Assembly: GCA_001994995.1 (NCBI GenBank) | Contig: MDJM01000060.1 | Coordinates: 1 to 64,000, forward strand | Source: Candidatus Parepulonipiscium sp. PG-Nuni2H_MBin01 | Lineage (GTDB): Bacteria > Bacillota > Clostridia > Lachnospirales > Cellulosilyticaceae | Length of the DNA stretch: 64,000 nt | Direction of reading: 5' to 3' | Part shown: positions 1 to 64,000 of the stretch, piece by piece | How the letters are laid out: every line of letters begins with the position of its first letter | How positions within the stretch are numbered: the stretch's first letter is position 1 | Made by a program: the position numbers and the translations under genes | Notes under the pieces: model-generated | Databases searched by the model: none | The model's input: the letters and a program-made list of their open reading frames with translations, nothing else | Told to the model about the DNA's origin: nothing

Positions 1-1567
1 TGCCAGTAAGAGCAGTATCCCTAGCAATCACACCCGTTTCAGTGCTATCACTTATCTTATTATTAATATCTGTGATTGCATCAGCCATATTTTCCGTAGT
101 ATCAACAAAATCATTGATTAAATCCGTTTGAACTGTACTACTTCTAGCCAAATTAGTAGCAGCCGCAGCAATTTCCTCCGAATTGTTCGTAACTTCATGT
201 GTTGCACCATTGATTTTAATCAAAGTATCCCTAAGTGTATCCGAAATCGTTACCATAGAAGTTTTAATAGCTGCAAAGTCACCATTATACTGGTTTTGAA
301 CTTTTCCTTCAATAACGAAATTACCCTCTGCCATCTGTGTCAATATAGCTTCGATTTCCTTAACAATAAGTTTTAATGAACCACCCATCGTATTGAACTT
401 ACTAATAATAGCTCCCACATCATCATTATACGGTGCATGAAGCTGAATAGACAAGTTACCATTTTCAATATTAGAAGCCGCTTGTGTTAACATACTTAAC
501 GGACTTAAATATTTTTTCAAGCTATATATAATTAGCAATGTAGAAACACCTAATGTAATTACACCCAAAACGATACTTATTACAACAGAAGTAACTGTAT
601 CAGCATAAAAATCAGTAGATTCAACACCAACCTGCGCCCACCATGTAGCACCGAATGCATCTATTGGAGCAAGATATCTTTCAAAAGTCCTACCCTCTTC
701 AGCATTTACACCTTCAGTAATGTAGTTAAATGCCTCACCTTGAGCAGCATACTTAAACACATCTTGTACACTTTGAGCAGACACAATTGAAGAAACATTT
801 AATCCTAATTTAGTCTCGGTAGCTGAGTTAAATACAATATCAAAATTATCAGTTAAAATTGCTGAAAATAATGAAGGATACTTGTCATCCAACACAGAAG
901 TATCAACAAATTCACTTAATAATAAATCGATACCAATTGCACCAACAAACTTATTATTTACATGAATAGGCATAGATAAAGTAATAACAGGAGCTCCCTG
1001 CTCACCATACCAAGGGTTAGTAAGAAATGGTTGTCCAGTCGATTTGGTAATTGCATAATAATCTTCATATGCATATTCATCATATGAATTATATGTACCT
1101 ACAAAACCAGTTGAATCAATATAAAATCCATAATAATTAGATAGATTTGGGTCAAATGCATTTGGCTCAAACAAAACCCCAGCTGCATCAAACAAAGGAT
1201 TGTTCATAACATTAGTATATAAATTAGTATACAAATATTCCTCTGCTGGAACAAGCTCAGAATTAACATTCTGATTATAAACTATGCTTGAAGAAGTTTC
1301 ACCACTACCAAAGTCTATCTCCTCTAAAGTATCTTGTAAATAGCTAGAAAGATTGCTTGCCGCTGTTTGGGCGCTATTTAGTTTGTTCTGTACCAAAGCT
1401 GAATTTAATTCGGCATAGGCTGCCAACTGTCCTCTTAGTAAACCTGTAGAAATTGACATATTTCGCAGAAGTAATATAGCCACTACGGTTACAATCGCTA
1501 TGGTAGAAAGACCTACCATTATTATACCAAGTTTCTTCTCGACTTTCATTTGATTAAATTTATTCAT
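1..1567 (-). CDS. Methyl-accepting chemotaxis protein (3' part beyond the window)
   Basis: Transmembrane chemoreceptor that signals to CheA/CheW. The gene starts at the ATG at 1567, with GAGGGGGA just upstream, and stays open to base 1, so about 522 residues are visible and the C-terminus is missing. Visible order: TM1 at about residues 13-35, a large extracytoplasmic region (about 38-320) with the look of a double-Cache ligand-binding domain (motifs such as YYGFYID and PWYGEQGAPVITLSMPI), TM2 at about 326-350, a HAMP linker, and the start of the helical methyl-accepting coiled coil. Cache receptors of this type often bind amino acids or carboxylates, but the ligand cannot be read from sequence. 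It has its own promoter (1645-1673) and a hairpin in the leader. No che genes are in view. The family call is sure; the sensor type is inferred. Confidence 0.93.
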   Translation of the reverse strand, partial: MNKFNQMKVEKKLGIIMVGLSTIAIVTVVAILLLRNMSISTGLLRGQLAAYAELNSALVQNKLNSAQTAASNLSSYLQDTLEEIDFGSGETSSSIVYNQNVNSELVPAEEYLYTNLYTNVMNNPLFDAAGVLFEPNAFDPNLSNYYGFYIDSTGFVGTYNSYDEYAYEDYYAITKSTGQPFLTNPWYGEQGAPVITLSMPIHVNNKFVGAIGIDLLLSEFVDTSVLDDKYPSLFSAILTDNFDIVFNSATETKLGLNVSSIVSAQSVQDVFKYAAQGEAFNYITEGVNAEEGRTFERYLAPIDAFGATWWAQVGVESTDFYADTVTSVVISIVLGVITLGVSTLLIIYSLKKYLSPLSMLTQAASNIENGNLSIQLHAPYNDDVGAIISKFNTMGGSLKLIVKEIEAILTQMAEGNFVIEGKVQNQYNGDFAAIKTSMVTISDTLRDTLIKINGATHEVTNNSEEIAAAATNLARSSTVQTDLINDFVDTTENMADAITDINNKISDSTETGVIARDTALTG

Positions 1568-1593
1568 AAAATCCCCCTCGTCTTATTTTGAAG

Positions 1594-1632
1594 CTGTTAA
1601 TCGCTAATAAATAATTAACGATTTCTTAACAG
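1594..1632 (-). repeat. Inverted repeat in the chemoreceptor 5' leader
   Basis: CTGTTAA at 1594-1600 and TTAACAG at 1626-1632 are perfect inverted repeats, and the bases inside continue to pair imperfectly. The element lies between the promoter and the ribosome-binding site of the chemoreceptor gene. No T-run follows, so it is more likely a leader hairpin or a protein operator than a terminator. Confidence 0.5.
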
Positions 1633-1644
1633 TTCATAATACTT

Positions 1645-1673
1645 ATTATATATTATACGTGTAAAATTTTCAA
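1645..1673 (-). promoter_or_regulatory. SigA-type promoter of the chemoreceptor gene
   Basis: Read on the minus strand, TTGAAA (1673-1668) is followed after exactly 17 bases by TATAAT (1650-1645). That is a near-consensus vegetative promoter about 80 bases upstream of the chemoreceptor start. No sigma-28 (flagellar) promoter pattern is seen. Confidence 0.7.
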
Positions 1674-1675
1674 CA

Positions 1676-1715
1676 TAAAAATAAGCCTATGTAAAATTTA
1701 CTAATACCATAGGCT
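1676..1715 (-). terminator. Terminator after the 7-TM protein gene
   Basis: On the minus strand AGCCTATG pairs perfectly with CATAGGCT across a 16-base loop and is followed by TATTTTTA. It sits directly downstream of the 7-TM membrane protein and upstream of the chemoreceptor promoter. Confidence 0.65.
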
Positions 1716-1721
1716 CGTTTC

Positions 1722-2411
1722 TCAAACTTGTTTTTTCGTGTCTAATGGTTTGTGTAATAATGCATAGTAAATAGCTAAAAATCCAATAATTTCAGTAATT
1801 ATAAACGGATGAAATAATCTTGCTTCCACGTTATATACTATACTTAGTCCATCTAAAGCTAACCCAATTTGTGCAATAATTAAAAATGTATATTGACTGC
1901 GCAGTACTGGATGTTTATAAAACAATAAACAATTTAGACATATTAATACAATAATTGCACTCATGGAACCTTGTGCTAAAGCTAAATAATTTTGATATGG
2001 CTCGATTAGAATTAATTCATATCCAAAGCTTTCTCCCATAACTATTTCTGTCGGCTGAGTAATGATTATATAGGATAAAAATAATATCCATGGTGCGAAA
2101 AATATCAAATACTTGCCATATGTGATTTTTTCCCTAAAATGAGGCGTTATGTACCATATTGCTAAGACTGTTGGTATTGTCAATGCTATAGCTGTTGCAA
2201 AATAAAATCGCCGTAATCCTTGCAGTTGGACAAGCGATGGGGAGTCACCATAAATTATTAAAGTAAAATACCTTAACATTGCAAACGTGAATAACGCTGT
2301 CAATAACCACTTTAATCCAGGATATTTTAGTCGATTAGCTAGTACTATATTCATCATCAACACTACCACAGCAATCATACATATCACCATTAATGTAAGA
2401 TAGCTCATCAT
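1722..2411 (-). CDS. Seven-TM integral membrane protein of unknown function
   Basis: A 229-residue, almost wholly hydrophobic protein with about seven predicted membrane spans (roughly residues 4-25, 30-53, 70-88, 102-120, 143-166, 174-194 and 203-222) and a short basic C-terminal tail (KPLDTKKQV). The topology and loop pattern resemble the N-terminal 7-TM sensor region found on some histidine kinases and GGDEF proteins, but no kinase or other output domain follows. Either it stands alone or it lost its partner. AAGGAGG lies 10 bases before the ATG at 2411. It is monocistronic, between the chemoreceptor and the thioredoxin reductase, with its own terminator. I do not recognise a specific family. 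Confidence 0.75.
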   Translation of the reverse strand: MMSYLTLMVICMIAVVVLMMNIVLANRLKYPGLKWLLTALFTFAMLRYFTLIIYGDSPSLVQLQGLRRFYFATAIALTIPTVLAIWYITPHFREKITYGKYLIFFAPWILFLSYIIITQPTEIVMGESFGYELILIEPYQNYLALAQGSMSAIIVLICLNCLLFYKHPVLRSQYTFLIIAQIGLALDGLSIVYNVEARLFHPFIITEIIGFLAIYYALLHKPLDTKKQV

Positions 2412-2490
2412 AAAAGCAAAACCTCCTTTTTATAATTTTATGAAGCTTCTCCCATATTAGAACTATTATGCTAAAAAAATTATACAAGCT

Positions 2491-2520
2491 AAAAAGCCCT
2501 CCTATTAAATAAAGGAGGAC
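2491..2520 (-). terminator. Terminator after the thioredoxin reductase gene
   Basis: On the minus strand CCTCCT pairs with AGGAGG around a 10-base AT-rich loop, followed by GCTTTTTAG. It starts 6 bases after the stop codon of the flavoprotein gene. Confidence 0.75.
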
Positions 2521-2526
2521 ATATAC

Positions 2527-3378
2527 TCAACCTAATTTATGCAAATAACTAACTGCCTGCAACGCCGCCGTAGTACCCTGACCAACAGCCTTTGCCACCT
2601 GAAAAGGTCGCCCAGTACAATCTCCAGCAGCATACACACCAGGCAAATTAGTCTCCATAAATTGATTTACCTTAATTGCCTTATCATCTAGCTCAATACC
2701 CTTCAGAAGTTGCGTAGTAGGAATACTTTCCTTAATAATAAACACCCCATCTACATTCAAATTCCCATCCTTTAATCTAAGTTCATTAACTATCTCATCA
2801 CCACCAATTGAAACTGGTTTATCCATAACGATTTGAACCTTAGGGTCGATATGCTCCAAATTTTTATACAAAGGAACATAATAAACTTTATCACACACCT
2901 CAGCCAAATAATTTACCTCTTCCTCAGCCATCTCGCTATCCCCAACTATTGCAGCAGTCTTTCCTCTATATAACGGCCCATCACAAGTTGCACAATAGCT
3001 AACTCCACGGCCCAAAAATTCATTTTCACCAGGCAAAACCTTATCCTTAGTAATTCCATTTGCTAATATAATAGTTTTCGCCTCAATAAATGTGTTTTCA
3101 ACATTTAAAGTATAGCTTCCATCCATAGGAAATATTTCGATTACCTTTCCAGAATGAAACTCCACACCAATTTCTTTCGCATGTGTTATAAACTGATTCA
3201 TCATTTCAGCACCCGAAACTCCTACCATCCCCAAGTAATTATCAACTTTTTCAGCTTTATATATATAGCTGGTCGTAGGGTCATTTCCGAATACTTTTAC
3301 TGATTTATTTCTAATAACTCCATTAATCGCCGCTGATAATCCTGCTGGCCCTGAACCAATAATTGCTATATCTAACAT
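2527..3378 (-). CDS. trxB: Thioredoxin reductase-like flavoprotein lacking NADPH-site motifs
   Basis: A 283-residue FAD disulfide oxidoreductase of the low-molecular-weight thioredoxin reductase type. The FAD fingerprint GSGPAGLSA is at residues 8-16, the redox CATC motif is in SYCATCDGPLYRGK, and the C-terminal FAD motif is GVYAAGDCTGRPFQVAKAVGQG. The NADPH half is odd. The usual GGGNxA is replaced by VGDSEMAEEE and the HRRxxxR motif is absent (VPLYKNLEHI is found there instead). This is the signature of clostridial ferredoxin-dependent flavin thioredoxin reductases (FFTR), which take electrons from ferredoxin. The protein is also shorter than typical TrxB (about 310). Start at ATG 3378 with AGGAGTG upstream. 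No thioredoxin gene is adjacent. The family is certain; ferredoxin dependence is inferred. Confidence 0.88.
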   Translation of the reverse strand: MLDIAIIGSGPAGLSAAINGVIRNKSVKVFGNDPTTSYIYKAEKVDNYLGMVGVSGAEMMNQFITHAKEIGVEFHSGKVIEIFPMDGSYTLNVENTFIEAKTIILANGITKDKVLPGENEFLGRGVSYCATCDGPLYRGKTAAIVGDSEMAEEEVNYLAEVCDKVYYVPLYKNLEHIDPKVQIVMDKPVSIGGDEIVNELRLKDGNLNVDGVFIIKESIPTTQLLKGIELDDKAIKVNQFMETNLPGVYAAGDCTGRPFQVAKAVGQGTTAALQAVSYLHKLG

Positions 3379-3502
3379 TTTATCACTCCTATTTTTTTAT
3401 TTTAAATATCTTCTGTTAATAACTAAATATTTATATTCCTTTAACATCTCAGTTATGATTTTATAATATAAGTTATGACTAAACAATAAAAATTGTTCAT
3501 AT

Positions 3503-4384
3503 CTATAAACAACCCTTGCAGTCACCAAAAGCACTTTTACATAATTCACAACCCGTAGGAGTTGCAGCCAACCCACCTAATGCCGTTTCTCTCAATTCAA
3601 ATGGCATACTGCGACCAACTTTAAGCATAGCCTCGACAGTCTCATCAAAAGGAATATGATTACCCACACCACACAAAGTGATTTCAGCACTAATCAACGC
3701 ATTAGATGCACCCATAGAATTTCGTTTTTGACAAGGAGCCTCAACCAAACCAGCAATAGGGTCACACACCAGCCCCAAAATATTTGCCAATGCAGTGCTT
3801 GCCGCCTCCAAACATTGTGACGCAGAACCACCCATAAGTTCCACCACCGCCGAAGCAGCCATAGCACTAGCCGAACCAACTTCCGCCTGACACCCACCTT
3901 CAGCCCCGGAGACAGTTGCATTCCTAGTTATAATATAGCCTATAGCACCAGCATTAAACAAGGCCCTTATCATCTCCTGCTCACTAAAATTTTTTTCCTC
4001 CTGCAATGCAACGAATACCGCCGGAATAACTCCCGAAGCACCAGCAGTAGGTGCAGCCACAATCAATCCCATTGAAGTATTGACCTCCAAAACTCCCATC
4101 GCATAAGAAATTGCACGACTCATCAACTCACCACAAACGGAATTAGTTCGATTATTAAAAATTTTCTTAGCCTCACCACCAATTAGTCCGCCCATAGAAA
4201 CTAAATCTTGATTTAACGATTTGGAAATCGCATTCTTCATAATGGAATATGCCCGTTTCATATTAGCATTGACCTGATTAACCGACTTACCAGAAATTTG
4301 GACCTCTCTTTTTAACATAACTTCCGATATTTTCATATTGTATGTGTCACAAATAGTTAGAAGTTCACTCGCATTCTTAAACAT
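3503..4384 (-). CDS. sdaAA: L-serine dehydratase, iron-sulfur type, alpha subunit
   Basis: The catalytic alpha chain of the two-subunit [4Fe-4S] L-serine ammonia-lyase (serine to pyruvate plus ammonia). Visible family motifs are PTAGASGVIPAV, EGGCQAEVGSASAMAA, CDPIAGLVEAPC and a Cys-rich C-terminus (CELCKSAFGDCKGCL) supplying cluster ligands. I chose ATG 4384 (293 residues) because GGAGGG at 4395-4390 lies five bases before it; a GTG at 4390 overlaps that ribosome-binding site. It lies downstream of sdaAB, with a short duplicated copy of the sdaAB 3' end in the gap. It supplies pyruvate and ammonia during amino-acid fermentation. The enzyme is oxygen-labile, which fits the anaerobic setting. 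Confidence 0.95.
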   Translation of the reverse strand: MFKNASELLTICDTYNMKISEVMLKREVQISGKSVNQVNANMKRAYSIMKNAISKSLNQDLVSMGGLIGGEAKKIFNNRTNSVCGELMSRAISYAMGVLEVNTSMGLIVAAPTAGASGVIPAVFVALQEEKNFSEQEMIRALFNAGAIGYIITRNATVSGAEGGCQAEVGSASAMAASAVVELMGGSASQCLEAASTALANILGLVCDPIAGLVEAPCQKRNSMGASNALISAEITLCGVGNHIPFDETVEAMLKVGRSMPFELRETALGGLAATPTGCELCKSAFGDCKGCL

Positions 4385-4403
4385 CCACACCCTCCAATCC
4401 TAC

Positions 4404-4489
4404 ACGCCCTCGATTAATTTAATATGAAAACCTACTTACCAAGAGGGAGGCTTTTAACAATACCAACCCTAAACGCCCTCGATTAATTT
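4404..4489 (-). repeat. Duplicated 3' end of sdaAB (17-bp direct repeat)
   Basis: The 17 bases ACGCCCTCGATTAATTT occur at 4473-4489, inside the last codons of sdaAB, and again at 4404-4420, 69 bases downstream of that gene's end. Read on the minus strand, both copies encode KLIEGV followed by TAG, although the Val codon differs (GTT versus GTG). The 52 bases between the copies have no recognisable origin. This looks like a relic of a local duplication of the gene's tail. Confidence 0.7.
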
Positions 4490-5140
4490 TACATCTTTAA
4501 CATCTGGATTTTCCAAAATATCCTCAACTACATCAGCATTAATAGACTGGTCAGCCTCAATTATAGTATACGCAACCTCACCCTTAGCCTCACGATACAA
4601 TCTCATAAATGCAATATTAATATTAAACTCGCTCAAGCAATGAGTAATATACGCCAGAACACCCTTAGCATCCTTATGCCGAATAAAAATAGTATAATAC
4701 TCACCAGTAAAGTCAATATGCACACCATTAATTTCAACAATTTTGATATTCCCACCACCAATAGAAGCTCCCATGATGCTAGTAGTCGAATTATCATCAT
4801 GAGTTACGATAATCTCCACAATATTAGAATGGTATTCCAGTTCCTCATCAGCAGGAGTTATGCGAAAGTTCAAATTTTCTTGCTGTGCATAATCAAAAGC
4901 TTCCTTAATCCTCTCATCTTCTGTATCCATTCCCAACATTCCTGCCACCAAAGCTTTATCAGTACCATGTCCCTTGTACGTTTTTGCAAATGAGCCATAC
5001 AAAATAAATTCAACATGTTTGATATTATCTCCAACTAATTTTTTGGCAACTCTCGCAATTCTTAGTGCACCAGCAGTATGGGAGCTAGACGGCCCTATCA
5101 TATTTGGTCCAATTACATCAAATACACTTATTTCTTTCAT
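4469..5140 (-). CDS. sdaAB: L-serine dehydratase, iron-sulfur type, beta subunit
   Basis: The 223-residue beta chain of iron-sulfur L-serine dehydratase. The N-terminal catalytic-domain motif is IGPNMIGPSSSHTAGALRIA, and a C-terminal ACT domain (about residues 148-220, EYYTIFIRHKDAKGVLAYIT) is the usual serine-sensing regulatory module. Start at ATG 5140, with AAGGGGGT upstream. It is transcribed ahead of sdaAA, so the two form an sdaAB-sdaAA operon as in other Firmicutes. The gap between them is longer than usual (84 bases) because of the duplicated tail sequence. Confidence 0.95.
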   Translation of the reverse strand: MKEISVFDVIGPNMIGPSSSHTAGALRIARVAKKLVGDNIKHVEFILYGSFAKTYKGHGTDKALVAGMLGMDTEDERIKEAFDYAQQENLNFRITPADEELEYHSNIVEIIVTHDDNSTTSIMGASIGGGNIKIVEINGVHIDFTGEYYTIFIRHKDAKGVLAYITHCLSEFNINIAFMRLYREAKGEVAYTIIEADQSINADVVEDILENPDVKDVKLIEGV

Positions 5141-5474
5141 AAAATTAAATACCCCCTTGATTTTATAAATCTATAATTAGTGTTAGCCTAATTGATGAAT
5201 TTAATAATGGAACTAAATTTTTGTCTAACATTCCCAAATTCCAGCGGATAATTTAAGTAATTTTACCATTTTTACGGGTATATTTGTGAAATTGGACAAT
5301 ATTTCCTTATATTTTTCCCCTACTTTTGGAACTTAAGATTTAGGCATATTTACTAAACTTTTTAAGCATAATGTCTAACTAATGCATGTCCTAGTGCAAA
5401 TGTCAATACTTTATTTTTACAATTTTCCATTATACAATATATAGAACAATACCAAATACGAATGGAGAATGCTT
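5141..5474. other. Divergent intergenic region between sdaAB and nrdD
   Basis: A 334-base AT-rich gap that must hold promoters for both the serine dehydratase operon (minus) and nrdD (plus). The recognisable element is the NrdR-like site near 5404-5447. The octamer TGTCTAAC occurs twice (near 5223 and 5373). I see no coding potential, riboswitch or clear sigma-A promoter beyond weak AT-rich candidates. Confidence 0.5.
5404..5447 (+). promoter_or_regulatory. Candidate NrdR box pair upstream of nrdD
   Basis: ATACAATATATAGAAC at 5432-5447 matches the core of the NrdR box consensus acaCwAtATaTwGtgt (CAATATATAG core intact, flanks partly degenerate). Exactly 31 bases upstream a weaker match begins with the same CAATA (5404-5413). 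NrdR boxes typically occur as pairs about three helical turns apart in front of ribonucleotide reductase genes. The 3' box is persuasive; the 5' box is weak. Confidence 0.55.
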
Positions 5475-7595
5475 ATGCAAATCATAAAAAGAGATGGCAC
5501 CGCAGCACTCTTTGACGAACACAAAATATTCAACGCAATTTTAAAAGCGATGAAATATGGAAGCGGTATAGTTGATGAAGCAATCGCCCGACAGATTGCA
5601 CAGGAAATTAAATCTATCTTTATAACTATCGACGTTGCCCCCACCATATTTCAAATTGAAACATATGTGTATTTAAAATTGATAGAAAATGACCATCAAT
5701 TAACTGCCAAAGCGTACGAAGGATACCGTGCAATACAAGCTTTTAAAAGGGAAACAAACACAACTGATAAAAGCATACTAGGCCTGATTGAACTAACAAA
5801 CGAAGAAGTAATGAACGAAAATTCAAATAAAAATCCACTAATGGCCTCGACACAACGTGACCTAATAGCAGGAGAAGTTTCTAAAGATATATCACGACGA
5901 AAAAAATTGCCAACACGCATAGTACAAGCCCATGATGATGGAGTACTACATTTTCATGATATGGACTACTTTATGCAGTCAATTTTTAATTGTTGCCTAA
6001 TTAATATTCAAGATATGCTAGACAACGGCACAGTAATCAATAAAAGAATGATTGAAACTCCAAAAAGTTTTCAAGTAGCATGTACGGTTATGACTCAAAT
6101 TATTGCTCAAGTGGCAAGCAGTCAATACGGTGGACAATCAGTTGACATTAGACACCTAGGCAAATACCTACGTCATAGCCGAGAAAAATATCGCCTACTC
6201 CTACAAGACACTATTGAGGACAAAGAAGAACTGAATAAAACAATTGACATACTCACAAAGAAAGAGCTTGCATCTGGAGTACAGACAATACAATTTCAAA
6301 TTAATACGTTAATGACCACAAATGGACAATCACCATTTGTAACGTTATTTTTGAATATTGATGAGAATGACCCATATGTAGAGGAAGTGGCTGATATTGT
6401 AGAAGAGATTTTGCATCAGCGTCTGGAAGGAATAAAAAATCAGAAAGGCATATATACAACTCCAGCATTTCCAAAGCTAATATATGTGCTTCACGAATAT
6501 AATAACCTAACTGGTGGCAAATATGATTATGTAACAGAAGTAGCGATTAAATGTAGTTCAAAACGTCTCTATCCAGACTATATTTCAGCCAAGGAAATGC
6601 GAAAAATTTATGAAGGACAAGTATTCTCCTGTATGGGATGTCGAAGCTTCTTATCTGCTTGGAAAGATGAGGACGGAAACTATAAGTTTGAAGGACGATT
6701 TAATCAAGGAGTAGTAAGTCTAAACTTGCCCCAAATTGGCATCGTAGCCAAAGGTGATAAGGCCAAGTTTTGGAGTTCATTAGATAATAGGCTAGAACTT
6801 TGTTTTGAAGCTTTGATGTGCAGGCACAATTCACTGCGAGGGACTCTCTCGGATGAGTCGCCCATACATTGGCAACATGGTGCAATTGCTAGACTTCCTC
6901 AAGGTGCTGTTATTGACCCACTTTTAATGGACGGATATTCCACTATATCGCTTGGATATATTGGACTATATGAAGTTACTAAGCTAATGACAGGCGTATC
7001 TCACGTTGACCCTGTTGGAAAGGCGTTCGCACTAGAGCTGATGAACCACCTGTCTGAGACCGTCCAGAGATGGAAGCAGGAAACAGGACTTGGTTTCGGA
7101 TTATATGGAAGTCCTGCTGAGTCACTTTGCTATAGATTTGCTAAAATTGACCTGGTTCGTTTCGGTACTATAGAAGACATTACTGACAAAGGTTATTACA
7201 CAAATAGTTATCATGTAGATGTGCGAGAAGAGATAGATGCATTCGATAAATTAAAATTTGAAAGCGAATTTCAGTCTATTTCTACCGGCGGCTGCATATC
7301 ATATGTCGAGATACCAAATATGTCAAAAAATTTAGAAGCTCTAAGACACCTAATAAGATATATATATGATAATATTCAGTACGCTGAATTTAATACAAAA
7401 TCTGACTGTTGTCATGCTTGTGGATTTGAAGGCGAAATCCTAATAAATGAAGCGTTGGAGTGGGAATGTCCGAATTGTGGGAACACAGACCAGGCAAAAA
7501 TGAACGTAATTCGTAGAACCTGTGGCTATCTGGGTGATAACTACTGGAACAACGGCAAGACAAAAGAGATTAAAAATCGGGTGATACACCTGTAA
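5475..7595 (+). CDS. nrdD: Anaerobic ribonucleoside-triphosphate reductase (class III)
   Basis: Glycyl-radical enzyme reducing ribonucleotides to deoxyribonucleotides under anoxia; 706 residues. An N-terminal ATP-cone (about residues 1-95, beginning MQIIKRDGTAALFDEHKI) gives allosteric control. The long barrel follows. The C-terminal end carries a four-Cys zinc site (CCHACGFEG and CPNCGN) and the glycyl-radical loop RRTCGYLGDNYWNNG, with Gly684 in the CGY triplet as the expected radical site. I chose ATG 5475 because GGAG at 5464-5467 is correctly spaced from it; the ATG at 5469 is too close. nrdG and dut follow on the same strand, and a NrdR-like site precedes it. No aerobic reductase is in view. 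Confidence 0.97.
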   Translation: MQIIKRDGTAALFDEHKIFNAILKAMKYGSGIVDEAIARQIAQEIKSIFITIDVAPTIFQIETYVYLKLIENDHQLTAKAYEGYRAIQAFKRETNTTDKSILGLIELTNEEVMNENSNKNPLMASTQRDLIAGEVSKDISRRKKLPTRIVQAHDDGVLHFHDMDYFMQSIFNCCLINIQDMLDNGTVINKRMIETPKSFQVACTVMTQIIAQVASSQYGGQSVDIRHLGKYLRHSREKYRLLLQDTIEDKEELNKTIDILTKKELASGVQTIQFQINTLMTTNGQSPFVTLFLNIDENDPYVEEVADIVEEILHQRLEGIKNQKGIYTTPAFPKLIYVLHEYNNLTGGKYDYVTEVAIKCSSKRLYPDYISAKEMRKIYEGQVFSCMGCRSFLSAWKDEDGNYKFEGRFNQGVVSLNLPQIGIVAKGDKAKFWSSLDNRLELCFEALMCRHNSLRGTLSDESPIHWQHGAIARLPQGAVIDPLLMDGYSTISLGYIGLYEVTKLMTGVSHVDPVGKAFALELMNHLSETVQRWKQETGLGFGLYGSPAESLCYRFAKIDLVRFGTIEDITDKGYYTNSYHVDVREEIDAFDKLKFESEFQSISTGGCISYVEIPNMSKNLEALRHLIRYIYDNIQYAEFNTKSDCCHACGFEGEILINEALEWECPNCGNTDQAKMNVIRRTCGYLGDNYWNNGKTKEIKNRVIHL

Positions 7596-7605
7596 TTGAT
7601 GCTAA

Positions 7606-7630
7606 GCACAGAGGAGTAAATCCTTTGTGC
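7606..7630 (+). other. Intercistronic hairpin between nrdD and nrdG
   Basis: GCACAGAGGA (7606-7615) pairs with TCCTTTGTGC (7621-7630) over ten positions, with one G-U pair and a five-base loop. There is no T-run after it, so it is not an intrinsic terminator. An mRNA-stability or processing hairpin that sets the ratio of NrdD to its activase is plausible but unproven. Confidence 0.5.
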
Positions 7631-7674
7631 AATAATTAGAGTCCCCAAAAATTAATATTTCAAAGGTGATGTAT

Positions 7675-8178
7675 ATGCATTATTCCCAAATCAGAAAATA
7701 TGATACCGCTAATGGCGTAGGTATTAGGACGACTCTTTTTGTGTCTGGGTGTACAAGGAATTGTAAAGGGTGCTTTAATGCTGAGTATAAAAACTTTAAG
7801 CATGGCACAGAGTGGACAGATGAAATTGAATTGGATTTTATTGAACATATAAATCTGCCTCAAATTCAAGGAGTATCTATTTTGGGTGGAGAACCAATGG
7901 ATCAAACTTTCGATCATACATTTGCGAACTTGCTCCGAAACATAAAGTTAAGAACTAATAAGAATATCTGGATTTATTCTGGGTATACTTTTGAAGAATT
8001 GGTAAAAGACCACGACACTTTAGCTATACTTAAATATTGTGATGTACTTGCTGACGGTCCTTTTATTGAGGAAAAAAAAGACATACGACTTGCTTTCGTA
8101 GGTAGTAGTAACCAGAGGTTGATTGACGTTCAACAGAGTTTACTACATCAAAAAATTATTTTATTTAAATTACCATAA
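7675..8178 (+). CDS. nrdG: Class III ribonucleotide reductase activating protein (radical SAM)
   Basis: A radical-SAM activase that installs the glycyl radical on NrdD, using a [4Fe-4S] cluster and S-adenosylmethionine; 167 residues. The cluster motif CTRNCKGC (CxxxCxxC) follows the typical opening (SQIRKYDTANGVGIRTTLFVSG). The SAM-binding GGEPMDQ motif and the late LADGPFIEEKKD motif are also present. I chose ATG 7675, with AAGGTG six bases upstream; the GTG and ATG at 7666 and 7669 overlap the ribosome-binding site. It follows nrdD after 79 bases containing a hairpin and precedes dut by 33 bases, so it is probably part of one dNTP-supply operon. Confidence 0.95.
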   Translation: MHYSQIRKYDTANGVGIRTTLFVSGCTRNCKGCFNAEYKNFKHGTEWTDEIELDFIEHINLPQIQGVSILGGEPMDQTFDHTFANLLRNIKLRTNKNIWIYSGYTFEELVKDHDTLAILKYCDVLADGPFIEEKKDIRLAFVGSSNQRLIDVQQSLLHQKIILFKLP

Positions 8179-8211
8179 TATGTGTTATGTAACAAAAAGG
8201 AGTTTTAGTTT

Positions 8212-8715
8212 ATGAATAAAGACAGATTAGCTATTTATTTTGCCAGGGTAAATCCTGAGGCGATTATTCCATCTAAAAGGGATGAGGATGCGGGTTTTGA
8301 TATATATCCTTGTTTTGATGAGGATTATATCATGGTTATGCCAAATGAGACTAAGCATATACCAACTGGTATTGCTTCAGCATTTAATGATAATTATATG
8401 GCTATATTACGAGAGAGAAGCTCTACTGGCTCTAAGGGGATTGGACTTAGAGCTGGAGTAATTGATTCGGGTTATCGAGGGGAATGGATTTTGGTTATTA
8501 CTAATCATAATAATGTTCCGCTTGTGATTGCGAAAAACCCGGATGCGGTTCCTCTATATTTAAGAGATGGTATTTTTTATGATTATAATAAAGCACTTGC
8601 GCAATGTTTATTTTTAGAAATGCCTCGGGTGATTACTGAGGAGATGACATATGATAAGTTACAGCAGTTTACCTCTTTGCGGGGTATGCAAGGTTTTGGG
8701 GAATCGGGAAAATAG
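8212..8715 (+). CDS. dut: dUTP diphosphatase (dUTPase)
   Basis: Hydrolyses dUTP to dUMP and pyrophosphate, keeping uracil out of DNA and feeding dTMP synthesis. All five trimeric-dUTPase motifs can be seen in the 167 residues: DAGFDIYP (I), RERSSTGSKGI (II), GVIDSGYRGEW (III, with the catalytic Asp), LAQCLFLEM (IV) and the glycine-rich C-terminal arm RGMQGFGESGK (V). Motif II has Thr-Gly where many family members have Leu-Ala. A conserved insertion lies between motifs III and IV (about residues 104-128). Start ATG 8212 after AAAGGAG. It is the last gene of the nrdD-nrdG-dut unit, followed at once by a strong terminator. Confidence 0.93.
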   Translation: MNKDRLAIYFARVNPEAIIPSKRDEDAGFDIYPCFDEDYIMVMPNETKHIPTGIASAFNDNYMAILRERSSTGSKGIGLRAGVIDSGYRGEWILVITNHNNVPLVIAKNPDAVPLYLRDGIFYDYNKALAQCLFLEMPRVITEEMTYDKLQQFTSLRGMQGFGESGK

Positions 8716-8724
8716 AAATAGAAA

Positions 8725-8757
8725 AGCTCTAGCAGAATTTTGCTAGAGCTTTTTTTT
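8725..8757 (+). terminator. Strong, probably bidirectional terminator after dut
   Basis: AGCTCTAGCA (8725-8734) pairs with TGCTAGAGCT (8741-8750), followed by seven T. On the minus strand the same stem is followed by TTTTC, so it can also end the converging tRNA-Thr transcript. Confidence 0.9.
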
Positions 8758-8758
8758 A

Positions 8759-8831
8759 AGCTGTTAACGGGAATCGAACCCGTGACCTCTACACTACCAA
8801 TGTAGTGCACTACCATCTGTGCTATAACAGC
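8759..8831 (-). tRNA. tRNA-Thr (anticodon GGT)
   Basis: On the minus strand a full cloverleaf folds: acceptor GCTGTTA/TAACAGC, D stem GCAC/GTGC, anticodon stem CTACA/TGTAG with loop TTGGTAG (anticodon GGT), variable AGGTC, and T arm ACGGG-TTCGATT-CCCGT. The discriminator base is T. The 3' CCA is not encoded. It is a single tRNA gene convergent with dut. Confidence 0.95.
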
Positions 8832-9218
8832 TTGTCTTAAAGTATTGTAACAAACCTTATTTATAAAGTCAAGGAGGATTTTTAATTTTTAATTGCATTA
8901 TAGTTTAGTTATATTTGCGTATATGCCTGGATAAATCCTTATATATATGTATACCAAATTGTAAATATGTACAATAACTAAGTTGATGGTAAATAAGTAT
9001 AAAGCATTATATACAAAACTCATTTTTACTACAGACAAGCCAAAATTTTTTTGGTATAATTAAAGTAATATAGTTAATTTTTACATATATATTAATATAG
9101 TATGAGTCTTTTTCTATTTTTTATTAACATTTCAATAATAAGGTCATCTAGATTATTATATAAATGGATTTTTTTACTATTAAACAAATTAATTTTATTT
9201 ATAAGGGGGAAATAAATT
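8832..9218. other. AT-rich intergenic region upstream of the first HD protein
   Basis: A 387-base, very AT-rich stretch. It must contain the promoter of tRNA-Thr (minus) and does contain a good extended -10 promoter for the HD gene (9032-9060), leaving a leader of about 150 bases. I see no coding region, riboswitch fold or repeat I can support. Confidence 0.5.
9032..9060 (+). promoter_or_regulatory. Extended -10 promoter of the first HD protein gene
   Basis: CAGACA (9032-9037), a 17-base spacer, then TGG-TATAAT (-10 at 9055-9060). The perfect -10 and TGn extension compensate for a moderate -35. Confidence 0.65.
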
Positions 9219-10322
9219 ATGAGAGTAATACCAGTAGAAGATTTAAGGCCTAATATAGAGTTAGCACTAGATATTTTAGATAACCAAGGAAATATATTAT
9301 TATCAAAAGGCACCATTTTAACTGCAATCCAAATACAAAAACTTCGTAGTGCCAATATTGGATACGCTTATATTACTGATAAGTATAGTTTTACTAATCA
9401 TGTTAGTTATACTGCTAAGCCAGAAAATATTGCTGCAAAAATGGGTGTAATTCGGACTACTATTGAGAGTATAGCAAATCAAGTTAATGTGACTGCGAAT
9501 ATTACAAAAGGACTAAAGTTAATTAAAGAGTTGACGGATGAGTTGGATGACCAAAAATATTCTATGAAACTTGAGTTTGAACCATCGCGGTATGCTAATG
9601 ACGAAAACTTTGAAACTAATTTATATGTATCTATGATGAGCACTTTATTTGCACTAAAAATGGGCTTTAGTAAAGGTTATGCTACTAAGGTGTGCCTAGG
9701 CTCTATACTTAGAGACATTGCGATATTTTCGCCGTCTTTTGAAGGGAAATATAATGCTAAGGATAAGACTCACCCAAAAGCTGGATATGAGCATATGAAG
9801 GCGCAATACAACTTCCCAGATGAAGTACTAGATATTATAGTGCAGCATCATGAGCTACATGATGGCAAGGGATTTCCGAGGCAATTGGAAGGCGATGAAA
9901 TTTGCCCTGGTGCGAAAATCATTCCTATAGTTGAAGCGTTTTATGCGCTACAATCGCTTTATATTAAACAAACATCATGCCACAGTTTAGAGAAAAATTA
10001 TAGAAACCGTTTGTCTCACTTTGACCCTAACTATGTTAATTTCTTTTTAAATCATGTAAATATTTTTGCGCCAGACACTTTAGTTATGCTAAATACTAAT
10101 GATGTAGCTATAATAATTACACCGCATGAAGACGACCCACTTAAACTAATTCAGGCTAAGTTTGGTAAAGGCAAAAACGCGCAAATTGAAGCGACAGTTA
10201 ATCCTTTTAGGCCAACTGTTAAAATTTTGCAAAGCTTCCATTTTGAGGAAGGTACTATTATTGATTTATTTGCCACTCCTAATATGGATGTTAGTAAAGT
10301 TCTCTATTATGCAGATATTTAA
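9219..10322 (+). CDS. Degenerate HD-GYP family protein (paralogue 1)
   Basis: A 367-residue protein with the layout of HD-GYP c-di-GMP phosphodiesterases. The N-terminal module (residues 1-60, LRPNIELALDILDNQGNIL...) is typical of that group, followed by a helical HD domain with HPKAGYEHM and HHELHDGKGFP in the places of the family's HPxxG and HHExxDGxGYP motifs. The metal-binding HDxGK motif is replaced by LRDIAIF (about residues 166-172), so the first His and the Lys are lost and only the Asp remains. The binuclear metal site is therefore incomplete, and the protein may bind rather than cleave a nucleotide. GGGGGAA precedes ATG 9219. It has its own promoter, and a paralogue follows directly. 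Confidence 0.85.
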   Translation: MRVIPVEDLRPNIELALDILDNQGNILLSKGTILTAIQIQKLRSANIGYAYITDKYSFTNHVSYTAKPENIAAKMGVIRTTIESIANQVNVTANITKGLKLIKELTDELDDQKYSMKLEFEPSRYANDENFETNLYVSMMSTLFALKMGFSKGYATKVCLGSILRDIAIFSPSFEGKYNAKDKTHPKAGYEHMKAQYNFPDEVLDIIVQHHELHDGKGFPRQLEGDEICPGAKIIPIVEAFYALQSLYIKQTSCHSLEKNYRNRLSHFDPNYVNFFLNHVNIFAPDTLVMLNTNDVAIIITPHEDDPLKLIQAKFGKGKNAQIEATVNPFRPTVKILQSFHFEEGTIIDLFATPNMDVSKVLYYADI

Positions 10323-10332
10323 AACTACAATT

Positions 10333-10368
10333 AAGGACTATTGTTTAATCGCAGTAGTCCTTATTTAA
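10333..10368 (+). terminator. Hairpin terminator after HD paralogue 1
   Basis: AAGGACTA (10333-10340) pairs with TAGTCCTT (10355-10362), followed by ATTTAATT. The T-tract is poor, so termination may be partial. Confidence 0.55.
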
Positions 10369-10371
10369 TTA

Positions 10372-10400
10372 ATGACAATTTTTGCTTTTTATGATATAAT
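10372..10400 (+). promoter_or_regulatory. Promoter of HD paralogue 2
   Basis: ATGACA (10372-10377), a 17-base spacer ending in TGA, and TATAAT (10395-10400). This is five of six -35 bases, a perfect -10 and a TGn extension. The second HD gene can therefore be expressed independently of the first. Confidence 0.75.
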
Positions 10401-10459
10401 TACGGTGTTATTAATAACATTTATAAGTTTTAAGGGTTTACTAATTAAGGAGAGTTGAT

Positions 10460-11563
10460 ATGAGATTAATACCTGTAGAAGAATTACGGCCAAATACTAC
10501 GTTGGCGGTTGATACTTTAACTCCAGATGCTCATTTACTATTTCGGCGAGGAAGTATTTTAAGTAAGGAATCTATACATACACTTCGTATGGAGAAAGTC
10601 GAGTATGTTTATATTAGCGATAAGTTCTGTTTAAATAAAAGAACTGCTTACACAGCGGATTTTACTGTTATTTTAGAAAAAATCCAAATGTTTAATACTA
10701 CTATGTACAATGCAACAAAAAACATTTCTGCAAAGGAAACGTTAATTGAATCAATTCAAGTTATAAACGAAATTGTGAGAGAATTAGATGTTGAAAAATA
10801 TACTTCAAAAATAGGCTACGAACCGACTAAAATCCATACTCCTAATGAATGCGAAAGAAATATGTATGTTGCGATTGCAAGTACATTGTTTGCTTTAAAG
10901 TTAGGGTTTGATAAAACTTATGCAAGTAAAATATTTTTGGGCGCTATTCTTAGGGATATAGCTATAATTTCTCCAACTTTTCAAGGCAATTTTTGTCCAC
11001 TTAATCAAGCTCATCCAGTCGCAGGGTATGAATATATGAGAGATAATTATAATTTGCCAGAAGAAGTGCTGGAAATTATTTTGCAACATCATGAGTTATA
11101 TGATGGCAAAGGGTTGCCTAATGGATTAAAAGGTGATGAAATATGTGATGGAGCGCGGATTATTTCTATTATAGATATATTTTTTAGCATTAAAGCCGGT
11201 TATATGAAGCAAGGTATATATAATAATATTGAACAGGATTTTAATAAGTGGATGGCCCACTGCGACCCTAGTTATGTTTCTAAGCTACTAAATCATGTTA
11301 ATATATTTGCACCAGATACGTTAGTTAAGCTGACTAACAATGATATTGGAGTAGTTTTGTCGCCGTATCAAGATGACTTTAATATTTTGGTTAAAAATAA
11401 GTATGTTAAAGATGTTATAGTTCATACGGATTATAATCCGTTTAAGCCTCTTATTTATATTATTGAGAGTGATACTTATCCTAAAGGTTCTATTATTGAC
11501 CTGAGGGAAGCTTATAACTTAAATATACTGCAGATAATTTATTATGTTGAAAAAGCGAAATAA
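10460..11563 (+). CDS. Degenerate HD-GYP family protein (paralogue 2)
   Basis: Also 367 residues and collinear with the preceding paralogue, sharing the N-terminal module (MRLIPVEELRPNTTLAVDTL), the LRDIAII sequence replacing HDxGK, HPVAGYEYM, and HHELYDGKGLP. The same metal ligand (first His of HD) and Lys are missing in both, so the loss predates the duplication and appears to be maintained. The C-terminal part (LNHVNIFAPDTLVKL and NPFKPLIYIIESDTYPKGSIIDL) is also shared. AAGGAGAG precedes ATG 10460. It has its own promoter and a strong terminator. Likely role: a c-di-GMP or other nucleotide effector or regulator. The function is inferred, not shown. Confidence 0.85.
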   Translation: MRLIPVEELRPNTTLAVDTLTPDAHLLFRRGSILSKESIHTLRMEKVEYVYISDKFCLNKRTAYTADFTVILEKIQMFNTTMYNATKNISAKETLIESIQVINEIVRELDVEKYTSKIGYEPTKIHTPNECERNMYVAIASTLFALKLGFDKTYASKIFLGAILRDIAIISPTFQGNFCPLNQAHPVAGYEYMRDNYNLPEEVLEIILQHHELYDGKGLPNGLKGDEICDGARIISIIDIFFSIKAGYMKQGIYNNIEQDFNKWMAHCDPSYVSKLLNHVNIFAPDTLVKLTNNDIGVVLSPYQDDFNILVKNKYVKDVIVHTDYNPFKPLIYIIESDTYPKGSIIDLREAYNLNILQIIYYVEKAK

Positions 11564-11565
11564 AA

Positions 11566-11605
11566 AAAAGGCTATTGATTTTTCGTAAATCAAAGCCTTT
11601 TTTTA
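11566..11605. terminator. Bidirectional terminator between HD paralogue 2 and the Asp23 gene
   Basis: AAAGGCT-A-TTGATTT pairs with AAATCAA-A-GCCTTT around a TTCGT loop, with A-runs on the left and T-runs on the right. It serves the converging HD (plus) and Asp23 (minus) genes. Confidence 0.9.
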
Positions 11606-11607
11606 GG

Positions 11608-12090
11608 TTAACCTATAGGAGGGATTTCGTCGTTTTCAAAAGCCACACCAACTATATGCACATCTACACTAGTTACACGCAAACCAGTCATAGTTTCGAT
11701 AGAAGTTTTTACTTTCTCTTGAACATCTAAACATACGTTTTTAATTTTTGCGCCATAACTAACTACTCCAGTAATAAAAACGCTAACTTCACCTTCCATA
11801 TCACCAATATCAACACGAATGCCTTTAGCCGCTTTTTTTCCAGTTAAAGTATGCATTAAGTCTGGTTTAGTATACCCTATACTTTTAACTCCTTCCACTT
11901 CTAAAGCTGCAATTTCAGCAATTACAGCTATTACATCATCTGCAATTTGAACTATCCCTGCCTCTGTCACTTCTCTTACTTCTTCTTTATTTTGTTTTGC
12001 TACTTGCTTTGCCTGTTTAGCTTCTTCTTTAAATTCTTTTACTGGCGTTACCGATTCTACTACATCTACTACTTCTTTAATTACTTTCAT
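11608..12090 (-). CDS. Asp23/Gls24 family envelope stress protein
   Basis: A 160-residue protein. Residues 1-45 are a highly charged Lys/Glu/Val-rich helix (EFKEEAKQAKQVAKQNKEEV), probably a coiled coil. Residues about 48-155 form an Asp23/Gls24 domain (VQIADDVIAVIAEIAALEVEGV, GIRVDIGDMEGEVSVFITGVVSYG and VDVHIVGVAFE). Family members are abundant cytoplasmic or membrane-associated proteins linked to envelope stress and lipid metabolism, with no known enzymatic activity. I chose ATG 12090, with AAGGAAGG upstream; an in-frame extension to 12156 has no good ribosome-binding site. It is monocistronic, between two terminators. Confidence 0.9.
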   Translation of the reverse strand: MKVIKEVVDVVESVTPVKEFKEEAKQAKQVAKQNKEEVREVTEAGIVQIADDVIAVIAEIAALEVEGVKSIGYTKPDLMHTLTGKKAAKGIRVDIGDMEGEVSVFITGVVSYGAKIKNVCLDVQEKVKTSIETMTGLRVTSVDVHIVGVAFENDEIPPIG

Positions 12091-12183
12091 TATAAAATAT
12101 CCTTCCTTATTTTGAAATTTCATAAAACTAATTATAAACCTTATTATAAACAACACTAGGCCTACTTGTAAATAACTAAACTA

Positions 12184-12213
12184 AAATAAGCCCCCAAATT
12201 TGGAGGCTTATTT
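12184..12213 (-). terminator. Terminator directly after the PTS gene
   Basis: AAATAAGCC-C-CCAAATTTGG-A-GGCTTATTT forms a long, nearly perfect palindrome. On the minus strand it begins immediately after the stop codon of the PTS permease and ends in TTTT. Confidence 0.85.
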
Positions 12214-14316
12214 TTACATTTCAGCTACTAAATAGTTTTGTTTAATGTCTCCAAACTGACTAACTTTGACCGTCTCATCTGTTAGATTGGTAAATACCAT
12301 TGGAGTTGCTATACTAGTCGCATTTTTTGCAATATAATCTATATCAAATTTAAGGAGTAAATCGCCGGTTTTAACTGTTTGGCCTTCAGTGACCATAGCC
12401 TCAAATCCGTGCCCTCCCAAATTAACTGTATCAATACCCACATGAAGAAGCAACTCTACACCATCTACACTTGTAATACCTATGGCATGTTTAGTATCGA
12501 AAACTAAGCTTATTGTACCATCACATGGAGCTACTAATTCACCTTTTGTAGGGAAGAATACGACACCTTGGCCTAACATTCCTCCTGCGAATGATTCATC
12601 AGGGGTTTCTGTTATCGGTGCAACTCTCCCTTGTAGTGGGGAATAAAATTTTTGTGAAACTAGACTTACTTGAGCTTTTGCACGTGGTATTGTATCTTGT
12701 ACAAACGTTTCTTGCGTTTGTTCACTATCTGGTGATGCTAAAAAGTCTTCTAAGTTGGATTTTATTACTGAGACTCTAGGCCCAAAAACAACTTGAATAC
12801 CTTTTCCTTTTATAATTATACCTGAAGCCCCTGATTGCTTTAGCAAGTCTTGATTTACTAATTCAGGGTTTTTAACGGTTGTTCTTAAGCGTGTTGCGCA
12901 ACAGTCGATGTCTTCTATATTAGCTTTTCCACCTAGGCCTTGCATAATTAACACGCTAACAGGGTCGCCACCTAATAGGTCTCCTGTCTTTTTAGCGTTT
13001 ACGTCCGCTCTTGTATATAATTTAGTTTCTTCATCATCAGCTTCTCGACCTGGAGTTTTTAAGTTCAATTTTGAAATTAGTACTCTAAAAACTACGTAGT
13101 AAGCTGCAAAATACGCAACTCCGACTGCTGGTATCATTAACCAGTTTGTTTTTGCGGTACCTTGCATAATACCAAATAGGGTTAAGTCGATAAGACCGCC
13201 TGAGAATGTCATACCCACTCCTACATTTAACATATGCATAAACATATATGCAAGCCCTGCACCTACGCAGTGTAATGCGTATAATACTGGAGCTATAAAT
13301 AGGAATGTAAACTCAAGTGGTTCTGTAATACCTGTAATCATACATGTCAAAGCTGCTGATATTAGTAAGCCTTTGACTATGTCTTTCTTTGAATCTTTCG
13401 CGGTAGTATACATCGCTAATGCTGCGCCCGGTAACCCAAATATCATAAGTGGGAATTTACCCGACATAAATCTTGTTGCCGATACTGAGAATTGTTGTAT
13501 TCCAGGTGTTGCTAGTTCTGCGAAGAAGATGTTTTGCGCTCCTTCTACTAACACTCCATTTACCATTGCTGTACCGCCCACTGCTGTTTGCCAGAATGGT
13601 AGGTAGAATACATGGTGGAGGCCAAATGGAATTAATAATCTTTCCATTAAACCATATACAAATGTTCCTGCGTATCCGCTGTTTGTTACTAATGCACCAA
13701 CGGCATTAATTCCGGATTGGACAGTTGGCCATATAAAGTACATTAAAATACCAACGAATAAATAAGTTATTGCTGATACAATCGGTACAAACCTTGTGCC
13801 ACCGAAAAATGAAATTACTTGTGGGAGTTCGATTTTATAGAAGCGGTTATGCAAAGCTGCAACACCAAGACCTACTATAATACCCCCGAAAACTCCCATT
13901 TGAAAGGACTCAATACCTAATACTGACGTTACTGCACCCGGTAATAAAAATTCGGTTGCGTTGTTAATGTCTATTAGTGCACCTATGGCACTATGCATTA
14001 TAAAGAACGCAATCGTAGCTGCTAGTGCTGCAACATCTTTCTCTTTTTTTGCCATACCAATCGCTACCCCCATAGCAAATAGTAATGGTAAGTTAGCAAA
14101 TACTATATCCCCACAGCTAGAAATTACTGTTAAAATTGAAAAAATTATGGTTCCTGGTCCCATAACTTCTAACAATCCGTACGTTTCTAGCATAGTCACA
14201 TTTGTAAATGAGCCGCCTATACCGAGAAATAAACCGGCGACAGGAAGTATTGCTATTGGTAACATAAATGAGCGTCCAACTCTTTGCAGGACTCCGAATA
14301 TATTATCCTTATTCAT
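12214..14316 (-). CDS. ptsG: PTS glucose-family EIICBA permease
   Basis: A 700-residue, three-domain sugar permease of the phosphotransferase system, importing and phosphorylating a hexose. EIIC (about residues 1-410) opens with FGVLQRVGRSFMLPIAILPVAG and contains GITEPLEFTF. EIIB (about 440-525) has the phosphocysteine Cys473 in DCCATRLRT. EIIA (about 550-700) has the phosphohistidine His625 in LLLHVGIDT and the HAIGI motif. The C-B-A order is that of glucose and GlcNAc permeases. Glucose is favoured because the region is otherwise about glucosides, but GlcNAc or maltose cannot be excluded. Strong ribosome-binding site GAGGGGG before ATG 14316. It is monocistronic, with no ptsHI or antiterminator gene nearby. 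Confidence 0.92.
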   Translation of the reverse strand: MNKDNIFGVLQRVGRSFMLPIAILPVAGLFLGIGGSFTNVTMLETYGLLEVMGPGTIIFSILTVISSCGDIVFANLPLLFAMGVAIGMAKKEKDVAALAATIAFFIMHSAIGALIDINNATEFLLPGAVTSVLGIESFQMGVFGGIIVGLGVAALHNRFYKIELPQVISFFGGTRFVPIVSAITYLFVGILMYFIWPTVQSGINAVGALVTNSGYAGTFVYGLMERLLIPFGLHHVFYLPFWQTAVGGTAMVNGVLVEGAQNIFFAELATPGIQQFSVSATRFMSGKFPLMIFGLPGAALAMYTTAKDSKKDIVKGLLISAALTCMITGITEPLEFTFLFIAPVLYALHCVGAGLAYMFMHMLNVGVGMTFSGGLIDLTLFGIMQGTAKTNWLMIPAVGVAYFAAYYVVFRVLISKLNLKTPGREADDEETKLYTRADVNAKKTGDLLGGDPVSVLIMQGLGGKANIEDIDCCATRLRTTVKNPELVNQDLLKQSGASGIIIKGKGIQVVFGPRVSVIKSNLEDFLASPDSEQTQETFVQDTIPRAKAQVSLVSQKFYSPLQGRVAPITETPDESFAGGMLGQGVVFFPTKGELVAPCDGTISLVFDTKHAIGITSVDGVELLLHVGIDTVNLGGHGFEAMVTEGQTVKTGDLLLKFDIDYIAKNATSIATPMVFTNLTDETVKVSQFGDIKQNYLVAEM

Positions 14317-14440
14317 CGCATCCCCCTCTTTCTTGGATATTTCACACTACAATTTTAAAATTATAGTACTTTTTTATTATGCTTAAATTAATATTAACTT
14401 ATGCTAGTGCTTTTTGGGGAATTTGGCATGTTTTTGGTAA

Positions 14441-14473
14441 AAAGAAAAAGACTCCCTCAATTGAGAAAGTCTT
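14441..14473 (-). terminator. Terminator after phosphorylase 1
   Basis: On the minus strand AAGACT-TT-CTCAATTGAG-GG-AGTCTT forms a stem-loop followed by TTTTCTTT. It lies 20 bases after the stop codon of the phosphorylase gene. Confidence 0.8.
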
Positions 14474-14493
14474 CCTTTTTTAGTAGATAAGGT

Positions 14494-17400
14494 TTATTCG
14501 CCAAGCCCTATTTTTATTAATACAATTTCAGTATCATGATTAAAAATACGCTGGCTAAGCTTTTTATTTATAATATAATTTTCGCTTATTTCAGTTGTTC
14601 CATCTCTAAATTTTATTTCCACTCCGAGCTTAGCTTTTGGGCTATATTGTACGTGTACGCCATAAATGCTAAAGTCAATTTCTTGCGCTAGCTCGCTTTT
14701 AAGTATAAATTGTGGTGCAAATATTATTTTTCCATCGTTTATCTGCACCCCAAGTTCGCCGCGACGCATAATTATTGATTCTTTTACTTGGCCTGTCATT
14801 CCCGGTTGTTCGCTTTTGCCTGTATATGAACTATGAGAATATGGCTCAATCGGAATTGCGCCACATTGCTGTGGAGTTTTTCTATAAATAAATCCTTGCA
14901 TCAGCTGTTGGTATGCTTCATAAATTTCATTTGTATTATTTTCACGTTGCGCAGTTTCTAGTACAGCTAATGCTAACTTAGCATTTTGGTGCCAATAAAT
15001 ACAACCAATGCCTTCAAATTTGTAAAATACTTCACTACGGCCATTAAACTTTTTATGCTCAAATATATTTTCAAATTCTTGCTTTAACGTTTCATCATTG
15101 GCCAAGTTTTGTTTATTACATGCGTCAATTAACGTATCTTCATTAGTAATATGGCTTACAAAGTGTAATTTACCTTCAGCAGACTTTGTTGTAATTCCAT
15201 CAATTACGCCAATGTCACTATTAATGCAATTTTTCTCGCGAAATCGCTTAGTCATATTAATTGGATATAACATATGTGCGCGAGTTCTTTCATTATAAAG
15301 AGACTTTTTCATAGATTTAAGCAGTTCACATGTTTGAGCTGAGTTTAAGTAGCCACTGCCAATTATAGCTGATTGCCCTTCTAGCATATGACGCATTGGG
15401 GTAAATGTAAAATCGTCTTTAAGTAGATTGTAGCTAACATAAGTCTCACCACTATTTTGGTTAATCGTATAAACTATCGCCTCTTTAGCTGTGTTTATCC
15501 AATCTATAATTTGTGTTGCGCTTATAACCACTTTTTGTTCAAAGCCATTTTTATAAACTTGCGCGCGGTAATTACAAAATGCTTCGCCAAGTTCATCTAA
15601 TAACGCTTTTTCATTACCTTTATAATTAGCTTCATATTTTTTAAGCGCTTTTTTTGTTTCAAGTAACCAATCTACCACTTCTGCGGAAATAGTATAAGTA
15701 AGTTCTATAAACAATTTGGAAATAAAATTTAAGTATGCGTTAATATGATAAACGGTAATCATAGATAAGCCTATCCCTACAATCGCGTTGTTAGCATCGT
15801 TCCATTCAGGGCGCTGAGTATTCATCCAAATTCCGCCGCCTACTAATAAGTTTGATATTTTGCTAAGCACACTTACTAATAATTTTTCTGCCAAAGATAC
15901 CATTACTACTTCATTGTTTTTTATTAATAATTTAGCGTCAGTTCCAAAGCTAGCTATATGATTTTCTATAGCTAAGTCTTTATCTTTATCAAAAATCAAA
16001 GTGTTTTTAGGGTCTTGCAAAATACATGCATACGGTTTTAATATATAAGGAACGTTAGCATAACTAAAAATTTCTTTGCTCATCAGTTGTTGCAACGTAT
16101 CTGGAAAGTGGTTATCTAATCCTTGAAGCAGTCTAAGTAAATATATAGTCTGATGGTCTCCCCAATAACCTAAGCCCGAAAATGGGTCATCTGGCTCTGG
16201 CTTTTCCCAGTCAATTCCCTCATTATTAATTCTATACGGATTAAATCCATCTATAGTAGAAGCGTTTACAAATTTTGCAACCATATTTTCATAGTACGCT
16301 GGATAAGATAAACCTAGCGCTTCCCAATTTTGATATATGTCGCGCCAATTTCCTTCGTAGCTAATTTTCTTATTGCCATTTTCGTCTTTAATATCAATGT
16401 TAAATTTATTCCAAGGCCTTGATGGGTCGCCATGTCGCCTAGAAAATGTAAGCGGTAAATATTCTAAAGCTAGCCTATGCATTGTAGCATTTTGCATTGC
16501 TATAGATTTTAGCTGCTCTATAGTTTCACATGTTTTAATTTGTGCTAATATATCAGTAAGTTCTAGAGCTTGTGTATTTCTAGTAGCTATAAATTTATAA
16601 AAATCATCGTAGTTAAATGTATAACCATCCTCAAAAATTCCCCCACGCATTACGTTGTACAATGTGTTTACATAATGGGTCGCACATGCTACTTTATCAG
16701 CTGATTGCTGTATCCCATCGGCTTTACGTACTATATTAATAATGTCAGCAGTTCCTTGCCTTATATCAGTATATATATCCGAAAAGTCGCCTATAGTTAT
16801 AAACTCTAAAGTCTCCCCTATTTTAGAATGGTCATATCCTACGTCTAGCACAAATGAATATTCAATATTAGATTTTAGCGTAGTTTCATATACTACAAAG
16901 TAACCACATTTAGTTCCATATGCTTCTTTATCTATATCATAGTCTAGGTTGTTTACAAATTTATTGATAATCTGTGGATTTAAGTATACATCTGCGCCTT
17001 GTAATGTAGTGTAGGCTATGTTTGCCTTTAACATTTCAATTGGATTTGGCGTGTCGTTTATCGTAGTTGTTAATGAATAGATAGCTAGCATATCAACTTC
17101 TAATTCAGCAGCTTTATACGCATCAACTAAGTTAGAGCGACTATTTTGGAGTTCTTGGTTAACTCCATATGGCAATAGGTTTTGTACCCCATCAAGCACT
17201 TCAACAATAATGTCGGTATCGCAGTTATTAGTTAAGTTCGATGTTTTAATAATACCGTATTTATCGCTTGTTTCGTATTTGTATGAATAAGTTAGTTTTA
17301 AATCATGATTTACTTCTTCTATAATTACGCTATTACAATAGCATGATTTATAAATATTCCTAGTAATGTTATACTTAATATTTTGCTCAAACGGATACCA

Positions 17401-17640
17401 TATATTATTACCAACTTTAACTATCGTTTTGGACCCGGTGTTATAGTCTAAGCTTAAGTTATCGTCCGTTGTATACGGGAATATGTTGCCACTAGCATTT
17501 TTTCGCCCTGCTGTAATGCCCCCTATTGAAGATAGAAAAATCCAGATGTCTCCTGCAGATGCAACTTGAATAAAAAAAGGCGCTAAGTTTTGTGCATCCG
17601 TAACTTTGTAGTATTCATTATCGTTAATTTTTACAAACAT
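14494..17640 (-). CDS. Clan GH-Q glycoside phosphorylase (GH94/149/161-like), copy 1
   Basis: A large (1048-residue) inverting phosphorylase-like enzyme that would split a beta-glucoside with phosphate to give a sugar 1-phosphate. Key evidence is NWRDIYQNWE, where Asp434 matches the general-acid Asp in the RDxxQD motif of cellobiose phosphorylases. Also present are SRRHGDPSRPW upstream and GYWGDHQTIYLLRLL downstream, the latter shared in outline with the second copy at 34.6-37.6 kb. The length exceeds GH94 cellobiose phosphorylase (about 810) and suits the long GH149/GH161 beta-1,3-glucan phosphorylases. There is no signal peptide, so it acts in the cytoplasm. AGAGGAAG precedes ATG 17640. The exact substrate is not determinable here. 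Confidence 0.8.
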   Translation of the reverse strand: MFVKINDNEYYKVTDAQNLAPFFIQVASAGDIWIFLSSIGGITAGRKNASGNIFPYTTDDNLSLDYNTGSKTIVKVGNNIWYPFEQNIKYNITRNIYKSCYCNSVIIEEVNHDLKLTYSYKYETSDKYGIIKTSNLTNNCDTDIIVEVLDGVQNLLPYGVNQELQNSRSNLVDAYKAAELEVDMLAIYSLTTTINDTPNPIEMLKANIAYTTLQGADVYLNPQIINKFVNNLDYDIDKEAYGTKCGYFVVYETTLKSNIEYSFVLDVGYDHSKIGETLEFITIGDFSDIYTDIRQGTADIINIVRKADGIQQSADKVACATHYVNTLYNVMRGGIFEDGYTFNYDDFYKFIATRNTQALELTDILAQIKTCETIEQLKSIAMQNATMHRLALEYLPLTFSRRHGDPSRPWNKFNIDIKDENGNKKISYEGNWRDIYQNWEALGLSYPAYYENMVAKFVNASTIDGFNPYRINNEGIDWEKPEPDDPFSGLGYWGDHQTIYLLRLLQGLDNHFPDTLQQLMSKEIFSYANVPYILKPYACILQDPKNTLIFDKDKDLAIENHIASFGTDAKLLIKNNEVVMVSLAEKLLVSVLSKISNLLVGGGIWMNTQRPEWNDANNAIVGIGLSMITVYHINAYLNFISKLFIELTYTISAEVVDWLLETKKALKKYEANYKGNEKALLDELGEAFCNYRAQVYKNGFEQKVVISATQIIDWINTAKEAIVYTINQNSGETYVSYNLLKDDFTFTPMRHMLEGQSAIIGSGYLNSAQTCELLKSMKKSLYNERTRAHMLYPINMTKRFREKNCINSDIGVIDGITTKSAEGKLHFVSHITNEDTLIDACNKQNLANDETLKQEFENIFEHKKFNGRSEVFYKFEGIGCIYWHQNAKLALAVLETAQRENNTNEIYEAYQQLMQGFIYRKTPQQCGAIPIEPYSHSSYTGKSEQPGMTGQVKESIIMRRGELGVQINDGKIIFAPQFILKSELAQEIDFSIYGVHVQYSPKAKLGVEIKFRDGTTEISENYIINKKLSQRIFNHDTEIVLIKIGLGE

Positions 17641-17768
17641 TATTTGTACTTCCTCTCTACAGTTATTTTTATTAATTAAAATATACCATAGTAATTGATA
17701 ATAAAAAAGAGTCAGTTTTTATATTTAGGTGCACTTTTTTTAGACGTGTTCGAAACTGTTAATTACAA

Positions 17769-17805
17769 TAAAAAAAAGTTACTTAAAACCTAAGCTTTAA
17801 GTAAC
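17769..17805 (-). terminator. Terminator of the thlA-ctfA-ctfB operon
   Basis: On the minus strand GTTACTTAAA pairs perfectly with TTTAAGTAAC around an eight-base loop and is followed by an unbroken T-run (A-run at 17769-17777 on the plus strand). Confidence 0.9.
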
Positions 17806-17813
17806 CATTTTGC

Positions 17814-18461
17814 TTACATCATATTTTTTAAATGCTCACTTACTAGTAGTGGCGCATCAGTAGCATTTTGAACGTCTTCAACGCTAAATTCTGGATTAAT
17901 CTCAGTTAAAACAAGGCCATCTTTAGTAACTTCTATAACACCCATTTCCGTTACAATTAAATTCACTTGATTTTGAGCAGTCAATGGTAGTGTGCAATCT
18001 TTTAAAATTTTAAACTTACCTTTATTCATATGCTCCATTGCCACTATAACCTTTTTAGCGCCCACAACAAGGTCCATTGCCCCGCCCATACCAGGAACTA
18101 ACTTACCAGGAATCATCCAATTGGCAAGGTTGCCATGTTGGTCAACTTGCAATGCACCCAAAATAGTAGCATCAACATGCCCTCCTCTAATAATAGCAAA
18201 AGACATAGTGCTATCAAAAAACGCTCCTCCAACTGCTATTGTTGCCGGCTGCCCACCAGCATTTACAATATCTAAATTTTCTTCTCCTTCAGCAGGCTTG
18301 CCACCAATGCCAATAAAGCCATTTTCCGATTGAAAAATTATATCAATGCCATCATCCAAAAACTCAGGTACAAGAGTCGGTAGCCCAATGCCAAGGTTAA
18401 CTACGTCTCCATCTTTTAGCTCTTTAGCAACACGCTGTGCAATTATATGTTTAATATCCAT
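17814..18461 (-). CDS. ctfB: CoA-transferase subunit B (acetoacetate/butyrate type)
   Basis: The beta subunit of a class I (3-oxoacid/acetate-butyrate) CoA-transferase, 215 residues. The catalytic Glu lies in [11 protein letters not shown], followed by [16 protein letters not shown] and [19 protein letters not shown], all hallmarks of the AtoA/ScoB/CtfB chain. I chose ATG 18461. It begins one base after the TAG of ctfA (18463-18465), with a GGGGGGC ribosome-binding site inside the end of ctfA, so the two are translationally coupled. An in-frame ATG at 18476 would be poorly positioned. Together with ctfA it moves CoA between acetyl-CoA and a keto or short-chain acid. Confidence 0.93.
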
Positions 18462-18462
18462 A

Positions 18463-19119
18463 CTAGCGCCCCCCATCTATAATATAATCTACAAATATAT
18501 GTGGTGTTACAACGTTTTCAGGTTTAATTTCACCAATTTCAACTATTTGCGCTGCTTCTACTATTACTATATCAGCCGCGGTTGCCATCACTGGCCCAAA
18601 GTTACGCGTAGAACCGTTGTAACAAACGTTTCCTCTTTTATCCACAACTCCAGCTCCTATTATTGCAACATCAGCTTTTAACGGTTTTTCGAGCAAATAT
18701 TGCTGTCCATCCACCTCAATTATATCTTTACCTTCAGCCACCACAGTTCCAATGCCAGTCGGGGTTAATACACCACCAAGCCCTGCTCCGCAACATCTTA
18801 TGCGCTCTGCAATTGTACCTTGTGGAATTAGTTCAAATTTCGTTTCATTAGAATTAAGTTGCCTAACTGCCTCTCTATTTAGCCCAATATGCGATGCTAT
18901 TATACAATCGAATTGTTTATTAGCAACCATATGGCCTACTCCATACTGTGGCAGGCCTGTGTCATTGCAAATTAGAGTTAAGTGTTTTACATCCAATTCT
19001 ACAAGCTTTTCAATAATTTTATGCGGACTTCCACAGCCCATAAATCCACTAACCATTATAGTCATTGAGTCTTTAACTATATTTGATAATTCATCTATAG
19101 CTATTACTTTATCTTTCAT
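18463..19119 (-). CDS. ctfA: CoA-transferase subunit A (acetoacetate/butyrate type)
   Basis: The alpha subunit of the heterodimeric CoA-transferase, 218 residues, matching AtoD/CtfA in length. Motifs are the glycine-rich [18 protein letters not shown] near the N-terminus, [27 protein letters not shown] and [18 protein letters not shown] chose ATG 19119, with GGGAGTG eight bases upstream; reading further upstream would run into thlA. It sits between thlA and ctfB in one operon. In clostridia this set acts in acid re-assimilation and solvent formation, or in acetoacetate use. Acetoacetate decarboxylase, which would make acetone, is not in the window. Confidence 0.93.
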
Positions 19120-19130
19120 ACTATCACTCC

Positions 19131-20339
19131 CTAAACATTTTTTACAATAAGCGCAGTTCCCATTCCACCGCCGATACATAGTGATGCAAGGCCATACGTT
19201 AAATTACGCTTCTTCATTTCATGCACTAATGTTGTAGTTATTCTAGCTCCTGATGCACCTAGTGGATGGCCTATAGCTATTGCACCGCCATTTACATTAG
19301 TTCGTTCGTCAAACCATTCGTTTGTTACATCTGGGTAATTTTCTTTTAGACCTTCAATTACTCCTAACGATTGTACTGCAAACGCTTCATTTAGCTCAAT
19401 TAAGTCCATATCTTTTAATGTCATATTGCAACTGTCTAACGCATTTTTTATTGCTGGCACTGGCCCTAGCCCCATTACTGCTGGGTCTACTCCGCCTTGG
19501 CCTAGCGCTATTATTTCCGCCATCGGTGTAAGATTATACTTTTTAACAGCCTCTTCTGATGCTATAATTACTATACTAGCGCCATCGTTTAACCCCGATG
19601 CATTTCCTGCTGTCACAGACCCATCTTTTTTAAACGCAGCTCTAAGGCCTGCTAAAGCTTGTGCAGTTGTTTTTCTATTTGGATATTCATCCTCATCAAA
19701 TACAATTTCATCTCTTTTAATTTTTACTTTAACTGGCACAATTTCATCTTCAAACTTCTTGCTATCAATTGCTGCTATCGCTTTAGATTGTGAGTTAAGC
19801 GCAAACTCATCCTGCGCCTCTCTACTTATGCCATATTTATCTGCAATGTTCTCAGCAGTAATTCCCATATGATAGTTATTAAACATATCAGTTAGCCCAT
19901 CAATTATAATACTATCCTTTAGTTCCATACTACCCATCTTATGGCCTTGTCTAATGTTAGCCGCTGTTACAAACGGCGCTTGACTCATAACTTCAACTCC
20001 GCCAGATACAACTATATTTGCTAAGCCAGCTTTTATTTGCGCGTACGCTAACATAACGGATTTCATTCCGCTACCACAAATCATATTCACACAATAAGCA
20101 GGCACATCTTGACCTATGCCACCCCACACTGATGCAGCTCTTGCAATTCCTTGCCCTTGCCCTGCTTGTAACACACTTCCTAATATAACTTCATCCACCG
20201 TTTGTGGCTCTACTTTAGCATCAGCTAACGTTTGTTTTATTACTTGTGCCGCTAACTCCGCTGGCGTAATATTTGATAACGTACCACAAAACTTTCCTAC
20301 TGCACTTCTTTTTGCAGTTACAATATATACTTTTGACAT
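19131..20339 (-). CDS. thlA: Acetyl-CoA acetyltransferase (thiolase)
   Basis: Condenses two acetyl-CoA to acetoacetyl-CoA, or the reverse; 402 residues. The acylated Cys88 lies in NMICGSGMKSV, with NEAFAVQ, GHPLGASGARI (catalytic His) and the second Cys in LCIGGGMGTA. The length and motifs fit biosynthetic bacterial thiolases (ThlA/AtoB). AAGGAG precedes ATG 20339. It is the first gene of thlA-ctfA-ctfB, 11 bases ahead of ctfA, so the three would convert between acetoacetate and two acetyl-CoA. A plausible promoter (TTGCAT, 17 bases, TATTGT) lies upstream on the minus strand, close to the terminator of the neighbouring GH3 gene. Confidence 0.96.
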   Translation of the reverse strand: MSKVYIVTAKRSAVGKFCGTLSNITPAELAAQVIKQTLADAKVEPQTVDEVILGSVLQAGQGQGIARAASVWGGIGQDVPAYCVNMICGSGMKSVMLAYAQIKAGLANIVVSGGVEVMSQAPFVTAANIRQGHKMGSMELKDSIIIDGLTDMFNNYHMGITAENIADKYGISREAQDEFALNSQSKAIAAIDSKKFEDEIVPVKVKIKRDEIVFDEDEYPNRKTTAQALAGLRAAFKKDGSVTAGNASGLNDGASIVIIASEEAVKKYNLTPMAEIIALGQGGVDPAVMGLGPVPAIKNALDSCNMTLKDMDLIELNEAFAVQSLGVIEGLKENYPDVTNEWFDERTNVNGGAIAIGHPLGASGARITTTLVHEMKKRNLTYGLASLCIGGGMGTALIVKNV

Positions 20340-20457
20340 CGAATTCTCCTTCTAGCAATGCCACGCACCGCGATTATTAATTTTTAGGGAATAATCCCAT
20401 AACAAAACAATATCATAAAGAAAAGTAGTATGCAAGTATAAATATATAATTTTTAGC

Positions 20458-20500
20458 CAAAAAAACACCTCATTTATCCATATAATATGGACAATGAGGT
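20458..20500 (-). terminator. Terminator after the GH3 gene
   Basis: On the minus strand ACCTCATT-G-TCCATA pairs with TATGGA-TA-AATGAGGT and is followed by GTTTTTTTGG. It ends the SBP-yesM-yesN-GH3 transcript. Confidence 0.85.
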
Positions 20501-20507
20501 TATCTAT

Positions 20508-23216
20508 TTAGTCATGTATTGGTACGAATGCAATACGATTTATACTAAGTTCACCACTAACATAATCTAGTTTTAATTCATAAGCACCTTCCACTAACTG
20601 AACTGTTGCAAGTTTTTTAGTAACACTCTCGCCTTTAGTGTTGCCCACTTGAATAGTTGTCATTAGCTTATTGTTTAGCAAAATGTTACACGTAGTTTGT
20701 GCAAAACCTTTAGCAATAGAGCTGTATGTCACATCCACTTGATAAACGCCAGCTTGGTCAAAATAAAATTGCTCGGTTTTCTCACGAATATCTATAGCTA
20801 AATCCACTAGCGGTGGCACTTGTGGGTTTGCCTCCATAGCTTCAAATAACTGAGGCTTGCTAAATAGTTGCTCATTTCTTTCTAACGACCTAGTTGCCAT
20901 AACAAACTTACAAATATTCATAGCACAGCGTTGCAATTCTCCAAGAGCAAGCCATCCCGAATTTAACGCTTCACTTAGATTATCGTTATTTTCATTTGTT
21001 TCAGCTCCGTAATTTCCAACTACCATATATATATCGTTTTGCGACTTTATCATGCTAGCTACATTTGTACGAGTAGCAGGACCACCATCAATTACATAGT
21101 TCATCCTAGCCCACCAGTCAGTCATTACAATACCTTTAAATCTCCACTGCTCACGTAAAATAGTAGTATTTAAATCATAATTAGATGCGCACCAATGGCC
21201 ATTAATAGGATTGTAAGCTGTCATTACGCTTGTAGCTTCTCCTTCTTTAATAGCAATTTCAAATCCGCGCAAATATATTTCACGTAGTGCACGCTCTGAA
21301 ACGATAGCTTCAATTTCATGGCGGTAACTTTCTTGGCTATTACAAGCGAAGTGTTTAAGAGTAGCGTTTGCTCCGCCTCTTTTTATACCTCGAACTACCG
21401 CTGCAGCCATCTTACCTGTTAAAATTGGGTCTTCAGAAAAATACTCAAAGTTACGGCCATTAAGCGGATTACGGTGAATGTTAAGCCCCGGTCCTAGAAG
21501 CACATCAATATAGTTCTCCTTAAGCTCTTTTCCTTCCATAACATAAAGGCGCTCAATTAACTCAGTGTCCCATGTGGAGGCTAACAGCGTCCCAATAGGT
21601 AGCTGAGTTGCATAACTACCGTTTTCCATACGAATACCAGACGGCCCATCCGCTGCGCAAACTAGCGGAATACCAAATGCACGTAACTTTTCAGTAACAC
21701 CACCAAATGCAGATGCTGTACCAGGCGTTACATCCGGATGACTCATACCTTCACCACGCACCAAAATTTCTAAATCCTCTCGTGATAGCTGCGCAATAAA
21801 CTCCTCCATTACAATTTCGCCATCTCTAACTTGTTGCAACTTATAACCTTTATCTCCTGTATACTCGATTTCATTTGGCACTCTAATTTTAATCCGTTTA
21901 ACTAAATCCACATTTCTAACCGGCACTTTTTCATATGCTATTGTAACTTCACCATCAGCATTAAACAGAGGCTTTATTCTACTAAAGTTAGTTGTAGGTG
22001 CTAGCGCTTCATATAGCTGAGTAACTATAAGACAATGCGGAATTGTAAATCTAACAGTATCATAAATATATCTGCAACTATTACTAATGTGCAGCAAATA
22101 CTCACCTTGCTCTAGCACATATGCAGACTTATATCTAGTAGCACCGCTATCATCATAAGATGCAACCAGATTAAGCGGAATAACTAATTCAAATTCCTCA
22201 CTCTCGCCTGGCTCTAAATATTTAGTCTTCTTAAATCCCACTAATGCACACGTCGGTTTGCCTAAATACCCTTGCGGTGGCTCGCTATAAACCTGAATAA
22301 CTTCTCTACCACCGTACGTATCACCCGTGTTTGTAACTTTAATATCTATATGATATTCGCTTAGTAGTTTACATTCACTGATAATCTCCACCTCAAACGT
22401 AGTATAGGATAAACCAAATCCAAACGGATATTTAACCTTTTGTGGCGCAAACGTTTCAAAGTATCTATACCCAACGTATATATCTTCTTGGTATAAATTT
22501 CTCTTACTACCACCATGGTTTTTAGTAGAAGGGTAATCGTCTATACTATGAGCGATAGTATCTGGCAACTTACCACATGGAGTAATATCCCCAACAATAA
22601 CATCTACAATAGCGTTTCCGCCTTCCATCCCACCTTGCCATGCGTATATAATCATATCTATATCATCATTTTCCCATGACATATCAATTATGTTTGACAC
22701 ATTAAGCACAACGCCCACTTGCCCAAAATGCTTACACACATTTGTAATAAGCTGCTGCTCAACATCTGTAAGATAATAACTACCAGGCTCTGCTGTGTAA
22801 TCTTTATCCTCACCCGCAGTTCTACCAATAATTATAATCGCTTTAGATGAAACTGTAGCCGCATTTTTAATTAACTCCTCATCAACTCGCATCTCCTCTT
22901 GAGACCATGGCTCCGAAGCCCAACTACCATCACCTTTATTAACAGGATTTTCACTAACCCAGCGTTTATAAGCACAAAAAACTTCCTCATTAACATTAAC
23001 TTGCTCACGTTCCTTAAGACTATTTATAAAATCTGTAGCATATTCAACATTAACAGAACCTCCAGAACCTGTGCCCGAGCGGTAATAATCAAACTGACAT
23101 CTACCAAATACAGCAACGTTCTCATTATCTTGTAAAGGTAAAAAATCACTTTCATTCTTTAGCAATACCGCTCCTTGAGCAGCTATTATTCTACTTAGTT
23201 TTGCGAATTTTGTCAT
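20508..23216 (-). CDS. GH3 beta-glucosidase with permuted domain order
   Basis: A 902-residue glycoside hydrolase family 3 enzyme releasing terminal beta-glucose. The domain order is unusual. The alpha/beta sandwich normally at the C-terminus comes first (about residues 1-230, AAQGAVLLKNESDFLPL), then a fibronectin-III-like domain (about 265-380), then the TIM barrel (about 470-800), where Asp700 in IVMTDWWARMN is the expected nucleophile and LKHFACNSQE the substrate-binding motif. A short beta-sandwich tail (about 805-902, FYFDQAGVYQVDV) resembles a carbohydrate-binding module. Such swapped GH3 enzymes are known from rumen Clostridia (Butyrivibrio, Ruminococcus). There is no signal peptide. 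It starts 12 bases after yesN, so it is in the regulator operon. Confidence 0.9.
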   Translation of the reverse strand: MTKFAKLSRIIAAQGAVLLKNESDFLPLQDNENVAVFGRCQFDYYRSGTGSGGSVNVEYATDFINSLKEREQVNVNEEVFCAYKRWVSENPVNKGDGSWASEPWSQEEMRVDEELIKNAATVSSKAIIIIGRTAGEDKDYTAEPGSYYLTDVEQQLITNVCKHFGQVGVVLNVSNIIDMSWENDDIDMIIYAWQGGMEGGNAIVDVIVGDITPCGKLPDTIAHSIDDYPSTKNHGGSKRNLYQEDIYVGYRYFETFAPQKVKYPFGFGLSYTTFEVEIISECKLLSEYHIDIKVTNTGDTYGGREVIQVYSEPPQGYLGKPTCALVGFKKTKYLEPGESEEFELVIPLNLVASYDDSGATRYKSAYVLEQGEYLLHISNSCRYIYDTVRFTIPHCLIVTQLYEALAPTTNFSRIKPLFNADGEVTIAYEKVPVRNVDLVKRIKIRVPNEIEYTGDKGYKLQQVRDGEIVMEEFIAQLSREDLEILVRGEGMSHPDVTPGTASAFGGVTEKLRAFGIPLVCAADGPSGIRMENGSYATQLPIGTLLASTWDTELIERLYVMEGKELKENYIDVLLGPGLNIHRNPLNGRNFEYFSEDPILTGKMAAAVVRGIKRGGANATLKHFACNSQESYRHEIEAIVSERALREIYLRGFEIAIKEGEATSVMTAYNPINGHWCASNYDLNTTILREQWRFKGIVMTDWWARMNYVIDGGPATRTNVASMIKSQNDIYMVVGNYGAETNENNDNLSEALNSGWLALGELQRCAMNICKFVMATRSLERNEQLFSKPQLFEAMEANPQVPPLVDLAIDIREKTEQFYFDQAGVYQVDVTYSSIAKGFAQTTCNILLNNKLMTTIQVGNTKGESVTKKLATVQLVEGAYELKLDYVSGELSINRIAFVPIHD

Positions 23217-23228
23217 ATTATTCCCCTT

Positions 23229-24617
23229 TCACTTTAACAACATGTTTTTTCTATACTCAGTTGGCGACACTCCGCTCTCTGACCTAAAGATTTTCATAAA
23301 ATGTTTTTCGTTTTCATATCCAACTTTATGTCCTATTTCGGTAATTTTTAAGTTTGTTGTTTCAAGAAGCTTTTTCGCTTCTGCAATTCTTATTTCCTTA
23401 AGATAGCTCACAAAATTTTTATTTGTATATTGCTTAAAAACGTATGAGAACAAGCTGTAGTTCATGGATATATGGTTTGAAACTACTGCCATGTTTAAAT
23501 CAGTATTATAATTCTCTTTTATAAACAATATCGCCTCTTGGATTTTTTGCTTATTTTTGTAATCATCAAACTTATTATTTATGCTGTCGTTTATGCTCTT
23601 TATGTTGGTTGTTAGGCTGTCCATATACATATTGATATTTGCATACTCAAGTATGTCATCTGTTAGCTCAAGTTTCTCCACTTGTAATACACTTTGGTAT
23701 GTGTCTAATATTTCTTGTATAAAGGTTCTCATATTAGCTTCAAACACATCAAATTCTATTGCACCTTTTATTATCTCATCTTCCATTGCTTTTAACTCAC
23801 TAATTACCTGTTCAATTTTTGGTGTGCCTATTTGCTGTGCCAACTTTTTCATCTTTTTTACGTGGGTATTATTTGTATTTTGTAACTGAATTATCTCTTC
23901 ATATCTCACTATTTTTTTATTTTTACTAAATGCCTCTTTTCTAGCTAGTATCGCCTGCCTATTAGCTTGCTCTATATTTTCAATTCCGCTAGTGATTTCA
24001 CTTACACCAACGTTTGCCAATACTTCTAAATCCTCATTATTATAAATTATATATGTGTTTTCGCCTAGGCTTATCAAGTTATTTTCAGCTTTCACTAAGC
24101 CGTTTGCTATTATATAATTTTTTGTTTCATATTTCGCTTTGTAATATTTAACTATACTATTTTTTTCGTAATCCGTCAAGTTTTTCTCATGTATTAGCAG
24201 GCGTAGTTGCTGTGTTTCTATCATTTCTTTTGTTTCTTGTTTCTTCGCTAATTCTGCTGTTAATTTGTGCAACACTTCTTTTATCTTATCTCTATCCACT
24301 GGTTTTAATAAATACTCTCTTACCCCATTTCTAAGCAGCGCTACTGCGTAATTAAAATCATCATAACCGCTAATAGCTACTATAAGTGGCGGATTTGGTA
24401 TCTCGTTTACTTTATCTACTAGCTCTAATCCTGTCATTTTTGGCATTCGTATATCCGTAAACATTATATCCACTTTTTCAGTTTGCAATATTTCTAAAGC
24501 TTTTATACCACTATTACACTCTAAAACTATTTTAATGGGCACTGCACTACGCTCTACCATTGATTTGATACCTTTTCTAATGAGTTTCTCGTCTTCTACA
24601 ACTAAAATAGTGTACAT
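23229..24617 (-). CDS. Response regulator, AraC type (YesN-like)
   Basis: A 462-residue two-component response regulator. The N-terminal receiver domain has the acidic pair in LVVEDEKL, phospho-acceptor Asp55 in MFTDIRMPK, and KPVD. A long helical middle follows, then a C-terminal AraC-type double helix-turn-helix (about residues 360-460, ending ISMNYSLFSYVFKQYTNKNF ... SPTEYRKNML). I chose ATG 24617, since the upstream GTG (24629) overlaps the GGAGAGG ribosome-binding site. It lies directly downstream of its kinase and upstream of GH3, so it most likely activates the surrounding glycoside genes in response to a sugar. Confidence 0.93.
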   Translation of the reverse strand: MYTILVVEDEKLIRKGIKSMVERSAVPIKIVLECNSGIKALEILQTEKVDIMFTDIRMPKMTGLELVDKVNEIPNPPLIVAISGYDDFNYAVALLRNGVREYLLKPVDRDKIKEVLHKLTAELAKKQETKEMIETQQLRLLIHEKNLTDYEKNSIVKYYKAKYETKNYIIANGLVKAENNLISLGENTYIIYNNEDLEVLANVGVSEITSGIENIEQANRQAILARKEAFSKNKKIVRYEEIIQLQNTNNTHVKKMKKLAQQIGTPKIEQVISELKAMEDEIIKGAIEFDVFEANMRTFIQEILDTYQSVLQVEKLELTDDILEYANINMYMDSLTTNIKSINDSINNKFDDYKNKQKIQEAILFIKENYNTDLNMAVVSNHISMNYSLFSYVFKQYTNKNFVSYLKEIRIAEAKKLLETTNLKITEIGHKVGYENEKHFMKIFRSESGVSPTEYRKNMLLK

Positions 24618-24641
24618 CCGCCTCTCCACCTCTCTATAAAG

Positions 24642-26396
24642 TTAAAAATAAGCTGTTACTGGCAAATATACCCGGACTTTTGTATAACTACCGTACTGTG
24701 ACTCAATCCTTATTCTATATTCATCCCCAAAACACATACTAATTCTATCTTGTACATTTTTAAGCCCTATGCTATTACCACTTCCTCCCGTAGTTTCAAT
24801 GGCTCCATCAATACGCTTAGCTAGCCTATCAAGCTCTTGTGGTGTCATACCTTTTCCTGTATCCATAATTTCAATGTATATTTGCGAACCTTCTCTTACT
24901 CCTTTAATATATATAGTAGTATCTTGCGCAATATCTTCTATACCATGATAGAGCGAATTTTCTATTATAGGTTGCAATGACATTTTAGGAATACTTTGCT
25001 TTAATACAGTTTCGTCAATTTGTATATCCAATAAAACTTCGTAATCAAACCGCAGATTAATAAGCACCATATAGTTTTTAATATACTCTAACTCTTCTTC
25101 TATAGTCACATTGCTGTTAGTCCACTTAATTGTATATCTAAGCAGCTTACCTAAAGCAGTTACTGCATCCGAAATTTCATATTGCTCTTCAATTTCCGCC
25201 ATCATTTTAATTGACTCTAGCACATTATAAATAAAGTGTGCATTTATCTGATTTTGCAGCGCTTTAATTTCAGAATTTTTAATCAATATCTCTCTACTTA
25301 TGTTCTCTTCCATCAACTCCTTTATCTGATGTGTCAACTTGTTTATTTGGATTCCGAGCTCATTTATTTCATCATCTCCATCCTCTTCTATTACTATGCT
25401 TAAGTCACCTCTTTGTATCTCATGTATTGAGTATAGAATATCATAAAACTTGGTGAACAGTTTACTTATTATACGATTTGATATAGCCGTAATAGCTATT
25501 ATTACCGTGGCCACTATAAACAATACTACATATCCAGTATTTATAAGTAGCTGCATTTGTTTTGTTATATCTTTAAATATTATCATGCTGCCATTTAACG
25601 CTTCTATCGGTGTGTAACCTATAACGTAGTTATTTGCATTATAAATCTTATAGTATATTTTAGATTTGTGCCGCTCATCTATATCAGATAATATAGTCTT
25701 TACCATCTCCAAATCGCTTACCCCATGCACTATCCCTCTATTATCTATAAATATAGTTTGCTCTCCATCTTCTGGCTCATATATGCTATTAAACATATTT
25801 TGCATGGTCATCGATACTTCCATTGTAGCAATTAGCGTGTCTTCATTATATATTTTACTCACATGTGCCATCAATAATTCTTTAGTTACTGCTGATGGAA
25901 ATAAATTATCTACATAGCTAAAATTCCACCCATCTTGTGTAGCCCAATACATATTATTCTTTCGCTCTTCATGATATATAATAGGCATCATCTCTTGTAC
26001 GTTATTATGCGGTAAATATAACCTTACTTGGTATAACAGCGGATTACTATTAACCATTCGTTCGAGCGTAGTTAAAGTGTTAGCGTAAAAGTCTATACTT
26101 TCTCTAGCTGTAATAGTTCTCTCATTGGCTAGAATTAAAAATTCTTCTAAATCGTTATCACCTAAAAAAAACCGTTCTACAATTTGTAAAGACTCTACGT
26201 TAGTTAATATTCTTTTGCTTTCATGGTCAATTTTATATTTTAACGAATTTAGCTCATTATTTAACGTATTGTTTAGCATAGAGCCAAATAGTATAGGTAT
26301 AAATATTATACTTGGTATCATTATGCTAACTACTGCTATTATTGCAACTTTATGATTTAAGTGTGCTCTATTCCATTTTTGTCTTAATTTTTCCAT
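24642..26396 (-). CDS. Sensor histidine kinase (YesM-like)
   Basis: A 584-residue membrane kinase of the Firmicute YesM/LytS-like class. TM1 is at about residues 18-38, then an extracellular sensing domain (about 40-280), TM2 at about 285-305, HAMP (about 310-360), the phospho-acceptor region QNQINAHFIYNVLES with His near residue 387, and a C-terminal HATPase (PIIENSLYHGIE as the N-box, GKGMTPQELDRL, SIGLKNVQDRI). Start ATG 26396 after TTAGGAA. It is encoded 8 bases after a lipoprotein binding protein and 24 bases before its regulator. Kinases of this type typically respond to extracellular oligosaccharides, sometimes through a binding protein. Confidence 0.93.
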   Translation of the reverse strand: MEKLRQKWNRAHLNHKVAIIAVVSIMIPSIIFIPILFGSMLNNTLNNELNSLKYKIDHESKRILTNVESLQIVERFFLGDNDLEEFLILANERTITARESIDFYANTLTTLERMVNSNPLLYQVRLYLPHNNVQEMMPIIYHEERKNNMYWATQDGWNFSYVDNLFPSAVTKELLMAHVSKIYNEDTLIATMEVSMTMQNMFNSIYEPEDGEQTIFIDNRGIVHGVSDLEMVKTILSDIDERHKSKIYYKIYNANNYVIGYTPIEALNGSMIIFKDITKQMQLLINTGYVVLFIVATVIIAITAISNRIISKLFTKFYDILYSIHEIQRGDLSIVIEEDGDDEINELGIQINKLTHQIKELMEENISREILIKNSEIKALQNQINAHFIYNVLESIKMMAEIEEQYEISDAVTALGKLLRYTIKWTNSNVTIEEELEYIKNYMVLINLRFDYEVLLDIQIDETVLKQSIPKMSLQPIIENSLYHGIEDIAQDTTIYIKGVREGSQIYIEIMDTGKGMTPQELDRLAKRIDGAIETTGGSGNSIGLKNVQDRISMCFGDEYRIRIESQYGSYTKVRVYLPVTAYF

Positions 26397-26404
26397 AGTT
26401 ATTC

Positions 26405-27937
26405 CTAATCTAATCCTAATTTATATTTTGCCTCATTCATTATATGAGTACTTTCTTCTATTATAATGTCATAACCTAATAAATCTCTGTCATTTATATA
26501 TTGAGCCAATAGCTGTGTAAATTCTTTAGCTGACGACGCTAATAATAATTGGATTAAATAGTCGCCCCATAATGTTTTTATTTTATTATTTAGCTTTGAT
26601 AGCTGTGCATCATGTGCAAAGCTAATATCATACTGCGCCATATAGTGCGTATACGGATATGTCCACTGTGCCAGTTGTTGTAAACTTTCCACATCTTGTT
26701 GTATCCACTTATCACCCACTCTATTATTTTGTAGCATCCAATACGTATAGTTAGCTCCATATATTTGGTCAAATAATTCTCTATTTGTATTTAGCAAATA
26801 ACTTACAGACGGTTTAAAAACAGCTCTATTATCCACCCATTCAAATGTCACACCTTCAACGCCCATCACGGTAAGAAATTGCCCTTGTTCGCTTAACATA
26901 TACGTCATTAACTCTAGAGCCTTTTTAGGGTCAGCGCAATCTTTTGATATAAATGTTAAAGTCCAACCGTTTATTCCAACTCCGGGTAACACATGGTCAT
27001 CCCCATTTGAATTTTTAGGCCCATCTATTGCTATATATATTTTCTCAGGGTCCGTTATTGCTAAAGTTTTCTGCTGGTCTGTTATATCCGTCCTTTGATA
27101 TAGAACACAAAAGTATTTACCTTGCGCAAATTTTTCTTCAAATTGCACCTTTTGGTCGGTAAATATTTCTGGATAAAGATAACCTTCTCTAAAAAGCTCA
27201 TTAAACATTTTTAGCCACGCTATATATTCATTATCCGTATTTCTATCATAATAAACTCCGTCTTTCTCAAATGGCACAGCCAGAAAATTTTGTAAATATA
27301 CATCAAACGAATATGAACCGTAGCTATTAAATGCGGTTGAACCAACTGGAATTATATCGTTATACAATGACGCAGCAGCTTTAACAGCCGATTTAAAGCC
27401 TTCCATAGTGCTCATATCTGGCTCCCCAATCGCTTTGTATATATCTTTTCTTACTATAAATACTTGGTTAGAACCTATATCATCTCTAAACTCATAGTCA
27501 GATGGCAAATATGATGAATTTGGGTACCCATATATATTTCCATCATTTTGTGTATACCATTCATATGTTTGCTGTGTACATTCTTCTTTAAATCCTACAT
27601 TATATAACTCATCTAATTCATTTAGCGCATACACTCTATCAGATTTTATTAAATCACTTACGTAAATATCATCCCAACCTAATGTGATTATATCTGGCAA
27701 ATTGTTTGTTTGTAATATAGTAGATAGTTTATTGCTCTCTTCTCCAATCGGCGTTACAAATTGTATATCTACTCCTACTATATCCGATATAGCTTGTGAT
27801 ACTACATCATAACCCCACTGATGCTTAAACCATGAGTAGTTAATATACCAATCTAATGTTACATTTTCGTCGTCTTCCACTATACTTGTGCAACCTACCA
27901 TTAATATCAACACTATAGCTACTAAACTTTTTTTCAT
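26405..27937 (-). CDS. Extracellular sugar-binding lipoprotein (LplA/YtcQ-like)
   Basis: A 510-residue ABC-type solute-binding protein. The lipoprotein signal is MKKSLVAIVLILMVGC with the modified Cys at residue 16. The mature part shows the binding-protein fold (DIITLGWDDIYVSDLIKSD, PGVGINGWTLTFISKDCADP). I chose the ATG at 27937, nine bases after GGAG. It is the first gene of a unit with yesM, yesN and GH3, and is separated from the permease genes by a terminator. This suggests it may present ligand to the kinase or serve the upstream permeases as an alternative receptor. The substrate is unknown; oligosaccharides are likely from context. Confidence 0.88.
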   Translation of the reverse strand: MKKSLVAIVLILMVGCTSIVEDDENVTLDWYINYSWFKHQWGYDVVSQAISDIVGVDIQFVTPIGEESNKLSTILQTNNLPDIITLGWDDIYVSDLIKSDRVYALNELDELYNVGFKEECTQQTYEWYTQNDGNIYGYPNSSYLPSDYEFRDDIGSNQVFIVRKDIYKAIGEPDMSTMEGFKSAVKAAASLYNDIIPVGSTAFNSYGSYSFDVYLQNFLAVPFEKDGVYYDRNTDNEYIAWLKMFNELFREGYLYPEIFTDQKVQFEEKFAQGKYFCVLYQRTDITDQQKTLAITDPEKIYIAIDGPKNSNGDDHVLPGVGINGWTLTFISKDCADPKKALELMTYMLSEQGQFLTVMGVEGVTFEWVDNRAVFKPSVSYLLNTNRELFDQIYGANYTYWMLQNNRVGDKWIQQDVESLQQLAQWTYPYTHYMAQYDISFAHDAQLSKLNNKIKTLWGDYLIQLLLASSAKEFTQLLAQYINDRDLLGYDIIIEESTHIMNEAKYKLGLD

Positions 27938-27956
27938 AGTCATCATCTCCATATAC

Positions 27957-27986
27957 TAAAAAAATGCAGACCGAAGCCTGCATTTT
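27957..27986 (-). terminator. Terminator between permease 2 and the second binding protein
   Basis: On the minus strand AAATGCAG-GC-TTCG-GT-CTGCATTT is followed by TTTTAG. It divides the transporter genes from the SBP-yesM-yesN-GH3 unit, although read-through is possible. Confidence 0.8.
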
Positions 27987-28018
27987 AATGTTATTATGGC
28001 TCCTTTATGAGCTTTTTA

Positions 28019-28846
28019 TTACTCTTTAACCCCACCTGCTGAAATACCACTAATAATATATCTTGAACAGAAGCAGAAGAATATCATAACTGGGATAACA
28101 GAAATTGCTACCGCTAAGTAAATCGCACCTTGGTTAGATGCAACGTCTTGAGATGCATTAAGTGATGCTATCATAACTGGTAATGTAAATTTATCTGGTG
28201 AGTTAAGTAAAATAAGTGGAACAAGATAGCTATTCCAGTTACCTATAAATGCGCCTATTGCCATTGTTGCAATACCTGGTGACATAATAGGTAATACGAT
28301 TTGGTGGAAAATTCTAATTTCGCTAGCACCGTCTATACGCGCTGCTTCTAGTAATGATGGCGATAATACAGATTTTACATATTGTCTTAAGAAAAATACA
28401 GTTCCTGGCGCAGCTATTGCTGGTATTATAAGCGGAATGTATGAATCAATTAATCCTAATGCACGCACTAAGTTATAAAACCCTAGTAAACCTAATTGGC
28501 CTGGTATCATCATAAATATTACAATTACACCAAATATAAAGTTGCTTCCTTTAAACTTATAAACTCCAAGCGCAAATGCTGTAAGTCCAGAAAAGTATGC
28601 TGTAAGTAATGTAGCTGGAACTGCTACTACTAAACTGTTCCAAAAACCTTTAAATAAGTCAAAGTAACCTGAAACTGTAACCCAGTTCTCTTCTAACGAT
28701 GTTCCTGGCTTAAATGTAAATGAAGCCATAATCTCAGAACCACTTCTTGTTGCATTTACCATCATAAGCACAAACGGTAGTATACAACTTATCGCAAGGA
28801 TGATTAACGCTGCATATACAATTGATTTTTTGATTTTAGTTCCCAT
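28019..28846 (-). CDS. Carbohydrate ABC transporter permease (MalG type)
   Basis: A 275-residue inner-membrane permease with six predicted spans. The EAA loop that contacts the ATPase is EAARIDGASEIRIFHQIVLP. The N-terminal helix is YAALIILAISCILPFVLMMV, as in MalG/UgpE-type CUT1 permeases. AAGGAGG precedes ATG 28846. It follows the MalF-type permease after two bases and is the last gene of binding protein-MalF-MalG. No ATPase gene is in the operon; as in many Firmicutes a shared MsmX-type ATPase elsewhere probably powers it. Confidence 0.94.
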   Translation of the reverse strand: MGTKIKKSIVYAALIILAISCILPFVLMMVNATRSGSEIMASFTFKPGTSLEENWVTVSGYFDLFKGFWNSLVVAVPATLLTAYFSGLTAFALGVYKFKGSNFIFGVIVIFMMIPGQLGLLGFYNLVRALGLIDSYIPLIIPAIAAPGTVFFLRQYVKSVLSPSLLEAARIDGASEIRIFHQIVLPIMSPGIATMAIGAFIGNWNSYLVPLILLNSPDKFTLPVMIASLNASQDVASNQGAIYLAVAISVIPVMIFFCFCSRYIISGISAGGVKE

Positions 28847-28848
28847 AA

Positions 28849-29742
28849 TTAATCCTCCTTCTTGTTGAATACTTTAAGCTGTAAAATAGAAATTACTAAT
28901 ATTATTAAGAATAGTACGTATGCAATCGCTGCTGCATAGCCTACCTGATTTGTTACAAACCCGAACTTATATAGATACATAACTACTGTTTGTAAACTGC
29001 CCGAAGGTGCTCCGTCTACTCCACCAGACATTAAGAATGGTAAGTCAAACATTTGTAAACCACCAATTAGCGATGTTATTGATATATATATAAGAATTGG
29101 TTTAAGTAGTGGTATAGTTATATTTTTAAACACTGCCCATCTACCTGCTCCATCTATTGCCGCCGCTTCAAAATATTCTGTTGAAATACCTTGAACACCC
29201 GCCATAAGTACGATAAACGAGTTACCAAACCACATCCAAGCGCCAATTACTGCTATTACTATCGGTGCTGTTGTCGTTGCTCCTAACCAGTTTATAGGCA
29301 TATCTATAAGCCCTGCTTCCATTAACATTTGGTTAAATGTACCAAACCTCCAGTCAAGTAGCGTTTTAAATAGAAATGATACAGATGTTGCTGCGATTAA
29401 GTTTGGTAAGTAGAAAATTGCTCTAAATACGCTTAACCCACGGAATCTGTATTTAATATCACTAAAAATTAAAGTAAGAATAAATGCTAGACCAATTTGT
29501 AATACAATGTTTACTGACCATATTTTTATTGTGTTCCATAACGCCTGCCAAAAAAACTTATCGTTAATTACACGAATATAGTTAGCCATACCAACAAAGT
29601 TTTCTGTACCATACCCTTTATAATCAGTGAAACTTAAATATAGCGTACGTAATACTGGATATACGCTAAATATTAAAAACACGATTACAAACGGTAGTAC
29701 AAATAAATAACCCATCCTATTATAATCTTTTTTCTTTCCCAT
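28849..29742 (-). CDS. Carbohydrate ABC transporter permease (MalF type)
   Basis: A 297-residue permease with six predicted spans, starting MGKKKDYNRMGYLFVLPFVI. The EAA loop is EAAAIDGAGRWAVFKNITIP. It pairs with the MalG-type protein to form the channel of a CUT1 sugar importer. GGGGAGG precedes ATG 29742. It lies 72 bases after the binding-protein gene and 2 bases before the second permease. The substrate class (di- or oligosaccharide) comes from the CUT1 family and the glycosidase/phosphorylase neighbours; the exact sugar is not readable. Confidence 0.94.
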   Translation of the reverse strand: MGKKKDYNRMGYLFVLPFVIVFLIFSVYPVLRTLYLSFTDYKGYGTENFVGMANYIRVINDKFFWQALWNTIKIWSVNIVLQIGLAFILTLIFSDIKYRFRGLSVFRAIFYLPNLIAATSVSFLFKTLLDWRFGTFNQMLMEAGLIDMPINWLGATTTAPIVIAVIGAWMWFGNSFIVLMAGVQGISTEYFEAAAIDGAGRWAVFKNITIPLLKPILIYISITSLIGGLQMFDLPFLMSGGVDGAPSGSLQTVVMYLYKFGFVTNQVGYAAAIAYVLFLIILVISILQLKVFNKKED

Positions 29743-29814
29743 GTATTAAACCTCCCCTTTTTTATAATAATTTATAATTACTGCTACAAGAAAGTACTTG
29801 CAGCAGCAGTTTAA

Positions 29815-31167
29815 TTATCTGTTGATTTGAATTTGTGGATAAGTTGATGCTACTACGTCATAGAAATAGTTAATCGCATCTTCTTTAGTTTTTTCGCCAA
29901 TTTTAACAGAGTTAATAGCATCGCCCCAAGCGTTACCAATAGCTGTGTCATATTGAGTTACTACAGAATAATCAATTTCTTGTGCTTGCTCTAACCAGAA
30001 CTGATACAACTGTTGTCCACCAAAGTTTTCATTTTCAACGTCTGAATATTTCTCTAACGTAGGAATGTGAGCTACTGTATCACCTTTAGAAATATCAATC
30101 CACCATTCCATAACGTCTGCATCTAAAGTACAATATTTAACAAACTCCCATGCAGTATCTTTTTTCTTACTATTAGAATTTATGCCGATAAATGAACCAC
30201 CCGCAAATCCACTTGATGGACCTTCTGCAACACCCCATAAGCCGAAAGTTTCATCTGTGTTATCTCTAAGAGTAAGTACGCCCCAAGATGGTAAACCGAA
30301 TGCAAATATTTCAGTTGTTCCAGAATTAGCTGCTGTTTCTGCTACTGCATCTGAGTCCCATACGTTTGTTTCAGCAGTAAGTATTGGCACTTCACCTTTC
30401 ATCGCTTGATACCATGGCGCAGACCATTGAGAAGCGTATGCAGTTAAATCATCTTGGTACAATGCTACTGCAAGGTCCATATAGTCAATGCGAGCTTGCG
30501 ATAAGTTTAATACTCCATCTACAACCCAAGCATCATCTCCTGCAAATACTCCCATTTCGCCATCAGAAGCAAAAATTCTATATCCAGCATCTCTAAGTTC
30601 GATAGCTGTATTATAAATTGTAGGGTAATCTTTAAATAATGTAGAGATAAACTCTGGGTCATCAGTACCATATACATCCATTGCAATGTCACGTCTGTAG
30701 AACATACCTGCTGGTGTAATTTGATAACTTATAGCTCTTTGAATTCCATCATCATCTTGACCAACTTCCCATACGTAATCAACTATTAAATCTGAATATT
30801 GTTGTGCATTATATGGCTCTTGGTTTAAATCTTCAAAGAAACCAGCATCATACATTGTAGCTAACATTTGTGGCTCTGCTACTATAACATCTGGCTCTGT
30901 AGCTCCACCAAGTAAAGCTGATTGCACTTTTGTTAAATAGTCAGCTGGTGCAATAACTACAGTTTCTACATCAATTCCTGTATCCTCCGAAAACTTTTTA
31001 CCAAATTGCTCAAGGTCTTGCGCCAGTGTCCATACTACAATTTTATCAGCAGAACCGCTAGAGTCGCTAGAACTACTACTAGAATCACTAGAACCACTAG
31101 AACCACAACCTACAAGAGCTAAACTACCTACTAGTAATACTGCCATTAATTTTTTAAATTGTTTCAT
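29815..31167 (-). CDS. Sugar-binding lipoprotein of the CUT1 transporter
   Basis: A 450-residue extracellular solute-binding protein (family 1). The lipoprotein signal ends in LVGSLALVGC, followed by a Ser/Gly-rich linker (about residues 25-41) that tethers the domain away from the membrane. The binding domain starts KIVVWTLAQDLEQFGKKF. I chose ATG 31167, preceded by GGGGGAA; the in-frame extension upstream lacks the signal layout. It is the first gene of the importer operon with both permeases. The Ser-rich linker is low-complexity, TAG/AGT-repeat-like DNA (near 31058-31110), typical of Gram-positive lipoproteins. Confidence 0.95.
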   Translation of the reverse strand: MKQFKKLMAVLLVGSLALVGCGSSGSSDSSSSSSDSSGSADKIVVWTLAQDLEQFGKKFSEDTGIDVETVVIAPADYLTKVQSALLGGATEPDVIVAEPQMLATMYDAGFFEDLNQEPYNAQQYSDLIVDYVWEVGQDDDGIQRAISYQITPAGMFYRRDIAMDVYGTDDPEFISTLFKDYPTIYNTAIELRDAGYRIFASDGEMGVFAGDDAWVVDGVLNLSQARIDYMDLAVALYQDDLTAYASQWSAPWYQAMKGEVPILTAETNVWDSDAVAETAANSGTTEIFAFGLPSWGVLTLRDNTDETFGLWGVAEGPSSGFAGGSFIGINSNSKKKDTAWEFVKYCTLDADVMEWWIDISKGDTVAHIPTLEKYSDVENENFGGQQLYQFWLEQAQEIDYSVVTQYDTAIGNAWGDAINSVKIGEKTKEDAINYFYDVVASTYPQIQINR

Positions 31168-31532
31168 ATATATTTCCCCCGTTCTTTTATTTGGCTCTGT
31201 TATGTTAAAGTACAAAAAGTTTTCTAAGGCTCCTTAAATAACAATCAGGTCCCTCCCTTTAAGTTAACAGCTCCTTGTATTTAATTATTATCTATAATTA
31301 CATTATACAAGGGTCAAATATATAATGTAATATCTTATTTTTCAAAAAGGTGTCATTATTTTATTTTTTTAAAATAGTGCACTTATTTTTGGCAAAAATT
31401 TTCCAGTGATTAGTTAATATTAAAAAAATGATATTTATTTAAATTTTAAATCAGTTACATTTAACAGAAATCTGTTTTTGCCAATAAATTACTCACAAAA
31501 AAAATCCCACGAACTAAGTTCATGGGATTTTC
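31168..31532. other. Intergenic region upstream of the sugar-importer operon
   Basis: A 365-base AT-rich region. On the minus strand it carries a candidate -10 TATAAT (plus-strand 31302-31307) for the binding-protein operon. This lies inside an inverted repeat, CTTGTAT (31274-31280) and ATACAAG (31305-31311), that could be an operator. The right end holds the terminator of the ABC transporter gene. I found no convincing catabolite-repression (cre) site and no coding sequence. Confidence 0.45.
31497..31529 (-). terminator. Terminator after the MacB-like ABC transporter gene
   Basis: On the minus strand AATCCCATGAAC pairs with GTTCGTGGGATT (one G-U pair) around a 3-base loop and is followed by TTTTTTT. 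It begins right after the stop codon of the transporter gene. Confidence 0.9.
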
Positions 31533-34430
31533 TTATTCACTTCGCAGTGCAATAACTGGATCTTTTTTAGAAGCTGAGTTAGCAGGAAGCAGTCCACCGG
31601 CTACTGTTATAGCCACACTAAGAATAATTAGAATAATCGCTGCCTCTAACGGTAAGTGAGCTTTAACATCATCGTTATTAACTAGAGACTGAATAATATT
31701 AGTAATAGGAATGTTCATTAATACAGTCGTTCCTACACCAATAAGTCCAGAGCACAAGCCAATGATTAATGTTTCAGCTTTAAAAACTTGTGATATGTTT
31801 TTCTTAGATGCACCAAGTGCACGAAGCACACCTATTTCTTTAGTTCGCTCAATAACAGAAATATGCGTTATAATACCAATCATAATAGAAGAAACTATAA
31901 GCGATACGCCTACAAATGCAATTAACACGTATGAAATTATATCAATCATTGATGTCATAGATGATATCATAGCACCAATTAAATCTGTGTAAGTAATTTG
32001 GCTATCTTCATCAACCATTTCATTATATTCTTCAATGCACGCTGATAGCAATTCTTTATCTTCAAAATTATCAATATAAATGCTAATAATGTCCGGGTTA
32101 TCATAATCAATTTTGCCAAACGCAGCTAAGTTGCTATTATAACTATAACCACCAACGTAGTTATCATAAATCATAATAAGCGTATCAGAATCTGTGCTAG
32201 ACTGCGCCCATGAGTTCATCATAGTAGCCATAGTAACATCATCCATCGCAGTAGCTTGCATATCTCCTGATAAATACATCATAAGCTGATACATCGAAAC
32301 TTTATCTTCCATACTCATATTTAAAATGTAGTCTCTAGCTGTCTGCACCTTTTGTTCATCATCTAACACTTCAAAATAAGTACCAGTAAGAACATTAATC
32401 TGTGGGTCGGCTTCTTGTGCCACAATAACATCACTTTCATCAGCAGCTTGCGCTATATAATCTGTAAACTGCGCTGAATATGCAATAGGTGTAGCAATCA
32501 AACGGTCAGATTCTACATTGTTAGGCTTAACAACGCCAACAATCTCAAGTTTAATCCCATCATCAGCTAACTCTTCCAACCTCTCATCTTCTATATAAGA
32601 ATATGTGCCATTTGGATTTAACTCATATCTATCACTTTCAAGCACAATAGAAAATTCTTTGCCAATTGTATCTTTATAATTCCACTGAAGCTCCTTTACA
32701 TCTTGGCCATCTCGGATTTTATCATCAATAGCTATAAGCTCCTCGGCAGTTAAAAATCCTAATTGGTATAAAACAGTCGTATCAATGCTATTAACATAAT
32801 CTAACACTAAAACAACCTCATCATAATTTTCTGGCCAATGACCATAAAGCACATCATAATTATCAGTCATAACAGGGCTAATTAGCGACCCATTGGATGT
32901 AGTCATTATTTGCGAGAAGTTAACGGCACCGTTAGCAGACGATGCGCCAGTAATAAATGCTGTTGACATCATTTCTTGCATTGGCGAAATGCTACTTAGC
33001 GTACTACTAGGCGTTAATATTGCGCTTGAATCGGTGCTAGTGTTAATTAAATTACCATCGCTATCATGAGCAAAAGCGTTAAAGCTTACGTTATAAGAAT
33101 AGACTATACCGTTACTTCCTACATAATCGTTAATCTCACTTTCAGGGTTATCAAGATAAACTTTAAATTTCTCTAAGTTATTAGAAACTTCTAGACTGCT
33201 AGACATACTAAGCACACTATGATTAGAATAAACCGCATTACGCTCTACGTCCATTAAGTCTTTTATGCTATTAGCTGTACTTTGTATACTACTTAAATCG
33301 AAAGTTTCCTTTTCTAGAACAACAGGATATGTAGTCATAGTATCTTTTTGCAAATCGTCAATATAAGCATTAACTCCATTCGATAAAGAAAGTATCATTG
33401 CAATCCCTATTATACCAATAGAGCCAGAGAAAGCTGTAAGCAACGTACGCTTTTTCTTAGTTTTTAAGTTGTTAAAGCTTAATGATACAGAAGTTTTAAG
33501 CGACATTTTAGCCTTCTTTTGTGGCTTTGCGCTAGGAATAACTCTAGTATATTCGGGATTAGAATTATCTAACGTTGTCCCATCTTGCAACTGGATTACT
33601 CTAGTAGCATCTTCTCCTTGTACTTCAGGATTGTGAGCTACCATAATAACAACGCGGTCTTGAGATACACCTTTAAGCAGCTCCATTATTTGGGCGCTAG
33701 TTTCGGTTCCTAAAATATCAGTTGCTTCTTTTGCTAATTTTTGCACACCTGTTTGAAACGGATTAGTATCATCTATCACCTTACCATCCTTTAAACGGAT
33801 TATACGCGATGAGTATTCCGCGGCTAACTCAGGATTATGAGTTACCATTATTACTAAGCGGTCTTTAGCCACCTCTTTAAGCAACTCCATAATCTGCACA
33901 CTAGTTTCAGTATCAAGCGCGCCGGTTGGTTCATCTGCCAGAATAATATCTGGGTTATTAACTAATGCACGAGCTATTGCTACGCGTTGCATTTGACCGC
34001 CCGATAGTTGGTTTGGCTTCTTATTAATATGTTGTCCTAATCCCACCTGCTCAAGAGCTGTTCTAGCTCTAGCTTTTCTATCTTTGCTAGTTATCCCACC
34101 TATAGTTAACGCTATTTCTACATTACCTAAAACTGATTGATGCGGAATAAGATTGTAACTTTGAAATACAAATCCAATTGTATGGTTGCGATAAGTATCC
34201 CAGTCCCTATCTTTATAATGCTTCGTTGAAACACCGTTAATAACAAGGTCGCCTGCATCATAACTGTCTAATCCACCAATTATATTTAGGCACGTTGTTT
34301 TACCCGAACCGCTCGGGCCTAATATTGATACGAATTCACTATCTCTAAAGTTTAAGCTAATGTTATTAAGCGCTTGTTGTGTAAATTCGTTCATCTGATA
34401 CTGCTTTGATATATTTTTTAACTGTAACAT
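31533..34430 (-). CDS. ABC transporter, fused ATPase and FtsX/MacB-type permease
   Basis: A 965-residue fusion. The ATPase domain (residues 1-225) has Walker A GPSGSGKT (38-45), LSGGQ (142-146), Walker B IILADEP (162-168) and the switch His198. It is followed by an unusual second copy of its own last third: residues 241-292 repeat 174-225 (TETSAQIMELLKG..., His266, LQDGTTLDNSNPE). Then come TM1 at about 333-352, a large extracellular domain (about 360-825), and three further spans ending in the FtsX core (ERTKEIGVLRALGASKKNISQVF). The fold fits MacB/LolCDE-like mechanotransmission transporters handling peptides or lipoproteins. AAGGAGG precedes ATG 34430, and a consensus promoter is at 34470-34498. 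Confidence 0.92.
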   Translation of the reverse strand: MLQLKNISKQYQMNEFTQQALNNISLNFRDSEFVSILGPSGSGKTTCLNIIGGLDSYDAGDLVINGVSTKHYKDRDWDTYRNHTIGFVFQSYNLIPHQSVLGNVEIALTIGGITSKDRKARARTALEQVGLGQHINKKPNQLSGGQMQRVAIARALVNNPDIILADEPTGALDTETSVQIMELLKEVAKDRLVIMVTHNPELAAEYSSRIIRLKDGKVIDDTNPFQTGVQKLAKEATDILGTETSAQIMELLKGVSQDRVVIMVAHNPEVQGEDATRVIQLQDGTTLDNSNPEYTRVIPSAKPQKKAKMSLKTSVSLSFNNLKTKKKRTLLTAFSGSIGIIGIAMILSLSNGVNAYIDDLQKDTMTTYPVVLEKETFDLSSIQSTANSIKDLMDVERNAVYSNHSVLSMSSSLEVSNNLEKFKVYLDNPESEINDYVGSNGIVYSYNVSFNAFAHDSDGNLINTSTDSSAILTPSSTLSSISPMQEMMSTAFITGASSANGAVNFSQIMTTSNGSLISPVMTDNYDVLYGHWPENYDEVVLVLDYVNSIDTTVLYQLGFLTAEELIAIDDKIRDGQDVKELQWNYKDTIGKEFSIVLESDRYELNPNGTYSYIEDERLEELADDGIKLEIVGVVKPNNVESDRLIATPIAYSAQFTDYIAQAADESDVIVAQEADPQINVLTGTYFEVLDDEQKVQTARDYILNMSMEDKVSMYQLMMYLSGDMQATAMDDVTMATMMNSWAQSSTDSDTLIMIYDNYVGGYSYNSNLAAFGKIDYDNPDIISIYIDNFEDKELLSACIEEYNEMVDEDSQITYTDLIGAMISSMTSMIDIISYVLIAFVGVSLIVSSIMIGIITHISVIERTKEIGVLRALGASKKNISQVFKAETLIIGLCSGLIGVGTTVLMNIPITNIIQSLVNNDDVKAHLPLEAAIILIILSVAITVAGGLLPANSASKKDPVIALRSE
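33554..33911 (-). repeat. Internal tandem duplication within the ABC ATPase coding region
   Basis: Codons for residues 174-225 (33911-33756) and 241-293 (33710-33554) encode the same segment, from just after the D-loop Asp through the switch His to the end of the ATPase domain. They are offset by 67 residues. The copies have diverged (for example EVAKDRLVIMVTHNPE versus GVSQDRVVIMVAHNPE), so the duplication is old but still readable. Confidence 0.85.
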
Positions 34431-34469
34431 GTAATTATCCTCCTTACTAATACGCTCGCAGTAACATAG

Positions 34470-34498
34470 ATTATAATATTATTTTATATAATTGTCAA
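34470..34498 (-). promoter_or_regulatory. Perfect consensus sigma-A promoter for the ABC transporter
   Basis: On the minus strand TTGACA (34498-34493), 17 bases, TATAAT (34475-34470). Both hexamers match consensus exactly with ideal spacing, 40 bases upstream of the start codon. Confidence 0.85.
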
Positions 34499-34562
34499 CT
34501 AATTATGTTTTTTAATTATTTTAGATAACTTCATATATAATTCATTTTTTTATGTATGCGTC

Positions 34563-34602
34563 AAAAAAAACTGCTACAACTTTATTTAGTCGTAGCAGTT
34601 TG
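34563..34602 (-). terminator. Terminator after phosphorylase 2
   Basis: On the minus strand AACTGCTAC-G-AC pairs with GT-T-GTAGCAGTT around a short AT loop and is followed by eight T. It lies a few bases after the stop codon of the gene. Confidence 0.88.
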
Positions 34603-34607
34603 CTAAT

Positions 34608-37600
34608 TTAATACGCTGTCATATTCACTATTATAGTATCCACTTTACCATCACGCACATCATTAGCCGGTTGGCCAAGCATGTATTCTACTTCATCGCC
34701 GCCATGGTATTTAAATTTACACGATTTAATATAGGAATTATCTGGAGTATAGTCTTGCACTTTATCAAAATTATAAATAAGCTTTATGTTGCCTAGCAAT
34801 GTAGTTACAATTTGCTTTTCCTCATTTAATAAATAGGCAGCAATAGCAGGCGCTAGATTAAGAGTCAGTTTATCATCTTTCATAACAAATAAGCTATCCC
34901 CAAACATCATACTTTTCCATATACTAATCATTTCTGCTGTAGAACCGCTAAGTCTTGCCACAAAGCCTTTTCCATGATAACTTGGATTAGGATTTGCACT
35001 GCTAGCAATAAACGATGAGTTTTCTAGCACGCTTCTACCGTAAACTTCTTCATCCAAAAATGGCACAGCAGCATCTTTAAAAGCACTGAAAAATTCTGTA
35101 TATTGACCAGTTTTTAATAATTCCAGCAAATATTTATACTCCATATGCAACCAAATTGATTCGTTTTCTAACCACCCCGGAGTAAACGATTTCGCACGGC
35201 CAATTTCAAACGATGCGTCTTTTAATGAAGCATTAACTTTATACATCTTAAGTTTTTCATCGTATAAATCACAGCTCTTTACAGCGTTATGAACGTTTTC
35301 CCATAAGTGCGAATAATTTAAAAGTTTTAAGTACCTAGACGGCCCTTCTAAAAACAATGGCATGTTAATTACTGTAAAGCTAATCGGCTTATCATTCTCA
35401 TCAACTATTGCGTCGTATGCAAAGTAAGTTGGGCAAATATTATATTCAGACGCTTTATTTATGCCGTAATAAACTACGTCTAACCATTGCTTAAGAATGT
35501 TTACTAAACTTTTACTATCCCAAATTATCATATCCCCATGTATACCTTCAAATGTATCTTCGCGGTATTTTTCTTTTGCAATGTTAATTAAATCCCAAAA
35601 TTTAAATACTAGCTGTTGGTTGTAAATTAAATTTAAACATAAATCCGTAGCTTGCGCTAATTCATTAATAAACTTGCTTAGTTCTGCAAATAAATTTACA
35701 GGCCTATTAAATCGCTCTAACACAGATATTGTATATTCCATATTACGAGCTAGTTCATACGTTTCTGCCATAGACGAGCCAAATAGCCCCGGTAAACCGT
35801 TAAGCGCATCGTACCAACCTGGCTTGCCACCTTCCATTTCAATTCCCATACCGTACGGGTCTAGCGTTGCATATTTTGTAGTACATAATAATACTAGCTT
35901 TTCTATTAGCGTAGTAACTATAATATCTCCCGACTCATTTCTAGCCAGCCCATCAGAACTAGTTTGTCTGTTATTCTCATCTAGCGCATGGTATTGTCTT
36001 AACCCATTTTTAGTCATCTCATATCTCTTATGCCTTGGATTTACCATAACGTTAGATAAAAAGTAATTAAACGGCTCGTTATATAACAGCTCCTCTTCTT
36101 TATCTGGATAAACTTGAAGGTAAGCTTCTATTAAATCTAAATTGTATGTCCAGTGGTCACTCCAATATCCTTCTCCAAATTTAGCATTTAGTTGTTTGCT
36201 CGATTGGTCCATAATTTCACATAAAATTTCTTGCGCATTATCTAGCTCAAAACCACTATCTTCAAGGTACATTAATAACTTTCCTGGCGTAAACGGTTTT
36301 CCATTTAACTTTATGTTATAACGTTGCTCAAATTTGTTAATTTGCGTTTTGCTTAACGTATATGTTAATTGCTCTATAGAAAGCGGATTGTATCCATCTA
36401 ACTGAATGCAATCGTAAAAAGTATGAATATTTTGAGTTCCTAAGTGTTTATGAAATAAGTTATCGCAGCGCCTGTTTTGATTTACATCTCTAAAGTTTCC
36501 GTTACCTTGCGAATAGTATTCTGGCAGCACGCTAAAGAAGTTATAATCCCTCTCAATATCTCCATGTTTACGCGAATATACATAAAATACATTTTTGTTG
36601 CCTAACATAATTGGCGTTCCACCGCGCAGTATATTATCCATATAACTAGATTTAATATATTTATCAAACGTTTCATTTCCAGTTTTAGTTTCAATTGGTT
36701 TTGTTAGCTCGTTTGTAAGTTCCATCGCTTCATTTTCTTTGCGCGTAAAATAGTCGCTACTAAGCTGTTGCTCTAAAAATTTATTAAGACGATTTTTATT
36801 AGTCGCCTGCCCAATAACTTGATACATAGTAAAGCTTTGGCCAGCAGCTAAATGCACACGCGAACCGTAAAAACTTGATGGCAATTGATTTTGTATTACT
36901 TGCGTTCTATCTAATAAAGCTTCAATATCATTATTTTCAAATTCAATAGCTCGTGAAAGCGATGTATCGTAACCAAAAACGATTTCTGGGTCAACGATAG
37001 GCAGCAGTTTAGTTCCATCTTCATAGCAGCCTACAGAAAAGTTACCTTCTGACACCTCAGTTACTGTAGCTGTATCTTCCATACTTGCGCGAACTTTAAA
37101 ATATGGCACTTTAGTTTCTACATCCTCCACCTGCATCCACGCTTTCACCGTTTGACCCATCATTTTCATGCTAGCAATGCCAACACCGTATGGAATTATC
37201 GATGGCATTCCATCTATTAGTTGCATTTCTATATGTTCGCTAGTTGTATTTGTAATCGTTAATTTACGCACTAGCGCGCCAACTTTTTCGTTTGGCAATG
37301 TGAAATACGTTACTTCAGTTGTAAGATTGTGTGCTCTTTCTTGAATTTGTAACTTATTCATCCCAACATTCATCTCATGCTCAATATCAGGGTTTGAAAA
37401 CGGCTCCACAACGGTATCATCTATTTTAATAAAAGTTCTAAAACCAGTGCGACTTACATTTTGATACGCCTGATGTGCTGGGTAAAATTCCATAATCGCA
37501 TGGTCTTTATCTTGCACCCCAAAACTAACAACGCCTTGAGCGCGGTTAACGTAGAAGCACCAAATAGGAATACCTTCTATACCACTTATTCCTGGTAAAA

Positions 37601-37637
37601 AGCTTGAAAACGTAGATTTTTTATTATAATTTATCAT
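34608..37637 (-). CDS. Clan GH-Q glycoside phosphorylase (GH94/149/161-like), copy 2
   Basis: A 1009-residue paralogue in outline of the phosphorylase at 14.5 kb. The catalytic motif is NGNFRDVNQNRR, with Asp384 as expected general acid, preceded by YSRKHGDIERDYNF and followed by GEGYWSDHWTYNLDLIEAY and GGKPGWYDALNGLPGLFGSS. The N-terminal beta-sandwich (about residues 20-290) and the long helical barrel fit the GH94-type layout. No signal peptide, so it is cytoplasmic. Sequence drift from copy 1 is large, so the two probably differ in substrate or chain length. TTGGAGG precedes ATG 37637. It is monocistronic with its own terminator. A candidate promoter lies at 37673-37701 (minus strand, TTGTAT, 17 bases, TAAAAT). 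Confidence 0.8.
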   Translation of the reverse strand: MINYNKKSTFSSFLPGISGIEGIPIWCFYVNRAQGVVSFGVQDKDHAIMEFYPAHQAYQNVSRTGFRTFIKIDDTVVEPFSNPDIEHEMNVGMNKLQIQERAHNLTTEVTYFTLPNEKVGALVRKLTITNTTSEHIEMQLIDGMPSIIPYGVGIASMKMMGQTVKAWMQVEDVETKVPYFKVRASMEDTATVTEVSEGNFSVGCYEDGTKLLPIVDPEIVFGYDTSLSRAIEFENNDIEALLDRTQVIQNQLPSSFYGSRVHLAAGQSFTMYQVIGQATNKNRLNKFLEQQLSSDYFTRKENEAMELTNELTKPIETKTGNETFDKYIKSSYMDNILRGGTPIMLGNKNVFYVYSRKHGDIERDYNFFSVLPEYYSQGNGNFRDVNQNRRCDNLFHKHLGTQNIHTFYDCIQLDGYNPLSIEQLTYTLSKTQINKFEQRYNIKLNGKPFTPGKLLMYLEDSGFELDNAQEILCEIMDQSSKQLNAKFGEGYWSDHWTYNLDLIEAYLQVYPDKEEELLYNEPFNYFLSNVMVNPRHKRYEMTKNGLRQYHALDENNRQTSSDGLARNESGDIIVTTLIEKLVLLCTTKYATLDPYGMGIEMEGGKPGWYDALNGLPGLFGSSMAETYELARNMEYTISVLERFNRPVNLFAELSKFINELAQATDLCLNLIYNQQLVFKFWDLINIAKEKYREDTFEGIHGDMIIWDSKSLVNILKQWLDVVYYGINKASEYNICPTYFAYDAIVDENDKPISFTVINMPLFLEGPSRYLKLLNYSHLWENVHNAVKSCDLYDEKLKMYKVNASLKDASFEIGRAKSFTPGWLENESIWLHMEYKYLLELLKTGQYTEFFSAFKDAAVPFLDEEVYGRSVLENSSFIASSANPNPSYHGKGFVARLSGSTAEMISIWKSMMFGDSLFVMKDDKLTLNLAPAIAAYLLNEEKQIVTTLLGNIKLIYNFDKVQDYTPDNSYIKSCKFKYHGGDEVEYMLGQPANDVRDGKVDTIIVNMTAY

Positions 37638-37672
37638 CGTTAAACCTCCAAAATTTAATATGTCATGTATTT

Positions 37673-37701
37673 ATTTTAACTAACAAACTAAATAAATACA
37701 A
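37673..37701 (-). promoter_or_regulatory. Candidate promoter of phosphorylase 2
   Basis: On the minus strand TTGTAT (37701-37696), a 17-base spacer and TAAAAT (37678-37673). Four and five of six bases match consensus, in the right place for the phosphorylase start at 37637. Confidence 0.45.
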
Positions 37702-37808
37702 GTTGGATATTTTCTTAAAAGGTATATATTTTTTAGTTTAATAGAGTAATGTAGATTTTTTCAAATTGGACTAATTCTATTAAAATACTGTATCACATAA
37801 AATATATT

Positions 37809-37884
37809 GTTAGAGGAAATGGAACTGCTAACTTTATATACAATGGGGACCAAGCCCCAAAATACGATTGAGTTAGCAAGCCCC
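37809..37884 (+). other. Structured 5' leader with mutually exclusive hairpins
   Basis: In the leader of the gene at 37911, GCTAACT (37827-37833) can pair with AGTTAGC (37871-37877), enclosing a TGGGG-CCCCA hairpin (37844-37859). The same CTAAC (37828-37832) can instead pair with an upstream GTTAG (37809-37813). A second CCCC (37881-37884) could compete for the GGGG. The competing pairings are riboswitch- or attenuator-like, but the sequence matches no class I know. Confidence 0.5.
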
Positions 37885-37910
37885 AGGAAAATGAATAGGA
37901 GGATTTAATA

Positions 37911-39047
37911 ATGAAGTGTTATTTTAAAAATGTATTGCATGGCTTTATTCCAGATGATTATGCTGTAGACATTCTATCCACCGTACCTCAAGAATCCAAT
38001 TTTATAATAGCTGATATTGATAGTGATGATATGCCAGAAATCGTAGTGGCGCTCACTTCTGAAGGCAAAAATTATTGGGCAATTTTAGATAGGAAAAATC
38101 ACATATGGAATATTACTCACGTTTCTGAGCAAAACATAGGAGATGGTGTTCAGTGGGGGCAGTTATCGCCAATTGAAGTCACTCCCGATTGGTTAGAACC
38201 AGATAGAGAAGGCGTTAGCATTGACCAACTTATAAGTCAGGATTTTATCACTGGTCTTGGTTTTGTTAATAATGAAGAGTATGGCATTTCTATAACTAAG
38301 CCTTATCAATGCAACTGCGGTGACGGTTCTCGTCGTCAACCTATTATCCGCGATATTATCACTAGAAAAGGTAATATTACTGGCGATACCACTAAAGAGG
38401 ATGTTACTTTGCGCGGTACGCAACCACACCAAGAGATTGATTACTTCTTTAAAAATCTAAGTTTACTTGTAAAAAACTATGAGACAAACCGCAATATGCA
38501 AATACTTCTACCTATTGATGAAGGTTTCTATCCTACTTTAAATTTAATTAAATTTTCTAACAAAAAATACAAAGATATTGTTGTTACTTTAGAAAATGAT
38601 GCTAGTGGAGATGTGATTTCTACTTGGATTTATTCGCTTTCTACTGGTAGAACAATTTTGCTATTTAATTCAGTTACGTTTAACGCTGATTTTACTGGCT
38701 CGGTTTCGTATAGAGATGGCTATAAAGTTGCTATTAGAATGTCTACTGGGCTAGATTTCACTATTGATATTAGTAATTCGTCGCCAGATATTTTAAATGC
38801 TCTTTATAATAAACATGGTAAGCTTTATTCTCCTAGACAAGGCGCTCTTGGTACGCTGCATGAAATTAGATTTATTACTAACGAGACTACTACGGGTTAC
38901 AACCTTATTGCCATTCAACAAGTTACTGGATTAGACCCACTTGATGTGGTAGGTTATATCGCTTCTTCATTCGTTTACAATGAGCGTACTAATTCGCTTA
39001 TGATTAACAACCAAGTTGCTTACGTTGATGGTATACAAAAATTATAA
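37911..39047 (+). CDS. Unidentified protein with an FG-GAP/VCBS-like segment
   Basis: A 378-residue soluble protein without signal peptide or membrane segment. The early part contains NFIIADIDSDDMPEIVVAL (about residues 29-47), where an acidic loop between hydrophobic strands resembles FG-GAP/VCBS beta-propeller blades. A second such blade may be LNLIKFSNKKYKDIVVTLE. A CNCGDGSRRQP segment (about 134-144) has two Cys. The C-terminal half (about 300-378) is a conserved-looking globular region with no motif I know. AGGAGG precedes ATG 37911, after a leader with potential alternative hairpins, and a terminator follows. Its neighbours are a phosphorylase and a Usp protein on the opposite strand, so context does not reveal a role. 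Function unknown. Confidence 0.75.
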   Translation: MKCYFKNVLHGFIPDDYAVDILSTVPQESNFIIADIDSDDMPEIVVALTSEGKNYWAILDRKNHIWNITHVSEQNIGDGVQWGQLSPIEVTPDWLEPDREGVSIDQLISQDFITGLGFVNNEEYGISITKPYQCNCGDGSRRQPIIRDIITRKGNITGDTTKEDVTLRGTQPHQEIDYFFKNLSLLVKNYETNRNMQILLPIDEGFYPTLNLIKFSNKKYKDIVVTLENDASGDVISTWIYSLSTGRTILLFNSVTFNADFTGSVSYRDGYKVAIRMSTGLDFTIDISNSSPDILNALYNKHGKLYSPRQGALGTLHEIRFITNETTTGYNLIAIQQVTGLDPLDVVGYIASSFVYNERTNSLMINNQVAYVDGIQKL

Positions 39048-39055
39048 ATTCTTAC

Positions 39056-39085
39056 GGCTAACTTCTTATGGGGTTAGCTTTTTTT
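39056..39085 (+). terminator. Terminator after the unidentified gene at 37.9 kb
   Basis: GCTAAC (39057-39062) pairs with GTTAGC (39073-39078), followed by seven T. It starts nine bases after the stop codon. Confidence 0.85.
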
Positions 39086-39091
39086 GGGCAT

Positions 39092-39128
39092 AAAAAAAGG
39101 CAACCAAATAGTTTCCTATTGTTACCTT
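39092..39128 (-). terminator. Terminator downstream of the Usp-like gene
   Basis: On the minus strand AAGGTAAC pairs with GTTGCCTT (one G-U pair) and is followed by seven T. It lies about 70 bases after the Usp-like gene, back to back with the preceding plus-strand terminator. Confidence 0.65.
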
Positions 39129-39200
39129 GTAATTTACATGTTGCGTTGCTGCGTTGTAATATTATTATTTTTTTATAGCCTGATTGTATTATGGACGATT

Positions 39201-39587
39201 TTAGGCTAGCGCTCTTTCTAATACCTCAATATCTAGAGCGGGAAATTTATTGCTAATTTGTTTTAATATATTTAACGTAAGAATTGCATTTTCTGGCGGG
39301 GAGCCTATTACTAAATTTGTTATTCCATACGCCGCAATAAAATCTGATACGGTTTGTATAATGTCATCTCCACATAAAAAGTGAGTCTCGCCACCTAGTT
39401 TAGCACCGTAATAAAATAGTTCCTCACATAATATTGGGCTGTTTGGGGTATCAAATATAGTCGCACCTTTACGAACATGTAAAATGTGTAACATAGCACC
39501 TTCTTCCTGAGCTATTTTTGCACCTCTAGTTAAAAGACGCTTACTATTTTCCTGTATCGTAATACATACTAAGACTTTTTTCGTCAT
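39201..39587 (-). CDS. Universal stress protein-like (UspA domain) protein
   Basis: A 128-residue protein spanning a single Usp-type alpha/beta domain. It opens with KKVLVCITIQENSKRLLTRG, then LHILHVRKGA (second strand), and has LVIGSPPENAIL where Usp proteins have a nucleotide-binding glycine loop. The opening resembles the Usp module of KdpD-type sensor kinases. The glycine motif is not canonical (GxxGxxxxxxxxxGS not intact), so ATP binding is doubtful. I chose ATG 39587, eight bases after AAGGTGG; the GTG further upstream lies in the ribosome-binding site. It is monocistronic. Confidence 0.75.
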   Translation of the reverse strand: MTKKVLVCITIQENSKRLLTRGAKIAQEEGAMLHILHVRKGATIFDTPNSPILCEELFYYGAKLGGETHFLCGDDIIQTVSDFIAAYGITNLVIGSPPENAILTLNILKQISNKFPALDIEVLERALA

Positions 39588-39759
39588 AAATCGTTCCACC
39601 TTTCCATTTAAATACCCTACAAAATTTTATTATAATATATTATATGATTAACTAATACAACAAATGCCTAATTAATTCGTTCATAACACATTAATGGGTA
39701 TATAATATCACCCACAAATAATCACTTAATGTAGAAAATATTAACAAATTGTTAATAAC

Positions 39760-41052
39760 TTAACGTAAACTATAAAAGGCTTCCATTGCTGCTGTTGTAT
39801 AAACATAATCCTCCACAGACATTAGCTCTCGAGCGGAATGCATAGCTAACATAGGCGTTCCAATGTCTATTGAGCGTAACCCTAGCTGCGTTGCAGTGAT
39901 TGGCCCAATTGTAGAACCTCCCCTAACATCTGAACGATTTACAAATACTTGGTATGGAATTCTGTGCATTTTACACAAATTTGCAAAAACGCTATAAGAG
40001 TCGCTATCAGTTGTATATTTACAACTCGCATCTATTTTTACCGCTGGTCCTTTACCTGGCAAAACTTTAGTCGTTGGGTCAGATTTTTCCGGATAGTTAG
40101 GATGGTATAGGTGCGCTACATCTGCTGATATTATAAACGAATTAGCCAAGCTTCTAAAGAAATATTCTCTATCGCATTGTATACTGTTACTAATCCTTTC
40201 TAATATATGCAGCAACAACGGTGAATTTGCACCTTGTTTTGTAGAACTTCCTACTTCTTCATTGTCAAAAGCAACAAATACATTAATTCCTACGTCCGAC
40301 TTGCCATTTATAAATCCTGTAAGCGCGCTATGAGTCATAGACAAGTTATCTAGCCTTGGCGCTGATATAAACTGTTTATCAACCCCAACTATACAACTTG
40401 ATTCACATGGGTATAGATACATTCCAAAGTCAAATATATCTTGCTTATCTACTTCTAATTTATTTGCCATAAAGTCTAACAACAAGTTTTTATTTACAGA
40501 GTCATCAATGTAACCCAGTACAGGCAACATGTCCTTTTGTGGGTTAAGCTTAATACCTTCATTAACTTGTCTGTTCATATGAATTGCTAAACTAGGGATA
40601 ACCATAATCGGCTCTTTAAAATCTAATAATTTAATTGTTGGGTGCAAAACATTATCGCTTTTTAATACTACCCTACCTGCAGCAGATAATGGTCTATCTA
40701 ACCATGTTGCTAAAATAGGGCCGCCATATGTTTCTGTGTTTAATTTAATATAAGTGTCCTTATGCATCTGCGCATTTGGTTTTATTCTAAATCCTGGTGA
40801 ATCCGCATGAGTTCCTATTATGCGAAATCCTTCTTCGGCTAAGTTTTGGCTATTTATGGAAAATGCCACCACACATGAGTTGTTAACAATGGTATAATAT
40901 TTGCCCTTATTAGTAAGGTTCCAATTGTCTTTTCTATCTAGATAGGTGAAATTATTTTCCTCCAATTTATGTTCAATAGATTGTGTGGCATGAAACATCG
41001 AAGGGCTGTTATCAATAAACGATAACAATTCATTAACTAAAATATTGGGCAT
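39760..41052 (-). CDS. apeB: M18 family aspartyl aminopeptidase
   Basis: A 430-residue zinc aminopeptidase that removes N-terminal acidic residues from peptides in the cytoplasm. Zinc-site and catalytic motifs of family M18 are visible: GTHADSPGFRIKPN, DNEEVGSSTKQGA, ISADVAHLYHPNYPEKSDP, GPAVKID and the late THS-like AMHSARELMS. The length matches bacterial DAP/ApeB proteins. AAAGGAG precedes ATG 41052. It stands alone, divergent from the aldo/keto reductase. Together with PepF and aminopeptidase P in this window it points to active peptide catabolism. Confidence 0.95.
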   Translation of the reverse strand: MPNILVNELLSFIDNSPSMFHATQSIEHKLEENNFTYLDRKDNWNLTNKGKYYTIVNNSCVVAFSINSQNLAEEGFRIIGTHADSPGFRIKPNAQMHKDTYIKLNTETYGGPILATWLDRPLSAAGRVVLKSDNVLHPTIKLLDFKEPIMVIPSLAIHMNRQVNEGIKLNPQKDMLPVLGYIDDSVNKNLLLDFMANKLEVDKQDIFDFGMYLYPCESSCIVGVDKQFISAPRLDNLSMTHSALTGFINGKSDVGINVFVAFDNEEVGSSTKQGANSPLLLHILERISNSIQCDREYFFRSLANSFIISADVAHLYHPNYPEKSDPTTKVLPGKGPAVKIDASCKYTTDSDSYSVFANLCKMHRIPYQVFVNRSDVRGGSTIGPITATQLGLRSIDIGTPMLAMHSARELMSVEDYVYTTAAMEAFYSLR

Positions 41053-41173
41053 TATAACACTCCTTTGTGTAATTTGTAATTAAGGTTATGTTATCATAAA
41101 TTATATGTATGTGCAAGCTTTACTAAGAACTTGTTAGATTGTCCATATTTATTATTTAGTTTATCCTATATAC

Positions 41174-41202
41174 TTGAAACTTATTATAAAGTTTGTTAGA
41201 CT
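41174..41202 (+). promoter_or_regulatory. Promoter of the aldo/keto reductase gene
   Basis: TTGAAA (41174-41179), a 17-base spacer and TAGACT (41197-41202), about 40 bases before the start codon. Five and four of six bases match consensus. Confidence 0.5.
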
Positions 41203-41244
41203 ATATTTTATAGTACTGTTCACTTAATATTAGGAGGATATAAG

Positions 41245-42063
41245 ATGGAATTTACTTTAAATAATGGCGTGAAAATGCCAGCTATTGGACTTGGAGTTTT
41301 TAAATCAGGCGATGAAACTAGCTCAGCTGTTAAAGCAGCTCTTAAAGCAGGGTATCGCCAAATTGATACTGCTTTTAGTTATAAAAATGAAACCGATGTA
41401 GGTATTGGCATTAAAGAATCAGGTGTGCCACGCGACGAAATTTTTATTACTACTAAAGCATGGAACCAACATGTGCGCGCTTATATTGTTGGAGAAGCTT
41501 ATGATATGAGTTTGCAAAATCTTGGCGTTGATATGGTAGATTTATATTTAATCCACTGGCCTACTACTGGATACGTTGAAGCTTGGCAAGCTATGGAGAA
41601 GATTTATGAGCAAAATAGAGTTAGAGCTATTGGGGTTTCTAACTTTAAAATTCACCATTTACAAGAGTTAGAGAAGTCGGCTAAAATTACTCCTGCTGTT
41701 AATCAAATTGAGTCTCACCCTTATTTTAACAATCAAGAAACTATTGATTATTGCAAAGAGCGAGGAATTGTAATTACTGTATACAGCCCACTTGGTGGAC
41801 AAAGGGATACGAGTCCAAATTTACTAATCGACCCTACTATTGTTGAGGTAGCTAATAAATATAATAAAACGCCGGCGCAAGTTATTTTAAGATGGCAACT
41901 GCAACGCGGTGTTGTTATTATTCCTAAATCTAAAACCGAGAGTCGTATAATTGAAAACATTAATATTTTCGATTTTGAATTAGCTGATGAAGATATGGCT
42001 AAAATCTTTAGTCTTAATAAAGACCAAAGGTTCGGTTCTGACCCTGACAATATTACTTTTTAA
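41245..42063 (+). CDS. Aldo/keto reductase
   Basis: A 272-residue NADPH-dependent oxidoreductase of the AKR5/2,5-diketogluconate reductase-like group. The catalytic tetrad is visible as Asp and Tyr in RQIDTAFSYKNE, Lys in ITTKAWNQ and His in DLYLIHWP. The NADP-binding C-terminal motif is VVIIPKSKTESRIIENINIFDFEL. It probably reduces small aldehydes or ketoses; the physiological substrate is open. AGGAGG precedes ATG 41245, and a promoter is at 41174-41202. It is monocistronic, ended by a bidirectional terminator shared with thiD. Confidence 0.95.
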   Translation: MEFTLNNGVKMPAIGLGVFKSGDETSSAVKAALKAGYRQIDTAFSYKNETDVGIGIKESGVPRDEIFITTKAWNQHVRAYIVGEAYDMSLQNLGVDMVDLYLIHWPTTGYVEAWQAMEKIYEQNRVRAIGVSNFKIHHLQELEKSAKITPAVNQIESHPYFNNQETIDYCKERGIVITVYSPLGGQRDTSPNLLIDPTIVEVANKYNKTPAQVILRWQLQRGVVIIPKSKTESRIIENINIFDFELADEDMAKIFSLNKDQRFGSDPDNITF

Positions 42064-42083
42064 TATTAACATTAATAGTAAAC

Positions 42084-42120
42084 AAAAAAAAAGTGCTACC
42101 GTCGAAGTAGCACTTTTCTT
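42084..42120. terminator. Bidirectional terminator between aldo/keto reductase and thiD
   Basis: AAGTGCTAC (42091-42099) pairs with GTAGCACTT (42107-42115), with an A-run to the left and TTTCTTTT to the right. It serves both converging genes. Confidence 0.9.
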
Positions 42121-42909
42121 TTACAACAAATACGCATGATTTAAAGGTCCGCGTCCTTCACCTAAGTTTAACTGCGCCTTTAACACTTTCGTTAAATATT
42201 CTTTAGCATGTTTTACTGCAACATCTAAAGCTTCGCCTGCTGCTAAATTGCAAGCTATTGCAGCCGATAAAGTACAGCCGGTGCCATGAGTGTTTTCATT
42301 ATCCACTTTAGGCATTCTATACCAATCTAACTTTTCTGGGTGCGAATATAATAAATCTATTGCATCATGAGTAATTAAATGGCCGCCTTTAACTAACACT
42401 GGAACGTTAGACGTAGTTTCAATATACTCTGCTGCGCGAATCATATCATTTTCATTTTTAATGTCAAACCCACATAACATTTCAGCTTCAGCTATATTAG
42501 GAGTGATTACTGCCGCTAACGGAAGTAACTGCTTCACTAAAACGTCTTTAGCTTCCTCTGATATTAATTGATGCCCACTAGTTGATACCATAACTGGGTC
42601 AATAACAATATTTTTAGCATTATACTCTTTTAGTTTAGCTGCAATAATCTCAATAATTGCACTATTAGAAACCATGCCTATCTTAACCGCATCAGGTACT
42701 ATATCTTTAAATACGCAATCAATCTGATTTGCCACAAACTCAGGCTCTGTATCTACAACTCCATACACTCCTGTAGTATTTTGTGCAGTAAGCGCTGTTA
42801 CTACGCTCATAGCATACATCTTATGCGCTGTAATAGTTTTAATATCCGCCTGGATACCAGCGCCGCCGCTACAATCGGAACCTGCAATGCTTAGCACTTT
42901 TTTAACCAT
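42121..42909 (-). CDS. thiD: Hydroxymethylpyrimidine/phosphomethylpyrimidine kinase
   Basis: Phosphorylates HMP and HMP-phosphate for thiamine synthesis or salvage; 262 residues, a ribokinase-fold enzyme. Motifs are VLSIAGSDCSGGAGIQADIKT at the N-terminus, DPVMVSTSGHQL and the C-terminal anion-hole NTHGTGCTLSAAIA with the catalytic base. I chose ATG 42909, where GGAG lies eight bases upstream and the start overlaps the last codons of the HAD gene (ATGGTTAA); the longer frame upstream is inside that gene. The overlap implies translational coupling to the HAD hydrolase. No TPP riboswitch is seen upstream of the pair. In some bacteria ThiD paralogues act as pyridoxal kinases, which cannot be excluded. 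Confidence 0.93.
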   Translation of the reverse strand: MVKKVLSIAGSDCSGGAGIQADIKTITAHKMYAMSVVTALTAQNTTGVYGVVDTEPEFVANQIDCVFKDIVPDAVKIGMVSNSAIIEIIAAKLKEYNAKNIVIDPVMVSTSGHQLISEEAKDVLVKQLLPLAAVITPNIAEAEMLCGFDIKNENDMIRAAEYIETTSNVPVLVKGGHLITHDAIDLLYSHPEKLDWYRMPKVDNENTHGTGCTLSAAIACNLAAGEALDVAVKHAKEYLTKVLKAQLNLGEGRGPLNHAYLL

Positions 42910-43555
42910 ACATTTCACTCCAATCATCGAATGATTTAATATAGTAATCCGATAGCGATTGAATTTCTGACTGATGATTTTGTGCATAATTATCATAAAC
43001 CCCAACTACTTTAAAGCTAGCAGCTTTAGCAGTTTGTATAGCAGTTAAGTCATCTTCAAAAACTAATGTAGATTCTTTGCAAGTACCTAACTTTTTCAAC
43101 GCATGATTAAATAACATAGCATTATCTTTTCCAAATCCAAGTTCGCTACATGTAAGTATATCGCTGAAATACTGTAGTACATTGTTATTCTTTAAAGCAC
43201 GCTCAGCAACATAGTTATTTGTAGCCGTAGTTGCAACACACATATTTACGCCAGCTTGTTTAAATTTCTTTAATACACTAGGAACCCCCGCTTTTAATAC
43301 TACTTTTGCATACATATCATCTATCATATCTGTAATACCATCTATTATATGGTTTATATTGCCCATTAATTTATATTGTTGTTGATAATAATCTGCCACT
43401 TGGTCTAAGCTCATCGCTGCAGCAGCACCATTTATATTAAAATCTGGCGTTACGCCACGACTAACCAAATATCTATCAGAAGCTTTATGCCAAATATACA
43501 TAGAGTCTAACAAAGTTCCATTCAAATCAAAAATTACGCCTTTTACATTTTTCAT
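42902..43555 (-). CDS. HAD-superfamily hydrolase with Asn in motif I
   Basis: A 217-residue HAD protein of the beta-phosphoglucomutase/phosphatase subclass. Motif I reads VIFDLNGTLLDS, so the nucleophile Asp is present but the second Asp (general acid/base in DxDGT) is Asn. Motif II Thr lies in CVATTATN, motif III Lys in LGFGKDN and motif IV in VFEDDLTAIQTAKAA. A four-helix cap follows motif I. GGAGG precedes ATG 43555. The last codons overlap thiD, so a role in vitamin B1 or B6 phosphate turnover is possible, but the Asn substitution may slow or alter catalysis. Confidence 0.85.
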   Translation of the reverse strand: MKNVKGVIFDLNGTLLDSMYIWHKASDRYLVSRGVTPDFNINGAAAAMSLDQVADYYQQQYKLMGNINHIIDGITDMIDDMYAKVVLKAGVPSVLKKFKQAGVNMCVATTATNNYVAERALKNNNVLQYFSDILTCSELGFGKDNAMLFNHALKKLGTCKESTLVFEDDLTAIQTAKAASFKVVGVYDNYAQNHQSEIQSLSDYYIKSFDDWSEMYG

Positions 43556-43698
43556 TTTTAAAACACCTCCAAGAGCTAGTATAACCAAATTTTTAAAAAA
43601 TATTTAATTTTTTTTAGTATTATTTTAAAATATACTTGAAATTTTTTCCATTGGTAATATAGTTATTGGATATATTGCACAATAATAGCTTTTTTGAC

Positions 43699-44904
43699 CT
43701 ATATACTTAGCGATAGCGTTAACATTGGTAACATCATAGCTATAACAACAAATGCAACAATTAAAGATAAAAGTAATGTTACCATAGGTTCTACCCATAC
43801 TAAAGCCTTTTCTATTTGGTGCTGATAACTCTTTTCAAAATATTCTCCCGTTCTAAGCAGTATCGTCCCTAACTGTCCTGTGTTCTCTCCTATTTCTATA
43901 ACTCCTACTAAATACGGTGATATTAGCTTGCAGTTATTTAGAGAATAACTTAAATACTTACCTTCCGAAATATTTTGTTTAGTAATATCTAATATGTTTT
44001 TTAACATATAACTTTCTGTACTGCTTTTTAATAATTCCACAGCTTCTGGCAATGCAACGCCAGATACTAACAGTACTCCTAATAAGTTAGCAATTTCTTT
44101 ATTTCGATATAGTATATATAAACGATTATATTTGTATATCTTAAGTTTAATAAATTCTATCATAACCTTGCCTGCTGGGATAGAGCTAATAACCATTAAG
44201 CTAACAATTGTACCGAATATTGCTATAATCATAGGAATTGTATGAGTTTGTAGTAGCGTTGAAATAAATATAAAGATTAAAGTTATAGTAGGTAACTTTG
44301 CGTTTTGGTATTCAAACGTATAAATTAACTGCGGAAAGATAAAATTAATAGCTATCATACCTGCTATTATTATCGTAGTTAATACAATGCCTGGATATAC
44401 CATAGCCTTTTTTAGCTTTTTAGTAGATTGGATTTCTAGTTCTAATTGCTTAATTATTATTTCTAGCGTTTGCTCTAATTTACCCGTGCACTCACCAGCT
44501 TTTATCGCTCCTATTACAAATGACGGAACTCCGCCAGTCTCCTCTAATGCGTGAGATAGCGTACTCCCTTTAACTACGTATGCAATTAGTTTATTAACCA
44601 ATTTAGTAGTCGCCCTAGAATAGCTACTACTTTTTATTAACACTAATGCATCATATAAACTAATTCCCGACTGCAACACAGCGAGTAGCTCTTGTAATAA
44701 AAATATTAACTCTTCTTTTGATATAACAGACGTACTAACCGCTTTAACTTCTTTATCTAATATAGTTTTCTTTCGTATATTTTGAACCAAAATATTTTTA
44801 GCTAACAACTGCTGTTTAGCCTCTTCCATAGAGAAGCTCTCTATTTCGCCTTTAACCTTTTCATTAGTAACAATTTTAGTAGCAGTATAAATGTATCTTG
44901 TCAT
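43699..44904 (-). CDS. pilC: Type II secretion/type IV pilus inner-membrane protein (PilC/GspF)
   Basis: A 401-residue platform protein of type IV pilus or competence machinery. Two GspF domains are visible (about residues 60-185, LLQELLAVLQSGISLYDALVLIKSS; about 265-390, IANLLGVLLVSGVALPEAVELLKSS), with about three membrane spans. A short N-terminal helix-rich region (YIYTATKIVTNEKVKG) is typical of PilC. The start overlaps the pilB stop by four bases, so the two are co-translated. No pilin, prepilin peptidase or other assembly gene lies in the window, so the rest of the apparatus must be elsewhere, or this is a remnant pair. Confidence 0.9.
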   Translation of the reverse strand: MTRYIYTATKIVTNEKVKGEIESFSMEEAKQQLLAKNILVQNIRKKTILDKEVKAVSTSVISKEELIFLLQELLAVLQSGISLYDALVLIKSSSYSRATTKLVNKLIAYVVKGSTLSHALEETGGVPSFVIGAIKAGECTGKLEQTLEIIIKQLELEIQSTKKLKKAMVYPGIVLTTIIIAGMIAINFIFPQLIYTFEYQNAKLPTITLIFIFISTLLQTHTIPMIIAIFGTIVSLMVISSIPAGKVMIEFIKLKIYKYNRLYILYRNKEIANLLGVLLVSGVALPEAVELLKSSTESYMLKNILDITKQNISEGKYLSYSLNNCKLISPYLVGVIEIGENTGQLGTILLRTGEYFEKSYQHQIEKALVWVEPMVTLLLSLIVAFVVIAMMLPMLTLSLSI

Positions 44905-46448
44905 ATATCTACCTTCTCACTAATATGCTCTAAATTACCAAGCACTCTATACACCTCTTCATACGATGTTATTCCACTGCTAACTAACTTCTGAGCCTGC
45001 TGCTTAAGCGTTATAAGACCATTGTCAGTAGCAACCTTATGCATATTATCATACGAAGCACCCTTTAGATGTATATGTGGTATTAAAATTTCAAATATCC
45101 CAATACGCCCTTTATATCCTGCACCTGCACATTTATCACAACCAGCCCCATTGCAACTTATACATAACTTTCTTAACAACCGCTGCGAAATTACCCCCTT
45201 AACAGTTTCCTTAATCATCACCTTATCAACACCCATATCAGACAATCTAAATAAAGCCCCTACACTATTTTCAGTATGCAAAGTTGTCCATATACTATGT
45301 CCAGTAAGCGCAGCTCGTGTAGCTATATCCGCTGTAACTTTATCTCTCATCTCTCCAATCATTAGTATATCAATATCCTGACGCAGCGCAGCCCTAAGCG
45401 AGTTTTCAAAATCTAATCCTTGCTTCTCATTCACTGCCACTTGTGTTATCCCATCCACTAACGTTTCCACAGGGTCTTCTATAGTCACAATGTTAACGTC
45501 AGAATTTTTAAGTACGTTAAGAACGCTAACTAATGTAGTAGACTTTCCGCTACCAGTTGGCCCTGTAACTATAACCATCCCTTCCTTTAAGTTAAGCAAA
45601 TACTGAATAAGCCTAAAATGTTCTTTAGCCATACCTAACTCTTCTAAACTAATATTTGTATCTTCGCTAGACCTAAGGCGGATAACTATTTTTTCACCAT
45701 GCACATTTGGCATAGTGCTAACTCGTAAATCATATTTTTTCTCTTCGTTTTTAAATGCAAAATACCCATCTTGAGGTATCTTCCTTTCAGTAATATCCAT
45801 TTTGGCAAAGATTTTTACGCAGTTAATTAACTCTAAACAGTTTGGCAGCTCGCTAATAATTTTTAATTTGCCATCCACTCTAAACCTAATTACAACTTTA
45901 GAGCTGCGCGGCTCAATATGAATATCTGAAGCTTGTGCATAAATAGCCCTAACAATTATACTTCTAATAGTGGCTTTCATATGCCCTTCTGATTCCTCTA
46001 AAGTCAGCCCTTCTTTTTCACTAAACTCCTCATTATTATATTGTTCCTCTAATATAATCGCATTTAAATTTGCTCTAATCCAACACTTTAACCCTACTTT
46101 ACATATAACTTTGCGCGCTGTTATTAAACGCAGCAGCTCCACCTCATGTAACATAAATGGGTCTGCCATCACTATTTCTAACGTATCCTCAGTCATATTA
46201 ATAGGCAATATAAGGCTATTAACACATAATATTTTCGCCTCATTAGATAGAACGATTGGATTTATATTAGTAGATATATATGGCTGTACGCAATAATACT
46301 GCTGCTTTAATTTTAACATAGCGCTTTGTTCTAATATGTGATTTTCTAATAAAAAATCTTCCAAGTCTACTTTAGGAATTTCCGTTAATTGTGTGGATAA
46401 ATTACTTTTTACTATATAATCTTGTACGTAACTTTCAAAGCTACTCAT
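44901..46448 (-). CDS. pilB: Type II secretion/type IV pilus assembly ATPase (PilB/GspE)
   Basis: A 515-residue hexameric ATPase powering pilin or pseudopilin assembly. The N-terminal MshEN-like domain (about residues 1-130) is followed by the catalytic half with Walker A GPTGSGKST, the Asp box TIEDPVET, the Walker B region ILMIGEMRDKVTADIA, the His box GHSIWTTLHTEN, and a zinc-binding CISC...CDKC tetracysteine. GYKGRIGIFEIL completes the GspE signature. I chose ATG 46448, with AGGGGGT upstream; upstream in-frame codons overlap the pepF terminator. It forms a two-gene operon with pilC. Confidence 0.93.
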   Translation of the reverse strand: MSSFESYVQDYIVKSNLSTQLTEIPKVDLEDFLLENHILEQSAMLKLKQQYYCVQPYISTNINPIVLSNEAKILCVNSLILPINMTEDTLEIVMADPFMLHEVELLRLITARKVICKVGLKCWIRANLNAIILEEQYNNEEFSEKEGLTLEESEGHMKATIRSIIVRAIYAQASDIHIEPRSSKVVIRFRVDGKLKIISELPNCLELINCVKIFAKMDITERKIPQDGYFAFKNEEKKYDLRVSTMPNVHGEKIVIRLRSSEDTNISLEELGMAKEHFRLIQYLLNLKEGMVIVTGPTGSGKSTTLVSVLNVLKNSDVNIVTIEDPVETLVDGITQVAVNEKQGLDFENSLRAALRQDIDILMIGEMRDKVTADIATRAALTGHSIWTTLHTENSVGALFRLSDMGVDKVMIKETVKGVISQRLLRKLCISCNGAGCDKCAGAGYKGRIGIFEILIPHIHLKGASYDNMHKVATDNGLITLKQQAQKLVSSGITSYEEVYRVLGNLEHISEKVDI

Positions 46449-46517
46449 AGTATACCCCCTACCTCTAAAATATATTAAAGTATAACCGTAACTTTTAGGT
46501 TTATTCATCATATGCAC

Positions 46518-46549
46518 AAAAAAAAAGGTGACACTGGCCACCTTTTTTT
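46518..46549 (-). terminator. Terminator after pepF
   Basis: On the minus strand AAGGTG and CACCTT flank an eight-base loop and are followed by ten T. It separates pepF from the pilB leader. Confidence 0.85.
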
Positions 46550-46566
46550 ATTAATTCTTTATTTAG

Positions 46567-48342
46567 TTATTTTTCAGTTAACCTTAAAAACTCATCTATA
46601 TCTGCTACTATCATTTTAACCGATGCTTCCCAAAAGTCTTTTTTAGTAACATCTATACCTACGCTTGCTGTAACATCTTCTATGCTATTTTTTCCTGTAA
46701 CGGCTAACAGCGCTTCATATCGCTTTGGAAACCCAGTTTTATCTTCCAAAAATTTCGCATACAACCCTTTTGCAAACAATTGCCCAAATGCATATGGGAA
46801 GTTATAAAAATTTCGGCTCACTCCATAATAATGACTTTTCCAAGTCCACATATAAGGATGTAGCACGCTGTTATCTAAACCATCACCATATGCCTCGCGT
46901 TGTGCATTTAACATCATCTCTTTAATCTGGTCCACTGATACGTAGCCTTCTGCCCTTGCGTTTATAAATGCTGTTTCAAATAAGTAACGCGAATATATAT
47001 CCACTATTACCTGCGTACAATCCTTTAACTCCGCCTCAATAATAGCGATTTTCTCATTATCAGACGCAGTATCTAACGCAGCTTTTTTAACGATTGTCTC
47101 ACATATAGTAGAAGCAGTCTCAGCAATCGGCATAGCATAACCGCTATTTAATACAGTTTCTTGTGTTAAGCAATAATTGTGAAACCCATGCCCTAATTCA
47201 TGTGCCATAGTAATAACGTCGCCTAATGTATCTCCATAGTTTAATAAAATACGGCTTTGCTTAATGCATTTTAATCCAGCACAAAACGCTCCTCCCACTT
47301 TACCTTCTTTTGGGTATACATCAATCCATTCATTATCCATAGCAAACTGAGCATAGTCTGCTAAATTATCACTAAAAGTTCTAAAGTTCTTCACTACAAA
47401 AGCTTTACCTTTTTCATAATCAAATCCCATTTCTTCCTTAATTATGGGGGCAAACAAATCATACCAAGGTAAGCCATTTGTATGTCCTAAAACTTCTCCT
47501 TTTCGTCTTAAATAGCTCCTAAACTTAGGCATAGCATCTACCATAGCACCTAACATAGCGTCTAAAGTTTCTTTTTTCATCGTTGATTCTTCTAAAGTCA
47601 TCTGCAAAATGGAGTCATAGCTTCTAGCATCCGAAATGGTCAGCGCCTCTCCTTTAATCGCATTTAAAGCAGCTGCTACACCTTGCTCTATCTTTTCATA
47701 CGATTTTATTTCAGCTTCATACGCCGCCTTACGCACTGTGGCGCTGCTAGAATCAGCTAAGTTTAACACTTCAGTTAAAGGTAACACTTTATCCTCACCA
47801 TCAATGTTAATCTCTACTTTATGCGTTGATATAAGCTTGTCTTTATACTGCCTCCAAGCTGTAGAGCCTGTATTTTGTAGCTTGGACAATAAACTTTCTT
47901 CATTAGCTGATAACAAATGCGTATTGTGTCTTATTATCTCATCAAAAAAGAATTTATGCTGTGTTAATAACTCAGAACTAGCAATAATAGCATCTAAATC
48001 AGCAATTTTAGCAATATACAGCTCCATCTTAGTATTAGGCTCACTCATGTTACTTACAAATGTGGAAAATTGTACATTATACTTTTGCGCTAATTCATCT
48101 GTTGAATTTACACTTAAAGATAGGCTTAAAAATGCACCGATTTTATTAGCAGCCAAATACAATGCTGATAATTTCTCTACATAAGTCTCTAATTTATCTT
48201 TATCATTCCCCGAGCTTTCTACTAACGTATTAATAGTATTACTAAACTCTTTAATCACATTAGGCAATTGTTTTAAATCTGCTAAAAAGCTCTCATCTTC
48301 GCAACTTTTATATAGTGCATCTAAATTCCAGTTTACACTCAT
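46567..48342 (-). CDS. pepF: Oligoendopeptidase F (M3 family)
   Basis: A 591-residue cytoplasmic zinc metallopeptidase that cuts medium-length peptides. The HExxH zinc motif is MAHELGHGFHNY near residue 380, with the third ligand Glu in the downstream ASTICET helix. The N-terminal helical clamp begins NWNLDALYKSCEDESFLADL, and the C-terminus has RNFYNFPYAFGQLFAKGLY, both typical of PepF. AGAGG precedes ATG 48342. It is monocistronic, divergent from the TPR gene. One of three peptidases (with aspartyl aminopeptidase and aminopeptidase P) in the window. Confidence 0.96.
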   Translation of the reverse strand: MSVNWNLDALYKSCEDESFLADLKQLPNVIKEFSNTINTLVESSGNDKDKLETYVEKLSALYLAANKIGAFLSLSLSVNSTDELAQKYNVQFSTFVSNMSEPNTKMELYIAKIADLDAIIASSELLTQHKFFFDEIIRHNTHLLSANEESLLSKLQNTGSTAWRQYKDKLISTHKVEINIDGEDKVLPLTEVLNLADSSSATVRKAAYEAEIKSYEKIEQGVAAALNAIKGEALTISDARSYDSILQMTLEESTMKKETLDAMLGAMVDAMPKFRSYLRRKGEVLGHTNGLPWYDLFAPIIKEEMGFDYEKGKAFVVKNFRTFSDNLADYAQFAMDNEWIDVYPKEGKVGGAFCAGLKCIKQSRILLNYGDTLGDVITMAHELGHGFHNYCLTQETVLNSGYAMPIAETASTICETIVKKAALDTASDNEKIAIIEAELKDCTQVIVDIYSRYLFETAFINARAEGYVSVDQIKEMMLNAQREAYGDGLDNSVLHPYMWTWKSHYYGVSRNFYNFPYAFGQLFAKGLYAKFLEDKTGFPKRYEALLAVTGKNSIEDVTASVGIDVTKKDFWEASVKMIVADIDEFLRLTEK

Positions 48343-48502
48343 TACAAAACCTCTTTTCTTTAATCATATTCATTTATTATTCCCGATTACAAATTTTGTA
48401 TAACATGCATAACATATCCAAAATTTGGGTATATTTCAATAAACAACAAAAAATAAAAAAAATAAAATAAAACAAAATAAAACGTAAACTTGGACTGATT
48501 TG

Positions 48503-48511
48503 TGATATACT
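48503..48511 (+). promoter_or_regulatory. Extended -10 element for the TPR-serS operon
   Basis: TGA-TATACT (-10 at 48506-48511) about 34 bases before the start codon. A weak -35 (CGTAAA, 48483-48488) lies 17 bases upstream, so the TGn extension would carry most of the promoter strength. Confidence 0.45.
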
Positions 48512-48544
48512 GATATTAACTATATAAAGAAAGAGAGTATGAGG

Positions 48545-49705
48545 ATGAAAAACAAAAACCCACAAATAACATTTTTAGCAATCATGACTGGTCTAGTATT
48601 TTTAGGCTATATTATCAGTTTAGTTACACGTAACCTTACGTATGCAGTTGCAATTCCGTTAGTAATAGGAATTACCATTATGGCTATTTCGCTACGGATT
48701 AGACGTGCGTCTTATTTTTCTTATCGCGCTAATGTAGCGTTTGATGCTAAGCAGTATGACATAGCATTAGCTTATTATAAAAAAGCTACCGAAGTGCCAG
48801 ACTGCCCGCCTCTTATTAAAGTTATATATGCTTACAGATTACTTACTTTAGGTAAGCTAGCTGAGGCAAAAAATATTATGGAACAAATTGAGGTAAGCGC
48901 TTTAGATGAAAATGCTAAATTTAATTATGATGCTACTGCTGCGCTTATTACTTGGAAAGATGGTAATTTAAAAAAGGCTATTTTAGCTTATGAGAAATTG
49001 CTAAATACTAGAGAGAGTGAATTAGTTTATGAGACTTTAGGTTTCCTTTTAGTATGTAATGAAGAATATGATAAGGCTATTGAGTTATGTAATAAAGCAC
49101 ATAAGTTATATCCAAATAGCCTTGTAATTAGGGATAACCTTGCTACAGCTTATTTTTATACTTATGAAGATAAGAAGGCGCGTAAGTTGTATAAGGAACT
49201 TATAGACCAATACGTTAATTTTCCAGAACCGTATTATTACTATGGAAGAATTGCTTATGATGATGAGAAGTATAAGTTAGCTTTAAAGTATCTTAATATA
49301 GCGCTTGAAAAGCCTGCATCTTATTTATCTCATTTACAATCTGAGTTTATACAAGAGCTAATTTATGAGGTTGAAGAGGCTCTAGCTAATTTTACGAAAC
49401 AAAATGAAACACAAAATGAAATCGAAGTTGTAGATATTGCACGTGTTATCAGTAACGATGATGATTTTGATAATGACGATGATGAGCATGACGACGAGTT
49501 TGATAGTGACGAGGACGAGCATGACGACGATGATTTTGACGATGACGATTTTGATAATGACGATGATTTTGACGACGATGATTTTGACGACGATGATTTT
49601 GATGATGACAAAGACTTTGATGACGATGATTTTGATGACGACGATTTTGATGATGAAGACTTTGATGATAAACAGCCTAAGTCTGTGCTTAAAAAAGTAA
49701 AATAA
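48545..49705 (+). CDS. Membrane-anchored TPR protein with Asp/Phe-rich tail
   Basis: A 386-residue protein. Two N-terminal membrane spans (about residues 8-27 and 32-51) end in an RIRR basic stop. A tetratricopeptide array follows (about 60-290; for example [32 protein letters not shown] and [15 protein letters not shown]). The last 85 or so residues are an extreme acidic tail of repeated [10 protein letters not shown]-type units, with hardly any positive charge until the final [10 protein letters not shown]-like end. The tail is expected to be disordered and on the cytoplasmic side with the TPRs. I chose ATG 48545, with GAGAG upstream; an ATG at 48539 is the alternative. It lies 17 bases before serS. 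Function unknown. Confidence 0.82.
49455..49675 (+). repeat. GAY-rich repeats encoding the acidic tail
   Basis: About 220 bases built from GAC/GAT codons with regularly spaced TTT, such as GACGATGATTTTGACGACGATGATTTT in several near-copies. The repeat encodes the Asp/Phe tail of the TPR protein. Near-identical units suggest recent slippage or unequal recombination, so length variation between strains is likely. Confidence 0.8.
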
Positions 49706-49722
49706 CATATGAGGTGGATAAA

Positions 49723-50994
49723 ATGATAGATATAAAAATATTACGTGAAGATATGCCAAGAGTACAAAAAGGTTTAGCTAGCAGAAAAAGCAATGTGGAC
49801 CTTGATGAGTTTATTTCTCTTGACAATAAGTATAGGGAGCTATTACAAAAGGTTGAAGTGTTAAAAAGTGAGCAAAATGTTGTATCTAAACAAGTGCCTT
49901 TACTAAAAAAAGCAGGCGAAGATGTTACTGATATTCTTGCTAAGATGAAACTGCTATCTGAGCAAATTAAGGAATTAGACCAAGAAGTACGTGAAATTAA
50001 TGATAAGTTACAAGCGTTTTTATTAACATTACCAAATTTACCAAATGACGCGGTGGCAATTGGTGCTAGTGATGACGATAATGTGGAGCTTAGAAAAGTA
50101 GGAGAAGTACCACAATTTGATTTTGAAGTTAAACCTCACTGGGATTTAGGAGAATCATTAGATATTTTAGATTTTGAAAAAGCTAGTAAAGTTACTGGCT
50201 CTAGATTTACTTTTTATAAAGGCCAAGGTGCTAGGTTAGAAAGAGCGCTTATCAATTTTATGCTTAATATGCACATTGATGAGCATGGCTACACAGAGGT
50301 GCTTCCTCCTCTTATGGTAAATCGCAGCAGTATGTATGGCACAGGGCAGTTACCAAAATTTGAAGAGGATGCTTTTAAAGTACAAGACACTGACTACTTT
50401 TTAGTCCCTACTGCTGAAGTACCTGTAACTAATATGTATAGAGAGCAAATATTAACAGCAACACAGCTACCTATTAAGCACTGCGCATACTCTGCTTGTT
50501 TTAGAGCAGAGGCTGGTTCTGCCGGGCGTGACACAAGAGGGATTATACGCCAGCATCAATTTAATAAGGTGGAATTAGTAAAATTCACTACGCCAGAACA
50601 ATCGTATGAAGAGCTTGAAAAGCTAACTAATGACGCTGAAAATATACTAAAGGCTCTTAAGCTGCCATATAGAGTAGTTAGATTATGCACAGGTGATTTA
50701 GGATTTAGCTCTGCTATGACGTATGATATAGAAGTGTGGATGCCTAGTTATAATAGATACGTTGAAATTTCTAGCTGTTCTAACTTTGAGGACTTCCAAG
50801 CGCGAAGAGCTAATATTAAGTATAAGAACAATATAAAAGATAAAGCACAATTTGTTCATACGCTAAATGGAAGTGGGCTAGCGATTGGTCGTACCGTAGC
50901 AGCCATATTAGAAAATTATCAACAAGAAGATGGAACAATAATAATTCCAGAAGTACTAATACCATATATGGGCGGCGCATCTGTAATAGCGTAA
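49723..50994 (+). CDS. serS: Seryl-tRNA synthetase
   Basis: A class II aminoacyl-tRNA synthetase charging tRNA-Ser; 423 residues. The N-terminal long antiparallel coiled coil (about residues 25-100, rich in Leu, Lys and Glu) binds the tRNA. The catalytic domain has motif 2 in [25 protein letters not shown] (arginine-rich loop), [16 protein letters not shown], and motif 3 [19 protein letters not shown] chose ATG 49723, preceded by GAGGTGG; the GTG at 49714 is inside that site. It is downstream of the TPR gene in one operon and has no T-box leader. A composite terminator follows. Confidence 0.97.
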
Positions 50995-51002
50995 AATAAA
51001 AA

Positions 51003-51083
51003 CCCCTAGTTTTGATATGACCCCAGTAAGTTAGACCAAAAAATCTAACTATTGGAGGCCGATACATCGCTAGGGGCTTTTTT
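51003..51083. terminator. serS terminator with a long insert in its loop
   Basis: CCCCTAG (51003-51009) pairs with CTAGGGG (51070-51076), followed by six T. The arms are 60 bases apart rather than a few. The loop holds its own hairpin, AGTTAGA (51029-51035) with TCTAACT (51044-51050). The arms also work on the minus strand for the gene at 51085. The loop sequence resembles an insertion-sequence end, listed separately. Confidence 0.7.
51016..51067. mobile_element. Possible remnant of an IS3-family element end
   Basis: TATGACCCCAGTAAGTTAGACC, then A-rich sequence, TCTAACTATTGGAGGCC. This pattern (TGACCCC, an AGTTAGA-TCTAACT hairpin, then a GGAGG ribosome-binding-like site) is reminiscent of the left ends of IS3/IS150-family elements. 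No transposase coding sequence is present. If correct, this is a roughly 50-base scar in the serS terminator loop. The identification is from memory of such ends and is tentative. Confidence 0.35.
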
Positions 51084-51084
51084 A

Positions 51085-51426
51085 TTAGTATTTTGCCGCT
51101 TTTATTAAATCGTAAATTTTATCCAGCTCTTCAATAGTATTTTTACTACCATCACCTTTTGAACGTGCCATAATACTTAAAGTAGATTTATCCTGAAATA
51201 CAATTATCATCTCCGCCCTCTCGGGAGTTGAAGCCTTATTAATTTTAAGCACTGTTCTAAGAGGGAAGTAATCAATGATGCATACTGTATTTTCTTGTTT
51301 AGTAACCCGGATTTCCATTCCTACATTATCAATCCTTAGTATAATGTGGGGATTGACTTGAAAAGTATACATATCTTCAGTGCTAGTAAATTTCTCTGTA
51401 GTAGTAGATAACTTTAAATGAGTCAT
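51085..51426 (-). CDS. Small conserved-looking protein of unknown function
   Basis: A 113-residue soluble protein, no signal peptide or membrane span. The alternating hydrophobic strands (YTFQVNPHIILRIDNVGMEIRV, VCIIDYFPLRTVLKIN, AEMIIVFQDKSTLSIMARS) followed by a C-terminal helix (IEELDKIYDLIKAAKY) suggest a small beta-barrel or PH-like fold, which is a guess from pattern only. I chose ATG 51426, with AAGGCGG seven bases upstream; the in-frame extension to 51552 is hydrophobic and lacks a ribosome-binding site. It is convergent with serS and divergent from the csp cluster. Function unknown. Confidence 0.65.
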   Translation of the reverse strand: MTHLKLSTTTEKFTSTEDMYTFQVNPHIILRIDNVGMEIRVTKQENTVCIIDYFPLRTVLKINKASTPERAEMIIVFQDKSTLSIMARSKGDGSKNTIEELDKIYDLIKAAKY

Positions 51427-51565
51427 GTTAATTCCGCCTTTCTTAGGTAAACGACTTAAGTTAGTCAATATAAGTATAACTACTTTTAATCTAATTTTCA
51501 ATGCCCACGCAAAAATTTTTAACTCATAAATGATATGTGAATACACATACAAATATATTAAGATA

Positions 51566-51583
51566 ATAGGGCGATTACCCTAT
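51566..51583 (+). other. Hairpin just upstream of the csp1 ribosome-binding site
   Basis: ATAGGG (51566-51571) and CCCTAT (51578-51583) form a perfect stem with a six-base loop, four bases before AGAGGTG of the first csp gene. A second small stem (ATGTG/CACAT) lies at 51535-51548. They could stabilise the mRNA 5' end or influence translation of the csp operon. No clear sigma-A promoter is seen upstream; a forespore sigma-G promoter is expected but I could not identify one with confidence. Confidence 0.4.
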
Positions 51584-51603
51584 ACACAGAGGTGAATAAG
51601 TTT

Positions 51604-53265
51604 ATGTGGAGCGAGTACATTATTGAAGATTTTAGCAACATAAATGGATTAAAAGAAAAATACCCAGACATTATTTTTCGCAAAGTCAGTGAGCAAATCT
51701 ACGTTGTAGAAGTACCTACCACAGCAAAGGTTGAAATGCTTGAATTAGCAGAGCACCTGCGATACGTTCAAACGTCATTTTTATACGGCCTAAATATTGA
51801 AGAAGCATTACAAGACTCTGGCATATCAGTTTTTCATGACTATCCGTATGGCGAATTACGAGGCAAAGGAGTTATACTAGGCTTTGTTGATACAGGGATA
51901 GAATATACTAGCAATTTTTTTAGATTTGAAGACGGTAGCACCAGAATTGTTAGTATTTGGGACCAGACTATAGAAGATGGTAAGCCACCTAAAGAGGATA
52001 GCTTTGGCTCTGAGTACACTAGAGAAGAAATTAACGAAGCTTTAAAATCTGATAATCCGCTTTCCATCGTGCCTTCCACTGATTACAATGGCCATGGCAC
52101 CTATATTGCTGGCGTTGCTGGAGGTTCGGATAGATTAGGCCGCTCAGGCTATGTGGGCGCTGCTCCAGATGCGGAATTTATTGTAGTGAAAATGCGCGAA
52201 GCATCTCAAAGCCTTAAAGATTATTATTTGGTGAAACCAGGAGTCGTTGCCTATCCTGATGGCTCTATACTACTTGGGATAAATTACATTATAGAAAAGG
52301 CTGCGCAGTTAAATAAACCTTTAGTGCTATGCATTGCCGTTGGAAATAATTATGGAGGGCATGATGGTACTAACGTTATTGAAAGATACTTAGGCCATTT
52401 AACACTAATGCCAAAAGTTATAGTAGTAGCTGCTGCTGGCAATGAAGGTAATGCAGGACACCACTATAAAAACACGGTAGAGCAAAACGAAAAGCGTACA
52501 GTAGAACTAAATGTAGCAGCTAACGAAAATGGTTTTTTGTTACATATATGGGGGACGCAAATAGATAAACTGTCAGTTGGACTGCGTTCACCAATAGGGC
52601 AAATTATAGAGCGAGTCCCTTTAAAGCCATATAAAGCAGAGAAATTTAATTTTTCTTTACAAAGCAGCAAAATTATAATTGATTATAAATACCCCGAATC
52701 TAACACTGGTGGCGAGTCTATTGTAATTGCATTTCAAGAACCTATTGCAGGAATTTGGCAAATTGATATTTACGGCGATGACATTACTAATGGCACTTTC
52801 CATATGTGGCTGCCTAGAGCTGGCTTTGTTGAAAATAACACTAGATTTTCTGAACCCAATCTAGAGACTACAGTTTGTGTACCAGCAACAGCAGATTTTG
52901 TTATAGTTGTTGGCGGTTATGACGTTGTGGATAAAAGCCTATACGCTGCTTCTGGCCGAGGACCCACTCGCTTTGGCGATATTAAGCCAGATATTATAGC
53001 GCCTAGCATTAATATTGATGGTCCAGGGCTTAACAATACTCTCACTTCTGCTACTGGCACAAGCGTTGGTGCGGCTATGACTGCTGGAGCAGGCGCTCTA
53101 CTTCTCGAGTGGGCTATTCTTAACGAAGGTTTACCTACTTTAAATACTCGTATCGCCCGAATGGTTTTAGCGCGTGGCGCTCAGCGACAACCACCTGGTG
53201 GTCATCCTACTAACATTGAAGGTTTTGGCATGCTAGATTTGCAAAATGCTTTATTGCTTATTTAA
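51604..53265 (+). CDS. Csp-type subtilisin-like protease 1 (germination protease family)
   Basis: A 553-residue S8 serine protease of the clostridial Csp group, without signal peptide, as expected for forespore-made proteins. The N-terminal prodomain-like region (about residues 1-75) precedes a complete triad: Asp96 (GFVDTGIEY), His164 (NGHGTYIAG) and Ser487 (TGTSVGAAM). The oxyanion Asn is in AAAGNEGN. A beta-sandwich insert (about 300-430, ending in DIYGDDITNGTFHMW) matches the jelly-roll that Csp proteases carry between the Asn and Ser parts. I chose ATG 51604, nine bases after AGAGGTG. It is first of four tandem paralogues. Csp proteases activate the cortex hydrolase pro-SleC; SleC is not in the window. 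Confidence 0.92.
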   Translation: MWSEYIIEDFSNINGLKEKYPDIIFRKVSEQIYVVEVPTTAKVEMLELAEHLRYVQTSFLYGLNIEEALQDSGISVFHDYPYGELRGKGVILGFVDTGIEYTSNFFRFEDGSTRIVSIWDQTIEDGKPPKEDSFGSEYTREEINEALKSDNPLSIVPSTDYNGHGTYIAGVAGGSDRLGRSGYVGAAPDAEFIVVKMREASQSLKDYYLVKPGVVAYPDGSILLGINYIIEKAAQLNKPLVLCIAVGNNYGGHDGTNVIERYLGHLTLMPKVIVVAAAGNEGNAGHHYKNTVEQNEKRTVELNVAANENGFLLHIWGTQIDKLSVGLRSPIGQIIERVPLKPYKAEKFNFSLQSSKIIIDYKYPESNTGGESIVIAFQEPIAGIWQIDIYGDDITNGTFHMWLPRAGFVENNTRFSEPNLETTVCVPATADFVIVVGGYDVVDKSLYAASGRGPTRFGDIKPDIIAPSINIDGPGLNNTLTSATGTSVGAAMTAGAGALLLEWAILNEGLPTLNTRIARMVLARGAQRQPPGGHPTNIEGFGMLDLQNALLLI

Positions 53266-53349
53266 TTAGTGTAACCGATTGCTTATTTAAATTAATGTAA
53301 TCAAATTGCTATTAATGTAACCGATTGCTTATTTAAATTAGTGTAACCG
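53253..53349 (+). repeat. Four tandem copies of the csp1 3' end
   Basis: The unit ATTGCTTATTTAA(A)TTARTGTAACCG occurs at 53253-53277, 53278-53304, 53305-53323 (shortened) and 53324-53349. The first copy contains the last codons of csp1 (LLI) and its TAA stop, so the tail of the gene was copied into the gap before csp2. Copies differ by a few bases and small deletions. Confidence 0.85.
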
Positions 53350-53361
53350 AAAGGAGTCTTT

Positions 53362-55518
53362 ATGTTTTATAGTAACGAATTCCAACCCCACTGCTTACAG
53401 CTGGATGAAAATATATATTTTGACTATGATGAACTGTACTGCGATAACATGTTAACTTTATCACATTTAGAAAACTTTGTTATGCCAGCTGATATACTAT
53501 GTTACGTCTTAGCTGGTGACATTTTAACTACTAACGCTAGCTCTATACAGCTATTTTTATATCCATCGCAATTGTCAGTTCGGCAGTACCTTAGCATAGT
53601 TATAGATATTTTAAACACTGCTATTTCCACCAATAAACGCCCAGTTTTATATCATGCGTTTGAGCGAGCAACTTCACCTGCTCGCTGCGTGCTAGATAAA
53701 CTTATTAATAGCTGGTTTGATAAAGTTGGCGGCGTTTTAATCTATTATACTAATGACACTAACATTGCTAAGTATTACCGAGTTTCCCAAGCTAATTTTG
53801 AGCCATACATTCAACAAGCCATTTTTACTAACGATTTACCTAACAACGCTTTTCTAAAACTAAGCAACTGCTTCCCTCTTTGTCACAAAACTATACGTCG
53901 CACTTACCGTAATGCTACCGATAAACTTTTCCGAAACAACTCTCTTTATAATGATATTTTCTATACACAAATCCCTAATGACGAATATCTAGTTTTATCT
54001 CTAAATTTATTTGCTCCTACAAACGCGCAGTATTATAAAGAATTTGGCATTGAATATATTAACCTTTTAAACTGCGAGCATCTAATTAGAGCTAAAAAAT
54101 CTGTGCTAGACTCAGCTAGCCAATATATTAAATCTTATGTAGCTCCTAATTATTACCCTATGATTGTAACTAGACCTAAATTTACGTTCACTAACATAAA
54201 CCATAACAACACTTTTTGTAATAAAACTGATGTGATTGATGATGGCGACGGCGTAATTATTGGCCTGATGGACACTGAAGATATTGACTTATCGTATGGT
54301 AATGTTGAAATTATAGATAGTTATAGTTCTAGTCGCTCTAATGAGATAAGTACTGCTACTGCTATGATGTTATTATGTAACTCAACTAACTTGCCAAAAG
54401 TTAAATATGCATTCGTTAAATTGCCTAGCGCATCTAAGGCTTTGCAACGTATATATGCTGGGGAGACAACGGATAGCGCGGTTCTTGTAGATGATATAAT
54501 TATCGCTATTACTAAGCTAATTGAATATGCTAACGAACAGCAAAAACCTATAGTATTATGTATACAATACGGCTCTAATTTAAGCAGCCATGATGGCACA
54601 GGAAAATTAGAACGAATTATCGCAAAGTATCAATCACAACCCGGAGTTACTATTATTACTACGGTTGGTGAAGAAGGCGATAAAAAGCACCATGAGCGCC
54701 TTTTAATTGAACATTCAGCTCGTAGCACAATTAAAGTTGGCCCTAATGCTAATGTCGTTTGCGTCTTATGGAAGGCGTATCCTGGTGGTATGGAAGCGTT
54801 TCTTGTTAATTCTAAAACTAACGAAAAATATAGCTTAAATTACTCCACTATTCATAAAACTAGCACTGGCACAATTTATACGCGTGGTCGCCGAGTTAGC
54901 GATAATAATGGGTGCCTTAATATCGTTTTTAGAATGGAAAATCTAGAAGCTGGCGATTGGATTATTGAATTTGACCTTGAGTATCATAATAATGGAGTTG
55001 TGGATATTTGGCTTTCTGATAAGCAGTTAAACAATGGTACTTATTTTACTAAAGGCGATGCTTTTATTACTATCCCATCTCTTGGTAACATTAAAGATAC
55101 GATTTGCGTTGGCGCTTATGATAACGCAACGTTAACTATAATGAAAAGTGCTGGCCGCGGCTACACTCGCAATGGTCGCGTTTCGCCAACTTGTGTAGTG
55201 CATTCTGCTAATATTGATGTGTTTCTTAATGATGGCACTCCTATTAGAATAAATGGCAATCTTACAGCACTAGCTTTACTAGCTGGCGATGCAGCAGGTG
55301 TTTATAGCATTTTAATTAAGAAAAATTTTAGCCATTTACCTAACACCCAAACTATGTCTTACTGGCTTACTGCAAATCTACAACAATTAGATACGCTTAC
55401 ATATCCTAATCCAATGCAAGGATATGGAGTTTACGTTACAGAAAATTTAAAACAGTGGTTATTACTTAACAGTGTTATTAATTCATCAGAAGCTAATAGT
55501 GTTTTTTGTACGTATTAA
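53362..55518 (+). CDS. Csp-type subtilase pseudoprotease
   Basis: A 718-residue relative of its three neighbours that cannot be a normal serine protease. The Asp is kept (Asp304, GLMDTED), but the His motif reads SNEISTATA instead of NGHGTxxAG (His to Glu328). The oxyanion Asn motif reads GEEG instead of GNEG, and the Ser motif reads GNLTALALLAG instead of GTSxxAAxxAG (Ser to Leu634). The segment between Asp and the former His is also much shortened. The N-terminal region is about 200 residues longer than in the neighbours. The jelly-roll-like insert and C-terminal fold (SAGRGYTRNGRVSPTC) are retained. GGAG precedes ATG 53362. In C. difficile, catalytically dead CspA and CspC act in germinant sensing; a similar role is inferred. 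Confidence 0.85.
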   Translation: MFYSNEFQPHCLQLDENIYFDYDELYCDNMLTLSHLENFVMPADILCYVLAGDILTTNASSIQLFLYPSQLSVRQYLSIVIDILNTAISTNKRPVLYHAFERATSPARCVLDKLINSWFDKVGGVLIYYTNDTNIAKYYRVSQANFEPYIQQAIFTNDLPNNAFLKLSNCFPLCHKTIRRTYRNATDKLFRNNSLYNDIFYTQIPNDEYLVLSLNLFAPTNAQYYKEFGIEYINLLNCEHLIRAKKSVLDSASQYIKSYVAPNYYPMIVTRPKFTFTNINHNNTFCNKTDVIDDGDGVIIGLMDTEDIDLSYGNVEIIDSYSSSRSNEISTATAMMLLCNSTNLPKVKYAFVKLPSASKALQRIYAGETTDSAVLVDDIIIAITKLIEYANEQQKPIVLCIQYGSNLSSHDGTGKLERIIAKYQSQPGVTIITTVGEEGDKKHHERLLIEHSARSTIKVGPNANVVCVLWKAYPGGMEAFLVNSKTNEKYSLNYSTIHKTSTGTIYTRGRRVSDNNGCLNIVFRMENLEAGDWIIEFDLEYHNNGVVDIWLSDKQLNNGTYFTKGDAFITIPSLGNIKDTICVGAYDNATLTIMKSAGRGYTRNGRVSPTCVVHSANIDVFLNDGTPIRINGNLTALALLAGDAAGVYSILIKKNFSHLPNTQTMSYWLTANLQQLDTLTYPNPMQGYGVYVTENLKQWLLLNSVINSSEANSVFCTY

Positions 55519-55529
55519 GGAGGCTTAAA

Positions 55530-57287
55530 ATGCTTAGTCCACAACTTCAATTAATGTTAAACTATCCTTTATCTCAGTTGCCCGAATCGTTTTTTCAACT
55601 TACTGGCATAACAGACCCTGATATATGGGATGTTTTAGTTATATATAATGACAGCTTAGAAGTACCAACACCAGATGATTTAGTGATATACCAAGTTACT
55701 ATACTAGGCAAAGGTTTTGCTTTACTTACCTTACCAAAAAATCAGATACAACAACTGGATAAGATTCCTACTATCGAATACATTATGTTACCAGAAGTGA
55801 TGCAATATACGTTGGATAAAAAGGTATCTGAAGTTTGCGGGTCTAATATCGCATCACCAAGCTCTGGTTACGGTGTAACTGGAAAAGGCATTTATTTTGC
55901 AAGCATTGATTCAGGAATTGATTATACTCACCCTGATTTTATAAATCCTGATGGAACAACTAGAATTGCTTATTTATGGGACCAAACTATAGAAGGTACA
56001 CCGCCAGAAGGTTTTTTTCAAGGCGCAGAATTTAGTGCTGCTGACATTAACCTAGCTTTAAAAAATCCAGCCTTAGTACCAAGTGTAGATGAGCTAGGAC
56101 ACGGCACAGCGCTATGTGGCATTGCAGTTGGAAACGGCCGCGCTGATTTTAGAGAGCGCTATAAAGGCGTTGCACCAGAAGCGGAGCTTATTGTTGTTAA
56201 AGTGGGTCAACAAGGAGATAACGAAATAAAAAGCTCTACACGCGGACCCCGCAATACTGAAATTATGATGGCGTTAAAATATGTAGTGGATAAGGCGATT
56301 TTACACAATAAGCCTATTAGCATTTTAATTGGATTTGGTATTAACGAAGGAGGGCATAACGGAAATAGTTCGCTAGAAAAATATATCGATTCACTATCCA
56401 CAAGTTGGCGAGTTAATGTAGTTGTTAGCGCTGGTAATCAGGCTAATAAAGATAGTCATGTTTCTGGAAAACTAACTCCTAGGGAAGTTAAAAAAATCAG
56501 TGTATTTATAGACGATGGGCAACCTTACTATTTTGCAACGTTGTGGAAAAGTTTTATAGACGACTTTGGCATAGTTATACAATCGCCAAGCGGAGAGCGT
56601 ACAGATTTAATGGTTCGCGAACAAGTTAATACTAACACATTACTTAAGGATACTCTTGTATCACTAAATTTCTCGCAAGCCTCGCCTGTATCTGATGGCG
56701 AACAAATTATTATATTCCTTGATAACATAATAGGAGAACCTATAGAAGATGGAAACTGGACTATTGAACTTACTGGCATTGAGATTTTAGATGGAAGTTA
56801 TGACATTTGGGGAGAGTCGCTTGAACAAGACGTTCGTAGCATTAGATTTAACGAGCCTACAAAAGATAAAACTATTACTATACCAGCGACTTCTGATTAT
56901 GCTACAAGTGTTGCTGCTTGTATGAATAACGGCTTACTTATAGCTCCATTCTCAGGCCGTGGCTACACCCGTTCTGGCAAAATTAAGCCTGATATTTCTG
57001 CCCCAGGGGTTAACGTTATTAGTGCTAGTATAAATAAGGAGGTTATGTATCAAGCCTTTACAGGAAGTAGCGCGGCGGCAGCATTTGTTGCTGGTGGCTA
57101 TTTACTATTGTTAGAGTATGGGATTAACCAAGTTGGCAACCAATACCTTTTTGGCGAAGACTTAAAAGCGTATATTATTAGAACCGCAAAAAGGCAACGG
57201 TCTATTAGTTACCCAAATCAAGAATGGGGTTATGGTGAGCTATGTATAAAATCTGCATTATTAGAACTTAGTAGGCTATATAATTAA
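55530..57287 (+). CDS. Csp-type subtilisin-like protease 3
   Basis: A 585-residue S8 protease with prodomain-like N-terminus (about residues 1-105, ending IPTIEYIMLPEVMQY) and intact triad: Asp127 (SIDSGIDYTH), His191 (LGHGTALCG) and Ser514 (TGSSAAAAFVAG). The Ser motif has Ser in place of the usual Thr before the nucleophile. The oxyanion Asn lies in VSAGNQAN. A jelly-roll insert ends in LTGIEILDGSYDIWG. I chose ATG 55530, directly after AAGGAGG; the frame upstream lies in csp2. It begins 11 bases after the pseudoprotease stop. No signal peptide. Likely a germination protease working on pro-SleC or a paralogue. Confidence 0.92.
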   Translation: MLSPQLQLMLNYPLSQLPESFFQLTGITDPDIWDVLVIYNDSLEVPTPDDLVIYQVTILGKGFALLTLPKNQIQQLDKIPTIEYIMLPEVMQYTLDKKVSEVCGSNIASPSSGYGVTGKGIYFASIDSGIDYTHPDFINPDGTTRIAYLWDQTIEGTPPEGFFQGAEFSAADINLALKNPALVPSVDELGHGTALCGIAVGNGRADFRERYKGVAPEAELIVVKVGQQGDNEIKSSTRGPRNTEIMMALKYVVDKAILHNKPISILIGFGINEGGHNGNSSLEKYIDSLSTSWRVNVVVSAGNQANKDSHVSGKLTPREVKKISVFIDDGQPYYFATLWKSFIDDFGIVIQSPSGERTDLMVREQVNTNTLLKDTLVSLNFSQASPVSDGEQIIIFLDNIIGEPIEDGNWTIELTGIEILDGSYDIWGESLEQDVRSIRFNEPTKDKTITIPATSDYATSVAACMNNGLLIAPFSGRGYTRSGKIKPDISAPGVNVISASINKEVMYQAFTGSSAAAAFVAGGYLLLLEYGINQVGNQYLFGEDLKAYIIRTAKRQRSISYPNQEWGYGELCIKSALLELSRLYN

Positions 57288-57314
57288 AGAACTATTATTT
57301 AAGGAAGGTGAAAA

Positions 57315-59063
57315 ATGAAAACAGATGCTGCTTTACAAATAATAACATCTCTAAGCGCATCAGAAGAAGAAGTTGCCGCGCAATATCTTAGCAACTACGG
57401 CTTTGAAGCTGAAGGCAGACTTGATATTATCGTTAAGTATAATGGCGACATTGATAGAGTTGCAAGGGAACAATCCGCTATTGCTCAAATTATAAGCACC
57501 AAATTTGCGGTGCTATCAGTGCCAAGACAAAATGTAAGCGCGCTTAGTAACTACACAGAAATAGAATATATGGAAACTCCAAAACTGCTGACGTATAATC
57601 TTAACAAAAGCATGACTGGCTCTTGTATTAAAACCGTTCAAAACAACCGGCCATATAATTTAACAGGAAAAGGAGTAATTCTTGGCATAATAGACTCGGG
57701 AATTCAATACGCCCACCGCGACTTTAGAAACTTAGATGGCACAACTAGAATTATATCTATTTGGGACCAAGGCATTGACGGCGCTGCGCCTTATGGATTT
57801 AAAATAGGAACCGAATATACAAGGGCGCAGATTAATGAAGCTTTAACTATGCCTAATGCTGCTGGTAGACTATCGATTGTACCTAGCGTAGATACAATTG
57901 GGCATGGTACACATGTCGCCGGAATTGCTGGCGGAAACGGCAATGCATCAAACGGACAATATATTGGAGCTGCGCCAGAGGCAGAATTTATCATTGTAAA
58001 GCTAGGCAAAGGCGGTACTAATGGCACATTCGTTAGAAACGTAGAAATAATGTTAGCCATTAAATACGTGGTGGAAAAAGCGCGCGAGTTAGGAATGCCA
58101 GTCGCAATAAACCTTAGCAACGGTATGAATGAAGGCCCTCATGACGGGCAATCTATTATAGAACAATATGTAGATGAGGCGGCGCAGCTGTGGAAAACTA
58201 ATATTGTAGTTGCTACAGGAAATGAGGCGGCTAACCAAACGCATACGCAAGGAGAAGTGTATCAAGGTAGCGTAAGCTCCTTTTCATTCCAAGTAGCGCC
58301 TAACCAATATAGTTATTCGCTATCAGTTTGGAAAGCGTTTATAGATACATTTGAATTTGAAATAGTAAGCCCCGCTGGAACTAGAACACCTAAAATTGCT
58401 TATTCACAAAAAGCTAGAACTTTTATATTAGATAAAACGAGAATATACGTAACGTTCGTAGGCCCCTCACCGCTAAATGGCGACGAAGAATTTGCACTAT
58501 ATTTAAGCGGACTTAATAGCGCAGCTATAACAGATGGAGCATGGAGTATAAATATATATGGAAAAGACGTTGTAAATGGAGAATATTATGTATGGGGACC
58601 AACTAGAGAGCTTGCTGGCGATGATACATTTATGTTAGAGCCAGTTCGATTTACCACGCTAACAACGCCATCAACAGCACGCAATGCCATATCGGTTGGC
58701 GCATACAATAGCATTACAAACCAAATAGCCCCATTCTCAGGCGTAGGTTACTCAAGAAACTCAGCAACAGTAAAACCCGATTTGGTGGCACCTGGAGTAG
58801 ATATAACAGCGACAAGCATAACAGGAGGGTATATAAGATACAGCGGAACAAGTATGGCAACGCCACATGTAACAGGAGCAGTTGCGCTTATGATGCAGTG
58901 GGGAATAGTACAGCATAATCAGCCGTTTTTATATGGAGAGTTTTTAAAAACTTACTTATTAAAAGGAACTAACAGAAACAATATAGAGGTACCAAACCCA
59001 GAATGGGGATACGGAAGGTTGTGCGTAAAAACATCATTAGACTTGCTAATTAGATTATTTTAA
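57315..59063 (+). CDS. Csp-type subtilisin-like protease 4
   Basis: A 582-residue S8 protease, the most canonical of the four: Asp127 (GIIDSGIQYAH), His197 (IGHGTHVAG), Ser513 (SGTSMATPHVTGA) and oxyanion Asn in VATGNEAAN. The prodomain-like N-terminus ends TEIEYMETPKLLTYN, where Csp proteins are processed. The jelly-roll insert ends in INIYGKDVVNGEYYVWG. AAGGAAGG precedes ATG 57315, 27 bases after gene 3. The active site resembles true subtilisins, so it is the best candidate for the main processing enzyme (CspB-like). A hairpin without a T-run follows at 59061-59090. Confidence 0.93.
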   Translation: MKTDAALQIITSLSASEEEVAAQYLSNYGFEAEGRLDIIVKYNGDIDRVAREQSAIAQIISTKFAVLSVPRQNVSALSNYTEIEYMETPKLLTYNLNKSMTGSCIKTVQNNRPYNLTGKGVILGIIDSGIQYAHRDFRNLDGTTRIISIWDQGIDGAAPYGFKIGTEYTRAQINEALTMPNAAGRLSIVPSVDTIGHGTHVAGIAGGNGNASNGQYIGAAPEAEFIIVKLGKGGTNGTFVRNVEIMLAIKYVVEKARELGMPVAINLSNGMNEGPHDGQSIIEQYVDEAAQLWKTNIVVATGNEAANQTHTQGEVYQGSVSSFSFQVAPNQYSYSLSVWKAFIDTFEFEIVSPAGTRTPKIAYSQKARTFILDKTRIYVTFVGPSPLNGDEEFALYLSGLNSAAITDGAWSINIYGKDVVNGEYYVWGPTRELAGDDTFMLEPVRFTTLTTPSTARNAISVGAYNSITNQIAPFSGVGYSRNSATVKPDLVAPGVDITATSITGGYIRYSGTSMATPHVTGAVALMMQWGIVQHNQPFLYGEFLKTYLLKGTNRNNIEVPNPEWGYGRLCVKTSLDLLIRLF

Positions 59064-59090
59064 GCCGAGGGCAAATTGCCCTTAGCTTAT
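59061..59090. terminator. Hairpin at the end of the csp cluster
   Basis: TAAGC-CG-AGGGCAA pairs with TTGCCCT-TA-GCTTA, overlapping the csp4 stop codon and the last codons of the opposite-strand gene. There is no T-run on the plus strand, and only AAAATAAT follows on the minus strand. It may protect the mRNA end or act as a weak terminator. Confidence 0.45.
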
Positions 59091-59365
59091 AAAACAAAAA
59101 TATATGTAGTAGCAATACACATACAAGTGCAAACAAAAGATGCTATTAACATTGTATTATGTTTAAAATACAAATGTAGAGCTAAAAGGCCAATACTTAA
59201 AAATAGTAACGTAACAGGTACGATATGACTAAAAAGTAGGAAAAAATCCACATAGACTAACATAAAATATCCTAAGCAAACAACTGTTAAAAATTTATAA
59301 ATAGCCTCATAATCAATAGAATTACTTTTTCTTGAGGGCTTGGCCTTATCTTTAATAGTAGACAT
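59087..59365 (-). CDS. Small membrane protein, two to three spans, unknown function
   Basis: A 92-residue protein with a basic cytosolic N-terminus (KDKAKPSRKSNS) and hydrophobic stretches at about residues 24-44, 47-65 and 68-91. I chose ATG 59365, about nine bases after AAGGAG. It is convergent with the csp cluster, and the 3' ends share a hairpin. No family motif recognised. Confidence 0.6.
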   Translation of the reverse strand: MSTIKDKAKPSRKSNSIDYEAIYKFLTVVCLGYFMLVYVDFFLLFSHIVPVTLLFLSIGLLALHLYFKHNTMLIASFVCTCMCIATTYIFVL

Positions 59366-59714
59366 CAAATCACGCTCCTTCAATTCTATTGTATGAAAGG
59401 TTGTCTTTATATATTCTTGTATTATAAATCCAAACTATCCAAACTATAGAAACGTTGTAACGAATTTTATAAAAAGCTGGGGGTCCCTTGGAGGGGACTT
59501 ACCCATTTACCCTAGTTAAAAGGATAATTTTAACAAATTATAATTTGTCAACAAATCACAAAAATCTTTATCAAATGAGTTATCAAAAAAAATATTTTGG
59601 GGAAAAACCTATGTAAATAAAGGAATTGAAGCAAAAGTGTCGAACTTTTTTAAAAAAAATCTAAAAAGGGCTTTACAACATACTACTCACATGCTATACT
59701 GTGTAAAGTGGTAA
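59366..59714. other. Intergenic region upstream of the tRNA cluster
   Basis: A 349-base, mostly AT-rich gap. It contains one conspicuously GC-rich patch (59480-59515, GGGGGTCCCTTGGAGGGGAC) that folds as GTCCC/GGGAC with a six-base loop, and the tRNA promoter near 59672-59700. No coding sequence seen. The GC-rich hairpin has no T-run and no riboswitch class I recognise. Confidence 0.5.
59672..59700 (+). promoter_or_regulatory. Promoter of the tRNA-Pro/Gly/Phe cluster
   Basis: TTTACA (59672-59677), a 17-base spacer ending TGC, and TATACT (59695-59700). Five of six bases match in both hexamers, with a TGn extension, 14 bases before the first tRNA. Confidence 0.8.
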
Positions 59715-59789
59715 CGGGGTGTAGCTCAGTTTGGCTAGAGTGCCTGATTTGGGTTCAGGAGGCCGCAGGTTCGAGTCCTGTCACCCCGA
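59715..59789 (+). tRNA. tRNA-Pro (anticodon TGG)
   Basis: Full cloverleaf: acceptor CGGGGTG/CACCCCG, D stem GCTC/GAGT, anticodon stem CCTGA/TCAGG with loop TTTGGGT (anticodon TGG), and T arm GCAGG-TTCGAGT-CCTGT. Discriminator A. CCA is not encoded. First of three tRNAs in one transcript. Confidence 0.95.
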
Positions 59790-59794
59790 TGTCT

Positions 59795-59866
59795 GCGTGA
59801 GTGGCTCAGTGGTAGAGCATCTCCTTGCCAAGGAGAGGGTCGCGGGTTCGACTCCCGTCTCACGCT
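59795..59866 (+). tRNA. tRNA-Gly (anticodon GCC)
   Basis: Acceptor GCGTGAG/CTCACGC, D stem GCTC/GAGC, anticodon stem TCTCC/GGAGA with loop TTGCCAA (anticodon GCC), and T arm GCGGG-TTCGACT-CCCGT. Discriminator T. CCA not encoded. It starts five bases after tRNA-Pro. Confidence 0.96.
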
Positions 59867-59897
59867 TGTTTTTTAAAGTTCACCGATATTACATTTT

Positions 59898-59970
<73 letters not shown>

Positions 59971-59977
59971 CTTTTAT

Positions 59978-60012
59978 AATCCCCTTACAAATTATTGTAG
60001 GGGGATTTGTTT
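59978..60012 (+). terminator. Terminator after the tRNA cluster
   Basis: AATCCCC-TTACAA pairs with TTGTAG-GGGGATT around a four-base loop, followed by TGTTTTAT. It ends the tRNA transcript just before the next gene's ribosome-binding site. Confidence 0.8.
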
Positions 60013-60048
60013 TATTTAAATTTATTTTTTAATAAGGAGGATTTTATC

Positions 60049-60393
60049 ATGCGAAAAAAATTTGTATATCAAACTCTTAGTCTTATTGCATTTATCATTC
60101 TGTATTTTGTAATGCCAATTTATAGCGAGCACAACAGCAAAGAACTTTTTATCAAGTCCATAAAACTGCTTATAAAGTTTAAAGGGATTGAACAGCTTAG
60201 TAACGGCGATTACATTACACTTACACTTGGCTGGAACCATATGAGAGATGAACTAATCCGCCAAGGCTACGAAACTAAAATCATTTTTTATGATGCAACT
60301 TATTGGGATGACACCACAACTTACCACCTGCGCGGCACAAAACTAAATCGTTACATTGTATTATGGAGCAAAAAGCCCGAAGAAAATAGTTAA
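60049..60393 (+). CDS. Small protein with one N-terminal membrane helix, unknown function
   Basis: A 114-residue protein. A basic start (MRKKF) and one hydrophobic helix (about residues 7-24, LSLIAFIILYFVMPIY) look like a signal anchor, with the remainder outside. The outer part has two short regions, LSNGDYITLTLGWNHMRDEL and GYETKIIFYDATYWDD, rich in aromatic residues. AAGGAGG lies eight bases before ATG 60049. It lies between the tRNA terminator and the MATE gene (68 bases downstream), so it may be co-transcribed with the exporter. I recognise no family. Confidence 0.65.
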   Translation: MRKKFVYQTLSLIAFIILYFVMPIYSEHNSKELFIKSIKLLIKFKGIEQLSNGDYITLTLGWNHMRDELIRQGYETKIIFYDATYWDDTTTYHLRGTKLNRYIVLWSKKPEENS

Positions 60394-60461
60394 TATACAC
60401 TTAGCAATATGCATATATTGAATAAGCAATTATATCAATTATATCCAAAGGAGCGTATTAT

Positions 60462-61838
60462 ATGGAACTAGATTTAACTACAGGTAACATTCTATCTAAG
60501 CTTATCAAACTATCACTACCTATCATGGGCACCGCTTTTATCCAAACAGCTTACAATATGATTGACATGATGTGGATAGGCCGCCTAGGTAGCGATGAAG
60601 TGGCAGCTGTTGGCACTGCTAGCTTCTTCCCATGGCTTGCTATGGCATTCGTTATGATATCAAAAATTGGGGCAGAAATTAAAGTCGCTCAAAGTATGGG
60701 CGAAAAAGATTTTGACAAAGTAAGCAAATTCGTTACAGCTGCACTACAAATCAATGTAGTGCTTGCCATTATATATGGTCTTTTCGTTGTCATGTTTAAT
60801 CGCCCTCTAATCGGCTTCTTCAATTTAGGAGACGAAAACATAATCAATATGGCACAAACTTACCTTACAATCATCGGCGCTGGAATGCTGTTTATTTTTA
60901 TTACGCCAGTATTCACAGCCATATTTAACGGTCTTGGCGATAGCAAAACCCCATTTGCAATCAACACTATTGGACTTGTTTTTAACATAGTGCTAGACCC
61001 AATTCTTATTTTCGGTTGGCTTGGCATGCCTGCTCTAGGCGTTGTTGGCGCTGCCCTTGCTACAATTTTCTCACAAGCTTTAGTTGCTATTTGTTTTGTA
61101 ATTATAATTATAATAAGAAACAAACGTAATCCCGAAGCTGCTTTTTTTTCGCTTAATATTCTTACAAAGCCTCCGATGGAACAAATGCAAATTATTTGCC
61201 AAATCGGACTTCCAGTCGCATTGCAAAGTGGTCTTTTTACTATTTTCTCAATGGTTTTAGGTAGAATTATTGCCGCTTGGGGCGCGGTTCCAATAGCAGT
61301 ACAAAAGGTTGGTTCGCAAATTGAGGCCGTTTCATGGATGAGTGCTAGCGGTATCTCAACTGCTCTTGGTGCATTTGTGGGACAAAATTATGGCGCTGGT
61401 AAACTCGATAGAATTGAAAAAGGGTTTAAGTGTAGCGTATTAATAGCTATTGTAGTTGGGACTTTTGCTACAATTTTGCTTGTAGTTTTCGGCTCGCAAG
61501 TGTTTAGCGTATTTATTCAAAACGAACCTGAAACTCTGCTGCAAGGCATAGATTACTTAAAAATCGTTGGATATTCGCAAATCTTTATGTGTATAGAAAT
61601 TACAGTTTCAGGTCTTTTCAATGGCCTTGGTAAAACTTATATACCTTCTTTTATCACAATCATATTTACTGGTATGCGAATGCCACTAGCTTACTTTTGG
61701 GCTAATATCATTGGCATAGACGGCGTTTGGTGGAGCATTTCTCTTACTACAGTTGTTAAAGGCATTATCATTCTTTTAGTTTACTACATTATGAAAAATC
61801 GAAATAAGCTATATAGTTTAAAAGAAGAATTGGTTTAA
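60462..61838 (+). CDS. MATE family efflux transporter
   Basis: A 458-residue multidrug and toxin extrusion protein with twelve predicted membrane spans in two pseudo-symmetric halves. The N-terminal half begins TGNILSKLIKLSLPIMGTAF and NMIDMMWIGRLGSDEVAAVG, the DinF/NorM-type hallmark. The second half has the equivalent GLPVALQSGLFTIFSMVLGRI. It exchanges cations for organic substrates; the substrate cannot be read from sequence. AAAGGAG precedes ATG 60462. It probably follows the small membrane protein in one transcript. Confidence 0.95.
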   Translation: MELDLTTGNILSKLIKLSLPIMGTAFIQTAYNMIDMMWIGRLGSDEVAAVGTASFFPWLAMAFVMISKIGAEIKVAQSMGEKDFDKVSKFVTAALQINVVLAIIYGLFVVMFNRPLIGFFNLGDENIINMAQTYLTIIGAGMLFIFITPVFTAIFNGLGDSKTPFAINTIGLVFNIVLDPILIFGWLGMPALGVVGAALATIFSQALVAICFVIIIIIRNKRNPEAAFFSLNILTKPPMEQMQIICQIGLPVALQSGLFTIFSMVLGRIIAAWGAVPIAVQKVGSQIEAVSWMSASGISTALGAFVGQNYGAGKLDRIEKGFKCSVLIAIVVGTFATILLVVFGSQVFSVFIQNEPETLLQGIDYLKIVGYSQIFMCIEITVSGLFNGLGKTYIPSFITIIFTGMRMPLAYFWANIIGIDGVWWSISLTTVVKGIIILLVYYIMKNRNKLYSLKEELV

Positions 61839-61901
61839 AGCTGCATTTTTTACTTAGGTATCGCCATACTATTAATTATAACATTATTATTGGAGGTTTA
61901 T

Positions 61902-63662
61902 ATGGAACAAATAACTCAATTAAGACAACTTATGAAAGAGCATAACATATCCGCTTACTACATCCCATCTTCAGATTTTCACAATAGCGAATACGTTGGC
62001 GAACACTTTAGATGCCGCCAATTTATATCTGGCTTTAGTGGCTCTGCAGGCGAAGTAGTAATAACGCAAGACTCAGCAGGACTTTGGACTGATGGGCGCT
62101 ATTTTATACAGGCTGAACAAGAACTTGCTGGCACTGGAATAACACTTTTTAAAATCGGCGCGCCTGACTCAATGAAGCTAACCGAATTTTTAGCCGAGAA
62201 TATGCCAAATGGTTCAAAACTTGGCTTTGATGGCCGAGTAGTCGGACTTAAATGCGGTGAAGATTTTGCTCAAAAGCTTGCTGCTAAAGATATAGAAATA
62301 ATTTTTAATATAGACCTTGTTGGCCAAGTTTGGTCAAATCGCCCAGCGCTTCCTACATCAAAAGCATTTTTTCTAGATACGAAATATTCAGGTAAATCTG
62401 CTAGTGACAAGCTTGCTGACTTAAGAAAAAAGATGGCTGAGTATAAAGCTGATAATCATATTATAACAACACTTGATGATATAGCTTGGCTTTTTAATAT
62501 CCGCGGTAACGACATCGCTTGTTTTCCTGTAGTTTTAGCTTACGCTGTTATCACAACAACAGAAGCGTTTTTATTTATCGATAAAAATAAAATTGACACT
62601 GACATAGAAGGCGTTTCAATTTTGCCTTATAATGAGATATACTCTTTCGTAAGCTCCCTATGTGGCAGTGTACTTATTGACCCTGCTAGCGTTAACTTTG
62701 CTTTAATTTCTAATTTATCTAATGAAATAAGCCTTATAAAAAAGCCTAATCCAACTACGCTAGCTAAAGCAATAAAAAATGATGTGGAACTTGAGAACAT
62801 TCGCCGCAGTCATTTGCGTGACGGTGTTGCTTGCACACGTTTTATGTATTGGCTTAAATCTAACGTAGCCACAAGTTCAATAACGGAAGTGGACGCGGCT
62901 AATAAAATTTTACAACTTCGTTCTGAACTAGAACTTTATATAGAGCCTAGCTTTCCACCAATATCAGCTTACGGCGCAAATGCTGCTATTATGCACTACC
63001 AAGCTAGTGATGCAAACTGTGCTACACTTAAGCCATCTAATTTATATTTGCTAGATTCAGGCGGCCAATACTTTGATGGCACTACAGATATAACTCGCAC
63101 ATTTGCTTTAGGCGAAATTTCGGATATCGAACGCACTCATTTTACTGCTGTGTTAAAAGGAATGCTTCGTCTATCAAACGCAAAATTCCTACATGGTGTT
63201 CGTGGTCTTAACTTAGACATACTCGCTCGGTCTCCTATTTGGGAATTAGATTTAGATTATCGTAGCGGAACTGGACATGGAATTGGATTTGTTCTAAACG
63301 TTCATGAAGGTCCAAACGGCTTTAGATGGAAAATCGTAGCTGAGCGCAATGATAGCTGTGTTTTAGAACCTGGCATGGTTACAACTAACGAACCTGGCAT
63401 TTATATTGAAGGCTCGCATGGAATACGTATTGAAAATGAACTTGTAGTTAAAGAAGGCGCTAACAATGAATACGGCCAATTTTTAGAATTTGAAACCGTA
63501 ACATTTGCACCAATCGACCTTGATGCAATTGATATTTCGCAATTATCATCGAGTGATAAAACATACCTAAACGCTTATCACAAACTAGTATTTGATAAAC
63601 TTTCGCCATACTTTAGTGGTGAAGAACTCGAGTTCCTTAAAACTTACACACGAGAAATTTGA
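61902..63662 (+). CDS. Aminopeptidase P family (M24B) Xaa-Pro peptidase
   Basis: A 586-residue metallopeptidase releasing N-terminal residues before proline. It has the long three-domain form (two creatinase-like N-terminal domains, about residues 1-300, then the pita-bread domain). Metal ligands are visible as Asp in LLDSGGQYFDGTTDITRTF (two Asp), His in GTGHGIGFVLNVHEGP and Glu in TTNEPGIYIEGSHGIRIENE. The start motif SAYYIPSSDFHNSEYVGEHF is typical. I chose ATG 61902, right after GGAGG; a TTG at 61890 would lie within the site. It ends with a terminator at 63668-63701. Likely cytoplasmic peptide degradation. Confidence 0.96.
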   Translation: MEQITQLRQLMKEHNISAYYIPSSDFHNSEYVGEHFRCRQFISGFSGSAGEVVITQDSAGLWTDGRYFIQAEQELAGTGITLFKIGAPDSMKLTEFLAENMPNGSKLGFDGRVVGLKCGEDFAQKLAAKDIEIIFNIDLVGQVWSNRPALPTSKAFFLDTKYSGKSASDKLADLRKKMAEYKADNHIITTLDDIAWLFNIRGNDIACFPVVLAYAVITTTEAFLFIDKNKIDTDIEGVSILPYNEIYSFVSSLCGSVLIDPASVNFALISNLSNEISLIKKPNPTTLAKAIKNDVELENIRRSHLRDGVACTRFMYWLKSNVATSSITEVDAANKILQLRSELELYIEPSFPPISAYGANAAIMHYQASDANCATLKPSNLYLLDSGGQYFDGTTDITRTFALGEISDIERTHFTAVLKGMLRLSNAKFLHGVRGLNLDILARSPIWELDLDYRSGTGHGIGFVLNVHEGPNGFRWKIVAERNDSCVLEPGMVTTNEPGIYIEGSHGIRIENELVVKEGANNEYGQFLEFETVTFAPIDLDAIDISQLSSSDKTYLNAYHKLVFDKLSPYFSGEELEFLKTYTREI

Positions 63663-63667
63663 TTTTT

Positions 63668-63701
63668 AAGCACAAAAAAAGGGCACCTCGCCCTTTTGCT
63701 T
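63668..63701. terminator. Bidirectional terminator after aminopeptidase P
   Basis: AAAAGGGC (63677-63684) pairs with GCCCTTTT (63690-63697) around ACCTC, with outer AAGCA/TGCTT extending the stem. It has an A-run on one side and T-run on the other, so it also serves the converging Sel1 gene. Confidence 0.85.
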
Positions 63702-63710
63702 AGTCTTCTT

Positions 63711-64000
63711 CTATACTTTTCGTCTAGCCCATTTCAAATTATATTGAGCCGCTTTATTTCCCTGTTCAGAAGACTTCTCATACCAATATATCGCCTTCTC
63801 TACATCTTGCTTCACGCCTTTACCTATATCGTAACATAACCCAAGCTCACACTGCGCAGCCGAATGGCCTTTTTGCGCCGCTATTTCATAACAATCTACA
63901 GCCTTGTTATAATCTAGTTTCACACCTTGCCCTAAGTCATAACATATTCCTAAGTTATAACTTCCGTCCGCATCTCCTTTAAACGATGCCCTTTTGTAAA
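63711..64000 (-). CDS. Sel1-repeat protein (5' part beyond the window)
   Basis: Minus-strand coding sequence ending at 63711 and open to base 64000, so the N-terminus lies outside the window. The visible 95 residues hold about two and a half Sel1-like repeats of roughly 36 residues: YNLGICYDLGQGVKLDYNKA, CELGLCYDIGKGVKQDVEKA, then a final AQYNLKWARRKV. Sel1 repeats form TPR-like helical solenoids for protein binding; no enzymatic role is implied. An internal GTG at 63923 is not a start, since the repeats continue upstream of it. The function depends on what precedes it. Confidence 0.85.
   Translation of the reverse strand, partial: YKRASFKGDADGSYNLGICYDLGQGVKLDYNKAVDCYEIAAQKGHSAAQCELGLCYDIGKGVKQDVEKAIYWYEKSSEQGNKAAQYNLKWARRKV

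Follow-up and report, generated by a model that had tools for sequence, protein, structure and literature searches.

A variable, always acidic C-terminal tail on a conserved membrane TPR protein of Candidatus Epulonipiscium and its relatives

Why should a membrane protein encoded next to a seryl-tRNA synthetase gene end in a long run of aspartate with regularly spaced phenylalanine, and does this run matter to the cell? The locus lies in a 64,000-nucleotide stretch of Candidatus Parepulonipiscium sp. PG-Nuni2H_MBin01 (GenBank assembly GCA_001994995.1, contig MDJM01000060.1, positions 1 to 64,000), called the window below. Its features are collected in Table 1. The reading that we favour, with a probability of about one half, is that an old membrane TPR adaptor carries a tail which is lineage-specific, fast-evolving, polyanionic and disordered, and of which charge and disorder have been kept and the sequence has not.

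Table 1. Coordinates of the tailed TPR gene, its parts and the following gene in the window.
Feature	Position	Strand	Details and basis
CDS, 2-TM + TPR + acidic-tail protein	48545..49705	+	386 aa and stop
Two transmembrane helices (residues 6-52), then basic RIRR	48560..48700	+	hydropathy; AlphaFold H6-28, H31-52
Folded part: TPR helices (residues 54-255) and long C-terminal helix 266-307	48704..49465	+	Pfam; AlphaFold; Foldseek
Asp/Phe tail, residues 305-375; DDDDF from a degenerate 15-bp repeat	49457..49669	+	repeats; pLDDT
Basic C-terminal tip, last 11 residues (376-386)	49670..49702	+	sequence
serS, seryl-tRNA synthetase	49723..50994	+	TIGR00414, E=2.7e-173; 17-bp gap after TPR CDS

The membrane-anchored core and its Asp/Phe tail

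The N-termini of the orthologues match a start at ATG 48545 and not at the upstream in-frame ATG 48539. Pfam found TPR repeats in the encoded protein, with TPR_2 (E=5.3e-14; 51.6 bits, cut-off 27), TPR_14 (45.5 bits, cut-off 23.5) and TPR_12 (39.5 bits, cut-off 30.1) all above their curated cut-offs. The antiparallel helix-pair superhelix typical of the TPR superfamily was present in the AlphaFold model (helices H54-H255), which Foldseek matched to TPR superhelices with a best E of 3.0e-7. These results place the protein in the TPR superfamily, and searches of the TPR families and of the fold for a narrower family name returned generic TPR matches only. The protein resembles bacterial TPR adaptors (MamA, YrrB and others) in the sequence and fold of the superhelix, but its two N-terminal transmembrane helices and its acidic tail lie outside the matched stretch. 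Identity with the MamA magnetosome protein was rejected, the NCBIfam model NF040959 scoring 30.4 bits against a cut-off of 200.

Hydropathy analysis showed two membrane segments at about residues 6-29 and 30-53. The RIRR that follows them suggests, by the positive-inside rule, that both the N- and the C-terminus lie in the cytoplasm, and the folded part is likewise predicted to be on the cytoplasmic side. In the AlphaFold model (mean pLDDT 81.7; 21-sequence alignment) the 2-TM and TPR fold was confident to about residue 307, with block pLDDT mostly 88-98 up to residue 290. The TPR core is near neutral, with a net charge of −2. Disorder was predicted for residues 308-386, where pLDDT was below 50 and block means were 38-46 from residue 311.

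The tail proper (residues 305-386, 82 residues) contains 49 Asp (29 GAT and 20 GAC codons), 5 Glu and 11 Phe, all encoded by TTT. The last 60 amino acids have a net charge per residue of −0.53, the next lowest value among 38 long ORFs of the window being −0.13. The preliminary description of an acidic, repeat-encoded tail on a membrane TPR protein is thus borne out by the Pfam matches and codon counts, and AlphaFold predicts the tail to be disordered. Two of its details need correction. The DNA repeats, described as near-identical, are present as 15- and 48-bp arrays inside 49466-49669 (Tandem Repeats Finder), but their units are degenerate and differ chiefly by GAT/GAC; and the Asp-with-Phe pattern holds for residues 305-375 but not to the end of the protein, which is basic. 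The GAYGAYGAYTTYGAYGAY pattern had six matches in the 2.7-Mb source genome (88 contigs), all at this locus, and the control had none. From one Phe to the next the distance is 5 or 6 residues in eight of ten cases, a regularity equalled by 1 in 100,000 shuffles and not due to chance.

Orthologues and their tails

Our search with a profile of the core identified an orthologue in 7 of 24 family genomes and in 3 of 9 genera. The carriers are the window genome (genus g1), five genomes of the Epulopiscium genus (a separate genus, g8) and Niameybacter. Labelled carriers are Epulopiscium sp. Nuni2H_MBin003 (G020), SCG-C07WGA-EpuloA2 (G014), AS2M-Bin001 (G011), the Ca. Epulonipiscium viviparus morphotype B draft (G017) and Niameybacter massiliensis (G003). 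Because the flanks of the locus in the remaining carrier, G007, are 99.1% identical to those of G017 over 8,013 bp (66 mismatches, 3 gaps), we take G007 to be E. viviparus or a very near relative, judging from sequence. None of 22 pattern matches was confirmed as a viral relative.

All seven orthologues carry an acidic C-terminal extension, and its sequence is mostly dissimilar between species, the conserved core notwithstanding. The repeat unit is DDDDF in the window protein, ADTDADAHAHAT in E. viviparus (about 50 copies of 36 bp), PIEEISDA/PIEEIADA in Nuni2H and EIEEDIDEIEEQMEQ in Niameybacter; the tails of EpuloA2 (short) and AS2M (156 aa) have no repeats. As read, tail lengths range from 34 to 156 aa, with an E. 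viviparus array of about 600 aa. The net charges of the tails are −51 in the window protein, −14 in the frame-broken G007, −17 in G020, −42 in G017 (cut by the contig end), −11 in G014, −19 in G003 and −30 in G011. These values are from a set of eight proteins cut by position; the six tails cut by hand (one residue trimmed), from which the aromatic counts below are taken, have slightly different starts.

Two other readings of the tail, which take up the earlier suggestions of metal binding and phase separation, can be weighed against this diversity. The first is that it binds or buffers divalent cations (Ca2+/Mg2+) at the membrane, to which the dense Asp of the window protein and the Asp/His of E. 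viviparus might be suited. No metal-site spacing is common to the tails, however, others of which use Glu, Ile, Pro and Ser, and the tail is predicted to be cytoplasmic; with nothing in the analysis to favour divalent-metal binding, we consider this role quite unlikely. The second is that the periodic Phe residues act as stickers of a multivalent segment that drives condensate formation. Their spacing in the window tail would fit such a segment, but the Phe period is missing in all other orthologues, and the aromatic residues counted in five other tails numbered 1, 1, 1, 0 and 6. In addition, very high charge density opposes self-association unless a basic partner is present. Phase separation through Phe is therefore very doubtful.

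Outside the family the tail is absent. Clostridium tarantellae has a close orthologue that ends directly after the core. At the order level 35 genomes were searched, 14 matched, and the 13 that yielded loci were used; their homologues (13/13) have no acidic end, the charge of the last 40 residues being between −0.12 and +0.03. These Lachnospirales proteins are similar to the tailed ones in their hydrophobic N-terminal part, TPR repeats and related C-terminal segment, as well as in length (265-305 aa), but differ in having no acidic tail. In the tree, which was rooted at the midpoint, the C. tarantellae protein forms the sister branch of the seven tailed ones (100/99 support), and the tail-less order-level homologues fall outside (100/100). 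Absence from C. tarantellae and from all 13 order-level homologues, together with acidity in 7/7 family members, thus marks the tail as a lineage-specific addition, which is not clearly functionless. Most simply, the family would have gained the acidic extension once and rebuilt it repeatedly thereafter. The preliminary description had held that tail-less orthologues would mark the tail as a recent expansion without function: such orthologues do exist outside the family, but within it every orthologue has a tail.

Selection on charge or neutral repeat expansion

The main alternative, which we regard as possible, is neutral repeat expansion: the disordered C-terminus would be dispensable, its repeats would grow and shrink freely, and its acidity would descend from an acidic stub and have no function. 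The tail-less proteins of C. tarantellae and the order are in line with it, and so is the wide range of tail lengths. An acidic stub could indeed seed acidic repeats without selection. On the other hand, the repeat-less tails of EpuloA2 and AS2M are still acidic, and at least four repeat units of unrelated sequence are acidic as well. Among 61 closed control ORFs at the six relatives' loci (the orthologue and frame-broken array fragments excluded, near-duplicate genes of the two E. viviparus assemblies included), the lowest charge of the last 40 residues was −0.175 per residue and the median −0.025. Five of the seven tails lie well beyond this range, the exceptions being AS2M (−0.17) and the frame-broken G007 (−0.10).

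The repeat units themselves gave opposite signals in two species. In the window tail, seven of the eleven Phe-ended units (the five-codon ones, which are not independent of one another) showed 9 synonymous and 2 nonsynonymous changes from the consensus, where a synonymous share of 0.11-0.27 was expected (P 1e-7 to 2e-4). This excess could be explained by GAT/GAC codon slippage without selection. The same test on 19 units of E. viviparus gave 6 synonymous and 49 nonsynonymous changes (P 0.95-1.0); only units whose anchors lie exactly 36 bp apart and whose bases are all unambiguous were used (10 from contig C54 and 9 from C77), and the anchor forces agreement of their first codons. No constraint at the residue level is seen there, which favours neutral expansion, and the residue-level sequence of the E. 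viviparus tail appears to be free.

The E. viviparus array also bears on this point through its reading frame. In G007 it comprises 49.9 copies of the 36-bp unit over 1.8 kb (L021:5152-6959). In G017, 10.8 copies run to the end of contig C54 (L023:9906-10295), and the other end of the array is in frame on contig C77. Anchor spacings that are not a multiple of 3 numbered 17 of 40 in G007 and 0 of 21 in G017; the intact frame of the latter, draft, array argues against neutral expansion. Because G017 comes from nearly the same organism, we read the frame breaks of G007 as a probable error of assembly or sequencing within the repeat, and a genuine pseudogene was rejected on the same count. When the alignment of the two assemblies was extended into the tail (8,450 bp), it had 109 mismatches and 12 gaps, of which about 43 mismatches and 9 gaps fell in the last 437 bp or so, showing that the tail changes faster than its flanks.

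Beyond the hypervariable part, E. viviparus and AS2M have in common a peptide some 100 residues long at the C-terminus (46% identity, E=3.9e-17); a search of four other genomes, among them the window genome, did not find it. Conservation of such a peptide in two species is a further point against neutral expansion. It contains a PIEVVQHGP region (L021:4768-5166, L026:6582-7940, L054), and the peptide of this region is a possible short binding motif. An 81-bp tandem repeat of six copies, mostly intergenic, was also seen in the AS2M genome (L026:12058-12548). Taking both sides together, selection on net charge and disorder seems somewhat more likely than neutrality.

Gene neighbourhood and possible action of the tail

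Analysis of the gap between the TPR gene and serS revealed no terminator-like site, and no RNA element was found there at Rfam gathering thresholds. A promoter scan gave 12 sites against 13.3 expected. The two genes are probably co-transcribed in the window genome. The short gap without a terminator-like site would fit a serS operon that couples the protein functionally to seryl-tRNA synthetase. But no serS-like match lies beside the orthologue at any of the six relatives' loci, both sides being readable in four. The linkage to serS remarked on earlier is therefore confined to the window genome, and a serS operon function, whose adjacency is kept in no relative, was rejected as most improbable. 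Recognised from their first residues, the neighbours at several Epulopiscium loci are presumably ribosomal-protein-like, obg-like and glycosyltransferase-like, those in Nuni2H presumably proline-biosynthesis-like, and those in Niameybacter, we assume, other genes.

Several other features of the window were noticed by eye. Just downstream of serS, four consecutive ORFs (51592-59063) resemble subtilisin-type (S8) proteases or their relatives. Adjacent genes on the minus strand (43699-46541) resemble PilC/GspF and GspE/PilB components of a type IV pilus or secretion system, here in a Gram-positive lineage. At 51000-51080, CCCCTAG...CTAGGGG surrounds a loop with TGACCCCAGTAAGTTAGAC, a loop motif that occurs once in the genome; the arrangement is suggestive of the end of an insertion sequence set within a terminator.

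The closest physical match to the tail, by analogy, appears to be the RNA polymerase delta subunit (RpoE) of Bacillus subtilis, whose acidic C-terminal region (residues 91-173) is described as having a net charge of −47 and being able to displace nucleic acids (PMC7749165). The disordered, acidic window tail, with 82 residues and a net charge of about −48, is nearly the same in length and charge as that described there. That both proteins end in some 80 disordered acidic residues is a resemblance and not a sign of membership. The two proteins differ in that delta has an N-terminal HARE-HTH domain (PF05066), which is absent from the window protein, a membrane TPR protein. With no HARE-HTH among its Pfam matches, the window protein was ruled out as a delta subunit. 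HARE-HTH was not found in the window genome or the other six tail-bearing genomes; it occurs in 6 of 24 family genomes, all of genus g3, and together with the TPR orthologue in 0 of 24. This non-overlap is uninformative and carries no weight, because all delta matches are in one genus.

HMGB1 likewise ends in a disordered tail with runs of acidic residues that can act electrostatically, and D/E repeats in DNA-binding proteins are described as acting by electrostatic autoinhibition (PMC10250230). The basic DNA-binding domains of HMGB1 can be held by its tail, whereas the TPR core of the window protein is near neutral. Under an autoinhibition view the target of the tail would therefore have to be a partner rather than its own core. 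Two points count against the favoured reading: no conserved gene neighbour that might hint at a partner was found at the relatives' loci, and the near-neutral core offers the tail no obvious basic partner within the protein.

We propose that an older core of two transmembrane helices and TPR repeats (about 280 aa), anchored in the membrane and facing the cytoplasm, acts as a TPR adaptor, onto which the lineage holding Ca. Epulonipiscium and Niameybacter would have grafted a strongly acidic, disordered C-terminal extension. Short DNA units duplicated locally in tandem would have rebuilt this tail repeatedly, so that nearly every species now has a sequence, length and repeat unit of its own; the disorder and the strongly negative net charge would have persisted through the rebuilding, possibly under selection on charge. 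At the membrane the tail may form a polyanionic bristle, an electrostatic shield or tether for the TPR domain, which would repel nucleic acids and anionic lipids and briefly hold basic proteins in the manner of the delta tail, and the TPR domain may bind a partner. In the E. viviparus/AS2M branch the tail may double as a long linker that bears the conserved C-terminal peptide. A more specific version is that of a membrane-anchored polyanion, its charge held by selection and its sequence remade in each species, which works like a delta tail along the inner membrane face and displaces nucleic acids or nucleic-acid-bound proteins; this version seems unlikely.

A narrow literature search (Epulopiscium/Epulonipiscium and Asp-rich proteins) returned nothing of use and was too narrow to call the family undescribed; the passages seen of PMC13215605 and PMC8245194 contain nothing on such proteins. 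The observation is real, ordinary in kind and modest in interest. What is new is that a conserved core is joined to a tail which is always acidic and yet ever different, in a lineage of giant gut bacteria and in relatives of that lineage. If the tail is neutral, it is a clear case of repeat slippage making striking low-complexity tails that mislead annotation. If its charge is truly selected, these proteins are a natural experiment in the evolution of disordered regions, with one core and unrelated repeat units in close relatives, and would allow a test of whether net charge alone is why such tails persist. The relatives with rebuilt acidic tails include giant, highly polyploid gut symbionts.
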